From a virus, in the IMG/VR virus record IMGVR_UViG_3300021962_000242, positions 1-40,421 of that record: a DNA stretch of 40,421 nt. The stretch is one strand, 5' to 3'. The notes below the pieces were generated by a model. It ran no database searches and had not been told where the DNA came from. It saw only the letters and a program-made list of their open reading frames with translations. Positions within the stretch are counted from its first letter, which is position 1. Each line of letters opens with the position of its first letter. Both the position numbers and the translations under genes were made by a program. Of the stretch, positions 1 to 40,421 are shown piece by piece.

Positions 1-2007
1 CTGACGCTGCCATCCCAGACCGGGACGCTTATTATTGATGACGGCGGCGGTAACATAACCGTATCTGGCAGTTTGACTTTATCCGCTGGTACTGCTAATG
101 GCGTTTTGTATTTAAACGGGTCTAAGGTTGCTACCTCTGGTAGCGTATTAACCTTTGATGGCGCTCAACTTGGCGTTAATGGCATCACCGTAGGTCGCGG
201 CGCAGGTGCTGTGTCCACCAACACTGCGGTGGGTGCGAGTGCGTTAAATGCGAATACTACTGGCGCAAATAATACTGCGGTTGGAAATTCCGCACTTTTA
301 TCAAACACCACCGCCTCCTTCAATACCGCAGTGGGTAGAAATTCTTTATACACCAATACAACTGGTGATTGGGCTACCGCTATAGGTTACACAGCTTTGT
401 ATAGTCAAACAACAGGAACTAGAAATGTTGCTGTTGGCATGGAGGCTGGATATTACACTACCACGGGTAATTACAATACTTTTACAGGTACTGATGCAGC
501 CAAATTTAATACTAGTGGTTCAAACAACACTGCTGTAGGTTTTCAATCCCTCCAATCCAACACCACCGCCAACAACAACACTGCTGTGGGGTATCAGGCA
601 GGATACAGCAATACGACTGGTACAGCCAATGCTGTTTTAGGTGCTTATGCTTTATTTAGCAATACCACAGGTTCTAACAACAATGCTTTTGGTTTGGAAT
701 CACAAAGAAATACAACCACAGCAAATGATAACAATTCATTTGGTTATCAAGCATTATTTTCAAATACCACAGGTGTATCAAATGTGGCAATGGGAACATC
801 TGCGCTTCGTAGCAACACCACCGCCTCTAACAACACTGCAGTAGGTTATCAATCTCTTTATTACAATACTTCGGCACAAAATGCTGCTTTTGGTGCTGCA
901 TCTGCACTTAATACAACAACTGGAACTGGAATAGCAGCCTTTGGCTCAAGAGCATTATTGTCCAATACGACTGGTTCTTCAAATACTGCTCTTGGTAGTT
1001 ATGATAATAATTCAGGTGTTGATGGTGCATTAAAATCAAACACTACTGGTTCTAACAATGTGGCAGTAGGCACAGGTTCTTTACAGTCCAACACCACCGC
1101 CTCTAACAACACTGCTGTGGGGTATCAGGCGGGGTATAGTAATACTGCTGCTGATAATACTTTTGTTGGAACGAAAGCTGGTGAAAAAAATACTTCAGGT
1201 TCAGCAAATGTGTTTATTGGAGAATATGCTGGTCAACAAAATACTACTGCATCAGAAAATACATTTGTTGGTCAGGCATCAGGGTATGTAAGCACAACTG
1301 GAACTTTGCTTTCTGCTTTAGGTAGGTTTTCTTTATTCTCAAACACAACTGGCTCTTATAACACCGCTTTAGGAGCATTTGCCCTTTACTCCAACACCAC
1401 AGGCTCTAACCATACTGCTGTTGGTTATCAGGCTTTATATAACAATACAGGTGCAGCGCAAGGAAGCACTGCTTTGGGTTATACCGCTGGAAGCAACTTA
1501 ACTAGCGGAACGAATGGCGTATTTATTGGTTCTAACGCACAACCTAATGCGGCAACAGATACAAACGAATTGGTTATTGGAACGCCAAACACAACTGGTA
1601 AAGGCTCAAACACAGGCTTTATTGTTGCGTACAACGGCTCGTCTTATGGCGGTATTTATCAAGGAAACAACTCCGCTTCTTGGTCAACTACTTCTGACCA
1701 ACGCATCAAAAAGAATGTTGTAGATGTTGCCAATGGTTTGAGTGTTATTACTGCTTTGCGCCCTGTTGAGTTTGACTACAAAGAAAACGACAAGCACGAA
1801 ATTGGTTTTATTGCTCAAGAATTCCAACAAGTTTTGCCAGACCAAATTATTTATCATGCGCCCAATGAAGCTGAAAAAGAGTGGGTCGATGATGAAGTTA
1901 TGGGAATTCAACCAAATCTTGTCCCATACTTGGTCAAAGCCATCCAAGAGCTTAAATCTGAACTCGACTCGGTGAAAGCCGAACTTGCAACCCTGAAAGG
2001 AAACTGA
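1..2007 (+). CDS. Tail fibre with repeats and S74 chaperone domain (5' partial)
   Basis: The reading frame is open from base 1, so the start lies outside the window. At least 668 residues are encoded. The body is a long run of degenerate repeats built on N-N-T-A-V-G-Y-Q-(S/A), the head-type beta-repeat also seen in YadA-like adhesins and phage fibres. It probably forms a trimeric beta-roll shaft that contacts the host. The last ~110 residues are a peptidase S74 intramolecular chaperone domain. It begins near TTSDQRIKKN, with the conserved S-D-x-R-x-K signature, and ends in a coiled coil (ELKSELDSVKAEL). In this family the domain drives trimerisation and then cuts itself off. The protein resembles the fibre at 36961-39366, but the S74 domains belong to clearly different subtypes. 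The 5' portion (LTLSAGTANGVLYLNGSK) matches that fibre near its residue 55. Confidence 0.9.
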   Translation: MTLPSQTGTLIIDDGGGNITVSGSLTLSAGTANGVLYLNGSKVATSGSVLTFDGAQLGVNGITVGRGAGAVSTNTAVGASALNANTTGANNTAVGNSALLSNTTASFNTAVGRNSLYTNTTGDWATAIGYTALYSQTTGTRNVAVGMEAGYYTTTGNYNTFTGTDAAKFNTSGSNNTAVGFQSLQSNTTANNNTAVGYQAGYSNTTGTANAVLGAYALFSNTTGSNNNAFGLESQRNTTTANDNNSFGYQALFSNTTGVSNVAMGTSALRSNTTASNNTAVGYQSLYYNTSAQNAAFGAASALNTTTGTGIAAFGSRALLSNTTGSSNTALGSYDNNSGVDGALKSNTTGSNNVAVGTGSLQSNTTASNNTAVGYQAGYSNTAADNTFVGTKAGEKNTSGSANVFIGEYAGQQNTTASENTFVGQASGYVSTTGTLLSALGRFSLFSNTTGSYNTALGAFALYSNTTGSNHTAVGYQALYNNTGAAQGSTALGYTAGSNLTSGTNGVFIGSNAQPNAATDTNELVIGTPNTTGKGSNTGFIVAYNGSSYGGIYQGNNSASWSTTSDQRIKKNVVDVANGLSVITALRPVEFDYKENDKHEIGFIAQEFQQVLPDQIIYHAPNEAEKEWVDDEVMGIQPNLVPYLVKAIQELKSELDSVKAELATLKGN

Positions 2008-2008
2008 A

Positions 2009-2065
2009 ATGGAAACCATTGAAATCACCGCAGAAGAAATTGCACGCCACTACTCGGCAGCTTGA
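2009..2065 (+). pseudogene. Orphaned 5' end of the 70-aa gene, cut off by endonuclease insertion
   Basis: An ATG one base after the fibre stop opens an 18-codon frame, METIEITAEEIARHYSAA, then TGA. AAAGGA lies upstream as a ribosome site. The peptide aligns with the N terminus of the gene at 2744 (ITKEEIQRHLSAA), and both end in S-A-A at the point where the downstream protein continues with M-D-S-V. I read it as the original start of the 70-aa gene, truncated when the endonuclease cassette inserted. It may still be translated as a leader, because its TGA lies 5 nt before the endonuclease ATG. Confidence 0.7.
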
Positions 2066-2829
2066 TACTTATGTTTTGCGTCTACGAACACATCAGACCA
2101 GATGCCAACAAGGTGTTTTATGTTGGGAAGGGGTCTGGTCGTAGGGCGCAATCAAAACATAAACGCAATCAACATTGGAATAACATTGTTGCAAAAGCGG
2201 GTTGTTTCTCAGTCAACATTTTGGTTGACAATGTAGATGAAGAGTTTGCTTTTCTTGCCGAGATGGAACGCATTGACCAACTAAACAGACTTGGATACAA
2301 ACTGGCAAACAAAACAGAAGGCGGCGAAGGGCCGAGCGGGTATCGACATACAGAAGAAACAAAAAAGAAGATTGCTGATGCTCAGCGGGGCGATAAACAC
2401 TGGACTGTTGGTTACGGGATAACTGAAGAGCATCGTGAAAAACTAAGACAGGCAAGAGCGAAACTAGTTTTTACTGATGAGATAATAGCAAAGTTATCTG
2501 AGGCTGGTAAGCGCCGTGTGTATACAGAAGAGACAAAAGCAAAGATGTCTCAGTCTAAAAGCGGCAGAAAGCACCACATGGCTAATGCAGTGATGTTTGA
2601 TGGTAAGTTTTTTGGTTGTGCAAAAGAATTGGCTGATTACACTGGTGAGAACTACTCAACGGTTCGCACAAGAATTAGACTATACCCAGAGCGGTTTGGT
2701 TATGTAGTACTTGGTTATACAAAAGACTTGAAAGGAGTCAAAGATGAATGAAGAAATCACTAAAGAAGAAATCCAACGGCATCTGAGTGCCGCTATGGAC
2801 TCGGTAAACCTCATCAACGCTGGCAAGCC
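2060..2829 (+). repeat. 770-bp perfect direct repeat, copy 1 (homing cassette)
   Basis: Read base by base, this block matches 39434-40203 with a constant offset of 37374 and no difference that I could find. Just outside it the copies differ at frequent, mostly synonymous positions: a/g at 2059, and t/c at 2830 followed by many more. The block covers the endonuclease gene and the first ~28 codons of the 70-aa gene, which is what a cassette plus co-conversion tract would look like. Confidence 0.88.
2071..2751 (+). CDS. GIY-YIG homing endonuclease with NUMOD repeats (copy 1)
   Basis: The product is 226 aa from ATG 2071; a TTG at 2062 in the same frame overlaps the upstream TGA. The N-terminal GIY-YIG nuclease core shows VYE (residues 4-6) and FYVGKG (16-21), then R24/R25, E66 and N80 as likely catalytic positions. 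Residues ~90-165 hold several NUMOD3-like helical DNA-binding repeats (RHTEETKKKI, ITEEHREKL, VYTEETKAKM). They are followed by a NUMOD1-like segment (DGKFFGCAKELADYTG) with a helix-turn-helix look. Free-standing enzymes of this kind cut alleles lacking the insertion and are copied in during repair. No clear Shine-Dalgarno precedes the ATG, so translation is probably coupled to the 18-codon remnant upstream. The last codons overlap the next gene by 8 nt and supply its ribosome site. Confidence 0.92.
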   Translation: MFCVYEHIRPDANKVFYVGKGSGRRAQSKHKRNQHWNNIVAKAGCFSVNILVDNVDEEFAFLAEMERIDQLNRLGYKLANKTEGGEGPSGYRHTEETKKKIADAQRGDKHWTVGYGITEEHREKLRQARAKLVFTDEIIAKLSEAGKRRVYTEETKAKMSQSKSGRKHHMANAVMFDGKFFGCAKELADYTGENYSTVRTRIRLYPERFGYVVLGYTKDLKGVKDE

Positions 2830-2956
2830 TGAGGGCATGACTGACGAAGACTGGGCCGACTGCGTATCTCGCAACAAGGAGCATCTGAAGATCATGCTTG
2901 CAAAGGACTTCTGGACTAACGAAAATTTGACTCCGCTGAGTCAAGCCGCTGCCTGA
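2744..2956 (+). CDS. Small conserved phage protein, 70 aa, with reconstituted 5' end (copy 1)
   Basis: A 70-aa acidic, helical protein without a recognised domain. A strong AAAGGAGT ribosome site sits 6 nt before ATG 2744, inside the endonuclease C terminus. The first ~17 codons (ITKEEIQRHLSAA) appear to have come with the endonuclease and replace the older start left at 2009-2065. From codon ~29 on it diverges from the copy at 40118 mainly at synonymous sites (DCVSRN versus DTVARN). That pattern means purifying selection has kept the protein. The position directly behind the receptor-binding fibre suggests a fibre accessory or assembly role, but this is inference. Confidence 0.75.
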   Translation: MNEEITKEEIQRHLSAAMDSVNLINAGKPEGMTDEDWADCVSRNKEHLKIMLAKDFWTNENLTPLSQAAA

Positions 2957-2974
2957 CGGTTTCAGGTGTTTTTA
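2952..2974 (+). terminator. Possible weak hairpin terminator or attenuator
   Basis: CCTGA/TCAGG stem (2952-2956 with 2962-2966), 5-nt loop, then TGTTTTTAT. The same hairpin follows the second copy of the gene (40326-40340) and is there followed by six T. The stem is only 5 bp, so it may be partial or incidental. Confidence 0.35.
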
Positions 2975-2988
2975 TAGGAGAAAACGGA

Positions 2989-3213
2989 ATGACAAACAAA
3001 CAGCCTCAGACCGTAAGCATTGACGGAACAGAGTACACCATTGACGACATGACGCAGGAGCAAAAGATTCTGCTTGACCATGTGGTTGACCTTGAGCGCA
3101 AGGCAGCATCAATGGACTTTCAGCGCCAGCAGATTCAGATTGGCAGGGATGCCTTTTTTAATATGTTGAAGACTGCACTTGAGAAACCCCCTGAAGTAGA
3201 AGAAGTAAATTAA
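2989..3213 (+). CDS. Small DUF6447-like phage protein
   Basis: 74 aa with a start-proximal SIDGTEYTIDDM motif followed by a helical region (QEQKILLDHVVDLERKAASMDFQRQQIQI). This I-D-G-x-E-Y plus coiled-coil architecture resembles the short DUF6447 proteins of marine and freshwater phages; their function is unknown. ATAGGAG lies 10 nt upstream of the ATG. A diverged second version starts at 40361 at the right end of the window. Its stop directly abuts the ATG of the next gene. Confidence 0.7.
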   Translation: MTNKQPQTVSIDGTEYTIDDMTQEQKILLDHVVDLERKAASMDFQRQQIQIGRDAFFNMLKTALEKPPEVEEVN

Positions 3214-3486
3214 ATGGAAAAGACCATCGAGGAAAGACTTGACGAAATCTTGGATGAACTTCGCAAGGTTCACACTGGCTTTGCCAAAACGCCGGGAGGT
3301 GAGATTGACTTCGATGGTCACCGCCGTTATCACGAGTCCATGATTGCTGCTGCTACCGCGCAGGAAAACTTCTGGCGTGAGATGAAGCTGGAGATTGCCA
3401 AGAAAGGCGTATGGGGCTTGCTGGTGATAGTCACAGGTCTTATCGTTGTTGGCATATCAGCTAAGTTTGGAGTGTACGGAAAATGA
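3214..3486 (+). CDS. Small single-span membrane protein
   Basis: 90 aa. An amphipathic N-terminal half (EERLDEILDELRKV) is followed by DFDGHRRYHESMI and a C-terminal transmembrane helix at about residues 69-85 (GVWGLLVIVTGLIVVGI). The topology suggests an inner-membrane protein with a cytoplasmic N-terminal domain. It begins 1 nt after the preceding stop and overlaps the next gene by 4 nt (ATGA). I do not recognise a family. A role in DNA entry or lysis is possible, but the dedicated holin appears to be at 11041. Confidence 0.65.
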   Translation: MEKTIEERLDEILDELRKVHTGFAKTPGGEIDFDGHRRYHESMIAAATAQENFWREMKLEIAKKGVWGLLVIVTGLIVVGISAKFGVYGK

Positions 3487-3974
3487 TTGATCCAGTCTCA
3501 GCCTTAGCAGCGGTTCAGAGTGCAGTTGCTCTGATCAAGAAGGCATCCGCTACGGTGGATGATGTCGCCTCGCTTGGGCCAATGATTGGAAAATATTTCG
3601 AGGCCAAGCACACCGCTACCAAAGCAGTTCAGCAAGCCAAGAAGTCTGGCGGCTCTGCGATGGGTAAGGCAATTGAGATTGAACTTGCTCTGAAAGCACA
3701 GCGTGACTTTGAGCAGGAACTACAAGGCTTGTTCTTTAGTACAAACAACATGGATATTTGGCAGAACATAAAGAAAAGAGCATCAGACATGGATGCCGCT
3801 AACGCTGAACAAGCCAGGAAAGACAGCGTTGCAGAAGCAAAGCGTAAACGAAGAGAACAAGAAATTACAGAAATAATAATTGCTGTAACTGTGGTGGTGG
3901 TTGTTGTAGCCACCATTGTCTGGGCCGCATGGGAGGCTTTTACTTTTTGTTCTAAAGCAGTGTGTGGGATATAA
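3483..3974 (+). CDS. Phage protein with C-terminal membrane anchor
   Basis: 163 aa. The N terminus (MIDPVSALAAVQSAVALIKK) is typical of a conserved protein in podovirus-like aquatic phages. A long helical, charged middle ends in KRKRREQE and leads into a valine-rich transmembrane helix at ~129-152, then a short tail with two Cys. The start overlaps the previous gene by ATGA, so the two are translationally coupled and could form a pair at the membrane. The function is unknown. Confidence 0.7.
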   Translation: MIDPVSALAAVQSAVALIKKASATVDDVASLGPMIGKYFEAKHTATKAVQQAKKSGGSAMGKAIEIELALKAQRDFEQELQGLFFSTNNMDIWQNIKKRASDMDAANAEQARKDSVAEAKRKRREQEITEIIIAVTVVVVVVATIVWAAWEAFTFCSKAVCGI

Positions 3975-3983
3975 AGGACTAAT

Positions 3984-4133
3984 ATGAAAAAACCAACTAA
4001 AGTTGAAAAAGTAATGAAAGAATGGAAAGAAGGCACTCTGCACAGCGGCAAAGGAGGGCCTGTGGTGAAGTCGCGTAAGCAGGCAATAGCGATTGCCCTG
4101 TCTGAAATGTCTAAAACTAAGAAGAAAAAATGA
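3984..4133 (+). CDS. DUF6496-like small basic protein
   Basis: 49 aa, starting at ATG 3984 after a GGACT ribosome site. It reads KVMKEWKEGTLHSGKGGP, then KSRKQAIAIALSEM, and ends in a Lys-rich tail. The K-V-M-x-E-(F/W)-K-x-G-x-L and R-K-Q-A-I-A-I-A-L-S-E blocks are those of DUF6496, a short basic domain common in phages and bacteria, with unknown function and probably nucleic-acid binding. Its TGA overlaps the next ATG (ATGA). Confidence 0.8.
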   Translation: MKKPTKVEKVMKEWKEGTLHSGKGGPVVKSRKQAIAIALSEMSKTKKKK

Positions 4134-4465
4134 GATCCATAACAGTAGGAACTAACTTAGTTGCTGCAACTCCGACAGTTATTTATACTGTTCCTAAAGG
4201 CTATTATGCTAAATGGAATTTGTTGTATTTGTTAAACGGCACAGGATCTACCCAAGATATTTCAGTAGCTTGGTATGATGCTAGTGCAGATCAAACTATT
4301 AATATTTTGCTTGATTACGGATTAAGTTCTAAAACCTTTTTTAAACTGGATGGCGGTGCTTATATGGTCATGGAAGAAGGAGACTATATAACAATAACTA
4401 CGGCTGCTGGAAGTACCTTTTCAAGTATTGTTACATTTGAGCAAATAAAGAAAGAAGGAATCTAA
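4130..4465 (+). CDS. Small beta-rich putative structural protein
   Basis: 111 aa, rich in alternating hydrophobic/polar segments (VIYTVPKGYYAKWNLLYLLN, EGDYITITTAAGSTF) predicted to be a beta-sandwich. It has no signal peptide or membrane span. It is coupled to the upstream gene by ATGA and lies immediately before the tail tubular A gene. Genes in this position often encode virion decoration or head-tail proteins. The assignment is by context only. Confidence 0.6.
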   Translation: MRSITVGTNLVAATPTVIYTVPKGYYAKWNLLYLLNGTGSTQDISVAWYDASADQTINILLDYGLSSKTFFKLDGGAYMVMEEGDYITITTAAGSTFSSIVTFEQIKKEGI

Positions 4466-5116
4466 ATGGCTACATATTTGAATTTAGTCAATAATGTTCT
4501 CAGAAGGCTCAGGGAGCCTACTGTGTCTTCCGTGCAAGACAATAATTACGCTAAGATGCTTGGTGTCTTTGTTAATGATGCTAAAAGAGACATAGAAGAC
4601 GCACACGATTGGAATGTATTGGCAAATACGCTTACAGCCACTACGACAGCTAGTGTTTTTAATTATGTCCTTACTGGCTCAGGAATGCGCTTTCGTGTAA
4701 TTGACATACTTAATGATACAAATAACTTTCAACTAAAGTACGCTCCTACCGTGTGGATGGATAAGCAATTCTTGCTTGTTGATTCAGGACACGGTTGCCC
4801 TGCTTACTATAACTTTAACGGTGTAGACTCTAATGGAGATACCCAAGTAGATTTGTTTCCAATCCCTGACGGTGCTTATACAATTCGGTTTAATCTTATT
4901 ATTCCTCAAGTAGATCTTGTAAACGATAGTGACCGTGTATGGGTTCCAGACCATCTTGTGAGTATGCTGGCCTACTCTAAAGCGATTGCTGAAAGAGGGG
5001 AAGACTCTGGTGTATTGTCATCAGAGGCTTATCAGCTTTATCGTCTTGCTTTGGCAGACGCTATTGCTATTGAGCGTAACCGCTACCTCGAAGAAGTTAT
5101 TTGGGTGAATCCGTAA
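4466..5116 (+). CDS. Tail tubular protein A-like head-tail adaptor (T7 gp11-like)
   Basis: 216 aa. The N terminus MATYLNLVNNVLRRLREP and the later AKRDIEDAHDWNVL are characteristic of the tail tubular A / adaptor family. The C-terminal helix (LYRLALADAIAIERNRYLEEV) is also typical. In T7, gp11 forms a ring that binds the portal and connects it to the gp12 nozzle. The next gene is the gp12-like partner, in the order usual for podoviruses, and its ATG overlaps this stop codon by one base (TAATG). Confidence 0.85.
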   Translation: MATYLNLVNNVLRRLREPTVSSVQDNNYAKMLGVFVNDAKRDIEDAHDWNVLANTLTATTTASVFNYVLTGSGMRFRVIDILNDTNNFQLKYAPTVWMDKQFLLVDSGHGCPAYYNFNGVDSNGDTQVDLFPIPDGAYTIRFNLIIPQVDLVNDSDRVWVPDHLVSMLAYSKAIAERGEDSGVLSSEAYQLYRLALADAIAIERNRYLEEVIWVNP

Positions 5117-6654
5117 TGGCTGAACAGTTACTAACCTCCAGTATTTCTGCTCCAGGATTCATGGGTGTAAACACTCAGGATTCTTCTGTGGCTCTGGAGT
5201 CCGGTTTTGCTACTTTGGCAAATAATTGTATTATTGACAAGTTTGGTCGTATTGGAGCAAGAAAGGGATGGGAAGCTAAACATACCTCTAATGCTACGCT
5301 GACTACAGAACCAATTAAAGCCATTGGTGAACTTATCGGCAATGATGGAACTTCTTATACAATCGCTGCTGGCAATAATAATATATTTAAACTGACAGGC
5401 TCTACTCTTACAGTTTTAACCTATGGCGGTGGAGGGTCTGCCCCGTCTATTACGGACGATAACTGGCAGATGGCTCCACTGAATGGTGTACTGTACCTGT
5501 ATCAGTCCGGTCACGATCCACTAGTATTTGATCCTGCTGTCTCTACGACAACCTATCGAAGAATCTCTGAAAAGACAGGCTATACAGGAACTGTACAGCT
5601 AGCCAACTGCGTGGTAAGCGCTTATGGACGGACTTGGAGCGCTAATACAACTACTGACAAGAATACTATACAGTTTTCTGACCTGTTAGCTGGACATATC
5701 CTCAATACAGGCTCTGCTGGTGTCTTGGATGTATCTCAGGTGTGGCCTTCTGGGGCTGATGAGATTCAGGGTATTGCAGCACATAATAATTATCTATATA
5801 TTTTTGGTCGTAGACAGATTCTTATATATCAAAACGCTAGTGATCCAACTAACCTAACTTTGGCAGACACAGTAAGCGGTATCGGCTGCTGCGCTAGAGA
5901 CAGTATTAAAGTAACTGGCGATGATGTTTTATTTCTCAGTGATTCCGGTCTTAGGTCTATGAAGCGTGTGGTGCAAGACAGATCTGCACCCCTGCGGGAC
6001 TTAAGCGCCAATGTAAGGGACGATCTAGTAGCTGCTTTGGCTTTAGAGACTCTCTCAGAAATTAAAGCGGTATACTCTGATAGTTATGCTTTCTATTTGT
6101 TGTCTTTACCAACAGCGGGTATTACATACTGTTTTGATATGCGTACAACGCTACAGAACGGAGCCGCTAGAGCAACTACTTGGTCTTTAGTGCCTACTGC
6201 TATGTTTGCTCTTAGAAATAAAGAAATATTATTTGGTGTTCCTGGTTTTGTAGGCTGTTATTGTACCAATAGCGATAACGGTAGTAATTACATCATGAGC
6301 TACTACACAAACTACTTTGATCTAGGTTCTCCCACAGCTATTAAAATTCTAAAAAAGATCAGTTTTACAATAATTGGTGGTAATGGCGCTGATGTTGTGT
6401 TAAAATACGGCTTTGATTATAGCCAAAACTATGATTCACAGAATATTACACTAGGGGATGTCAATCCAGCAGAATACGGTATTGCTGAGTACAATATTGG
6501 AGAATACACAGCAGGCGTGGTTTTTGACAACCAAAAAATCCAAGTAGGCGGTTCAGGAAATATTATTCAACTTGGTATTGAAACAATTATAAATAATTTT
6601 TATCTATCCATTCAAAAACTTGATGTATTCTGTAAAGCAGGAAGGACTCGATAA
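5116..6654 (+). CDS. Tail tubular protein B / nozzle-stabilisation protein
   Basis: 512 aa from ATG 5116; an in-frame TTG at 5101 is less likely because the ATG overlaps the upstream TAA. SAPGFMGVNTQDSS and GFATLANNCIIDKFGRIGARKGW form the N-terminal signature seen in tail nozzle / stabilisation proteins of podoviruses (T7 gp12 and P22 gp10-like functions). A beta-propeller-like repeat region follows (IAAHNNYLYIFGRRQILIYQ). It would extend the tube distal to the gp11-like adaptor and hold the fibres. Confidence 0.83.
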   Translation: MAEQLLTSSISAPGFMGVNTQDSSVALESGFATLANNCIIDKFGRIGARKGWEAKHTSNATLTTEPIKAIGELIGNDGTSYTIAAGNNNIFKLTGSTLTVLTYGGGGSAPSITDDNWQMAPLNGVLYLYQSGHDPLVFDPAVSTTTYRRISEKTGYTGTVQLANCVVSAYGRTWSANTTTDKNTIQFSDLLAGHILNTGSAGVLDVSQVWPSGADEIQGIAAHNNYLYIFGRRQILIYQNASDPTNLTLADTVSGIGCCARDSIKVTGDDVLFLSDSGLRSMKRVVQDRSAPLRDLSANVRDDLVAALALETLSEIKAVYSDSYAFYLLSLPTAGITYCFDMRTTLQNGAARATTWSLVPTAMFALRNKEILFGVPGFVGCYCTNSDNGSNYIMSYYTNYFDLGSPTAIKILKKISFTIIGGNGADVVLKYGFDYSQNYDSQNITLGDVNPAEYGIAEYNIGEYTAGVVFDNQKIQVGGSGNIIQLGIETIINNFYLSIQKLDVFCKAGRTR

Positions 6655-6884
6655 TGAGTAACTATGTAAAAAGCACTAATTTTGCTACTAAGGACGGACT
6701 AGCTTCAGGTAATCCATCTAAGCTAGTAAAAGGTACAGAACTTAACACTGAGTTTGATAATATTGCTTCGGCAGTTTCATCAAAACCAGATGCTAATAAT
6801 GCAGCGCTGACAGGCACGGCTACGGCAATTAACTTGACGGTTTCAGGCACATTTACGGCTACCATTAACGGGGGGACTTACTAA
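6654..6884 (+). CDS. Short fibre-related tail protein ending in INGGTY
   Basis: 76 aa. The MSNYVKSTNFATKDGL and LVKGTELNTEFDNIASAV segments are common at the N termini of podovirus tail or fibre proteins. A short Ala/Thr-rich linker follows. The C terminus TATINGGTY is nearly the same as that of the Ser/Ala/Thr fibre at 36951 (TTINGGTY). It may be a free-standing attachment module. It overlaps both neighbours by one base (TAATG). Confidence 0.65.
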   Translation: MSNYVKSTNFATKDGLASGNPSKLVKGTELNTEFDNIASAVSSKPDANNAALTGTATAINLTVSGTFTATINGGTY

Positions 6885-8071
6885 TGGCACTCACAGCAGA
6901 AGAACAACAAGCCCTTAGTGGGCTTCTTAGCGGTGGCGTAGGTGCTTTAGGCACTCTAGCGGCAGCGCAGTATGGCGCAGGTCAGCAAAACCAGCTAGCA
7001 GGCCAGTTACTCGCGCAGGGGCAGCAAGCAGCGCAGGCGGCTCAGTTTCGTCCCGTAGGAGTAACTTCCAGGTTTGGCACTAGTGGCTTTACTTATGACG
7101 ATCAAGGCAGGCTCACAGGCGCTGGCTACCAAGTGGCTCCTGATGTGGCTGCAATGCGCGAGCGTCTTATGGGACAGGCCGGTACGAACCTTGAGCAAGC
7201 AACTCAGGCGGCTGGTCAGATCGCTCCTGTGGGCGCAGCGGCGCAGAGTCTCTTTAATCTTGGTCAGGGCTATCTGGCTCAAACGCCGCAGGCGGCTGCT
7301 CAGAATTGGATGCAACAGCAACAAGCCTTATTGCAACCTAGCAGGGAACAGCAATTAGCTCAGTTGACTAATCAGCAGTTCCAGCGCGGTAGGCTAGGCC
7401 TAGGCGTAGGAGCCACATCAGGCACTGGTGGGGTTGCTATGGGAGCCTCTAACCCGCAGATGCAGGCGTACTATAATGCACTCGCACAGCAGGACGCTCA
7501 GTTGGCTGCTCAGGCTATGCAGCAGGGTCAAGAACAAACTAAATTCGGTGCTGGCTTGTTTGGCACTGGAGCTAATCTGCTTGGTCAGGTTCCTGCATAC
7601 CAAGTGGCTGCGTTGTCTCCGTATGAGAAATATCTGGCAGGTGCTTCCACGGCTGAGGCTCTCGGACAGAATCCGTTGGATGTTTCGTCTAACTTGGGCG
7701 CACGGCAGTCCACCGCAGGCGCTCAGGTGTCTCAGATTCTTAATGCCTCTGCTCAACAGGCAGCAGCACGGCAGCAGGCTGGAATGAATCTGCAACAACA
7801 GGCTCTAACAGGCGGCTTTAAAGGACTGTCTGATCCTGTGTCTAAACTGATCGGTTCTTTAACTGGTCTTCCTACTTCTGGTGGAGTCTCTGCAATAACT
7901 AATCCGGCACAAGCTGGTCAAGAAGGCTTTGGATGGCAATATTTTTCAGATGGAACGGCTATAGATCCTTCTGGTAATTATTATTATAACAATCAATTAA
8001 CATGGTCACCGGGATGGTCAACAACAGACGGTTTTGATTATACGGGAATAAATAATATTACTTGGGAGTAA
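6884..8071 (+). CDS. Ala/Gln-rich putative internal virion protein
   Basis: 395 aa, very rich in Ala and Gln (for example QLAGQLLAQGQQAAQAAQ and QQAGMNLQQQALTGG). It has a glycine-rich N-terminal hydrophobic stretch (LLSGGVGALGTLAAAQYG) and a Tyr/Trp-rich C terminus (YYYNNQLTWSPGWSTTDGF). Such proteins sit after the tail-tube genes of T7-like phages and are ejected to build a DNA-translocation channel. No enzyme motif is visible. The assignment rests on composition and position. Confidence 0.62.
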   Translation: MALTAEEQQALSGLLSGGVGALGTLAAAQYGAGQQNQLAGQLLAQGQQAAQAAQFRPVGVTSRFGTSGFTYDDQGRLTGAGYQVAPDVAAMRERLMGQAGTNLEQATQAAGQIAPVGAAAQSLFNLGQGYLAQTPQAAAQNWMQQQQALLQPSREQQLAQLTNQQFQRGRLGLGVGATSGTGGVAMGASNPQMQAYYNALAQQDAQLAAQAMQQGQEQTKFGAGLFGTGANLLGQVPAYQVAALSPYEKYLAGASTAEALGQNPLDVSSNLGARQSTAGAQVSQILNASAQQAAARQQAGMNLQQQALTGGFKGLSDPVSKLIGSLTGLPTSGGVSAITNPAQAGQEGFGWQYFSDGTAIDPSGNYYYNNQLTWSPGWSTTDGFDYTGINNITWE

Positions 8072-8073
8072 TT

Positions 8074-9330
8074 ATGGCTACAGCAACAGATTTTTCTGGA
8101 CTCTTTGGCGGTATTTTAACGCCAGAGGAACAACAACAACAACAAACTGAAGCAAAAGCTTTACAGTTTGCTCAACTATCTCCTGCACAGCAGTTGGCTT
8201 TTATGGGCTACACTTCTGGAAGACAACTGGGGCAGGGACTTGCACAGGCCGCAGGCGTGGACATCCAAGACCCCACAATCAAAAGAGCCGCTACACTGCG
8301 TCAACTTGCTCAGGGCATTGATGTTACTTCTGTCGAGGGACTAAAACAATACGCACAAAGATTACAACAAGCAGGACTTACAGAGGAGGCTGCTAAACTA
8401 GTTCCTAGAATTCTTTCTATGCAGGAATCTCTTTCAAAACAGTTTCAACAGTCTGCTGCCGGTACAGCAAGTCTTGCAACGGCGGCTCGTGAAAAACAAC
8501 CAACTGTTCCACCCGATATTTTAAAAGCTCAGAGAATAGCCGCGCTCCAAAGCGCAATTCCGGCTTATATAGCTTCTGGAGACACGGAAACAGCAAATCA
8601 ACTTAAAGCCGAATTAAACGTCCTAACAGCAACTCCAGCGGCTGCGCCAACAGAACTAAGTAGATTGTTATCAGAAATGTCCGCTTTGGATCCGGTAAAA
8701 GATAAAGATAAAATTGCTTTTTATCGCGATAAAATTAAAAAACTTACAACAGGCGGTGGCATTGCAAGCGAGATTGTTGCTGGTTTGGGGCCTGTTTTAG
8801 GTACTTTGGTTGCCGGTCAAACTAAAAAAGCAGGAGAGGAAGTTGGAAAGAAAATAGGGGAAAATATTGCAACTATAGACAATAAATTTGAAACTAACTA
8901 TGCGCTTACAGATGCCCTTGAATTGTTAAGTAAAGGAATATACGCTGGCGGTTACGCTCCTTTAGAAGAAACTATTGCTAAATACGGCGCTGGTATTTTA
9001 GGAGATAAAAAACGACTGTCTAATACACAAGCATTTAAAGCATATTTAGCCGAGGTTGTCATACCTCGCCTTAAAGACTTTGGAGGAAGCGATACTATTG
9101 AAGAACTGAAATATCTTCAAGCAGCGTCCGGCTCTAATACTGATGTTGAACCCCAAGCTTTAGAGCAAATTTTAAAACGCGCTCAAAAGAAAATTAATCG
9201 AGGAATTGAACGAATTAGACGACAAAATCAAGAGTTACAGTTAGGTAAGCCAGTTTCTATTGATGAGGAAACAACGCCTCGGCCTACTAAAAGATATAAT
9301 CCAAAAACAGGACAAATAGAAAAAATTTAA
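8074..9330 (+). CDS. Putative internal virion protein
   Basis: 418 aa from ATG 8074, 3 nt after the preceding stop, with GGGAG 6 nt upstream. Mostly helical, with Gln-rich N-terminal stretches (PEEQQQQQTEAKALQFAQLS) and several heptad-like segments (QYAQRLQQAGLTEEAAKLV). The tail is basic (INRGIERIRRQNQELQ). There is no transmembrane span, lysozyme or transglycosylase motif. As the second of three large genes between tail nozzle and holin, it probably belongs to the ejected core. Confidence 0.58.
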   Translation: MATATDFSGLFGGILTPEEQQQQQTEAKALQFAQLSPAQQLAFMGYTSGRQLGQGLAQAAGVDIQDPTIKRAATLRQLAQGIDVTSVEGLKQYAQRLQQAGLTEEAAKLVPRILSMQESLSKQFQQSAAGTASLATAAREKQPTVPPDILKAQRIAALQSAIPAYIASGDTETANQLKAELNVLTATPAAAPTELSRLLSEMSALDPVKDKDKIAFYRDKIKKLTTGGGIASEIVAGLGPVLGTLVAGQTKKAGEEVGKKIGENIATIDNKFETNYALTDALELLSKGIYAGGYAPLEETIAKYGAGILGDKKRLSNTQAFKAYLAEVVIPRLKDFGGSDTIEELKYLQAASGSNTDVEPQALEQILKRAQKKINRGIERIRRQNQELQLGKPVSIDEETTPRPTKRYNPKTGQIEKI

Positions 9331-9349
9331 TAAAAATTGGAGATTAGTA

Positions 9350-11038
9350 ATGGCACAATATATTGAAGTAAACGGCGAACCTGTAGAGTTTCCTGACGAT
9401 ATGTCAGACGCTCAAATTGCCGCTGTTTTGAAAGGCGTTACCGCTAAACAACCCATGCCTTCAAGTTCAGAAACAGCCTTGCAAATACCAACCGGGGGTG
9501 TACAAGCGCCTCCGGCACAAATAGAAGCACCTTCAGGATTTAGACAAGGACTTTTAGACCCTTTCCGTGGAGGTTCACAGTTAATCACCAAAGGCATGGG
9601 CGCACTAGGAAGTACATGGGGCGCAGCGGAAGCTCAGAGAATGCAAGAAAGTATTAACGCAGAAGAAGCGGCATATCAATCACAACGAAAAGCCGCCGGA
9701 CAGGAAGGAATGGACTGGGCAAGAGTTGCAGGTAATGTACTAAGCCCTGCAAATATAGCTGCGCTTCCTGCTCAAGCCGCCTCTAAAATTTATTCTATAT
9801 TAAAAGCAGGAGGGGTTTCAGGGGCTATGGAGCCTGTTGTTTCAGAAGAAGACACCTCCTTTGCGGCAAAGAAAACACAGCAAATTGGGACAGGGGTGGC
9901 AGGCGCAGTCGCCGGGGGAGCAGCAGCTAAGGTGGCAGCACCCGTTTTAAATCCTCTTGTATCTAAGGCAGAACAAACAATGCGCGATTTGGGCGTAACA
10001 CTAACTCCTGGACAGTTGATGGGAGGACAATCAAAAACTCTTGAAGAATTTGCAAGTAAGATGCCTTTGATAGGTAAATATATTGCTAATGCAAAAGAAA
10101 AAACTTTATTTGATTTTAATAAAGGAGTTATTAATAAAGCGCTTAACAAAATTAACGATAAATTACCTGAAAATGTAATTGGAAGAGACGCGGTTCAATA
10201 TGCAAATGAGGTCGTAGATAAAAAATATGATGATGTTCTTTCAAAAACAGGATTTAAACTTGATTTTCAAGCTTATTCCAAAATTTTAAAAGCCGTACAA
10301 ATACCGGCAAGCCCTCAAGACCGGACTAAAGTAAATGATATTTTAAACAATGTAGTTTATAGTAAACTCCCGAAAGGAGCAGCAATTTCTGGAACGCTTT
10401 ATAAAGGTATAGAATCTGATCTTCGTAAAAAAGCGCTTAGTTATAGTAATTCGACACTTGCAAGTGAGAGGGAAATTGGGGACGCTCTTTTTAATGCGTT
10501 AGACGGTTTAAAAGAGAGTTTAAAAAAACAAAATCCAACACAGACTCCTGCGCTAAGACGAGTAGACAGCGCTTTTGGAGATTTAGCCGTAATGAAACAG
10601 GCGGCGGCTGATAAAAACGCCGCAAATGGGGTTTTTACACCTAAGCAATACGCCTCTGCTGTTAGACAACGAGACTTAACAAGAAGCAAATCTAAGTACG
10701 CTGCTGGGTTGGCAAGAGGGCAAGATGTGTCAGACGCTGCCCTCCAAATTCTTGAAAAAGATGTTGGGTCAACTCTTGAAGGACGACTAGCAATGCAGAC
10801 GATGGGCGGTTGGTCTATTATTCAAAACCCAGCAATAGGTGTGGCACTTGCAATAGCTTCTCCTGTAATGTACTCTGATACAGGATTAAAAGCAATGAAT
10901 ACAATTATGAGAAGTCGCCCAGAAATTGCTAAAAAAATCGGAAAAATATTAACTGATCGTGCCCTAAAGGAAGGCAGTATAACAGGCGCTCAAGTATTGG
11001 AAGAATATCAAAGAAGTCTAAAGACGACAGAAGACTAA
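9350..11038 (+). CDS. Large putative internal virion/ejection protein
   Basis: 562 aa. The N terminus reads IEVNGEPVEFPDDMSDAQIA, followed by AAVLKG, a short domain repeatedly found at the start of phage ejection or virion proteins. A hydrophobic Gly/Ala segment (~183-205, IGTGVAGAVAGGAAAKVAAP) could insert in a membrane. Long charged helices follow, with another hydrophobic stretch near ~495-510 (PAIGVALAIASPVMY). There is no catalytic signature. It lies directly before the holin, with 2 nt between them. Confidence 0.62.
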   Translation: MAQYIEVNGEPVEFPDDMSDAQIAAVLKGVTAKQPMPSSSETALQIPTGGVQAPPAQIEAPSGFRQGLLDPFRGGSQLITKGMGALGSTWGAAEAQRMQESINAEEAAYQSQRKAAGQEGMDWARVAGNVLSPANIAALPAQAASKIYSILKAGGVSGAMEPVVSEEDTSFAAKKTQQIGTGVAGAVAGGAAAKVAAPVLNPLVSKAEQTMRDLGVTLTPGQLMGGQSKTLEEFASKMPLIGKYIANAKEKTLFDFNKGVINKALNKINDKLPENVIGRDAVQYANEVVDKKYDDVLSKTGFKLDFQAYSKILKAVQIPASPQDRTKVNDILNNVVYSKLPKGAAISGTLYKGIESDLRKKALSYSNSTLASEREIGDALFNALDGLKESLKKQNPTQTPALRRVDSAFGDLAVMKQAAADKNAANGVFTPKQYASAVRQRDLTRSKSKYAAGLARGQDVSDAALQILEKDVGSTLEGRLAMQTMGGWSIIQNPAIGVALAIASPVMYSDTGLKAMNTIMRSRPEIAKKIGKILTDRALKEGSITGAQVLEEYQRSLKTTED

Positions 11039-11040
11039 CC

Positions 11041-11556
11041 ATGCTAACCCTCCTATCAACTCTAGTGTCCTTCCTCATGGGAGGACTACCAAAGATCCTG
11101 GAATTCTTTCAAGACAGGTCTGACAAGGCTCACGAGCTACAACTGGCACAGCTTCAGATTCAACGCGAAATGGAGCTTAGAAAGCTTGGCTATGAGGCTC
11201 AGGAGCGCGTAGAAGCGATCCATACAGAGCAGATAGAGCTTCAGACTAAATCTGCGGAGAAAACAGCCATAATCTCCGCACAACAAGCAGAGATGCAGGC
11301 CATCTACGCCCACGATACCAGCCTAAATGAAGGTACTTCACAGTGGATGCGTAACCTGAGAGCTTCTGTGCGCCCTGTGATCACTTATGGCTTCTTTTTC
11401 CTGCTATGCGTCATTGATGCTGCCTTGATATACAAAGGTATGTCTTCCGGTGTGCCGTTTGCTGACCTAGCAGAGCATTTGTGGGACAACGAAACTCAGG
11501 TACTGTTTGCTTCTATTATAGCTTTCCACTTTGGTGGCAGAGCGTTTGGTAAATGA
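11041..11556 (+). CDS. Holin of the three-helix type
   Basis: 171 aa with an N-terminal hydrophobic helix (2-23), a long coiled coil (25-95, Gln/Glu/Lys-rich) and two transmembrane helices at ~113-132 (YGFFFLLCVIDAALIYKG) and ~149-166 (TQVLFASIIAFHFGGRAF). The W-M-R-N-L-R-A-S-V-R-P-V-I-T-Y block before the second helix is typical of the 3TM holin family known from gene-transfer-agent and phage lysis cassettes. It would form holes in the inner membrane that release or activate the lysozyme encoded just downstream. Confidence 0.78.
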   Translation: MLTLLSTLVSFLMGGLPKILEFFQDRSDKAHELQLAQLQIQREMELRKLGYEAQERVEAIHTEQIELQTKSAEKTAIISAQQAEMQAIYAHDTSLNEGTSQWMRNLRASVRPVITYGFFFLLCVIDAALIYKGMSSGVPFADLAEHLWDNETQVLFASIIAFHFGGRAFGK

Positions 11557-11750
11557 AAGTAGATTCTAGTAATCTGATTCACGCGCATCGAGTAAGCGAA
11601 CAGGCTTATTTGTGTCACGCAAAAAACCTGAAACGAATGCAGGCTATGGTAGACGAGGAAGCTAAAAAGATTAAAGAATTAAATGCTAAATGTGCGGCTA
11701 GGGAACGAGAGGCTAATCTTACAACTGGACGAGTAGATGTTACAGTATGA
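11553..11750 (+). CDS. Small protein of the lysis cassette
   Basis: 65 aa, overlapping the holin stop and the lysozyme start by ATGA on both sides, so all three are translationally coupled. Helical and charged (MQAMVDEEAKKIKELNAKCAAREREAN), with three Cys and no transmembrane segment, lipobox or signal peptide. That argues against a canonical spanin. Its placement between holin and endolysin suggests a lysis accessory, but the function is unknown. Confidence 0.55.
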   Translation: MKVDSSNLIHAHRVSEQAYLCHAKNLKRMQAMVDEEAKKIKELNAKCAAREREANLTTGRVDVTV

Positions 11751-12223
11751 ATGTAAGCGACAAAGCCATTAAGATGATAATGCACCATGAAGGGCTTAGA
11801 CTCAAGCCTTATAGGTGTCCCGCTAAACTTTGGACTATAGGAGTTGGTCATGTTCTGTATCCCGATCAAGGTAAGATACCTCTTAATGAAAGAGATAGTT
11901 ATCAGCTTCGTCCAGAGGACAATAGAGTTTTCACACAAGAGGAAGTTAATAACATCCTGAAAGCAGACCTTAGAAGGTTTGAGCAAGGTGTGTCTAGATA
12001 TATAACAGTCGAACTAAGTCAGGGAATGTTTGATGCCCTTGTGTCCTTCTCCTTCAATGTAGGCTTAGGTACGCTACAGAGATCTACTCTGCGGATGAAA
12101 CTAAACCGAGGAGACAAAGAGGGCGCGGCAGAGGAACTAATGAAGTACTGTATGGCTGGAGGGAAGGTATTAAGAGGACTCCAGAACAGACGCATAGACG
12201 AAAAGAATTTATTTCTGAGTTAA
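11747..12223 (+). CDS. Endolysin, GH24 lysozyme (muramidase)
   Basis: 158 aa, T4-lysozyme family. Glu15 in HHEGLRL, Cys24 and Thr30 in LWTIGVGH keep the E-x8-(D/C)-x5-T spacing of the catalytic triad. Position 24 is Cys rather than the Asp of T4 (Asp20), as in phage P21-type endolysins. ALVSFSFNVG and the C-terminal LRGLQNRRIDEKNLFL are the usual family blocks. It cleaves the beta-1,4 bond between MurNAc and GlcNAc. No N-terminal signal anchor is present, so release depends on the upstream holin. It is the last gene of the rightward arm. Confidence 0.93.
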   Translation: MNVSDKAIKMIMHHEGLRLKPYRCPAKLWTIGVGHVLYPDQGKIPLNERDSYQLRPEDNRVFTQEEVNNILKADLRRFEQGVSRYITVELSQGMFDALVSFSFNVGLGTLQRSTLRMKLNRGDKEGAAEELMKYCMAGGKVLRGLQNRRIDEKNLFLS

Positions 12224-12228
12224 CAAAA

Positions 12229-12248
12229 AAGCCCTCATAAGAGGGCTT
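12229..12248. terminator. Bidirectional rho-independent terminator between the two arms
   Basis: AAGCCCTC-ATAA-GAGGGCTT forms a perfect 8-bp stem with a 4-nt loop. It is flanked by a run of A on the left and TTAATTGTTTT on the right, so it can stop transcription in both directions. It sits between the lysozyme stop and the stop of the last minus-strand gene, where the two transcription units converge. Confidence 0.88.
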
Positions 12249-12255
12249 AATTGTT

Positions 12256-12420
12256 TTAGAAGATAAAATATAGTGTAATGATTCCTAAATAAAGATAGAT
12301 TATCGGTCTAGTTTCAGAATTAAAGTCTGGTTCCTTGTCTTCTTCAACCATGTGAATTGAATCAGCCGTAAGACCAAATACTAATCCACCGTTCCATTGG
12401 TAGTTAACTGTAATGTCCAT
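12256..12420 (-). CDS. Small membrane-associated protein after RNR
   Basis: 54 aa (starts MDITVNYQWNGGLVFGLTAD, ends ITLYFIF). Its ATG overlaps the RNR stop (TGATG), so it is translationally coupled. The N-terminal half looks like a small beta domain and the last ~16 residues are hydrophobic (PIIYLYLGIITLYFIF), a likely membrane anchor. The function is unknown. It is the terminal gene of the leftward arm. Confidence 0.62.
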   Translation of the reverse strand: MDITVNYQWNGGLVFGLTADSIHMVEEDKEPDFNSETRPIIYLYLGIITLYFIF

Positions 12421-14318
12421 CAGAATGCTACCTCACAAGCGCCAGCAGTACAACTAAGCATCTGCGCTCCTTCGACATTATCAGTCCCTTCGGTGAACTG
12501 CTCCCAATCAATGGAGTTAGGCATCTTAGCCACAAAAGCCTCATACTCGGAAGAATTAATCTCTTCGTATGGGGCTTGTTTGTATGTGCCACCATCGTAA
12601 GGCAGATAAGACACGCCCGTGATCTCATCAAACTTTTCCCAAGTCCATGCCCCTACTTTAGGCCACTCATTCTCGTTCACGGAAATGGTCACGGAAGGCT
12701 TATGCTCACACCAGTGGCGCTGATAAGTTAACCAAAGTTCCAGATGCTCGATAGCTGGTAGTTCCTCACGCAGTTTAGCTCCAGCGCCAACCTTCTGAGG
12801 AAAACTGAACACAGTGGTGCTGTCTGGCTTCATCACGCAAGGCTCTGACGGGAATCCCTGAGACTTCAGAAAGTTTGTCAGAGGATCTTTATTGTCAGAA
12901 CGGACACGGCGAATATAATACTGACTATGTTGGGGATGGATACCACTAGCAGTTCCTGTAAGCTGAGATACAGTGCCTTCCGGTTTAACACAAGTAATAG
13001 CTGCGCTGACAGGGATACCAAGAGCGTTAGCAAACTCAGCATTAGTAGCAATAGCGACATTCTTTAGTTCCTCCAAGCGTTTAGGTAGTTCAGGATCAAA
13101 AGCGTTGTTCAAAAGCGCATTATCCAGGATACCTGTCATAGATACGCCCAAGAGACGCTCCTCTTCAGTGTTATGCTGCCATATCTTCCTGAGATACGGA
13201 AAATGGGTCATGGTCGATTGAAATGTTCCCAAAATGGTAGCAAGACGGACTTTATTCCGAAGGATATCCATAGTATCGCTGCTACGAACAACAACAGAAG
13301 ATAGGTTACAAAACTGATAAGGACGAAGGATAATTTCACTGCAAGGATTAGTGCCCCACTCTTTATCCATTGCCCTACGGTTGTTTTTGCTGGCTTGTAG
13401 TTCTGATGCATAGCGGTTAAATATTCCTCTTTCACCGGAGTGAGATTCATAGATGTTAGACCACTCACGCATGAACTGACCCACATCAGGTTTAACCTCA
13501 TAAACTGCTGAATTATTAGCCAACGCTCGTTGACCATTACCGTCCCACCAGTTACCTGCCTTAGCGTGAGCCATACGATCATCGTTAAGGTCTGATAGGG
13601 AAATCATTGCACTACGGCGCACTCCACCAACGACAACAACTTCCCCGATTTTACACAGAATGTCGTGACACTCAATCGTGTGCAGCTTACGGCCCACAGC
13701 GCCTTTGAACTTATTAACCACATACTTGAACAGATCCACGAGTGGCTCTGGCCCACTGGCGCGTCCTCCGAAAGTCTTAAGGCGTGTTCCGGCAGGACGA
13801 ACTGCGGAAACATCCCATTTCGGGACTTCTCCAGCGTATAGCAGGGCGATAATTTGACGCAGCGCCTTAGCCCATCCTTCTTTGGAGTCTTTAACGACAA
13901 CCATAGTATTAGATTCATACAAATGTTCCGGCACTTCTGGTAGTTTATTGACATACTTTTGCTCCACGCTAAAGCCTACGCCTGTTCCACACAATAGAAT
14001 ATACATAGCCTCGTCAAAGGCTTTAGGGTCATCTACAGGCAAATAAGAACAATTATAGCCAGCGATGTTCTGACGCTCCAGAGCTTCCCCGGCAGTCATA
14101 ATAGACCGCATGGATGGCATTGTCTGAAGATCATTGATAGCATTAAAAAGCTCTGCGTGAAGCTCTGGAGGAATCTCGTAGTTATGCTTAGTTTTAAGGT
14201 GCTTGGACATGAAATTCATGTAACGGGTTACAGTCTCATCCCAGTGTTCGCGCCTGTTTTTGTCATCAAGAAACCTGGAATATCTTGATTTTGCGATATA
14301 AGTCTGATAGGGGGTCAT
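12420..14318 (-). CDS. nrdJ: Class II (adenosylcobalamin-dependent) ribonucleotide reductase
   Basis: 632 aa. Reduces ribonucleotides to deoxyribonucleotides for phage DNA synthesis. Cys90 (GYNCSY) and Cys337 (YQFCNLSS) form the expected redox pair. Cys326 in NPCSEI is the thiyl-radical residue, with Asn324 and Glu328 beside it. The C-terminal CTAGAC (C-x4-C) matches the swinging re-reduction pair of the monomeric RTPR type from Lactobacillus. No NrdB-like subunit or activase is encoded, as expected for class II. The host must supply coenzyme B12. It is smaller than bacterial RTPR (~740 aa), as phage versions often are. The start overlaps the DUF3310 gene by 4 nt. Confidence 0.93.
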   Translation of the reverse strand: MTPYQTYIAKSRYSRFLDDKNRREHWDETVTRYMNFMSKHLKTKHNYEIPPELHAELFNAINDLQTMPSMRSIMTAGEALERQNIAGYNCSYLPVDDPKAFDEAMYILLCGTGVGFSVEQKYVNKLPEVPEHLYESNTMVVVKDSKEGWAKALRQIIALLYAGEVPKWDVSAVRPAGTRLKTFGGRASGPEPLVDLFKYVVNKFKGAVGRKLHTIECHDILCKIGEVVVVGGVRRSAMISLSDLNDDRMAHAKAGNWWDGNGQRALANNSAVYEVKPDVGQFMREWSNIYESHSGERGIFNRYASELQASKNNRRAMDKEWGTNPCSEIILRPYQFCNLSSVVVRSSDTMDILRNKVRLATILGTFQSTMTHFPYLRKIWQHNTEEERLLGVSMTGILDNALLNNAFDPELPKRLEELKNVAIATNAEFANALGIPVSAAITCVKPEGTVSQLTGTASGIHPQHSQYYIRRVRSDNKDPLTNFLKSQGFPSEPCVMKPDSTTVFSFPQKVGAGAKLREELPAIEHLELWLTYQRHWCEHKPSVTISVNENEWPKVGAWTWEKFDEITGVSYLPYDGGTYKQAPYEEINSSEYEAFVAKMPNSIDWEQFTEGTDNVEGAQMLSCTAGACEVAF

Positions 14319-14536
14319 TTCTTTCCTTCTTCAAGTTCAATAAGTTTTTTTAGATAATGGATAGCCTTTTTCAGGTCTTCCACGCCTCCCTTGTCTCTCC
14401 AACGGGACACATATTTTACACAGTTGCCAGTGAAATAGCAAAGGTTATTTTCATAAATGTAATCCCAAGGTTGTACTTTATGTTTGCTGTAGTGGCTACC
14501 GCCGACTTGCTGGTTTGATGCACTATTTTGGTGCAT
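14315..14536 (-). CDS. DUF3310 family protein
   Basis: 73 aa from the internal ATG at 14536, which has a strong GGAGGAA ribosome site. A longer frame from 14581 overlaps the HNH gene and adds MLSTSEYISKILEEE. The core VGGSHYSKHKVQPWDYI, FTGNCVKYVSRWRDKGG and DLKKAIHYLKKLI is the DUF3310 signature. This domain is found across phages next to nucleotide metabolism genes, has been loosely called nucleotide kinase, and has no confirmed activity. It is coupled to RNR by ATGA. Confidence 0.85.
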   Translation of the reverse strand: MHQNSASNQQVGGSHYSKHKVQPWDYIYENNLCYFTGNCVKYVSRWRDKGGVEDLKKAIHYLKKLIELEEGKK

Positions 14537-14564
14537 TTCTTCCTCCAAGATTTTACTGATATAT

Positions 14565-15083
14565 TCACTTGTTGATAGCATAGGTGTCCGGATTAATAAT
14601 ATGATGAATATTTAGTTTTTTTTCATAATCTACTCTAGCGGCATAAGCCTCTTCTTTTGTGTCAAAAGAACCTAAATTTATATATTTATATTGCACACAT
14701 ATATTAGCTCTCCATTTGTTGCGTGACTTATCCCAGAACACTCCCCTAAATCCTGACTTATTTGTTAAATACATTTTAGTGTTAAATTGATTTAAGTGAT
14801 AGCTAGATTCTCTTAAATTTTCAATTCTGTTGTTTAAAGGATTTCTATCTATATGGTCAATAACTTTTGGTAATTTTCTGTGAAACATAGCAAAAATTAC
14901 TCGATGAATAGAACGTTTTTTGGAGTGGCTACTAAAATATGCATAACCTTGACTAATAAAAGTTTTAACTTCTTTGCCTATCTTATTTTTAAAGCGGCTT
15001 TTCTTGTAATACAGCTTACCGTCTTCATAGCGATACTTATCAATCCATTCTTGAATCAATTTATCAGTTTCATTGGTGTCCAT
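14565..15083 (-). CDS. HNH homing endonuclease with AP2 DNA-binding domain
   Basis: 172 aa. An HNH core runs from His60 (SIHRVIFAMFHRKLP) through DHIDRNPLNNRIENLR (75-91), with His77, Asn81 and Asn85 in metal or catalytic positions. An AP2-like DNA-binding domain follows at ~109-155 (SGFRGVFWDKSRNKWRA, INLGSFDTKEEAYAAR). This layout is typical of free-standing phage homing endonucleases. It overlaps the metallophosphoesterase stop by 14 nt and the longer DUF3310 frame by 17 nt. It is AT-richer than its neighbours, which is a sign of acquisition. Confidence 0.92.
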   Translation of the reverse strand: MDTNETDKLIQEWIDKYRYEDGKLYYKKSRFKNKIGKEVKTFISQGYAYFSSHSKKRSIHRVIFAMFHRKLPKVIDHIDRNPLNNRIENLRESSYHLNQFNTKMYLTNKSGFRGVFWDKSRNKWRANICVQYKYINLGSFDTKEEAYAARVDYEKKLNIHHIINPDTYAINK

Positions 15084-15840
15084 ATTTGCGCTCCAAGTAT
15101 TCTATGCTTAAAAACATTTCATCAAAGTGACCGTCTTCGACTTCGTTCATCACCAGTAGTCCCCGCCAATGACGATTACTAAGCTGATCCATGTAAGACT
15201 CATCATGTAGATAGTAGCTACCAACAACGATTGCGGTGATCGGTTTCCCATCTGCCCGTTTTCCGTAAGCCACCTGTTTGCCTTGTTGGTGCCCAGCAAT
15301 GCAAGACATATGCAGTTTACTGATAATAGCAGCAGGGCTAGCCGCAGGGCGTCCCAATGCACCCACAGGCCAATAATGATTGAAACCCACGCCGTTAATA
15401 AAAACAGGATGAAGAAATTCGTGTACTTCCCAATCAGATTCATAGTTTAAGTCCTTTGTAGAAATTAGTCCTTCAAGAGTTGGATTATTGTTTACAGCCC
15501 TGTCGATCCTATTCTCATGGTTGCCTAATGTCATTACCATGCGAGGCTTATACACTTTTTCTTTGTTTTTCTTTTGACGATATTGTAGGTCTTTAAGCGG
15601 TTTTAGCAACATTTCCATACCGTTGTGTACAATTTCGATATCTTTTTTGTACCGCAGCCCCTCAAAGTACTTAGAACCCTTAGTATCGTGACTAGATAGG
15701 CTAGGCATATCAGCAAAGTCACCGATATTAACGACAACATCTGGCTTGTACTCGCAGATGGCCTCTCCAGCCCAAGTCAGATGCTCCAGAGGAACGCCTT
15801 CCTTGATTTGACAGTCAGGAATTACCAATATTCTCATCAT
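15070..15840 (-). CDS. Calcineurin-like metallophosphoesterase
   Basis: 256 aa (ATG 15840, or 15837, which is better spaced from GAGGA). The motifs PDCQ (Asp9), NIGDFAD (Asp41), LGNHENR (Asn107-His108), FNHYWP and IAGHQQG line up with the metal-binding blocks of the metallophosphatase superfamily. The first D-x-H has Gln instead of His, as in many phage members. The substrate is not known; 2',3'-cyclic phosphodiester, nucleotide or DNA-repair roles are all possible. It lies among nucleotide-metabolism genes, and the HNH gene follows it immediately. Confidence 0.85.
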   Translation of the reverse strand: MMRILVIPDCQIKEGVPLEHLTWAGEAICEYKPDVVVNIGDFADMPSLSSHDTKGSKYFEGLRYKKDIEIVHNGMEMLLKPLKDLQYRQKKNKEKVYKPRMVMTLGNHENRIDRAVNNNPTLEGLISTKDLNYESDWEVHEFLHPVFINGVGFNHYWPVGALGRPAASPAAIISKLHMSCIAGHQQGKQVAYGKRADGKPITAIVVGSYYLHDESYMDQLSNRHWRGLLVMNEVEDGHFDEMFLSIEYLERKYGHQ

Positions 15841-16189
15841 CGTCCTCAGTAGTTGTAAAGAAAGGAGCCTGTGGCTGATGTTCGCCTTTGTTGTTTAATT
15901 CTGGGTATTTCTCCAGTAGTTCCAGGAATGCTTTTCTATCAATTTCCCGTCCCGGCGCAGGGGAATGATTATGATCCCACAAAGGGCGCTCTACAACATA
16001 ATAGACTTTTGACGAAATAGAATAGCCATAAGAGGCTTCAAGAACCCTTATAACATCCTCCAGAATTTCAATCCATGTAGGGCCAGAGTATTTGTAATCA
16101 CAAGAATTGGACTTATCAGGATACTCAGTCTCGCCGCTGTCCACATCGATGTTAAAAGTAACGCGAGTGTCTTTTTCATAATAATTCAT
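15815..16189 (-). CDS. Hypothetical acidic protein
   Basis: 124 aa from ATG 16189, which follows AAGGAG at good spacing. An alternative ATG at 16234, with AAAGAGG upstream, lies inside the end of thyX and adds 15 residues. The sequence has a beta-rich start (DTRVTFNIDVDSGETEYPD) and a helix (TWIEILEDVIRVLEASYGY), and ends in an acidic TTEDDDENIGNS tail that overlaps the metallophosphoesterase start by 26 nt. I do not recognise a family. Confidence 0.62.
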   Translation of the reverse strand: MNYYEKDTRVTFNIDVDSGETEYPDKSNSCDYKYSGPTWIEILEDVIRVLEASYGYSISSKVYYVVERPLWDHNHSPAPGREIDRKAFLELLEKYPELNNKGEHQPQAPFFTTTEDDDENIGNS

Positions 16190-16223
16190 AATAGACTCCT
16201 TGTTAATATGGTGAAAATAGTCT

Positions 16224-16853
16224 TCAAGTTCCATTAAATACCTCTTTAATACTGGGAAACAAATTAAAGATTATATCTCGACATTGTTCAGCTACGATTC
16301 TATGCTCCTTCTGAGTGGCTTTATCGCAACGAATGTCGATGTAGTGCAGCCAGCTACGCAGAGTACCATTCATGTACATACAAGACATTGTAAGGCCCTC
16401 CGGCAGAATCTTCCTGGAAATCTCTCGTGCAACGCCACGGTCTAGTGCGCCCTTGTAGATCGTTTCGACATGATCCAGCAAGGCATTCTGAGAGTGTTCC
16501 CACCACAGTTCCAAGGCAGGATCGTCTGCCTCAAGACTATTTTGCCTATTCTTAACATCTTGCAACCGTACATCAGAGGTAACAAAGTCTGTCACCTTAG
16601 CGTAACGCTGACTAAATTCCTGGAAAGAGAAGCTACGATGCCTAAGAATCTGTCGGGCTATGTCTCTGGTGGTTTCAATCTCCATGCAAACATTGACCAT
16701 TTCAAACGGACTCCAGTGCTTATTCTCGATCAGGTACTTAAGCAGCTTCGGGGCCGTGTCCGGTTGGTTTTGGTTGCTTGGGTTGCTTACCCTTGCCATG
16801 TACGCAATCTGCTTTTCCGCATCCGGTGTTACCCACACTAGTCTTACTGACAT
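16224..16853 (-). CDS. thyX: FAD-dependent thymidylate synthase ThyX
   Basis: 209 aa. Contains the diagnostic RHR-x7-S motif at Arg71-His72-Arg73 to Ser81 (RHRSFSFQEFSQRY). Upstream is the HWSPFEM substrate block and near the C terminus GTLRSWLHYIDIR. ThyX methylates dUMP to dTMP with methylene-tetrahydrofolate, NAD(P)H and FAD, and so supplies dTTP without needing dihydrofolate reductase. Its first 116 nt overlap the 3' end of the nuclease gene in another frame. The N-terminal VRLVWVTPDAEKQIAYMARV is normal for the family, so this start is credible. Confidence 0.96.
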   Translation of the reverse strand: MSVRLVWVTPDAEKQIAYMARVSNPSNQNQPDTAPKLLKYLIENKHWSPFEMVNVCMEIETTRDIARQILRHRSFSFQEFSQRYAKVTDFVTSDVRLQDVKNRQNSLEADDPALELWWEHSQNALLDHVETIYKGALDRGVAREISRKILPEGLTMSCMYMNGTLRSWLHYIDIRCDKATQKEHRIVAEQCRDIIFNLFPSIKEVFNGT

Positions 16854-17181
16854 TCTTAAAGTTCCTTACAAAGTATTCTGCATCGACAATAGCCAAAGGC
16901 TTACACTGATTCTGTTTAATAAACACTACAGGCTCGTGTGTCCCGTGTGAGCAGGCTTGATTGTAAAAGTCATAGACGGCTATTCGTGCATAATTCTTAC
17001 ACTCAATCTGCCAAGGATACACTTTCCTAGCAGCGGGAGACAACATAACATCCTCGCCACCAGCGCCCATAGAAGTTGACTTAATATCGTCAGGCTCCAG
17101 AGTAGGCTCATAATTCAATAACTGATTAGCGACCCACTTCTGTAGGTTTCTTCCTTTCGCTTTAGCCGATGATGTCTTCAT
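16738..17181 (-). CDS. PD-(D/E)XK nuclease, Holliday-junction-resolvase-like
   Basis: 147 aa. KGRNLQKWVANQLL, GGEDVMLS (Asp44) and PWQIECKN (Glu60-x-Lys62) make up a PD-(D/E)XK core of the resolvase-like phage nuclease type. In T7-like replication this job (gp3) resolves branched intermediates before packaging. No T7 gp3-like gene is otherwise present. The last ~39 residues (Gly/Lys/Pro-rich, with two Cys) overlap the start of thyX out of frame and may be a late extension. The start is coupled (ATGA) to the upstream zinc-peptidase-like gene. Confidence 0.78.
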   Translation of the reverse strand: MKTSSAKAKGRNLQKWVANQLLNYEPTLEPDDIKSTSMGAGGEDVMLSPAARKVYPWQIECKNYARIAVYDFYNQACSHGTHEPVVFIKQNQCKPLAIVDAEYFVRNFKNVSKTSVGNTGCGKADCVHGKGKQPKQPKPTGHGPEAA

Positions 17182-17462
17182 GCTTTAGTCTTCTCGTACT
17201 GATGCAACAAAGCCCCAAAAGAATCGGTAAATTCTTCGTTGTGGTCTGTTTTGCCTAGCGTGAACAGAATAGCATGAACCAGTTCGTGCATGAATGTCTG
17301 CTGCGTGGTTTGTTCGTTCATACCCGCACGGATAAGTATCTCCTGCGTGGCTGGACTGCAACTACCGTAGTCTGCCAATCCTTCGACTAGTCGGACTGTC
17401 CAATCAAATCCGGCGAGGCTAAAGGAGGTAACCAAGTCTGGTTTGGAATTCGCCTTAACCAT
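17178..17462 (-). CDS. Small HExxH zinc metallopeptidase-like protein
   Basis: 94 aa with HELVH at His59-Glu60-His63 in TFMHELVHAILFTLG. A downstream acidic segment HNEEFTDSFGALLHQ could supply the third zinc ligand. Short proteins with this layout (ImmA/IrrE- or SprT-like fold) occur in phages, and their targets are unknown. The first 76 nt overlap the end of the exonuclease gene in another frame, and the stop overlaps the nuclease start by ATGA. Confidence 0.72.
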   Translation of the reverse strand: MVKANSKPDLVTSFSLAGFDWTVRLVEGLADYGSCSPATQEILIRAGMNEQTTQQTFMHELVHAILFTLGKTDHNEEFTDSFGALLHQYEKTKA

Positions 17463-18133
17463 AGTAGTACCGCATTTTCTTTAACTCGTTCCTCATCACC
17501 GTCATAAGCTTTAATACAAGCATCGTAATACTCCTTCTCTGTTTTACAGTCTTTTAAAATCTTTTCAGCCTTAACAGGCCCGATACCTTTGATGCCAATA
17601 ATATTATCGACACGATCACCAGTAAGAATCTGTTTGTAAAAACTTCGTAGTCCTTCTTCCTCGGTAACAAAATACTTTTCTTTGCGTACAAAGTTATAAT
17701 GCCATCCAGGAATTTGATCAAAGTCTTTATCAATAGAGACTATCCAGTAATCTCCTTGGGTGGCTTCAATGGCGATTTCATCGTCCGCTTCTTGTCCTTC
17801 AACAATGGTGGCTCCAAGTCTTTGGAGATAGCCTCGGAGGGCTTCGTAGTGTTTTGGTCTTGGGGCATCTTTTCTGTTTCCTTTATACGGGGCTGTCTTT
17901 GCCACCATATGTCGAAAATTCCCCTTTCCTGTGAGGTAGGCTTTGTAGTCATCGCAGTTTAGTTCTGTAAAAACTATTTCCAGGATTAGTTCCTTAGCTC
18001 TGGCGAAACAGATCTCCTCTGTCTCATCCTCAGACGCAAATGCGACCCTGTATACGATCACATCTGCGTCCAAGAGAGCTACTTTAGGAAGCTCAGAGGA
18101 TGTCATCATCCCCTTCTTTAGCGTCAGGCACAT
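17387..18133 (-). CDS. 5'-3' exonuclease (T7 gp6-like, FEN/PIN family)
   Basis: 248 aa from 18133; alternative ATGs at 18109 and 18106 start nearer the conserved core (KVALLDADVIVYR) but are very close to their ribosome-site-like GAAGGGG. Acidic metal ligands are visible in LLDADV (Asp22, Asp24), GQEADDE (Glu113, Asp115, Asp116) and SIDKDFDQ (Asp133-Asp137). A helix-three-turn-helix follows (TGDRVDNIIGIKGIGPVKA). The enzyme removes RNA primers and degrades host DNA to nucleotides that the RNR and ThyX products can recycle. It overlaps the SSB end. Confidence 0.92.
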   Translation of the reverse strand: MCLTLKKGMMTSSELPKVALLDADVIVYRVAFASEDETEEICFARAKELILEIVFTELNCDDYKAYLTGKGNFRHMVAKTAPYKGNRKDAPRPKHYEALRGYLQRLGATIVEGQEADDEIAIEATQGDYWIVSIDKDFDQIPGWHYNFVRKEKYFVTEEEGLRSFYKQILTGDRVDNIIGIKGIGPVKAEKILKDCKTEKEYYDACIKAYDGDEERVKENAVLLWLRRIPNQTWLPPLASPDLIGQSD

Positions 18134-18509
18134 AGGTCTTAACCTCAGTTACCTTCAGCTTCTGAATGCTCGGAGAATTCCCATACTTAGCGCTGGCTTT
18201 GTGGGCATAAGAGCCTACGATAGCCTCGCACTTGGAACCGTTACCGAGGACATCAACAGGCACAGGGTTGCCATTCTCATCGACAGGCCCAAACAAGTAC
18301 TTGCTTTTGCCGACAATGTAGTTGCCCATCGAATCCTTGTACTTGACGCGAATGCCTAGCTTTGTCAGCTTGGCAACATCCGTATCAGACAGCATACCGA
18401 TAGTACACTCGTAACGGTCATTATCATCGTTAAAAGCTTTATTGAACTCAGCCATCCATTTATTCCAGAATAGCTCTCCAGAGATTTTAACAGGTTTCAG
18501 ATCACTCAT
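18093..18509 (-). CDS. Single-stranded DNA-binding protein (T7 gp2.5-like)
   Basis: 138 aa from ATG 18509 (AAAGGA 7 nt upstream; a TTG two codons earlier is unlikely). An OB-fold-like core (DRYECTIGMLSDTDVAKL, NGSKCEAIVGSYAHKA) is followed by an acidic tail DAKEGDDDIL. Such a tail, ending in an aromatic or hydrophobic residue, is used by gp2.5-type SSBs to contact polymerase and helicase. The location between polymerase and exonuclease fits the T7 replication module. Confidence 0.86.
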   Translation of the reverse strand: MSDLKPVKISGELFWNKWMAEFNKAFNDDNDRYECTIGMLSDTDVAKLTKLGIRVKYKDSMGNYIVGKSKYLFGPVDENGNPVPVDVLGNGSKCEAIVGSYAHKASAKYGNSPSIQKLKVTEVKTYVPDAKEGDDDIL

Positions 18510-18555
18510 TTTCAATTCCTTTGAAAGTTAATAAAATGTCTGTCTTTCCAGACTG

Positions 18556-18765
18556 TCAATTCAGAAACTTTGGCGGTGTTAAGTCCTCCACCAAAGTCTC
18601 CAGATGCTCTAGTGCTGCCGTCAAAACAACATAGATTTGCAATACATCTAGGTTGCTTGTGTGCATCAACGAAAAAGAATCCTCTTTTATGTCAATAACA
18701 ATGCGAGAATCAAAATCTTGTTCAGTGTGTTTCACGCCAGTTTCTACCAATTTTGTATTCTCCAT
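18556..18765 (-). CDS. Hypothetical protein overlapping the polymerase gene
   Basis: 69 aa. The ATG lies 44 nt inside the 3' end of the DNA polymerase gene, in another frame and without a clear ribosome site, so translation is probably coupled to polymerase termination. Helical C-terminal half (DVLQIYVVLTAALEHLETLVEDL). Not recognised. A short gap (18516-18555) separates it from SSB. Confidence 0.55.
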   Translation of the reverse strand: MENTKLVETGVKHTEQDFDSRIVIDIKEDSFSLMHTSNLDVLQIYVVLTAALEHLETLVEDLTPPKFLN

Positions 18766-20434
18766 CTAAGGGACACCGTAGATTAAAAAAGACCCCTGCT
18801 TCCACGATGCTCATTTTAGCAGCTTTTCCAGCCTCGTCTGCCAACGCTTCAGGAACCTCGAACTGGAACTCATCGTGGACATTGGCGACTAGCTTTACAG
18901 GCCACTTGTTAGCCTTGATTTTATCATAAAAAAGCACTAGCGCCTTTTTCATCACGATTGCGCCTGCGCCCTGAAGTAAGCTATTGAGCGCCGCATGGTC
19001 AGAGCGAACCCAAATCTTGCGACCATCAAGCCCCGGTACATAGCCCTTGGACGCATAAACGGATACTTTAGAGCGTAAAGACTTGAGCGCGGGAGTCCCT
19101 TCAAGAAAGGAAGCGATAAGTCTTTCACCAGTGGCACTATTGCCACCGACAATCGAGCCAATCTTCGATGGCCCCGCCCCATAGAGGAACGCATAGATGA
19201 ATGTCTTCGCCTGATCCCTTGTTTGTAGGCCAGCAGCTTGCTGGTTTTTCGTATGGACATCCGTTCCATCTTTCGAGTTTCCCTCAACGACCGTTTTGAC
19301 ATAATCTTTGTCCTTCATGTAATGAGCAAGCATACGAAGCTCAAGACCGCTAGCGTCACAACCAACAAGTACATTACCATCTTCTACCGTCCAACATTGT
19401 CTGCACTCTGGGCCATACAAGCTACCTGCGTTAGGTATCTGTGCCATGTTAGGCTTAGAGTGCGTCATACGGCCTGTTACAGCCCCATTGGTGATCACCT
19501 TACCGTGAACCCTATCATCGCTTCCTAGCGCCTCTAACCAGGATTCTATCTGAGCGATACGCTTTTGTAGCAGCAGGTACTCAGCGATCACCTTAGCCTC
19601 TGGAATGCTCAAATCCATCAGTACAACTTCATCAACGATGGGCTGATTATTCTCAGTAAACTTCTTAGGCTTCCACCCTAGCTCTTGGAGTTTTTCTCCG
19701 ATCTGCTTTCTACTTCCTGGATTAAAGGAAACAACTTCGTCTTTGAGTCGCTTTCCGGTTTTCTCGGAGTATCTTTCCAGAATTCTCGGAGGCCAGCGTT
19801 CCTGCATTCGTTCATATATTCCTGCCATTTTTGTCTTGAGGTCAGTAAGTAGCACGGTTGCATAGGGTACATCCAGTTTAAATCCGTTACGCTCCTGTTG
19901 AGCTATGATAGCCGCCACCTGATGCTCCAGCTTTACAGAATCCTCGGAGAAGCCTTCTGCGATCAGCCTGTTGCTAACCAGTGTGTAGGTCTTTTCTAGA
20001 ACATCAACATCGCGTATACAATAAGTCTCTAGCAAGCTATCAAAGGGACTGTCGTAGCACTCACCGATGTAGTCTTCTTTACGATCCATCATCCATTGCC
20101 AGATTTTCTTGTAATCAATTTTTTGTGTACCTAGCTGCTTTCCGTAGCTTTCCAAGCTGTGCCCGTTCTCTTTCGTTGGCTCTAATAGCCGACTTGCTAC
20201 TAATGTGTCGAATACCTTCCTCAAGGGAATCTTCGTCATCCATAACCTGTTTAACAGATAGAAATCGAACGCAATCCCATTGTGAGCTATCAGGAGTGTA
20301 GCCTTGCTTAGATAGTCGTTTAGGCCACTTGGATTTTTCCATACTTTAATTTCTCCGCTATCAAGGTCTTTAGTCACGCACAGGTGAATCCGGTTGTGTG
20401 CCAGATTCGTTTCTATGTCCAGTGCAATTTTCAT
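18722..20434 (-). CDS. Family A DNA polymerase with 3'-5' exonuclease (T7 gp5-like)
   Basis: 570 aa. The proofreading domain shows Exo I LDIET (Asp6, Glu8), Exo II HNGIAFD (Asp57) and Exo III CIRDVDVLEKTY (Asp142/Asp144), so it should be active. The polymerase domain has motif A VGCDASGLELRM (Asp360), motif B RDQAKTFIYAFLYGAG (Arg406, Lys410, Tyr414) and motif C NVHDEFQFE (His520-Asp521-Glu522). Tyr414 occupies the position of T7 Tyr526. It is shorter than T7 gp5 (704 aa), and I see no obvious thioredoxin-binding loop, so processivity may rely on something else. The start lies inside the preceding coiled-coil gene. Confidence 0.96.
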   Translation of the reverse strand: MKIALDIETNLAHNRIHLCVTKDLDSGEIKVWKNPSGLNDYLSKATLLIAHNGIAFDFYLLNRLWMTKIPLRKVFDTLVASRLLEPTKENGHSLESYGKQLGTQKIDYKKIWQWMMDRKEDYIGECYDSPFDSLLETYCIRDVDVLEKTYTLVSNRLIAEGFSEDSVKLEHQVAAIIAQQERNGFKLDVPYATVLLTDLKTKMAGIYERMQERWPPRILERYSEKTGKRLKDEVVSFNPGSRKQIGEKLQELGWKPKKFTENNQPIVDEVVLMDLSIPEAKVIAEYLLLQKRIAQIESWLEALGSDDRVHGKVITNGAVTGRMTHSKPNMAQIPNAGSLYGPECRQCWTVEDGNVLVGCDASGLELRMLAHYMKDKDYVKTVVEGNSKDGTDVHTKNQQAAGLQTRDQAKTFIYAFLYGAGPSKIGSIVGGNSATGERLIASFLEGTPALKSLRSKVSVYASKGYVPGLDGRKIWVRSDHAALNSLLQGAGAIVMKKALVLFYDKIKANKWPVKLVANVHDEFQFEVPEALADEAGKAAKMSIVEAGVFFNLRCPLDGEYKIGRNWRETH

Positions 20435-20549
20435 GGTGTTCTTTCAGTTCCTCGTACTGATGGATAAGAGTTTGATACTTGTCCTGCAACTCGAAATACC
20501 TATCTTCCAAGTTAAGCAGCCTGCCAATTAGTTGATCAAGATCTATCAC
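20370..20549 (-). CDS. Small coiled-coil protein, GTG start
   Basis: 59 aa starting at GTG 20549, which overlaps the TGA of the upstream gene (GTGA), so the start is set by coupling. The sequence IDLDQLIGRLLNLEDRYFEL continues as a heptad-rich helix to about residue 38 and ends in a polar tail. It overlaps the start of DNA polymerase by 65 nt. A longer open frame extends upstream to 20774 but runs out of phase through two other small genes and is not convincing. Confidence 0.6.
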   Translation of the reverse strand: MIDLDQLIGRLLNLEDRYFELQDKYQTLIHQYEELKEHHENCTGHRNESGTQPDSPVRD

Positions 20550-20692
20550 GATTGTACCGCAAGATAAAGACCAACATTTCCAAGAGCGTACCCAAAGAAA
20601 GCAATAGAGTGCCCATTGTCTCCTTTGAGCCACAGATCTACTCCGACCACGGCATACACGATACCGATAATTGCAATCAACCAAGAACTCAT
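20546..20692 (-). CDS. Small hydrophobic membrane protein
   Basis: 48 aa beginning MSSWLIAIIGIVYAVVGVDL, then WLKGDNGHS, then a second hydrophobic stretch ending YLAVQS, so probably two transmembrane helices joined by a short loop. AAAGGAAAAAGAAAT precedes the ATG, which overlaps the TGA of the basic micro-gene upstream. This hairpin topology is reminiscent of small phage holin or antiholin-like proteins, but it is encoded in the replication arm. The function is unknown. Confidence 0.6.
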   Translation of the reverse strand: MSSWLIAIIGIVYAVVGVDLWLKGDNGHSIAFFGYALGNVGLYLAVQS

Positions 20693-20811
20693 ATTTCTTT
20701 TTCCTTTGCTTCTTTCTTTCTGTTCCTGTGTTTACCTGCGTTTCTTTTTGGTCTAGAAAGCAGGGCGAGAACAACAGGGTTACGCCTCTTCTTTTTTCTC
20801 TTCTTCGCCAT
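20689..20811 (-). CDS. Highly basic 40-aa protein
   Basis: 40 aa (MAKKRKKKRRNPVVLALLSR, then more Lys/Arg). The stop overlaps the next ATG (ATGA), and the start overlaps the end of the gene at 20780 out of frame. The layout, basic start then N-P-V-x-x-A-L-L-S-R-P then basic tail, resembles short basic proteins seen in many podoviruses near the polymerase genes (DUF7230-like in appearance). Nucleic-acid or host-factor binding is plausible. Confidence 0.62.
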   Translation of the reverse strand: MAKKRKKKRRNPVVLALLSRPKRNAGKHRNRKKEAKEKEI

Positions 20812-20971
20812 AATTGGGGTGTAGCTTCTCAGCTTCTTTAACGCCATTCATTATCGCAGTGACGATGCCATAGCGTGTAAGTGCATCAAGCTCTTCCTTA
20901 GAAAAATTAAACTGGAGGATAGCACTACCATCCTCATTCTCTTGAATCAAAACCACTTCTGATGTAGTCAT
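20780..20971 (-). CDS. Hypothetical small acidic protein
   Basis: 63 aa. A beta-like N terminus (SEVVLIQENEDGSAILQFNF) leads into two helices (SKEELDALTRYGIVTAIMNGVKEAEKL) and a Glu/Lys-rich tail. It resembles small conserved phage proteins upstream of DNA polymerase, without a known function. ATG 20971 follows a weak GGAGT. The 3' 32 nt overlap the basic micro-gene. Confidence 0.62.
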   Translation of the reverse strand: MTTSEVVLIQENEDGSAILQFNFSKEELDALTRYGIVTAIMNGVKEAEKLHPNYGEEEKKEEA

Positions 20972-20981
20972 ACAGTACTCC

Positions 20982-21170
20982 TTAGATATATTTAGGAACA
21001 GTTACAGGAATGCAAAGTGCATAACTATTCATCAGCGTAGGCTTGTCAAAATCTTTGATAGCATCTTTTATGAATGTTACACATTTTTCTTTTGTATCAA
21101 ATCCGTCTGAAGTATACGCGAATTGGCACATATTGAGGCACACCGCCATCACAGCTATATAGATAGTCAT
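20982..21170 (-). CDS. Small possibly exported Cys-containing protein
   Basis: 62 aa. The N-terminal hydrophobic stretch MTIYIAVMAVCLNMCQFAYT could be a short signal or membrane anchor. The rest carries two more Cys (EKCVTFI, YALCIPV), which could pair outside the cytoplasm. The start overlaps the stop of the acidic gene upstream (ATGA). Unrecognised. Confidence 0.55.
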   Translation of the reverse strand: MTIYIAVMAVCLNMCQFAYTSDGFDTKEKCVTFIKDAIKDFDKPTLMNSYALCIPVTVPKYI

Positions 21171-21325
21171 GTTTCATCCTCGTCAGTGTCGAGTTCTTCA
21201 TCGTCCTCATCTTCCTCTTCGTCTTCCTCCGTGCCAAAGATAGCGTCCCATCGTTTAGAATATTCTTCGTTTGAGATACTGAATGGCCTCGGTGAAGAGC
21301 CTTTACCTCCGTCTGAGTGGTTCAT
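21167..21325 (-). CDS. Small conserved acidic phage protein
   Basis: 52 aa. MNHSDGGKGSSPRPFSISNE is followed by EYSKRWDAIFG and a strongly acidic tail of about 20 Asp/Glu-dominated residues. The D-G-G-K-G-x-x-P-R-P and (R/K)-W-D-A-I-F-G blocks recur in short proteins next to helicase or polymerase genes of many podoviruses; their function is unknown. It overlaps both neighbours by ATGA. Confidence 0.68.
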   Translation of the reverse strand: MNHSDGGKGSSPRPFSISNEEYSKRWDAIFGTEEDEEEDEDDEELDTDEDET

Positions 21326-21504
21326 AGTTTTGTATCCTTATGATCTTTTGTTTTCAATATAATGTGGCACTCAGAAAAAGCTAAAGGTTTATATAGTGCC
21401 TTATCTTTACGCTCTTCGCGATATTTATCAATGACGCATTTTTCTTTACACACCTCCGGTAGGCCGTGCGCTTTCCATACACAGGTTTCACCACAATTAT
21501 TCAT
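21322..21504 (-). CDS. Small Cys-rich protein
   Basis: 60 aa with four Cys in the first 23 residues (NNCGETCVWKAHGLPEVCKEKC), spaced as two C-x3-C pairs that could bind zinc. The start overlaps the primase-helicase stop by ATGA, with GGAGGAAC upstream. Unrecognised. Confidence 0.58.
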   Translation of the reverse strand: MNNCGETCVWKAHGLPEVCKEKCVIDKYREERKDKALYKPLAFSECHIILKTKDHKDTKL

Positions 21505-23108
21505 AGTTCCTCCAAAGTAACTTCGTTCATTCTACCAGTGAACAGATCGTAGCGTAGCTCACACGCAGGGCCTGTAAGCCCACTGTAACGGTTCTTAGCC
21601 ACTGCCACCTTAGTTGTATGCCTCTCGATAGGGTCATCGCTCATAGAGTTCCTTTCCAGGGTTATGACCGCATCAGATAACTGAGCGATAGCGCCTGAGC
21701 CTCTAAGTTGAGACAACGATACAGCCTGCCCGTCCTCGTGGCCTTGGTTGCCGTTAGGACGCTTCAGGTGCGACACAACGATCAAGGTTATTCCAACATC
21801 CTGCACAAGCGTCCTCAGCTTGGTCATCATGTTGTCGATAGCCTTTCTTTCATCGCCAAGATCCTGTCCTGAAATGATGATGGATAAGTGATCCAAAAAG
21901 ACAATCTTACAGTCCAGCCCCTTAGCCAAATATTTTATCCTAGAAATAATATTCTCTTCGGAGGTACTGCCAAAGTGATCAAACAGAAAAATTCTACCAG
22001 TGCCTATCGTATCATCGAAAGCCTCTTTGAGTTCCTCGGCAGAAACTTGAGTGTCGGGCAGGTGTAGTTTCTTATTCGCGCTAATGCTCATAATGCTCTG
22101 AGCCGTTTTCTTAAGAGACTCTTCGAGGAACAACCCGCCGATGTTCCAGCTAGTTGTCTTGAGAATATGATGCAGTATTTCGCGCAAGAACTGACTCTTG
22201 CCTAAGCCGCTTCCAGCGGTGACCGTGATAAGCTCTGACTGCCGGAAACCGTACAGTAGCTCGTTAAGCCCATTGTAGGGATAAACAGCCTCTGGCGTGG
22301 GTTCCGGTGTACTTACTAGCTCCCAGAGCGTGGAGGCATCAACAATTCCATCAGGGACATATGTTTCAGCTTTCCACCAGTTGTTGACAAAGGAAACAGT
22401 TTTTCCATCAACCAAGTAATCACACGCATCTTTGCATCCTTCAATGTGTTTAACAATTTTAGACTTTGATCCGAACAACTCAGCCACTTCAGCAGAAGCC
22501 TTCTTTCCTGGTTCGTCATCGTCAAAGCAGATTACGATGTTCTCAAAGGTATCCAACCATTCATAGCTGGCTTTGCAGTCCTTCAAAGCCGATTGAGCGC
22601 CATTCTTGACCGATACGACAGGCCACTTCGACCCAAGCATTTGAAAGGCAGCAAGAGCGTCAAGCTCCCCTTCGACCAAAGTGACATACTTGCCACCTTT
22701 GTTAAACAGGGATTGACCGAACAGGGTAGTCTTACCCCACTGGCCTTCGACAGCAAAAGTCTTGTTGGCTACGGTACGCACCTTCGAGGCGACATACAAG
22801 CCTGCTTCATCCGTGTAAGGATAGATGTGCTTCGCGTCTGTCTGAGTTACTTTGTAGTAATCGCAAGTGTCCCTTGTGATCCTACGATCTGGGATGGGTT
22901 TTACTTCGCCTGTGGTCTTCATAGCTTTTGCTCGGTTAAATTCTTCTTTCCAGCGCTCACGGTCTTCATTAGCTGCTTCACTGACAACTTTACCACATTT
23001 ATGACAATAGGTATGACCGTCCGTGTACAGGGCATTTGCGTCTGAGCTTCCGCAATGGTCACACGCGATATGCTTCACAAAATCGGAAGCTAACTTTAAA
23101 ACACTCAC
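21501..23108 (-). CDS. DNA primase-helicase (T7 gp4-like)
   Basis: 535 aa from GTG 23108, which follows AAGGAG and overlaps the upstream TGA. A zinc finger (Cys16, Cys19, Cys35, Cys38) recognises the priming site. A TOPRIM primase core follows (LVEGELDAL with Glu147, FDDDEPG with Asp196-Asp198). Then comes a RecA-like DnaB-type helicase domain with Walker A GSGLGKS (Lys304) and Walker B IVFLDHLS (Asp406), and LIVVSHLKRP near the C terminus. It would unwind the fork and lay down primers for the gp5-like polymerase downstream. Size and order match T7 gp4 (566 aa). Confidence 0.95.
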   Translation of the reverse strand: MSVLKLASDFVKHIACDHCGSSDANALYTDGHTYCHKCGKVVSEAANEDRERWKEEFNRAKAMKTTGEVKPIPDRRITRDTCDYYKVTQTDAKHIYPYTDEAGLYVASKVRTVANKTFAVEGQWGKTTLFGQSLFNKGGKYVTLVEGELDALAAFQMLGSKWPVVSVKNGAQSALKDCKASYEWLDTFENIVICFDDDEPGKKASAEVAELFGSKSKIVKHIEGCKDACDYLVDGKTVSFVNNWWKAETYVPDGIVDASTLWELVSTPEPTPEAVYPYNGLNELLYGFRQSELITVTAGSGLGKSQFLREILHHILKTTSWNIGGLFLEESLKKTAQSIMSISANKKLHLPDTQVSAEELKEAFDDTIGTGRIFLFDHFGSTSEENIISRIKYLAKGLDCKIVFLDHLSIIISGQDLGDERKAIDNMMTKLRTLVQDVGITLIVVSHLKRPNGNQGHEDGQAVSLSQLRGSGAIAQLSDAVITLERNSMSDDPIERHTTKVAVAKNRYSGLTGPACELRYDLFTGRMNEVTLEEL

Positions 23109-23338
23109 TGGTTTTTCTCCTTCAGTTTAATCTCAATCGCAGTATAGAAACTTATCGGGCCTTTTACGGTATCGGCTATGCCCAATACTTCACCCATAGA
23201 CAACCACTTAAATTCCTGGAGTACGCGCTGCTCTATAAGGTTAGCGAACTCTTTCAGTTCGTTATAGTTAGGCGTATGCACCACTCCAGCGAGCTTATTA
23301 GCCCTGACCCACAGTTCGATTATAGCCTCTTCATTCAT
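23105..23338 (-). CDS. Hypothetical small protein
   Basis: 77 aa, helical (EEAIIELWVRANKLAG, NYNELKEFANLIEQRVL), with a basic C terminus. ATG 23338 overlaps the upstream stop and its own TGA overlaps the helicase GTG, so it lies in an unbroken coupled chain. Its 3' end supplies the helicase ribosome site. No family recognised. Confidence 0.62.
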   Translation of the reverse strand: MNEEAIIELWVRANKLAGVVHTPNYNELKEFANLIEQRVLQEFKWLSMGEVLGIADTVKGPISFYTAIEIKLKEKNQ

Positions 23339-23538
23339 AGCAGTGCCTCCTCAGCGTACCTATGGTACTTAAGACCGTCTTCTATGATCTTCATAAGCTC
23401 AGGCGAGGCCCTCTTGAACGGATCATGAGTGTTCCATTCGTGAACAGCCTTTTCATACCTTAGTTTCTTAAAATCCTTGTCACAAAAGCCCATGCACTCA
23501 CCTACTGGATAATCACATAAAGCATAATTGCAAGCCAT
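23335..23538 (-). CDS. Small Cys-rich protein
   Basis: 67 aa. MACNYALCDYPVGECMGFCD places four Cys close together at the N terminus, a possible metal site, followed by a charged helical region. AAGGAAC lies before the ATG. The stop overlaps the next start by ATGA. Unrecognised. Confidence 0.6.
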   Translation of the reverse strand: MACNYALCDYPVGECMGFCDKDFKKLRYEKAVHEWNTHDPFKRASPELMKIIEDGLKYHRYAEEALL

Positions 23539-23547
23539 TTTAGTTCC

Positions 23548-23604
23548 TTACTTTAGGGCAACCTTAATTAAGGTTAAGACAAAAACAATTAAGGCTAATG
23601 TCAT
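23548..23604 (-). CDS. 18-aa hydrophobic micro-peptide
   Basis: MTLALIVFVLTLIKVALK, then TAA: a single predicted transmembrane helix with a lysine end. Its ATG overlaps the TGA of the upstream 54-aa gene (ATGA), the same arrangement as confirmed neighbours. That arrangement is the main support, because the length alone proves nothing. Confidence 0.35.
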   Translation of the reverse strand: MTLALIVFVLTLIKVALK

Positions 23605-23765
23605 TTTAGTGCATTTTCCTTATTTCGATCATATTCCATGATCAAATTAGCTACATCTCTTAAGACATTATCTCTACCATATTGATGAAATACTTGAATA
23701 ATATCTTCCAAGACAGAATAGTACCAAGATTCCTCTAGCATCTCTACAATTTCATTATCATCCAT
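23601..23765 (-). CDS. Small acidic helical protein
   Basis: 54 aa (MDDNEIVEMLEESWYYSVLE, helical to the end). AAGGAAC sits 5 nt before the ATG. It follows a 69-bp gene-free stretch with palindromic, AT-rich DNA, so it may start a new transcript. Unrecognised. Confidence 0.58.
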   Translation of the reverse strand: MDDNEIVEMLEESWYYSVLEDIIQVFHQYGRDNVLRDVANLIMEYDRNKENALK

Positions 23766-23794
23766 AATAGTTCCTTAGTTGGCATGAAAGTTGC

Positions 23795-23839
23795 TATACT
23801 ATAGAGTATATAAAAGTATTATTAACTATAATAGTTAAT
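23795..23839 (-). promoter_or_regulatory. AT-rich palindromes, possible minus-strand promoter
   Basis: TATACTATAGAGTATA (23795-23810) is an inverted repeat, and ATTAACTA-TAA-TAGTTAAT (23821-23839) is a perfect 8-bp stem overlapping the stop of the zinc-binding gene. On the minus strand TTAATA and TATAGT are 16 bp apart, a weak sigma70-like pair ahead of the gene at 23765. Either a promoter with an operator or a processing hairpin is possible. Confidence 0.35.
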
Positions 23840-24074
23840 TATCTTTTAAGTCATAACTTTTAAGTTCTAATATGTCATAATAGTCCTCATAATATGGAAA
23901 ATCTAAAACATCAATATCACTTGCTGTCATTAGGTCTTTTCTGTCTATTGTCGGGATAATCTCCTTCACTTCGTTATAACAATAATTACACAAATCCAGG
24001 AACTGGAAAGTATTAGCATTTTTTCTTGTTGCCTCAAAGTCACTCAGCAACGCATCACAAGCCCTACAGTGCAT
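23835..24074 (-). CDS. Small zinc-ribbon-like protein
   Basis: 79 aa. Cys pairs MHCRACD and DLCNYCYNE frame a short ribbon, with DALLSDFEATRK between. The C-terminal half is acidic and Tyr-rich (YYEDYYDILELKSYD). Short CxxC...CxxC proteins beginning in this way recur in T7-like phages, and their function is unknown. AAAGGAC precedes the ATG. Confidence 0.68.
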   Translation of the reverse strand: MHCRACDALLSDFEATRKNANTFQFLDLCNYCYNEVKEIIPTIDRKDLMTASDIDVLDFPYYEDYYDILELKSYDLKDN

Positions 24075-24132
24075 AAATTGTCCTTTCCTGGTTGTCGCTT
24101 TCTTTCTAGGTTGTTCGCCATAGATGGCTACC

Positions 24133-24183
24133 TAGCCCTACACTAGGGCCTAAAAAGCGCTCTAAGGCCCTATTAAGGGCCTT
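24133..24183 (-). terminator. Tandem hairpins, probable minus-strand terminator
   Basis: On the minus strand, a perfect 8-bp stem (24164-24171 with 24176-24183, loop ATTA) is followed by AGAGCGCTTTTTA and a second 6-bp hairpin (24135-24140 with 24144-24149). They follow the stop of the gene at 24191 directly. The 115-nt gene-poor spacer 24075-24190 holds little else. Confidence 0.5.
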
Positions 24184-24190
24184 CCTGAGC

Positions 24191-24481
24191 CTAATTTTCT
24201 AGTCTCCAGTCTACCACATCATTCAGCCAAGTTTCAATAGCATACTTTTTCAATACTTGATTAAAATTGTCAACATTTTTCTGATTTGCTGACACTAGTA
24301 ATGTATTAAATGCTTTCAGTACAGGCTGATTCCATAATGCATCAGTCATAAATTCCTGGAATGTGAACCTTTCAAGCCTGTTCGCGTGAATGTTCAGCCA
24401 GCATAGTTCACCTTCAGCGCCTTGAGTCTCGATAAACTTTCTGGCATTGTCTATATAATCATCCACTAATGCTTCGCTCAT
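24191..24481 (-). CDS. Hypothetical helical protein
   Basis: 96 aa, mostly helical and mildly acidic (DDYIDNARKFIETQGAEGEL, NFNQVLKKYAIETWLNDVVDW). It is coupled by ATGA to the membrane protein gene upstream and followed by tandem hairpins. No motif recognised. Confidence 0.62.
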   Translation of the reverse strand: MSEALVDDYIDNARKFIETQGAEGELCWLNIHANRLERFTFQEFMTDALWNQPVLKAFNTLLVSANQKNVDNFNQVLKKYAIETWLNDVVDWRLEN

Positions 24482-24654
24482 TTTATAGCCTTTCTACAAG
24501 AGCCACACAAAACGCTGGATTCTGAATTTTCCAGCTTCACCATTGTACCATAATGCGCCCACCAGTAGCCGAATGAGCCACTGGCTATGGCTAAAGTGGA
24601 CAAAAAGCCCACAATAGCCAATGCATTTTTGATTCTACGATACCAGCGCTTCAT
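24478..24654 (-). CDS. Small single-span membrane protein with CxxC
   Basis: 58 aa. A basic start (MKRWYRRIKN) leads into a transmembrane helix (ALAIVGFLSTLAIASGSFGY), then a short outward tail with LCGSCRK. The ATG overlaps the upstream TGA, and its own TGA overlaps the next ATG. The positive-inside rule suggests the tail faces the periplasm. Confidence 0.62.
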   Translation of the reverse strand: MKRWYRRIKNALAIVGFLSTLAIASGSFGYWWAHYGTMVKLENSESSVLCGSCRKAIK

Positions 24655-24902
24655 GCTTTAGAGACTGTCACGCCTTCACAAGTCACCGATTCTATTGTGT
24701 CCCTATTTATAGACCGATAGCCCTTAGACTGCATATCGTACACAATAATGTACTTCTCACGGTCTACAGTGCATTCACCACCTTTCAAATGCTTGGTAAC
24801 CCCTAGCCGACAATTCATCGTCCTAAGTGTTCCGTCTTTTTTGTAGAACGCGACAGTGATAAATTTTCCGTTGGATTGTTCGATAAAATCTGAGAGCTTC
24901 AT
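24651..24902 (-). CDS. WYL_2/Sm-like small phage protein
   Basis: 83 aa. NGKFITVAFYKKDGTLRTMN, CRLGVTKHLKGG and YIIVYDMQSKGYRSINRDTI form a compact SH3/Sm-like beta-barrel pattern found in a widespread family of small phage proteins (WYL_2-like). That family has been compared to the WYL ligand-binding domain. A nucleic-acid or nucleotide-sensing role is conceivable but unproven. AGGAATCTAAA precedes the ATG. Confidence 0.72.
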   Translation of the reverse strand: MKLSDFIEQSNGKFITVAFYKKDGTLRTMNCRLGVTKHLKGGECTVDREKYIIVYDMQSKGYRSINRDTIESVTCEGVTVSKA

Positions 24903-24903
24903 T

Positions 24904-25056
24904 TTAGATTCCTGGTTTTGAATAGGTTATTGAATAGAACCATGCTTGCCTAGTTTTTACGCTAGAGAATGGGTAACCGTAGCGCATAGCGTAATCGGTA
25001 GCGCTAGCAACATGACAGCGCCATATATGGGCCTTGCCAGTGGTCAAAGTGTTCAT
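24904..25056 (-). CDS. Hypothetical 50-aa protein
   Basis: MNTLTTGKAHIWRCHVASAT, DYAMRYGYPFSSVKTRQAWF and a short tail. Its start overlaps the upstream TGA by ATGA, and the stop lies 1 nt before the next ATG. No membrane segment. Unrecognised; the tight coupling and full-length frame support it. Confidence 0.52.
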   Translation of the reverse strand: MNTLTTGKAHIWRCHVASATDYAMRYGYPFSSVKTRQAWFYSITYSKPGI

Positions 25057-25148
25057 TTTATAAGAACATCAAAGTAATGTAGGGCCAGTGCAGTTAATAC
25101 AAAGCCTAGCACTATGGCGAGTATGTAATCTTTAAAATCCGGTTTCAT
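25053..25148 (-). CDS. 31-aa membrane micro-protein
   Basis: MKPDFKDYILAIVLGFVLTA then LALHYFDVLIK: one transmembrane helix. The ATG overlaps the TAA of the gene upstream (TAATG) and the stop overlaps the next start (ATGA). It matches the micro-membrane proteins elsewhere in this arm. Confidence 0.48.
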   Translation of the reverse strand: MKPDFKDYILAIVLGFVLTALALHYFDVLIK

Positions 25149-25354
25149 TATTGCACCTTTGAAATTAAACCGTTTTCCATTGTAACGCGAGCGAAGAACT
25201 CACGCCCAAGGCCGGTGATGTGCGGCCTATTTGCGCCTGTCAGAGTGCCATTTTCCTGGTATTCTGGCCCGAACATTGACGTTTCAATGTATCGCAAGGG
25301 TTTACCTATAGCGGCCTTTAACTCTTTTTTACTGGCATAGTTAAATACAATCAT
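25148..25354 (-). CDS. Hypothetical conserved-looking protein
   Basis: 68 aa. KKELKAAIGKPLRYIETSMF, then GPEYQENGTLTGANRPH, then a beta-like end (FFARVTMENGLISKVQ). GGGGGCC lies before the ATG, which follows the TAA of the HTH-like gene. No known motif; probably a small mixed alpha/beta fold. Confidence 0.6.
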   Translation of the reverse strand: MIVFNYASKKELKAAIGKPLRYIETSMFGPEYQENGTLTGANRPHITGLGREFFARVTMENGLISKVQ

Positions 25355-25355
25355 T

Positions 25356-25508
25356 TTAGGCCCCCATTAGAATTTTCTTGAGGTACGGGATAGCAAACCC
25401 AGTAAGGTTTGATAATTCGCGCAATGTCATGTTGGGGTTATTGTCATAAATGCGTTTGATATCCTCATGCGTTAGGCCATCAATAGGCCGCTTTAATGTA
25501 TAAGACAT
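25356..25508 (-). CDS. Small helix-turn-helix-like protein
   Basis: 50 aa. HEDIKRIYDNNPNMTLREL followed by SNLTGFAIPYLKKILMG has the spacing of a compact helix-turn-helix, with TLRELSNLTG as the turn and IPYLKKILMG as a recognition-like helix. AAGGA lies 6 nt before the ATG. It is the only clear DNA-binding regulator candidate in the leftward arm, so it could act on the control region at 26.9-27.8 kb. Confidence 0.6.
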   Translation of the reverse strand: MSYTLKRPIDGLTHEDIKRIYDNNPNMTLRELSNLTGFAIPYLKKILMGA

Positions 25509-25530
25509 AATCAGTCCTTGAAAAGTTAAA

Positions 25531-25576
25531 CCCTAGGGAAAATCCTAGGCCATAGCGTACTCTATAGGATACGCTA
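25531..25576 (-). terminator. Tandem hairpins in the 79-bp spacer
   Basis: On the minus strand a 7-bp stem (TAGCGTA 25553-25559 with TACGCTA 25570-25576) is followed by a 6-bp stem (CCTAGG 25532-25537 with 25544-25549) and then TTTAACTTTT. It lies between two genes. It may be a terminator or attenuator, or an RNA-processing site. Confidence 0.45.
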
Positions 25577-25587
25577 CAGTCTAAAAT

Positions 25588-25785
25588 TTAGCGTTTGCAA
25601 AACGGTTCAAGTCTGTACCGGGCCTCTCCCAGTGTTTTTGTCCATTCAATGCTACCGTTGGCATATGTGATCATCCATACCATATGGGCATAACGAGAAG
25701 ACGGATTGCCGGATGCAGACTTCCGATACTCGACTTTTCCAAAGGCATTTGCGTATTCGCCAGCTTTGATTTTTTTCAGTTTCAT
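25588..25785 (-). CDS. Hypothetical basic protein
   Basis: 65 aa, basic (MKLKKIKAGEYANAFGKVEY, then RKSASGNPSSRYAHMVWMI, ending RYRLEPFCKR). Probably a small beta-rich fold. AGGGGCC precedes the ATG. It lies 12 nt from the Gp88-like gene and is not recognised. Confidence 0.6.
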   Translation of the reverse strand: MKLKKIKAGEYANAFGKVEYRKSASGNPSSRYAHMVWMITYANGSIEWTKTLGEARYRLEPFCKR

Positions 25786-25797
25786 TTTAGGCCCCTA

Positions 25798-26673
25798 TTA
25801 ATGCATGGCAATGATAATTGGCAATCCCTTAAGCTTTGACATACCGCAGGCATGGCCTGCGCCTGTACAGTTTCCGCAAGTGCCGGGACAAGTGAATGCT
25901 TTTTGTCCGAATACTTCGCGCAAAGCTTTATTTGTCTCGGGTTTACCGTGATCACTAGATTTTACTTTTTTGCCAATGCTTACCGCGATAAATTCACCGC
26001 GAACAATAGGTAAAGCTTTGACATAGTTTAGCATCATGGGCGTAGCATTGTGCCCGCTTGATAGGTTAAGCATATAGTTAGTAGGCCACTCATGGCCTGC
26101 CGCGTCATAGCCCAATAGGATAGCAAAGCTTTTGGAATAGCCGTAGGCGCGTACCATTGGCGCGGCCTTAATATGGCACATCCAAAAATGTAGGTCACCT
26201 ACACTGGCAAAATCACCGTCTACATATAGCCGAAAATCGAAACCTTCGGGCCGCTTTGCGACAATGTGATCGAATTCACGCGAAATGGCATACCGATTGA
26301 ATCGCATAAAATAAGCGTTTTGGGCCATGCGCGCAAAGGCCGCAGGATATCGCCATGCGCGGAAAGAGTAGCAAAATTCCAGGCATTTACCCGCGCCGGG
26401 GCAAGTAACACCGGGCAGGGTTGAAAAGCTTACAAATGGGAGCTTAGAATTGCCAGACAGCCCAAATATAGAGAATTCAGGGTTATCGGTTAGCATGGCG
26501 CGTTTAAGCTTTGTAAAGTTAGCCTGCCAAGCCTTACCCGTAAACAATGGGTTAGACTGTAAAGCCTGCAAAGCCTGCAAAGCTTCGGGCGGTGTAGCGC
26601 TTTGAACAATTACCGCAAAATCTTGTAAGGCTTTGAATTTTAGGGCCGTAGGGCCAAATTGTTTTGTTTGCAT
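25798..26673 (-). CDS. Gp88-like protein with Cys-rich motifs
   Basis: 291 aa from ATG 26673 (AAAGGAT upstream). Signature blocks are LPFVSFSTLPGVTCPGAG, CLEFCYSFRAWRYPAAF, FRLYVDGDFASVGD and a C-terminal Cys cluster (FTCPGTCGNCTGAGHACG). They match the phage 'gene product 88' family, known from mycobacteriophages and many environmental phages. C-x5-C-x3-C (TCPGAGKCLEFC) and C-x3-C-x2-C-x6-C could bind an iron-sulfur cluster or zinc. The biochemical role is unestablished. Near the ori end it would be expressed early. Confidence 0.78.
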   Translation of the reverse strand: MQTKQFGPTALKFKALQDFAVIVQSATPPEALQALQALQSNPLFTGKAWQANFTKLKRAMLTDNPEFSIFGLSGNSKLPFVSFSTLPGVTCPGAGKCLEFCYSFRAWRYPAAFARMAQNAYFMRFNRYAISREFDHIVAKRPEGFDFRLYVDGDFASVGDLHFWMCHIKAAPMVRAYGYSKSFAILLGYDAAGHEWPTNYMLNLSSGHNATPMMLNYVKALPIVRGEFIAVSIGKKVKSSDHGKPETNKALREVFGQKAFTCPGTCGNCTGAGHACGMSKLKGLPIIIAMH

Positions 26674-26680
26674 GGTGCAG

Positions 26681-26920
26681 ATCCTTTGCAAGTTAGACGG
26701 TCACAATTGTACCAAAATCGTCGACTACGGCTGGCCTATAGCCATAAAAGTGACCAGCAACACGCACGGCTATTTTCCACTGTGTCGCGCCCTCGCGTGT
26801 CATGAATGCGTGAATATGATTTGTTACATCCCCGCCTATAAACAAGCACGATTGTGTGTTGGTGATAATTTTGTCAGATGTGACGATTGTGTTATCCATG
26901 TGCGAATCCTTTGCAAGTTA
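26681..26920 (-). repeat. 15-bp direct repeat forming two gene leaders
   Basis: On the plus strand ATCCTTTGCAAGTTA occurs at 26681-26695 and again at 26906-26920. On the minus strand it contains the AAAGGAT ribosome site of both the Gp88-like gene and the gene at 26899, at nearly the same distance from each ATG. It is a shared translation-initiation region. Confidence 0.7.
26693..26899 (-). CDS. Hypothetical small protein, first gene of leftward arm
   Basis: 68 aa (MDNTIVTSDKIITNTQSCLF, then ATQWKIAVRVAGHFYGYRPA). Beta-rich pattern with no membrane span. It is the gene nearest the control region on the minus strand, so probably among the first expressed. AAAGGAT precedes the ATG in a leader shared with the next gene. 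Confidence 0.6.
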   Translation of the reverse strand: MDNTIVTSDKIITNTQSCLFIGGDVTNHIHAFMTREGATQWKIAVRVAGHFYGYRPAVVDDFGTIVTV

Positions 26921-26992
26921 ACGCTGGAATATGCCAGCCCTAAATATCATGCATGAATCATGCCAAGTAAATCCGAGACACTGCCGAGACTG

Positions 26993-27299
26993 TTATGCAC
27001 AGATAGTTCACAAATGGTTTCAGAGGGAAACACTATAGTTATCCACAGTCCAGGCCATGTTTTGTCACTTATCCACACTATCCACAATTGGTACTGTAAT
27101 GGTGCATTAGTGCGCTATTATGGTGCATAAGAGTACTTTTATGGTGCATCATAGGCCCTCACGAGTCCTGCTGTGTACAACTTGTGGATAACTTAATGTT
27201 GCACTATAGTGCCTGTGGATAACTCCAGAGCTTGCACTATAGTGCATACTGTGGACAAGCTGTGGATAACTCTGGAGCCTGTGAAGATCCTGTGGATAA
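26993..27299. other. Cluster of seven DnaA boxes (oriC-like)
   Basis: TTATCCACA occurs at 27039-27047 and 27069-27077. Its complement TGTGGATAA occurs at 27183-27191, 27214-27222, 27261-27269 and 27291-27299. TTATGCACA, which also fits the TTWTNCACA consensus, is at 26993-27001. One-mismatch sites lie at 27078-27086 and 27250-27258. The three boxes on the left point one way and the four on the right the other, flanking the iterons. The density is that of a bacterial or plasmid origin, so host DnaA probably opens this DNA. Confidence 0.75.
27099..27149. repeat. Three ATGGTGCAT iterons with a 21-bp period
   Basis: ATGGTGCAT begins at 27099, 27120 and 27141, so each copy is exactly two helical turns from the next, all on one face of the DNA. 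They lie between the left and right DnaA boxes. Related palindromes TGCACTATAGTGC (27200-27212) and TGCACTATAGTGCA (27233-27246) follow. This is the format of replication-initiator or partition-protein binding sites. Confidence 0.72.
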
Positions 27300-27487
27300 C
27301 TCGATAGGGGGGGAGGGCCAGGACTATCGTGTAACTTTTGCGGGAGGCTCTAGCGTCTACAAAAGAGTAAAAGTAGAAAAAGTCACTGAATAGTTGCTCT
27401 GGTGACAATTAAGCTTAAACCCTTATCAATAAAGACAAAATAAGCATAATTGGGGACAGGTTAGAATAAAAAATAAAAGGAAACTTA

Positions 27488-27559
27488 AAAGTGTCATCCG
27501 CGCACCCAGGAGGGGACTTTAAAGTGTAGTCTTTTTTGAAATATTTTTCATTAAAGTGT
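27488..27559 (+). repeat. Three AAAGTGT repeats, candidate operators
   Basis: AAAGTGT occurs at 27488-27494, 27521-27527 and 27553-27559, each preceded by TTAA or TTTA, with spacings of 33 and 32 bp (about three helical turns). The last copy runs into the -35 box of the rightward promoter. Confidence 0.5.
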
Positions 27560-27587
27560 TGACAAATACAAAAAAGTATGATACGCT
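27559..27587 (+). promoter_or_regulatory. Sigma70-type promoter for the rightward (virion) arm
   Basis: Perfect -35 TTGACA (27559-27564), 17-bp spacer and -10 TACGCT (27582-27587) with an extended TGA just before it. The -10 is weak, so an activator or the extended element may be needed. It lies about 250 bp before the terminase genes, leaving a structured leader. The phage encodes no RNA polymerase, so host sigma70 promoters are expected. Confidence 0.6.
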
Positions 27588-27654
27588 CGACCTTATGCGG
27601 GAAACCCATCAGGAACTCAAGTAAAGACTCTAGAGTACGGATAATAGAGTTAAA

Positions 27655-27807
27655 TACGGAAGTCTAAGTAACTTAAGAGTTACTATTCTGTTCACTACGG
27701 AAGTAGCTCTTATAAGTTAACATAAAAGTTAATAAACATTAATAATTATTAACATATATGTTAACTATAATAATATATTTACTTAGATTCCTGTCTTATA
27801 AGTTAAC
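27655..27807. repeat. AT-rich leader with direct repeats and palindromes
   Basis: TCTTATAAGTTAAC is repeated exactly at 27708-27721 and 27794-27807, and TACGGAAGT at 27655-27663 and 27696-27704. GTAACT-TAAG-AGTTAC (27668-27683) is a hairpin. TTAATAATTATTAA and TTAACATATATGTTAA (27749-27764) are perfect palindromes. This could be a DNA-unwinding element for the nearby origin, or operator and leader structure for the terminase transcript. Confidence 0.55.
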
Positions 27808-27838
27808 TTCTTAGTACTACAAAGTACTAAGGCATACC

Positions 27839-28243
27839 ATGTCCAGAAGGGTAAACATGGAACAAGAAACAAAAAAGCGTAGAGGTCGCCCCAAGAAGGG
27901 TGAAATGGTTGCTGTCAAAACCAAGAATAAAGGGGTCATGGGTAGACCCAAGGGTGACACAGCGATCATCAATGAGTATAAACAGCGGATGCTGATGTCT
28001 CCCAAGAGTGCAAAAGTCTTGGAGGCTATCTATGATGCTGCATTGGATAATGATCATAAAAACCAAGCTGCTGCATGGAAATTGATTGTTGATAGGATTG
28101 TCCCAATCAGTGCTTTTGAGGCAAGTAAGCAGGGAGGTCAGACACCGCAGATAAGTATTAATATCAGTGGATTGAATTCTCCTACGATTGAAACCGTTGA
28201 AGATGTTACCGACATAGAAGTGGAAGAACATGACGAGTCTTAA
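27839..28243 (+). CDS. Terminase small subunit
   Basis: 134 aa. ATG 27839 gives the full frame. ATG 27857 (residue 7) has a better ribosome site (AGAAGGG) and is an alternative. Two AT-hook-like cores (RRGRPKKGE at 14-22 and MGRPKGD) precede a helical domain (EYKQRMLMSPKSAKVLEAIY) and an acidic C-terminal tail. It should recognise the packaging site on phage DNA and recruit the large subunit. Its gene overlaps terL by 14 nt, and the position next to terL supports the call. Confidence 0.8.
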   Translation: MSRRVNMEQETKKRRGRPKKGEMVAVKTKNKGVMGRPKGDTAIINEYKQRMLMSPKSAKVLEAIYDAALDNDHKNQAAAWKLIVDRIVPISAFEASKQGGQTPQISINISGLNSPTIETVEDVTDIEVEEHDES

Positions 28244-29486
28244 CTTTCAACTGTTAAAGTGGCAACAAAGCGTATTTGGGACTGACAAACGGTTTAAGGT
28301 TGTAGCGGCTGGACGGCGTTGTGGTAAATCCAGGCTTTCTGCTGTTACGCTCCTCATAGAGGCTCTGAATTGCCCTGAAGGGTCTTCAGTGATGTATATC
28401 GCTCCTACGCTAGGACAGGCTCGTAGCATTATCTGGGAACTGTTGCATGACCTTGGTAGGCCAGTGATAAAGACTAGCCATGTCAACAATCTTGAGATTA
28501 CTCTCGTTAACGGTAGAAAGATTCTCGTTAGAGGCGCTGACAACCCTGATAGCCTGCGAGGAATGTCTTTGACTTATGTGGTTTTAGACGAATGTGCGTT
28601 TATTAAGCAGGATGTGTGGGAAAAGATTATCCGAGCTTCATTGTCTGACCGTAAGGGTAAAGCATTGTTTATTTCCACACCGTCAGGGCGTAACTGGTTC
28701 TACGATGTGTTCAAACTCGGTCAGGAAGAAGATGACGAATGGAAGTCTTGGCACTTTACAACAAAAGATAACGAAACCATTGACCCTAAAGAAATTGAGG
28801 CAGCACAAAAGACTTTAAGTTCTTTTGCTTTTAAGCAGGAGTACCTCAGTAGCTTTGACAATGCAGGCGCTGATGTATTTAAAGAGGAGTGGTTTAAGGA
28901 AACTATTGAGCCTCAATATGGATCATACTATGTTGCTGTGGACTTAGCTGGTTTTGAGGATGTCGCCAAGAACGCAGGAGCCGCTAAGAAACGATTAGAC
29001 GAAACAGCGATAGCCATTGTAAAACTGGAAGATAACGGAGATTGGTGGGTACATAGCATCGAACACGGGCGCTGGGATATACGACAGACAGCGGTTAATA
29101 TTTTAAAAACAATAAGAGATTTTCACCCCAGTGCGGTAGGTATCGAGCGTGGGGCATTAAAGAATGCTGTTTTGCCGTACCTGAACGATTTAATGAGAAA
29201 GAATAACATTTACGCTCACATCCACGATCTGACACACGGTAACAAGAAAAAGACAGACAGGATTATCTGGTCTTTACAAGGTAGGATGGAACACGGTAGA
29301 ATTTCCTTTAACAAGGAAAAGGATTGGACTGAATTTAAGGATCAGTTAATCATGTTTCCAACCATAAATGTGCATGACGATTTGGTTGATGCTTTAAGTT
29401 ATGTGGATCAGCTTGCTATAGCAAACTACAATGCTGATTATGAAGAAGACGAATACGAAGTTTTAGATCCTATATCGGGGTATTAA
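28230..29486 (+). CDS. Terminase large subunit (packaging ATPase-nuclease)
   Basis: 418 aa. The ATPase domain shows Walker A AGRRCGKS (Lys33), Walker B YVVLDECAF (Asp120-Glu121) and coupling motif FISTPSG (~148-153). The RNase H-like nuclease starts at YVAVDLAG (Asp238), followed by IERGAL and a C-terminal VHDDLVDALSY acidic pair. The motor pumps DNA into the prohead through the portal encoded just downstream. The ATPase part is on the short side, as in several environmental podoviruses. Confidence 0.95.
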   Translation: MTSLNFQLLKWQQSVFGTDKRFKVVAAGRRCGKSRLSAVTLLIEALNCPEGSSVMYIAPTLGQARSIIWELLHDLGRPVIKTSHVNNLEITLVNGRKILVRGADNPDSLRGMSLTYVVLDECAFIKQDVWEKIIRASLSDRKGKALFISTPSGRNWFYDVFKLGQEEDDEWKSWHFTTKDNETIDPKEIEAAQKTLSSFAFKQEYLSSFDNAGADVFKEEWFKETIEPQYGSYYVAVDLAGFEDVAKNAGAAKKRLDETAIAIVKLEDNGDWWVHSIEHGRWDIRQTAVNILKTIRDFHPSAVGIERGALKNAVLPYLNDLMRKNNIYAHIHDLTHGNKKKTDRIIWSLQGRMEHGRISFNKEKDWTEFKDQLIMFPTINVHDDLVDALSYVDQLAIANYNADYEEDEYEVLDPISGY

Positions 29487-29487
29487 T

Positions 29488-29739
29488 ATGATTAAACGAG
29501 GTAATGAAGAGTTTTCAGGTTACAACAAACCTAAGCGCACTCCGGATCATCCAAAAAAATCCCACGCTGTTTTGGCAAAAGAAGGCGATGAAGTTAAGTT
29601 AATTCGTTTTGGGCAGCAAGGAGTTGAAGGCTCTCCTGATGGTTCTGCCCGTAATGAATCTTTTAAAGCTCGTCATGCCAAAAACATTGCCAAAGGTAAG
29701 ATGAGCGCTGCGTACTGGGCCAACAAAGTTAAATGGTAA
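29488..29739 (+). CDS. Small basic protein between terminase and portal
   Basis: 83 aa, basic (KRTPDHPKKSHAVLAKEGDE, then RFGQQGVEGSPDG). It ends in ESFKARHAKNIAKGKMSAAY and WANKVKW, a C-terminal block recurrent in aquatic phage proteins next to packaging genes. It starts 1 nt after the terL stop. The function is unknown; it may assist packaging or head assembly. Confidence 0.68.
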   Translation: MIKRGNEEFSGYNKPKRTPDHPKKSHAVLAKEGDEVKLIRFGQQGVEGSPDGSARNESFKARHAKNIAKGKMSAAYWANKVKW

Positions 29740-29748
29740 GGAAACACA

Positions 29749-31740
29749 ATGAAAGAAACTGAATACGAAGGCTACGAGGAACCGGAAGAAACAGAACGCG
29801 AACTTGTTAGTTTTGTCATTGAGCATACTAACCGTTGGAGAGACTATCGTGATGTAAATTATCTTCCTGATTGGGAGGAATACGAGCGTATCTTCCGTGG
29901 CAAGTGGTCAGCAGTGGATAAAACCAAGGAGTCTGAGCGCAGTAGGCTAGTGTCTCCCGCAACTCAGCAGGCTATAGAAACCAGACACGCTGAGGTCATG
30001 GAAGCCATCTTTGGGCAAGGAGAGTTCTTTGACATCAAAGACGATATTATGGATGTCAACGGCAATCCCTTGGATGTCGAAGAAATTAAAAACAAATTAA
30101 ACGAAGATTTCAAACAAGACAAGATTATTAAAGCAATCGATAGTATCGAGCTAATGGCTGAGATCTACGGCACAGGTATCGGTGAAGTCCTTGTCAAAGA
30201 AGTTACCGCTTTCCGTCCCGCTACAAAACCTATTCCAGGAGTAGCCGGAACAGCCGCTATAGGCGTTGAAGAATACAAGCGCATCAGCGTACCGATCAAG
30301 CCTATTAATCCCAAAAACTTCCTGATTGATCCTAACGCAGACAGTATTGAAGACGCTCTGGGTGTGGCTATCGAGAAATATGTGTCTTTGCACAAGATTG
30401 TGGAAAACATTGAAAACGGTACTTACAAGAAGGTTGACATTGGTTCCGCTTATACAAGCCAAGAACTGGAGCCAACCCAAGAACCTTCTCAGTACCAAAA
30501 TGATAAGGTAAAGCTTTTGACATACTACGGTCTTGTACCGAAAGAGTATCTTGAAGGCGAAGAAGAAACAGAATACGAGGAACTATTTCCTGAAGGCTCA
30601 GACGCAGACGATTATTGCAACATGGTGGAAGCCATTGTGGTGATCGCCAATGATGGTATCCTCCTGAAGGCTGAAGCGTCTCCATACATGATGAAAGACC
30701 GCCCAGTGGTGGCGTATCAGGACGATACAGTTCCGGGGCGTTTCTGGGGTCGAGGAACGGCTGAGAAAGCCTACAATATGCAGAAAGCCATCGACAGCCA
30801 GTATCGCTCCATGCTGGACTCTATGGCGCTTACAACGGCTCCTATGATTGCTATGGACGCTACCCGTCTGCCTCGTGGCGCTAAGTTTGAGGTTCGTCCG
30901 GGTAAGGCTATTCTGACTAACGGCTCTCCTTCAGAGATTCTGATGCCGTTTAAGTTTGGTCAAACCGATGGATCAAACGCTCAAGCGGCTCAAAACTTTG
31001 AAAGAATGCTGCTTCAGGCCACAGGCACGGTAGACGCTTCTGGTATGCCTACACAGGCTCCAAGGGACGCAGGAGCTAGCGGAATGAGCATGGTACTCGC
31101 AGGTATTATCAAGAAATACAAACGCACCCTAAGCAATTTCCAGGAAGATTTCCTGATTCCGTTCATCAAAAAGGCTGCTTTCAGGTATATGCAGTTTGCT
31201 CCTGAGCGTTACCCGTCCGTGGATATGGAATTTATCCCCACTGCCACACTAGGCATTATGGCGCGGGAGTACGAACAACAGCAGTTTATCGGTCTATTGC
31301 AAACGCTAGGGCCAAACACGCCAGTTTTGCCTATTATTCTCAAGGGAATCCTGCAAAATAGCTCTTTGACCAACCGTGGCGAGCTTATGACCGCTTTGGA
31401 TCAGATGAGCCAGCCCAATCCAGCGCAACAGCAGGCTGTTATGCAGTCTCAGCAACTTGATCAGGCTATTAAGCAGGCTCAGGCGCAGGAATTGACAGCA
31501 AAAGCCGCTAAAGAGCAGGCAGAGGCTCAAAAAGCCATGATCGAGGCTCAATTGTTGCCTGAAAAGCATCGAGTTGACATCATTCAAGCCGCTGCAACCA
31601 ACATTGATAAGAGTACAGACTTTGAAAAACGCCTTAAATTGGCTGATGTAATGCTAAAAGAGAAGCAAGTTAACCTAAAAGCAGCCGATATTGCATCAAA
31701 TGAGCGTATCGCGCAACTACAAATGTTAAAAAAGGCTTGA
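29749..31740 (+). CDS. Portal protein (podovirus head-tail connector)
   Basis: 663 aa, between T7 gp8 (536) and P22 gp1 (725) in size. The acidic N terminus leads into SFVIEHTNRWRDYRDVNYL, TKESERSRLVSPATQQAI and DSQYRSMLDSMALTTAPMIA, typical of podovirus portals. The C-terminal ~130 residues are a long Gln/Ala/Lys coiled coil (DQAIKQAQAQELTAKAAKEQ), matching the portal barrel. Twelve copies form the ring for DNA entry and the dock for the gp11-like adaptor. Confidence 0.86.
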   Translation: MKETEYEGYEEPEETERELVSFVIEHTNRWRDYRDVNYLPDWEEYERIFRGKWSAVDKTKESERSRLVSPATQQAIETRHAEVMEAIFGQGEFFDIKDDIMDVNGNPLDVEEIKNKLNEDFKQDKIIKAIDSIELMAEIYGTGIGEVLVKEVTAFRPATKPIPGVAGTAAIGVEEYKRISVPIKPINPKNFLIDPNADSIEDALGVAIEKYVSLHKIVENIENGTYKKVDIGSAYTSQELEPTQEPSQYQNDKVKLLTYYGLVPKEYLEGEEETEYEELFPEGSDADDYCNMVEAIVVIANDGILLKAEASPYMMKDRPVVAYQDDTVPGRFWGRGTAEKAYNMQKAIDSQYRSMLDSMALTTAPMIAMDATRLPRGAKFEVRPGKAILTNGSPSEILMPFKFGQTDGSNAQAAQNFERMLLQATGTVDASGMPTQAPRDAGASGMSMVLAGIIKKYKRTLSNFQEDFLIPFIKKAAFRYMQFAPERYPSVDMEFIPTATLGIMAREYEQQQFIGLLQTLGPNTPVLPIILKGILQNSSLTNRGELMTALDQMSQPNPAQQQAVMQSQQLDQAIKQAQAQELTAKAAKEQAEAQKAMIEAQLLPEKHRVDIIQAAATNIDKSTDFEKRLKLADVMLKEKQVNLKAADIASNERIAQLQMLKKA

Positions 31741-31765
31741 CAAAGTGTTGTTTTTCTGATACATT
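31737..31765 (+). promoter_or_regulatory. Sigma70-type extended -10 promoter upstream of capsid genes
   Basis: TTGACA (31737-31742), 17-bp spacer, TACATT (31760-31765) preceded by TGA, so the -10 is of the extended type. It overlaps the portal stop codon. The spacer contains AAAGTGTT, the same heptamer repeated upstream of the terminase promoter. It could boost scaffold and capsid expression over packaging genes. Confidence 0.65.
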
Positions 31766-31793
31766 CTGTAATTATTAATTATCAGGACTCCAA

Positions 31794-32036
31794 ATGGAAC
31801 AATCCTTACAAAAATATTACGAAGAAACATTTTCGATGATGTCCACCGATGGGTGGAACTTGTTGATAGAAGATTTCGAGAAGTTAAAGACTAGTTTAAA
31901 CGATTTATCTACTGTCGCTGATACTCAAACATTGTATTTTCGTCAGGGACAGCTAGATATTCTTAATCTGGTTCTTCAACGGAAGGAAGCGTGTGAGAAG
32001 GTTTACCAGGAACTTCAAGATGAACAGAATCTTTGA
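31794..32036 (+). CDS. Hypothetical small helical protein
   Basis: 80 aa. TDGWNLLIEDFEKLKTSLND and TLYFRQGQLDILNLVLQRKE resemble a short conserved protein found between portal and scaffold in many podoviruses; its function is unknown. GGACTCCAA precedes the ATG. First gene after the 31737 promoter. It overlaps the next gene by 17 nt. Confidence 0.65.
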   Translation: MEQSLQKYYEETFSMMSTDGWNLLIEDFEKLKTSLNDLSTVADTQTLYFRQGQLDILNLVLQRKEACEKVYQELQDEQNL

Positions 32037-32262
32037 TTTTACTTGTAAAAATAATCACACAACCGAGAGATTGATAGACGATAGTATCCGAGTTGTCAGG
32101 TGTCCTGAATGCTCACAAGATGCTGAACGAATCATATCTCCACCCGTGTTTAAGCTTGAGGGAATTACAGGTCAATTTCCAACAGCGTATGACGCATGGG
32201 AGCGTAAAAGGGCTGAGAAATTAGCCGTGGAGCGAAAACAGAACGGAACAGAAAACTTTTAA
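32020..32262 (+). CDS. Small zinc-ribbon protein (FmdB-like)
   Basis: 80 aa from ATG 32020, with AGGA 8 nt upstream. FDFTCKNNHTTERL and VVRCPECSQDAERIISPPVF give a zinc ribbon (C-x3-H and C-x2-C) like the FmdB/regulatory zinc-ribbon family. It ends in a basic tail. Such genes lie in many phage structural operons. It could be a regulator or a virion component. Confidence 0.7.
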   Translation: MNRIFDFTCKNNHTTERLIDDSIRVVRCPECSQDAERIISPPVFKLEGITGQFPTAYDAWERKRAEKLAVERKQNGTENF

Positions 32263-32318
32263 AGTTTGTTCCATTTTATAAATATCCTAGAACCGTTAAC
32301 TCGGCAGGAGAGGTGAGT

Positions 32319-33086
32319 ATGGCATTGATTGACGAAGAAATTGAGAAGCCTAGTGAGATCGAGGCTGAAGAACAGAAGCAAGTCGAACAGGAAATAATTC
32401 CTGAACCAGAAGCTTACAAGGTTCCCGATAAATATGCGGGTAAGAGCCTTGAAGATATTGTGAAGATGCACCAAGAGGCTGAAAAGCTTATTGGAAGGCA
32501 GGCACAAGAGGTTGGCGAAGTGCGGAAGTTGGCAGACCAGCTTATTAAGCAAAACCTCAATAAAGAGCAACCAGTTGCTAAACAAGAGACAGAGATAGAC
32601 TTTTTTGAAGATCCGAAAACAGCGGTTCAAAAAGCAGTTGAAACTCATCCCGATATTATTGCTGCAAGAGAGGCTGCAAAACAGTTCAAACTCATGCAAA
32701 CACAGCAGATGCTTCAACAAAAGCATCCTGATTATGCAGAAGTTATTGGGGACGGTGAGTTTCAAGAGTGGGTGAAAGCTTCACCTATTCGTTTGAATAT
32801 GTTCACTATTGCTGACAAGCAATATGACTTTGAAGCTGCTGATGAATTGCTCAGTACATTCAAACAGATTCGTAGCGTGAAAACGCAACAGACCGCTGAG
32901 ATGGGACAAAAGGTTTTGAAACAAAATCTTAAAGCCGCAGCAGTGGATGTTGGAGGTACTGGAGAGTCTTCTGCCAAAGTTTATCGCCGTGCTGACCTAA
33001 TCCGGCTAAAAATGACAGATCCTGACCGTTATGAACAGCTACAGCCAGAAATTATGAAAGCTTATGCTGAGGGTCGGGTACGATAA
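32319..33086 (+). CDS. Capsid assembly scaffolding protein
   Basis: 255 aa from ATG 32319 (AGGAGAGG 5 nt upstream; an in-frame GTG at 32313 is less likely). Acidic, disordered N terminus (DEEIEKPSEIEAEEQKQVEQ), then VPDKYAGKSLEDIVKMHQEA, then EKLIGRQAQEVGEVRKL, a block typical of podovirus scaffolds. The C-terminal end is basic and helical (DRYEQLQPEIMKAYAEGRVR), as needed to bind coat protein. It directs assembly of the prohead and is lost before packaging. It lies immediately before the capsid gene. Confidence 0.85.
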   Translation: MALIDEEIEKPSEIEAEEQKQVEQEIIPEPEAYKVPDKYAGKSLEDIVKMHQEAEKLIGRQAQEVGEVRKLADQLIKQNLNKEQPVAKQETEIDFFEDPKTAVQKAVETHPDIIAAREAAKQFKLMQTQQMLQQKHPDYAEVIGDGEFQEWVKASPIRLNMFTIADKQYDFEAADELLSTFKQIRSVKTQQTAEMGQKVLKQNLKAAAVDVGGTGESSAKVYRRADLIRLKMTDPDRYEQLQPEIMKAYAEGRVR

Positions 33087-33110
33087 ACAAACTTTTAGGA
33101 GCTTTATAAA

Positions 33111-34031
33111 ATGGCAAATACTTTTTCCGGCGCAAATGCCGTAACAACCACCAGCGCAGCGAATTTTATTCCTGAAGTATGGAGTGACGAGATCGTTGCT
33201 GCGTACAAGAAAAACCTGGTTATGGCTAACTTGGTTAAGAAGATGAACTTCAAAGGCAAGAAAGGTGACACTGTTCACATTCCTAGCCCCACCCGTGGTT
33301 CTGCTTCTGCTAAGTCTGCCGCTAACACGGTTACTCTGATTGCTGAAAGCGATAGCGACATTTCTGTGTCGATCAACAACCACTACGAGTATTCTCGCTT
33401 GATCGAGGACATCGTAGAAGCACAAGCTCTGTCGAGCCTGCGTGGTTTCTACACTGAAGATGCTGGCTATGCCTTGGCTAAACAAGTTGACACCAGCCTG
33501 ATCCGCTTGGGTCGTGGCGCTAACGGCAGCAATGCGGCTAACCAGCAGTATTCTGGTGGCCTGATTGGTTCCACTGGCGCTGCTTACACCTATAGCTCGT
33601 CCAACGCTGCTGCTATCGCTGACGCAGGTATCCGTAAGTCTATCCAAGTTCTTGACGATGCAGATGTGCCTATGGACGGACGCGCTTTGGTGGTTCCTCC
33701 TGTGGCTCGTAACTCCATGCTGGGTATCAACCGCTTCACCGAGCAAGCCTTCAAAGGCACGGGTTCTACCCTGATGAACGGCGAGTTTGGCGATATCTAT
33801 GGCGTTAAGGTCTATGTGTCTACCAACTGCGATACCACTGCTGCTACTACTCCTGATAAAGTAGCTCTGTTGTTCCAGCGCGACTTTGCCGTTCTGGTCG
33901 AACAGCTTGGTATTCGTTCACAGACTCAGTACAAACAAGAGTTCTTGGGTACTCTGTTTACTGCTGACACTCTGTATGGCGTGTCTGAACTGCGCGATAC
34001 CTCGTGCGTTCCGCTGATCGTCTTGGCTTGA
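33111..34031 (+). CDS. Major capsid protein
   Basis: 306 aa. NFIPEVWSDEIVAAYKKNLV and GDTVHIPSPTRG, then IAESDSDISVSINNHYEYSR, are the N-arm/E-loop blocks of HK97-fold coats in T7-like environmental phages. RALVVPPVARNSMLGINRFT and a C-terminal P-domain-like segment follow. Codon use is more GC-rich and regular than in its neighbours, as expected for the most expressed gene. A strong terminator follows 16 nt after the stop. Confidence 0.9.
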   Translation: MANTFSGANAVTTTSAANFIPEVWSDEIVAAYKKNLVMANLVKKMNFKGKKGDTVHIPSPTRGSASAKSAANTVTLIAESDSDISVSINNHYEYSRLIEDIVEAQALSSLRGFYTEDAGYALAKQVDTSLIRLGRGANGSNAANQQYSGGLIGSTGAAYTYSSSNAAAIADAGIRKSIQVLDDADVPMDGRALVVPPVARNSMLGINRFTEQAFKGTGSTLMNGEFGDIYGVKVYVSTNCDTTAATTPDKVALLFQRDFAVLVEQLGIRSQTQYKQEFLGTLFTADTLYGVSELRDTSCVPLIVLA

Positions 34032-34047
34032 TACTAGTCTAAGAAGG

Positions 34048-34075
34048 CCCCACCTCACAAGGGTGGGGTTCTTTT
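34048..34075 (+). terminator. Rho-independent terminator after the capsid gene
   Basis: CCCCACC (34048-34054) pairs with GGTGGGG (34062-34068) over a 7-nt loop, followed by TTCTTTT. A GC-rich 7-bp stem and T-tract make this a strong site. It would limit read-through from the capsid promoter and keep capsid mRNA abundant. Confidence 0.85.
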
Positions 34076-34080
34076 AAGTT

Positions 34081-34251
34081 ATGGCTACATTCAAAATGAT
34101 AAATAACGATGATCCCAATCGCTACGCGACTGTCGTAGAAGAGGGAGACATCCTTAGTTTTAAGAATAATCCCGAATGGGAAGAAGTTATTGTTGAAGAA
34201 AAAAAAGAAGAAACTAAAAAGAAATATATAAAGCAACAGAGCCGGAGTTAA
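34081..34251 (+). CDS. Hypothetical small charged protein
   Basis: 56 aa. MATFKMINNDDPNRYATVVE is followed by GDILSFKNNPEWEEVIVEE and a Lys/Glu-rich tail. It starts 6 nt past the terminator T-tract. No clear ribosome site apart from the T-rich spacer is visible, so expression may be low. Unrecognised, but it fills the space between capsid gene and next gene exactly. Confidence 0.55.
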   Translation: MATFKMINNDDPNRYATVVEEGDILSFKNNPEWEEVIVEEKKEETKKKYIKQQSRS

Positions 34252-34255
34252 TTTA

Positions 34256-34627
34256 ATGACCCTTCAAGAACTTCTTGAGATTGATGTAAAGAGAAATCAG
34301 CCAGCCTACATGGATATTAAAAAAGTAGGCTCTTTTATCAATTACACCCTTAAACAAGGAGGGAAACTAGTTCGTGAGGGAAATACTGCAATATTGTTCA
34401 AAAAAGTGGACAACGAAACCGTAGAGTTTCACTCATTTAGCGCAGACGAGCCTCGTGTGTATTTGTCAAACATGGCTAAGTTTGCAGCAATGTTTAAAAA
34501 AATGGGCTTTAAATACGCTGTCACTCAGTTTCAGAATCCTAAACAGGCAGGAATGTTTAAAGCCGCTGGATTTGACGCTGAAATAACTCAAACCGATGAA
34601 GGCTACGAAGCCAAGGTAGAACTATAA
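34256..34627 (+). CDS. Hypothetical protein of the structural operon
   Basis: 123 aa. PAYMDIKKVGSFINYTLKQG, NTAILFKKVDNETVEFHSFS and FKKMGFKYAVTQFQNPKQAG, then MFKAAGFDAEI, give an alpha/beta layout. The C-terminal half recalls the acyl-CoA-binding end of GNAT-like phage proteins. No catalytic assignment is possible. It overlaps the next ATG by one base. Confidence 0.6.
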   Translation: MTLQELLEIDVKRNQPAYMDIKKVGSFINYTLKQGGKLVREGNTAILFKKVDNETVEFHSFSADEPRVYLSNMAKFAAMFKKMGFKYAVTQFQNPKQAGMFKAAGFDAEITQTDEGYEAKVEL

Positions 34628-35769
34628 TGGGAGCAGTATCAAGCGTTGTAGAAGCAGTTTCAGATACCGTTAGTGATATTGGAAGCGTTGTTGTAGATAC
34701 CGTTTCCAATGTTGTAGATACAGCGGTAGATGTATGGCATGATGTATCTGAACCTGTTGTGGACACACAACTAGGAAGGCTTGCCTTAAATGTAGCAACA
34801 GGAGGACAAGCAGCCCCTGTATTAGCTGCATACGATATAAGTCAGGGCGCAGACCCAACAAAAGCACTTACTAACGCAGCTTTAAGTTATTTTGGAAGTG
34901 AAGTTATCTCTCCAGAAATCAGCGCTGCTTTGGGTGGCGATACAGCCGCTAACATTGCTGCTGATGCGCTAGTAGGTGGAACAAAATCAGCTATTCAAGG
35001 CGGTGACTTTACTTCAGGCGCTCTCATGGGTGGGGTTACAAGCGGCTTAAATGCTGCTGATCTTGCCGCTGCTGAGGAATATTTGAGTAATTTAGAAGGC
35101 GGTTTTGGGCCTTATGATACTTCTACGATGCCTACCGAGCAAGATGTTCTTGCTTCTATGCCTCAAGTAACTATAGAGCCTGATATTTTTCAAGATACAA
35201 CAGCAATAGACAATTATCTTTACAATTTAGAACCAGGGGCGGGATACGATACAACAACAATGCCTACTGAGCAAGCTGTTCTAGAAATAATGGGAACACC
35301 AGATGTTCCTTATGAATACTCTGGTAATCCTATGGACGCTACACCGCCGCCCGAAGATTATGTCCCTCCAGATTATACAAACATTCCAGCAGAAACATAT
35401 TTTCCGTCAGCCCCGTCAGAACCAACTATACCGAATCTGACTAACGCACAAATAGCTAGTTTACTTAAGACGGGATTAGGTCTTTTTGGTGGTATCACTG
35501 GTGGCGTTAAAGCATTACAGGCTCTATCAAGTACGCCTACACCTTCTTATCAGTATACTAATTTACCACCCATTCCTCAAGTAACACCTTTTACAGGTAC
35601 ATATAGCGGAATGAATCCGTACCAGCCTGAATACTTTCAGCAAGTACAACAAAATTATAACAGATTGTTTCCAACTGCCCCGGCAGATATAGCAACTCCG
35701 TTACAATCATGGTATGATACTAAGTTTGTGCCGGATACAACAATTTCTAAAAAGTTATTTGGAGTTTAA
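34627..35769 (+). CDS. Putative virion structural protein with internal repeat
   Basis: 380 aa. The N terminus is an amphipathic Val/Ser/Asp run (VVEAVSDTVSDIGSVVVDTV), then hydrophobic Gly/Ala segments. An internal ~29-residue duplication occurs near residues 157-184 and 198-226 (EEYLSNLEGGFGPYDTSTMP versus DNYLYNLEPGAGYDTTTMP, both followed by TEQ). The C-terminal third is Pro/Tyr-rich (YQYTNLPPIPQVTPFTGTYS). Between capsid and fibres it is probably a virion or ejection protein. No family recognised. Confidence 0.58.
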   Translation: MGAVSSVVEAVSDTVSDIGSVVVDTVSNVVDTAVDVWHDVSEPVVDTQLGRLALNVATGGQAAPVLAAYDISQGADPTKALTNAALSYFGSEVISPEISAALGGDTAANIAADALVGGTKSAIQGGDFTSGALMGGVTSGLNAADLAAAEEYLSNLEGGFGPYDTSTMPTEQDVLASMPQVTIEPDIFQDTTAIDNYLYNLEPGAGYDTTTMPTEQAVLEIMGTPDVPYEYSGNPMDATPPPEDYVPPDYTNIPAETYFPSAPSEPTIPNLTNAQIASLLKTGLGLFGGITGGVKALQALSSTPTPSYQYTNLPPIPQVTPFTGTYSGMNPYQPEYFQQVQQNYNRLFPTAPADIATPLQSWYDTKFVPDTTISKKLFGV

Positions 35770-36951
35770 ATGGCAATATACCGTGGCCCCGGTGGTTCAG
35801 GAGACGCTACAGACGATGCAGCAAGCCAAGCAGCCCTAGTTATTGCTAAGGTTGCTGAAGCGGCTGACTATGCAACTTCTGCCGCCTCTAGCGCCTCTAG
35901 CGCAGCCACAAGCGCTGCTAGTGCCTCTGCCGCAGCCTCTGGAGCATCTACCAGTGCCTCCAGTGCTTCCGGCAGTGCCTCAACCGCTACAACCAAAGCC
36001 GTGGAAGCTTTCGATAGCGCTACAGCAGCAGCCTCTAGCGCCTCTAGTGCATCAGCCAGTGCTACAACAGCCACAACAAAAGCATCTGAAGCAGACACTA
36101 GCGCCAGTAACGCAAGCACTAGCGCCTCTAATGCCTCTACAAGCGCTTCATCGGCTAGTACAAGTGCCGCTAATGCGGCCTCTAGTGCCTCATCAGCAGG
36201 CACTAGCGCCTCAGCAGCAGGCACTAGCGCCAGTAACGCTGCCACCAGTGAAACTAATGCGGCCTCTAGTGCCTCAGCAGCAAGCACTAGCGCCAGTAAC
36301 GCAAGCACTAGCGCCACTAATGCAGCCAGCAGCGCCACAAGCGCCACTAACAGTGCCTCTAGTGCATCCACTAGCGCCACCAATGCTGCCTCTAGTGCCT
36401 CTAGTGCCAGTACTAGTGCCAGCAATGCATCCACTAGCGCCACTAATGCGGCTTCTAGTGCCTCTAGTGCAAGCACAAGTGCTTCCAATGCAGCCACTAG
36501 TGAAACTAACGCAGCCTCTAGTGCCTCTAGCGCAGCCGCATCTGCCAGCACAGCAACAACAAAAGCATCTGAAGCAAGCGTCAGTGCATCAGCAGCTAAC
36601 ACGAGTGCTTCTAATGCGGCAACAAGCGAGACTAATGCAGCCTCTAGTGCCTCTAGCGCATCCACTAGTGCCACTAACGCTGCTTCGAGTGCTTCTAGCG
36701 CCAGCACTAGCGCTACCAACGCAGCAAACAGCGCTACTTCAGCTTCTAACAGTGCCTCTAGCGCAAGCACTAGCGCGACTAATGCTTCCAATAGCGCCTC
36801 TAGTGCAAGCACTAGTGCCACTAACGCTTCCAACAGTGCCTCTAGTGCATCCACTAGCGCCACTAACGCAGCCGCTAGTGCCACGGCAGCAGCCGCCAGT
36901 GCCACTACAGCAGCAGGATATGTAACAACTATTAACGGTGGAACCTACTAA
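35770..36951 (+). CDS. Ser/Ala/Thr-repeat fibre protein
   Basis: 393 aa. The N terminus MAIYRGPGGSGDATDDAASQ is the virion-attachment signature of many podovirus fibre proteins. About 330 residues of heptad-like (T/S)-(S)-A-(S/T)-N-A-(A/S) repeats follow, a predicted long, thin triple coiled coil. It ends GYVTTINGGTY, nearly the same as the 76-aa tail protein at 6654-6884. It lacks a receptor-binding tip and probably joins the next protein (36961), which starts 9 nt downstream and carries the S74 tip. The DNA repeats make long open frames in other frames, which are artefacts. Confidence 0.78.
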   Translation: MAIYRGPGGSGDATDDAASQAALVIAKVAEAADYATSAASSASSAATSAASASAAASGASTSASSASGSASTATTKAVEAFDSATAAASSASSASASATTATTKASEADTSASNASTSASNASTSASSASTSAANAASSASSAGTSASAAGTSASNAATSETNAASSASAASTSASNASTSATNAASSATSATNSASSASTSATNAASSASSASTSASNASTSATNAASSASSASTSASNAATSETNAASSASSAAASASTATTKASEASVSASAANTSASNAATSETNAASSASSASTSATNAASSASSASTSATNAANSATSASNSASSASTSATNASNSASSASTSATNASNSASSASTSATNAAASATAAAASATTAAGYVTTINGGTY

Positions 36952-36960
36952 GGAAATAAT

Positions 36961-39366
36961 ATGACCACAATTATTACTAAAAACTCAAGCACAGCCTCGG
37001 CAGTTCCTGTTTCAGGCGACTTAACGCAAGGCGAACTTGCTGTCAATGTAACAGATAAAAAGTTGTACACAAAAAACAGCGGTGGCTCTGTTGTCGAACT
37101 TGGAACCAATCCAGGCTCTCTCACCCTCTCCGGCGGCACAGCCAACGGTGTTCTGTACCTGAATGGGTCTAAAGTTGCGACAAGTGGTAGTGCGCTGACG
37201 TTTGATGGGACTACTTTTAGTGCTCCCAATTCAGTCATTACAAGTTCATCTTCTTCAGATGCCCTTAGAATCACGCAGACAGGCACAGGCAACGCTTTGC
37301 TGGTTGAGGATAGCGCCAATCCTGATGCTACGCCGTTTGTTATTGATGCAAATGCTCGTATTATTCAAGGCAATACAACAGCTTTGTCACCATTTCTTCC
37401 TGGTAATAATCCATTTATTCAGCAGCATGGATTATCCTCGCAAGGAGCTTCAACTTTACAAGCAAACTGGCAAAATAGCGCGACTTCACAACCTGCGATT
37501 TATATGTTTAAATCCCGTTCCGCAACAGTCGGAACCTATAGCGCAGTTTCTTCTGGTGATAACCTTGGGGTTATTACATGGACAGGTGATAATGGTAGCG
37601 CACCACTTGCTGCCGCCTCAATCTTTGGCGAAGTTGATACGGGTACTGTATCAGCAACGTCAATGCCTGGTGCTCTTTCGTTTAGGACTGTATCAGACGG
37701 CAGCACAACTCAAACTGAGCGTATGCGTATCGACTCCTCCGGCAACGTGGGGATTGGTACGAGTTCGCCTGCCAAAAAACTTGATGTTAATGGCGATGCG
37801 TCTATTTATGGCATCACCGTAGGCCGTGGCGCAGGTGCTGTGTCCACCAACACTGCGGTGGGTGCGAGTGCATTGGCGGCGAATACAACTGGTTCAAGCA
37901 ATACGGCGGTCGGTAGTGAGGCATTATTAGTAAATACCACAGCATCTAATAACACGGCTGTTGGTATTTTGGCTTTGTCAGCAAGCAATGGTGGAAACAA
38001 CACTGCTATTGGCGACAGGGCAATGTTGACCAATACATCTGGAAGTGAAAATACCGCATTGGGAAGGTCTGCTTTGCGGTTAAACACAGTTGGTGTAGGC
38101 AATACAGGTCTTGGGTATAACGCCCTCTACAACAACACCACCGCCTCTAACAACACGGCTGTTGGTTATCAGGCGGCTTACACAGCATCAACAGTCCCTG
38201 AGATAACAGCTATTGGTTATCGTGCTTTGTATTCAACAACCGTGGGCTACACGACTGCCGTTGGCTCAAACGCTTTGCAAGCAAACACAACTGGCACATT
38301 CAACGTTGCGCTTGGTCGTGAAGCTGGTTACTCCAACACTACTGGTAGCAACAACACATTTATCGGCTATCAGTCGCTCACAAACAACACAACTGGAAGC
38401 AGCAACGTAGCTGTTGGTCATCAATCCTTAAACGCCAACACCACCGTCAGCTACAACACAGCCGTGGGGTATCAGGCTGGGTATAGCAACGCAACAGGTA
38501 CGCATTGCACATATATCGGGAATATTTCTGGCCTATATGGAACAGGAAGTTACAACACAGGTTGTGGCTCAAGAACCTATGAAGCTGCTAGTTTCTCTGG
38601 TACAGACAACACAGCAATTGGATATGGAGCAGGTAATTCTTTAACAACAGGCTCATTCAATTCTCTGTTAGGTAGAAATGCTGGCGCAGCAATATCTACT
38701 GGTTCAAAAAACACAATTATTGGTTATTACAACGGCAACCAAGGTGGCCTCGACATTCGCACAGCCAGCAACTACATCGTGCTGTCGGATGGGGATGGGA
38801 ATCCGAGGGGTATCTTTGATGGTGGCGGAAGATTTTTATTTAATACTCAATCATCAATTTTAAGTTCTGCTGGCGCACAATTTGTTGGAAGCTCAACATT
38901 TTCAAATGCTGTTTTAGCGCAATCTTTGAATGGCAACAATGCTTTTGTTGTAACAAATCAAAGCGGCACAAGCCAATACAATGCCATGCAGTTTTGTAAT
39001 AACGGAGCGACATTTAGTGGAACTGGCAGTATTTCCATAAGTGGAACATCAACTGCTTACAACACCTCTTCCGACTACCGCTTAAAAGAAAACATAGCCC
39101 CAATGACGGGTGCTTTGGCTAAAGTTCAACAACTTAAACCTGTAACTTATAAATGGAAATCAGATGGTTCAAATGGGGAAGGTTTTATTGCCCACGAATT
39201 AGCCGAAGTATGCCCAGATGCAGTTACTGGTGAAAAAGATGCTGTAGATGAAAATGGAAATATTAAACCACAAGGCATTGATACTTCATTCTTGATAGCA
39301 ACTTTGACCGCCGCAATCCAAGAACTCAAAGCCGAATTCGACGCATACAAAGCAACCCACCCCTGA
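36961..39366 (+). CDS. Tail fibre with repeats and S74 chaperone domain
   Basis: 801 aa, complete. N terminus MTTIITKNSSTASAVPVSGD, then LTQGELAVNVTDKKLYTKN, is the common start of fibre proteins that attach to another fibre. A ~150-residue insert (VITSSSSSDALRITQTGTGN onward, to RMRIDSSGNVGIGTSSPAKK) precedes the N-N-T-A-V-G-Y-Q type repeats. The C-terminal S74 domain begins SSDYRLKENI (S-D-x-R-x-K) and includes LKPVTYKWK, GEGFIAHELAEVCPDAV and a final coiled coil. The domain should self-cleave after trimer assembly. It is the host-recognition protein and the longer counterpart of the fibre at the left end. Confidence 0.92.
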   Translation: MTTIITKNSSTASAVPVSGDLTQGELAVNVTDKKLYTKNSGGSVVELGTNPGSLTLSGGTANGVLYLNGSKVATSGSALTFDGTTFSAPNSVITSSSSSDALRITQTGTGNALLVEDSANPDATPFVIDANARIIQGNTTALSPFLPGNNPFIQQHGLSSQGASTLQANWQNSATSQPAIYMFKSRSATVGTYSAVSSGDNLGVITWTGDNGSAPLAAASIFGEVDTGTVSATSMPGALSFRTVSDGSTTQTERMRIDSSGNVGIGTSSPAKKLDVNGDASIYGITVGRGAGAVSTNTAVGASALAANTTGSSNTAVGSEALLVNTTASNNTAVGILALSASNGGNNTAIGDRAMLTNTSGSENTALGRSALRLNTVGVGNTGLGYNALYNNTTASNNTAVGYQAAYTASTVPEITAIGYRALYSTTVGYTTAVGSNALQANTTGTFNVALGREAGYSNTTGSNNTFIGYQSLTNNTTGSSNVAVGHQSLNANTTVSYNTAVGYQAGYSNATGTHCTYIGNISGLYGTGSYNTGCGSRTYEAASFSGTDNTAIGYGAGNSLTTGSFNSLLGRNAGAAISTGSKNTIIGYYNGNQGGLDIRTASNYIVLSDGDGNPRGIFDGGGRFLFNTQSSILSSAGAQFVGSSTFSNAVLAQSLNGNNAFVVTNQSGTSQYNAMQFCNNGATFSGTGSISISGTSTAYNTSSDYRLKENIAPMTGALAKVQQLKPVTYKWKSDGSNGEGFIAHELAEVCPDAVTGEKDAVDENGNIKPQGIDTSFLIATLTAAIQELKAEFDAYKATHP

Positions 39367-39379
39367 AAGGAAAATGAAA

Positions 39380-39439
39380 ATGACTGACCAAATTGAAATC
39401 ACCGCAGAAGAAATCGCACGTCACTACTCGGCGGCTTGA
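39380..39439 (+). pseudogene. Orphaned 5' end of the 70-aa gene (copy 2)
   Basis: ATG 39380 (or in-frame ATG 39374) opens MTDQIEITAEEIARHYSAA, then TGA. It is the counterpart of 2009-2065 with three synonymous third-base differences in the last eight codons and a different first three residues. Those differences show that the two flanks are diverged while the adjacent endonuclease is not. Confidence 0.7.
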
Positions 39440-40203
39440 TACTTATGTTTTGCGTCTACGAACACATCAGACCAGATGCCAACAAGGTGTTTTATGTTGG
39501 GAAGGGGTCTGGTCGTAGGGCGCAATCAAAACATAAACGCAATCAACATTGGAATAACATTGTTGCAAAAGCGGGTTGTTTCTCAGTCAACATTTTGGTT
39601 GACAATGTAGATGAAGAGTTTGCTTTTCTTGCCGAGATGGAACGCATTGACCAACTAAACAGACTTGGATACAAACTGGCAAACAAAACAGAAGGCGGCG
39701 AAGGGCCGAGCGGGTATCGACATACAGAAGAAACAAAAAAGAAGATTGCTGATGCTCAGCGGGGCGATAAACACTGGACTGTTGGTTACGGGATAACTGA
39801 AGAGCATCGTGAAAAACTAAGACAGGCAAGAGCGAAACTAGTTTTTACTGATGAGATAATAGCAAAGTTATCTGAGGCTGGTAAGCGCCGTGTGTATACA
39901 GAAGAGACAAAAGCAAAGATGTCTCAGTCTAAAAGCGGCAGAAAGCACCACATGGCTAATGCAGTGATGTTTGATGGTAAGTTTTTTGGTTGTGCAAAAG
40001 AATTGGCTGATTACACTGGTGAGAACTACTCAACGGTTCGCACAAGAATTAGACTATACCCAGAGCGGTTTGGTTATGTAGTACTTGGTTATACAAAAGA
40101 CTTGAAAGGAGTCAAAGATGAATGAAGAAATCACTAAAGAAGAAATCCAACGGCATCTGAGTGCCGCTATGGACTCGGTAAACCTCATCAACGCTGGCAA
40201 GCC
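39434..40203 (+). repeat. 770-bp perfect direct repeat, copy 2 (homing cassette)
   Basis: Identical to 2060-2829 at a constant offset of 37374. Identity starts right after a g/a difference at 39433 and ends at the c/t difference at 40204, beyond which third-position changes become frequent. Confidence 0.88.
39445..40125 (+). CDS. GIY-YIG homing endonuclease with NUMOD repeats (copy 2)
   Basis: 226 aa, the same at the DNA level as the gene at 2071-2751, including the missing ribosome site and the 8-nt overlap with the following gene. Zero visible differences, against a diverged background on both sides, points to very recent transfer of the cassette between the two loci, or to two alleles that acquired it from one source. 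Confidence 0.92.
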   Translation: MFCVYEHIRPDANKVFYVGKGSGRRAQSKHKRNQHWNNIVAKAGCFSVNILVDNVDEEFAFLAEMERIDQLNRLGYKLANKTEGGEGPSGYRHTEETKKKIADAQRGDKHWTVGYGITEEHREKLRQARAKLVFTDEIIAKLSEAGKRRVYTEETKAKMSQSKSGRKHHMANAVMFDGKFFGCAKELADYTGENYSTVRTRIRLYPERFGYVVLGYTKDLKGVKDE

Positions 40204-40330
40204 CGAAGGTATGTCCGATGAAGATTGGGCAGACACAGTTGCTCGGAATAAGGAGCATCTGAACATCATGCTGGCTAAAGACTTCTGGACTAATGAAGAT
40301 TTGACTCCGCTGAGTCAAGCCGCTGCCTGA
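40118..40330 (+). CDS. Small conserved phage protein, 70 aa, with reconstituted 5' end (copy 2)
   Basis: 70 aa. The first ~28 codons match the copy at 2744; after that it differs mostly at third positions, with a few conservative replacements (MSDEDWADTVARNKEHLNI). The same AAAGGAGT ribosome site lies inside the endonuclease gene. Conservation of both copies argues that the rebuilt gene is functional. Confidence 0.75.
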   Translation: MNEEITKEEIQRHLSAAMDSVNLINAGKPEGMSDEDWADTVARNKEHLNIMLAKDFWTNEDLTPLSQAAA

Positions 40331-40360
40331 CGGTTTCAGGTTTTTTATAGGAGAACTGAG

Positions 40361-40421
40361 ATGGGAAAAAATGAAAAAACCCCTATCAGCATTGACGGCG
40401 TAGAGTATCAACTGGAAGACA
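40361..40421 (+). CDS. DUF6447-like small protein (3' partial)
   Basis: Begins MGKNEKTPISIDGVEYQLED and runs off the window. It is homologous to the gene at 2989 (QTVSIDGTEYTIDD), with ATAGGAG upstream in both, but the DNA is clearly diverged. It continues the parallel gene order of the two window ends. Confidence 0.7.
   Translation, partial: MGKNEKTPISIDGVEYQLED

Follow-up and report, generated by a model that had tools for sequence, protein, structure and literature searches.

The window analysed here is the whole 40,421-nucleotide stretch of the IMG/VR virus record IMGVR_UViG_3300021962_000242, which is classed as linear (40,421 bp). Its genes form two diverging arms, a leftward replication arm from 26.9 to 12.4 kb and a rightward packaging and structural arm that runs from 27.8 kb across the record end as far as 12.2 kb. 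The leftward arm encodes a GP88-family protein (PF17338; 25798-26691, minus strand; the second leftward ORF beside the array described below), a T7-type primase-helicase (21501-23108, minus strand), a family A DNA polymerase (18722-20434, minus strand), an exonuclease, RusA, thymidylate synthase, a metallophosphoesterase, an HNH protein, and ribonucleotide reductase. The rightward arm begins with a probable small terminase (TerS) of 134 amino acids (27839-28243, plus strand), assigned by its position and conservation directly 5′ of the large subunit and having no family match, and the terminase large subunit (TerL; 28230-29486, plus strand; phrog_2, 1.5e-49). An earlier note on this DNA had described a T7-type replisome composed of polymerase, primase-helicase, SSB, and exonuclease. 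The polymerase, primase-helicase, and exonuclease were confirmed, while the SSB was not; its candidate ORF (20370-20774) matched no PHROG or relevant Pfam family. That the phage encodes neither its own RNA polymerase nor a recognizable initiator, as was also claimed, agrees with the present scan of ORFs (not every small ORF), in which Rep, ParA, ParB, integrase, and repressor genes were not found either. Scanning the window against Rfam and for tRNAs gave no matches. The GP88-family protein has conserved cysteines and lies beside the array in only some relatives (10 loci); in the relative L009, another, cysteine-containing ORF is found upstream of the leftward genes. An exact 770-bp repeat with a homing-endonuclease ORF (phrog_314) occurs at 2060-2829 and 39434-40203, and the flanks of the two copies are partly similar.

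A cluster of DnaA boxes sits in the ~940-bp gap between the diverging arms. The earlier count of seven consensus boxes and two near-matches at 26993-27299 was reproduced exactly by a motif scan. The window has seven TTATNCACA boxes, all inside this interval, and six of them are perfect TTATCCACA boxes, located at 27039-27047 and 27069-27077 on the plus strand and at 27183-27191, 27214-27222, 27261-27269, and 27291-27299 on the minus strand. The remaining one is TTATGCACA at 26993-27001 (plus strand), and the near-matches are CTATCCACA at 27078-27086 (plus strand) and TTGTCCACA at 27250-27258 (minus strand). In order-3 Markov simulations, a window had 1.65 TTATNCACA boxes on average and no more than two in any 310 bp; thus, seven boxes in ~300 bp are above chance. 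The boxes are arranged in two opposed arms, the left one on the plus strand and the right one on the minus strand, which flank three 17-nt direct repeats (..ATGGTGCAT) at 27091-27149 with a 21-bp spacing. The middle repeat makes up an NtrC-like site, TGCGCTATTATGGTGCA, which is located at 27111-27127 and has two mismatches. A palindrome, GCACTATAGTGC, to which no cognate protein was assigned, occurs as TTGCACTATAGTGC at 27199-27212 and, 33 bp from this copy, again at 27232-27245. The packaging-side boundary of the array is a conserved G-tract element, GGGGGGGAGGG...TAACTTTTGCGGGAGGCTCT (27307-27351, plus strand), and the 100-bp segment with the highest AT content in the window (85%) lies between this element and TerS, at 27700-27810. 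Sites for SlmA, NrdR, LexA, Fur, and parS gave no match in a motif scan of the window's own array, which consists of DnaA boxes and NtrC-like repeats. The best NtrC-like site of the window, TGCACTATTTTGGTGCA with one mismatch, is located elsewhere, at 14519-14535 inside an ORF of the DUF3310 family, which is upstream of the one for ribonucleotide reductase.

Primase-helicase and TerL searches of IMG/VR, whose contigs are fragments, yielded 160 loci of one uncultured phage group. The ~950 bp that lie upstream of TerS were taken as the cassette, and 88 non-redundant cassettes (82.8 kb) were compared with the remainder of their contigs (1.01 Mb). The DnaA motif TTATNCACA occurs 166 times in the cassettes versus 46 times in the remaining 1.01 Mb. 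Likewise, 93 perfect TTATCCACA boxes were counted in 65 non-redundant 1.5-kb regions upstream of TerS (97.5 kb) versus seven in 797 kb, and in 59 regions anchored on the G-tract element, the 500 bp towards the replication genes contain 84 TTATCCACA boxes and the packaging side has none. In divergent relatives, a palindrome, CTTATATAAG, is flanked by three boxes in the order DnaA-CTTATATAAG-DnaA-DnaA, and their spacing is fixed. Between the window and the relative L011, the boxes are identical at 61 of 63 positions and the remaining cassette at 272 of 337. The boxes are thus better kept than their flanks, which suggests that the DnaA boxes of the window are under selection, as far as this alignment can tell. 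The presence of the boxes is labile. Exact TTATCCACA boxes are missing from the region in 41 of 85 relatives, and a TerL tree of 85 phages implies no fewer than 25 switches between having at least two exact boxes and having fewer; even pairs with identical TerL sequences (L050/L053 and L100/L182) differ in having boxes. In L100, L109, L074, and L190, ATAAGACATAAGA-type repeats surround CTTATATAAG where others have DnaA boxes. Among the ORF families between the array and the helicase, no replication gene co-varies with the boxes, and a search for an initiator gene substituting for the boxes in box-less relatives found none. One 75-aa ORF is limited to box-bearing phages (9/31 versus 0/23, p = 0.007, uncorrected for ~36 families), and shared ancestry is the likely reason.

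The cassettes of the relatives also carry sequences resembling the binding sites of other host regulators. The counts in the 88 cassettes were set against those elsewhere in the contigs and against the mean of simulated cassette sequences whose dinucleotide content was preserved. The SlmA sequence GTNAGTNCTNAC was found 71 times versus 0 elsewhere (simulated mean 1.1), the NrdR box ACACTAN4TAGTGT 17 times versus 0 (0.03), Fur GAGAATNATTCTC 10 times versus 0 (0.02), parS GTTNCACGTGNAAC 8 times versus 0 (0.02), NtrC TGCACN7GTGCA 10 times versus 2 (0.1), and LexA CTGTATN6ACAG 11 times versus 3 (0.6), while the simulated mean for the 166 DnaA TTATNCACA boxes was 6.3. Thus, the seven site types are 17- to more than 100-fold above the simulated mean. 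At least one of them is present in 77 of the 88 regions and none in the other 11. Control motifs for CRP, FNR, CtrA, ArgR, PurR, TyrR, PdhR, MatP, and FadR were not enriched in the cassettes. The LexA, Fur, parS, SlmA, NrdR, and NtrC motifs had been spotted in alignments before they were counted, so their choice is partly post hoc; this does not apply to the negative controls or to the 32-bp spacing of the NrdR boxes. A partner at exactly 32 bp (a 16-bp spacer), and at no other offset, accompanies 15 of the 17 perfect NrdR boxes. NrdR proteins need a spacer of 14-17 bp between boxes (PMC12051234), a rule that these tandem boxes follow, and a C and a G conserved at a distance of nine bases agree with the NrdR structure paper (PMC9110341). 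When IMG/VR was scanned for such perfect boxes in tandem, 30 stretches were found; protein matches place 24 of them in this phage group, and its array places one more there. The published SlmA consensus is GTGAGTACTCAC, a 12-bp palindrome (PMC3116907), and four of the SlmA-type sites in the cassettes are exact GTGAGTACTCAC. Two palindromes without an assigned protein are concentrated there as well, CTTATATAAG (34 in cassettes versus 9 elsewhere) and AGGGTNNACCCT (25 versus 4); both were seen in the cassettes of L018, L059, L100, and L074. An apparent enrichment of the KOPS motif GGGNAGGG was discounted as evidence, since the G-tract contains KOPS.

The array lies between the leftward replication operon and the G-tract element that precedes the packaging genes. 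From the replication side, the order is the CTTATATAAG core with DnaA boxes, LexA-type sites, AGGGTNNACCCT, parS, Fur-type sites, SlmA or NrdR sites, and the G-tract. DnaA boxes precede SlmA sites in 23 of 23 cases and the G-tract in 47 of 47, SlmA sites precede the G-tract in 31 of 31, and Fur sites precede SlmA sites in 8 of 8. The order of the predicted sites is therefore conserved, while each module is optional and swapped, and such a predicted array is common to a large group of uncultured phages. In most of the 65 relatives, the G-tract element is found ~450-600 bp upstream of TerS in the form GGGGGGGAGGGG...TTACTTTTGCGGGAGCC, and it may be a cos or pac site. Contig ends lie within ~1.1 kb upstream of TerL in 6 of 29 long contigs, but this was rejected as proof of a cos site, as a hypervariable cassette could equally break assemblies.

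The earlier note had read the cluster as an oriC-like origin that is opened by host DnaA and then taken over by the phage primase-helicase, to which the phage polymerase is added in the version weighed here. What stands of this reading is that the boxes exist, are concentrated, and keep their position in many relatives; a DnaA-opened origin is not supported. The alternative put forward in the note, titration of host DnaA by the boxes, is still plausible. The dense consensus boxes between divergent arms, the DnaA-CTTATATAAG-DnaA-DnaA core with its fixed spacing in divergent relatives, and the failure to find an RNA polymerase or initiator among the scanned ORFs would all suit an origin. However, the boxes come and go as described above, including between phages with identical TerL, so that relatives with the same gene order do not always keep them, an outcome that the note itself had named as a refutation, and no replication gene follows their presence. 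The AT-richest stretch of the genome does share the intergenic region, but it is ~410 bp from the boxes and beyond the G-tract, with its peak at 27710-27810, while the box region has an AT content of 0.46-0.60 against a genome mean of 0.56, with no AT-rich unwinding element adjoining it. The lability of the boxes, together with the lack of a co-varying replication gene and of an adjoining AT-rich zone, weakens the oriC reading. The cumulative GC-skew minimum at 24823 is 2.2 kb from the boxes, a proximity that would suit an origin, and the maximum lies at 12330, where transcription converges. Since genes of both arms have the same coding-strand skew, the skew is confounded by gene direction and cannot decide on an origin; it was rejected as evidence. 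In the parts examined, the nearest isolates by polymerase have no such clusters either. An origin of this type is thus considered unlikely, albeit a serious alternative. Capture of a host oriC was also considered and rejected; the conserved core motif gave a single match in 84,980 species genomes, in a Bacteroidota MAG, where no DnaA boxes surround it, indicating a chance match.

I lean, on balance, towards reading the DnaA boxes as one module of an array that would capture host regulators, by titration, as an input of the host state, or both. Going by their sequences, the predicted sites would be bound by the host DnaA, NrdR, LexA, Fur, SlmA, ParB, and NtrC proteins, which would then be captured on phage DNA. 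The multiplying phage genome might draw DnaA off the host origin, while the capture of NrdR would relieve the repression of nucleotide synthesis and that of LexA and Fur the repression of the stress and iron regulons. A DnaA complex on the sites flanking the CTTATATAAG core at fixed spacing may in addition help to fire the phage early region. Pure titration would need neither a conserved order of the sites nor a fixed DnaA-CTTATATAAG-DnaA spacing, which counts against the capture reading. Matches to SlmA, NrdR, LexA, Fur, and parS sites are all missing from the window, so the multi-regulator claim for this genome comes from its relatives. In a bolder and more tentative form, which I would sooner expect to fail than to hold, the array would be a regulator sponge, a cis-acting, ordered, and modular DNA array that reprograms the host cell cycle and metabolism in a protein-free manner throughout this group of uncultured phages. 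Its targets would be the replication initiator, the division inhibitor, the segregation protein, and the SOS, nucleotide, iron, and nitrogen regulators, and phages would exchange its modules with one another, perhaps as an adaptation to different hosts.

The same sites could instead make up a promoter region that senses the host state, where host regulators bound to the array time the leftward early operon in a lytic-deferment logic like that proposed for CtrA. The array is just upstream of the early arm, its sites have a set order and fixed distances, LexA, Fur, and NrdR act as repressors, and CtrA provides a precedent in alphaproteobacterial phages (PMC9437464). SlmA and ParB, on the other hand, are not classical promoter regulators, and the sites span ~400 bp. 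The operators overlap sigma70-like promoters four times against 6.0 expected; this is a mild argument against promoter control, and consensus promoter scans are weak. Such a promoter region seems quite unlikely. Highly improbable is a plasmid-like replication and partition region of an episomal phage, in which DnaA boxes and iteron-like repeats would be combined with a parS served by the host ParAB. A parS, TGTTNCACGTGAAACA, is indeed present in 8 of 88 regions and nowhere else, and the 21-bp repeats of the window are iteron-like. But parS is rare, no Rep, ParA, ParB, integrase, or repressor gene was found among the scanned ORFs, and blastn gave no match for the window region in phages or for the L029 region in plasmids. 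Chromosomal-type parS sites near a box cassette were noted at L029:5975, L012:4706, L023:3387, L009:141, and others; in L009, whose helicase is 99% identical to that of the window, the parS lies upstream of the leftward genes.

Consensus DnaA-box clusters with conserved spacing are known from E. coli oriC, pSC101, and P1 oriR. The present array resembles these origins in both respects and in the iteron-like repeats of the window. It differs from them in having no adjoining AT-rich DUE and no Rep protein among the scanned ORFs, and its boxes are dispensable among close relatives and mixed with sites of unrelated regulators. A datA-type locus titrates DnaA by boxes away from the origin. The boxes of the phage array, like those of datA, would bind much DnaA once multiplied, but they are on a phage and within a multi-regulator array.

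The nearest isolates by polymerase and primase-helicase (~48-51% identity) are phages of the HMO-2011 type, which include the Pelagibacter phages HTVC103P and HTVC115P and the Roseobacter CRP phages (PMC9038755); the portal matches them distantly, and the window TerL is only ~27% identical to that of any isolate. Their replication and structural arms run in opposite directions as in the window, but the examined parts of HTVC103P and HTVC115P have no exact DnaA box and no cluster, and a comparable cluster is also absent from Pf-WMP3, CRP-804, and ctYwJ313 (some of these genomes being examined in part). The nearest kind in the literature is known from alphaproteobacterial phages, in whose intergenic or terminal regions CtrA sites cluster, as a proposed means of lytic deferment; that case was tested experimentally, and the same study saw no such positional asymmetry for DnaA (PMC9437464). 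In both cases, sites of a host cell-cycle regulator are concentrated in one phage intergenic region. The CtrA clusters serve a single regulator, whereas here DnaA boxes are joined in a fixed order by at least six other site types, all predicted from sequence; if the sponge reading is true, the finding goes beyond that kind. Neither a DnaA-box array nor a multi-regulator array of this kind was found described in the literature searched, the coverage of which was partial.

If the sites are bound as predicted, these phages would take over host regulation by non-coding DNA alone, a short array titrating or reading the host proteins that control replication, division, the SOS response, dNTP supply, and iron. 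The SlmA-, LexA-, and Fur-type sites would then point to a gammaproteobacterial host for this abundant uncultured phage group. It follows for annotation that a phage DnaA-box cluster should be labelled an origin only after the region has been checked for other elements. SlmA pairs are not confined to the group; a pair search in 80 loci taken from a paired-site scan found a pair in 56, and 13 of the 56 match the group's proteins. Multi-operator arrays may be wider than this phage group, to judge from the predicted sites. Four viral contigs with no match to the group's proteins (L267, L279, L291, and L295) have SlmA-type clusters together with NtrC-type sites, and the cluster of L291 has Fur-type sites as well.
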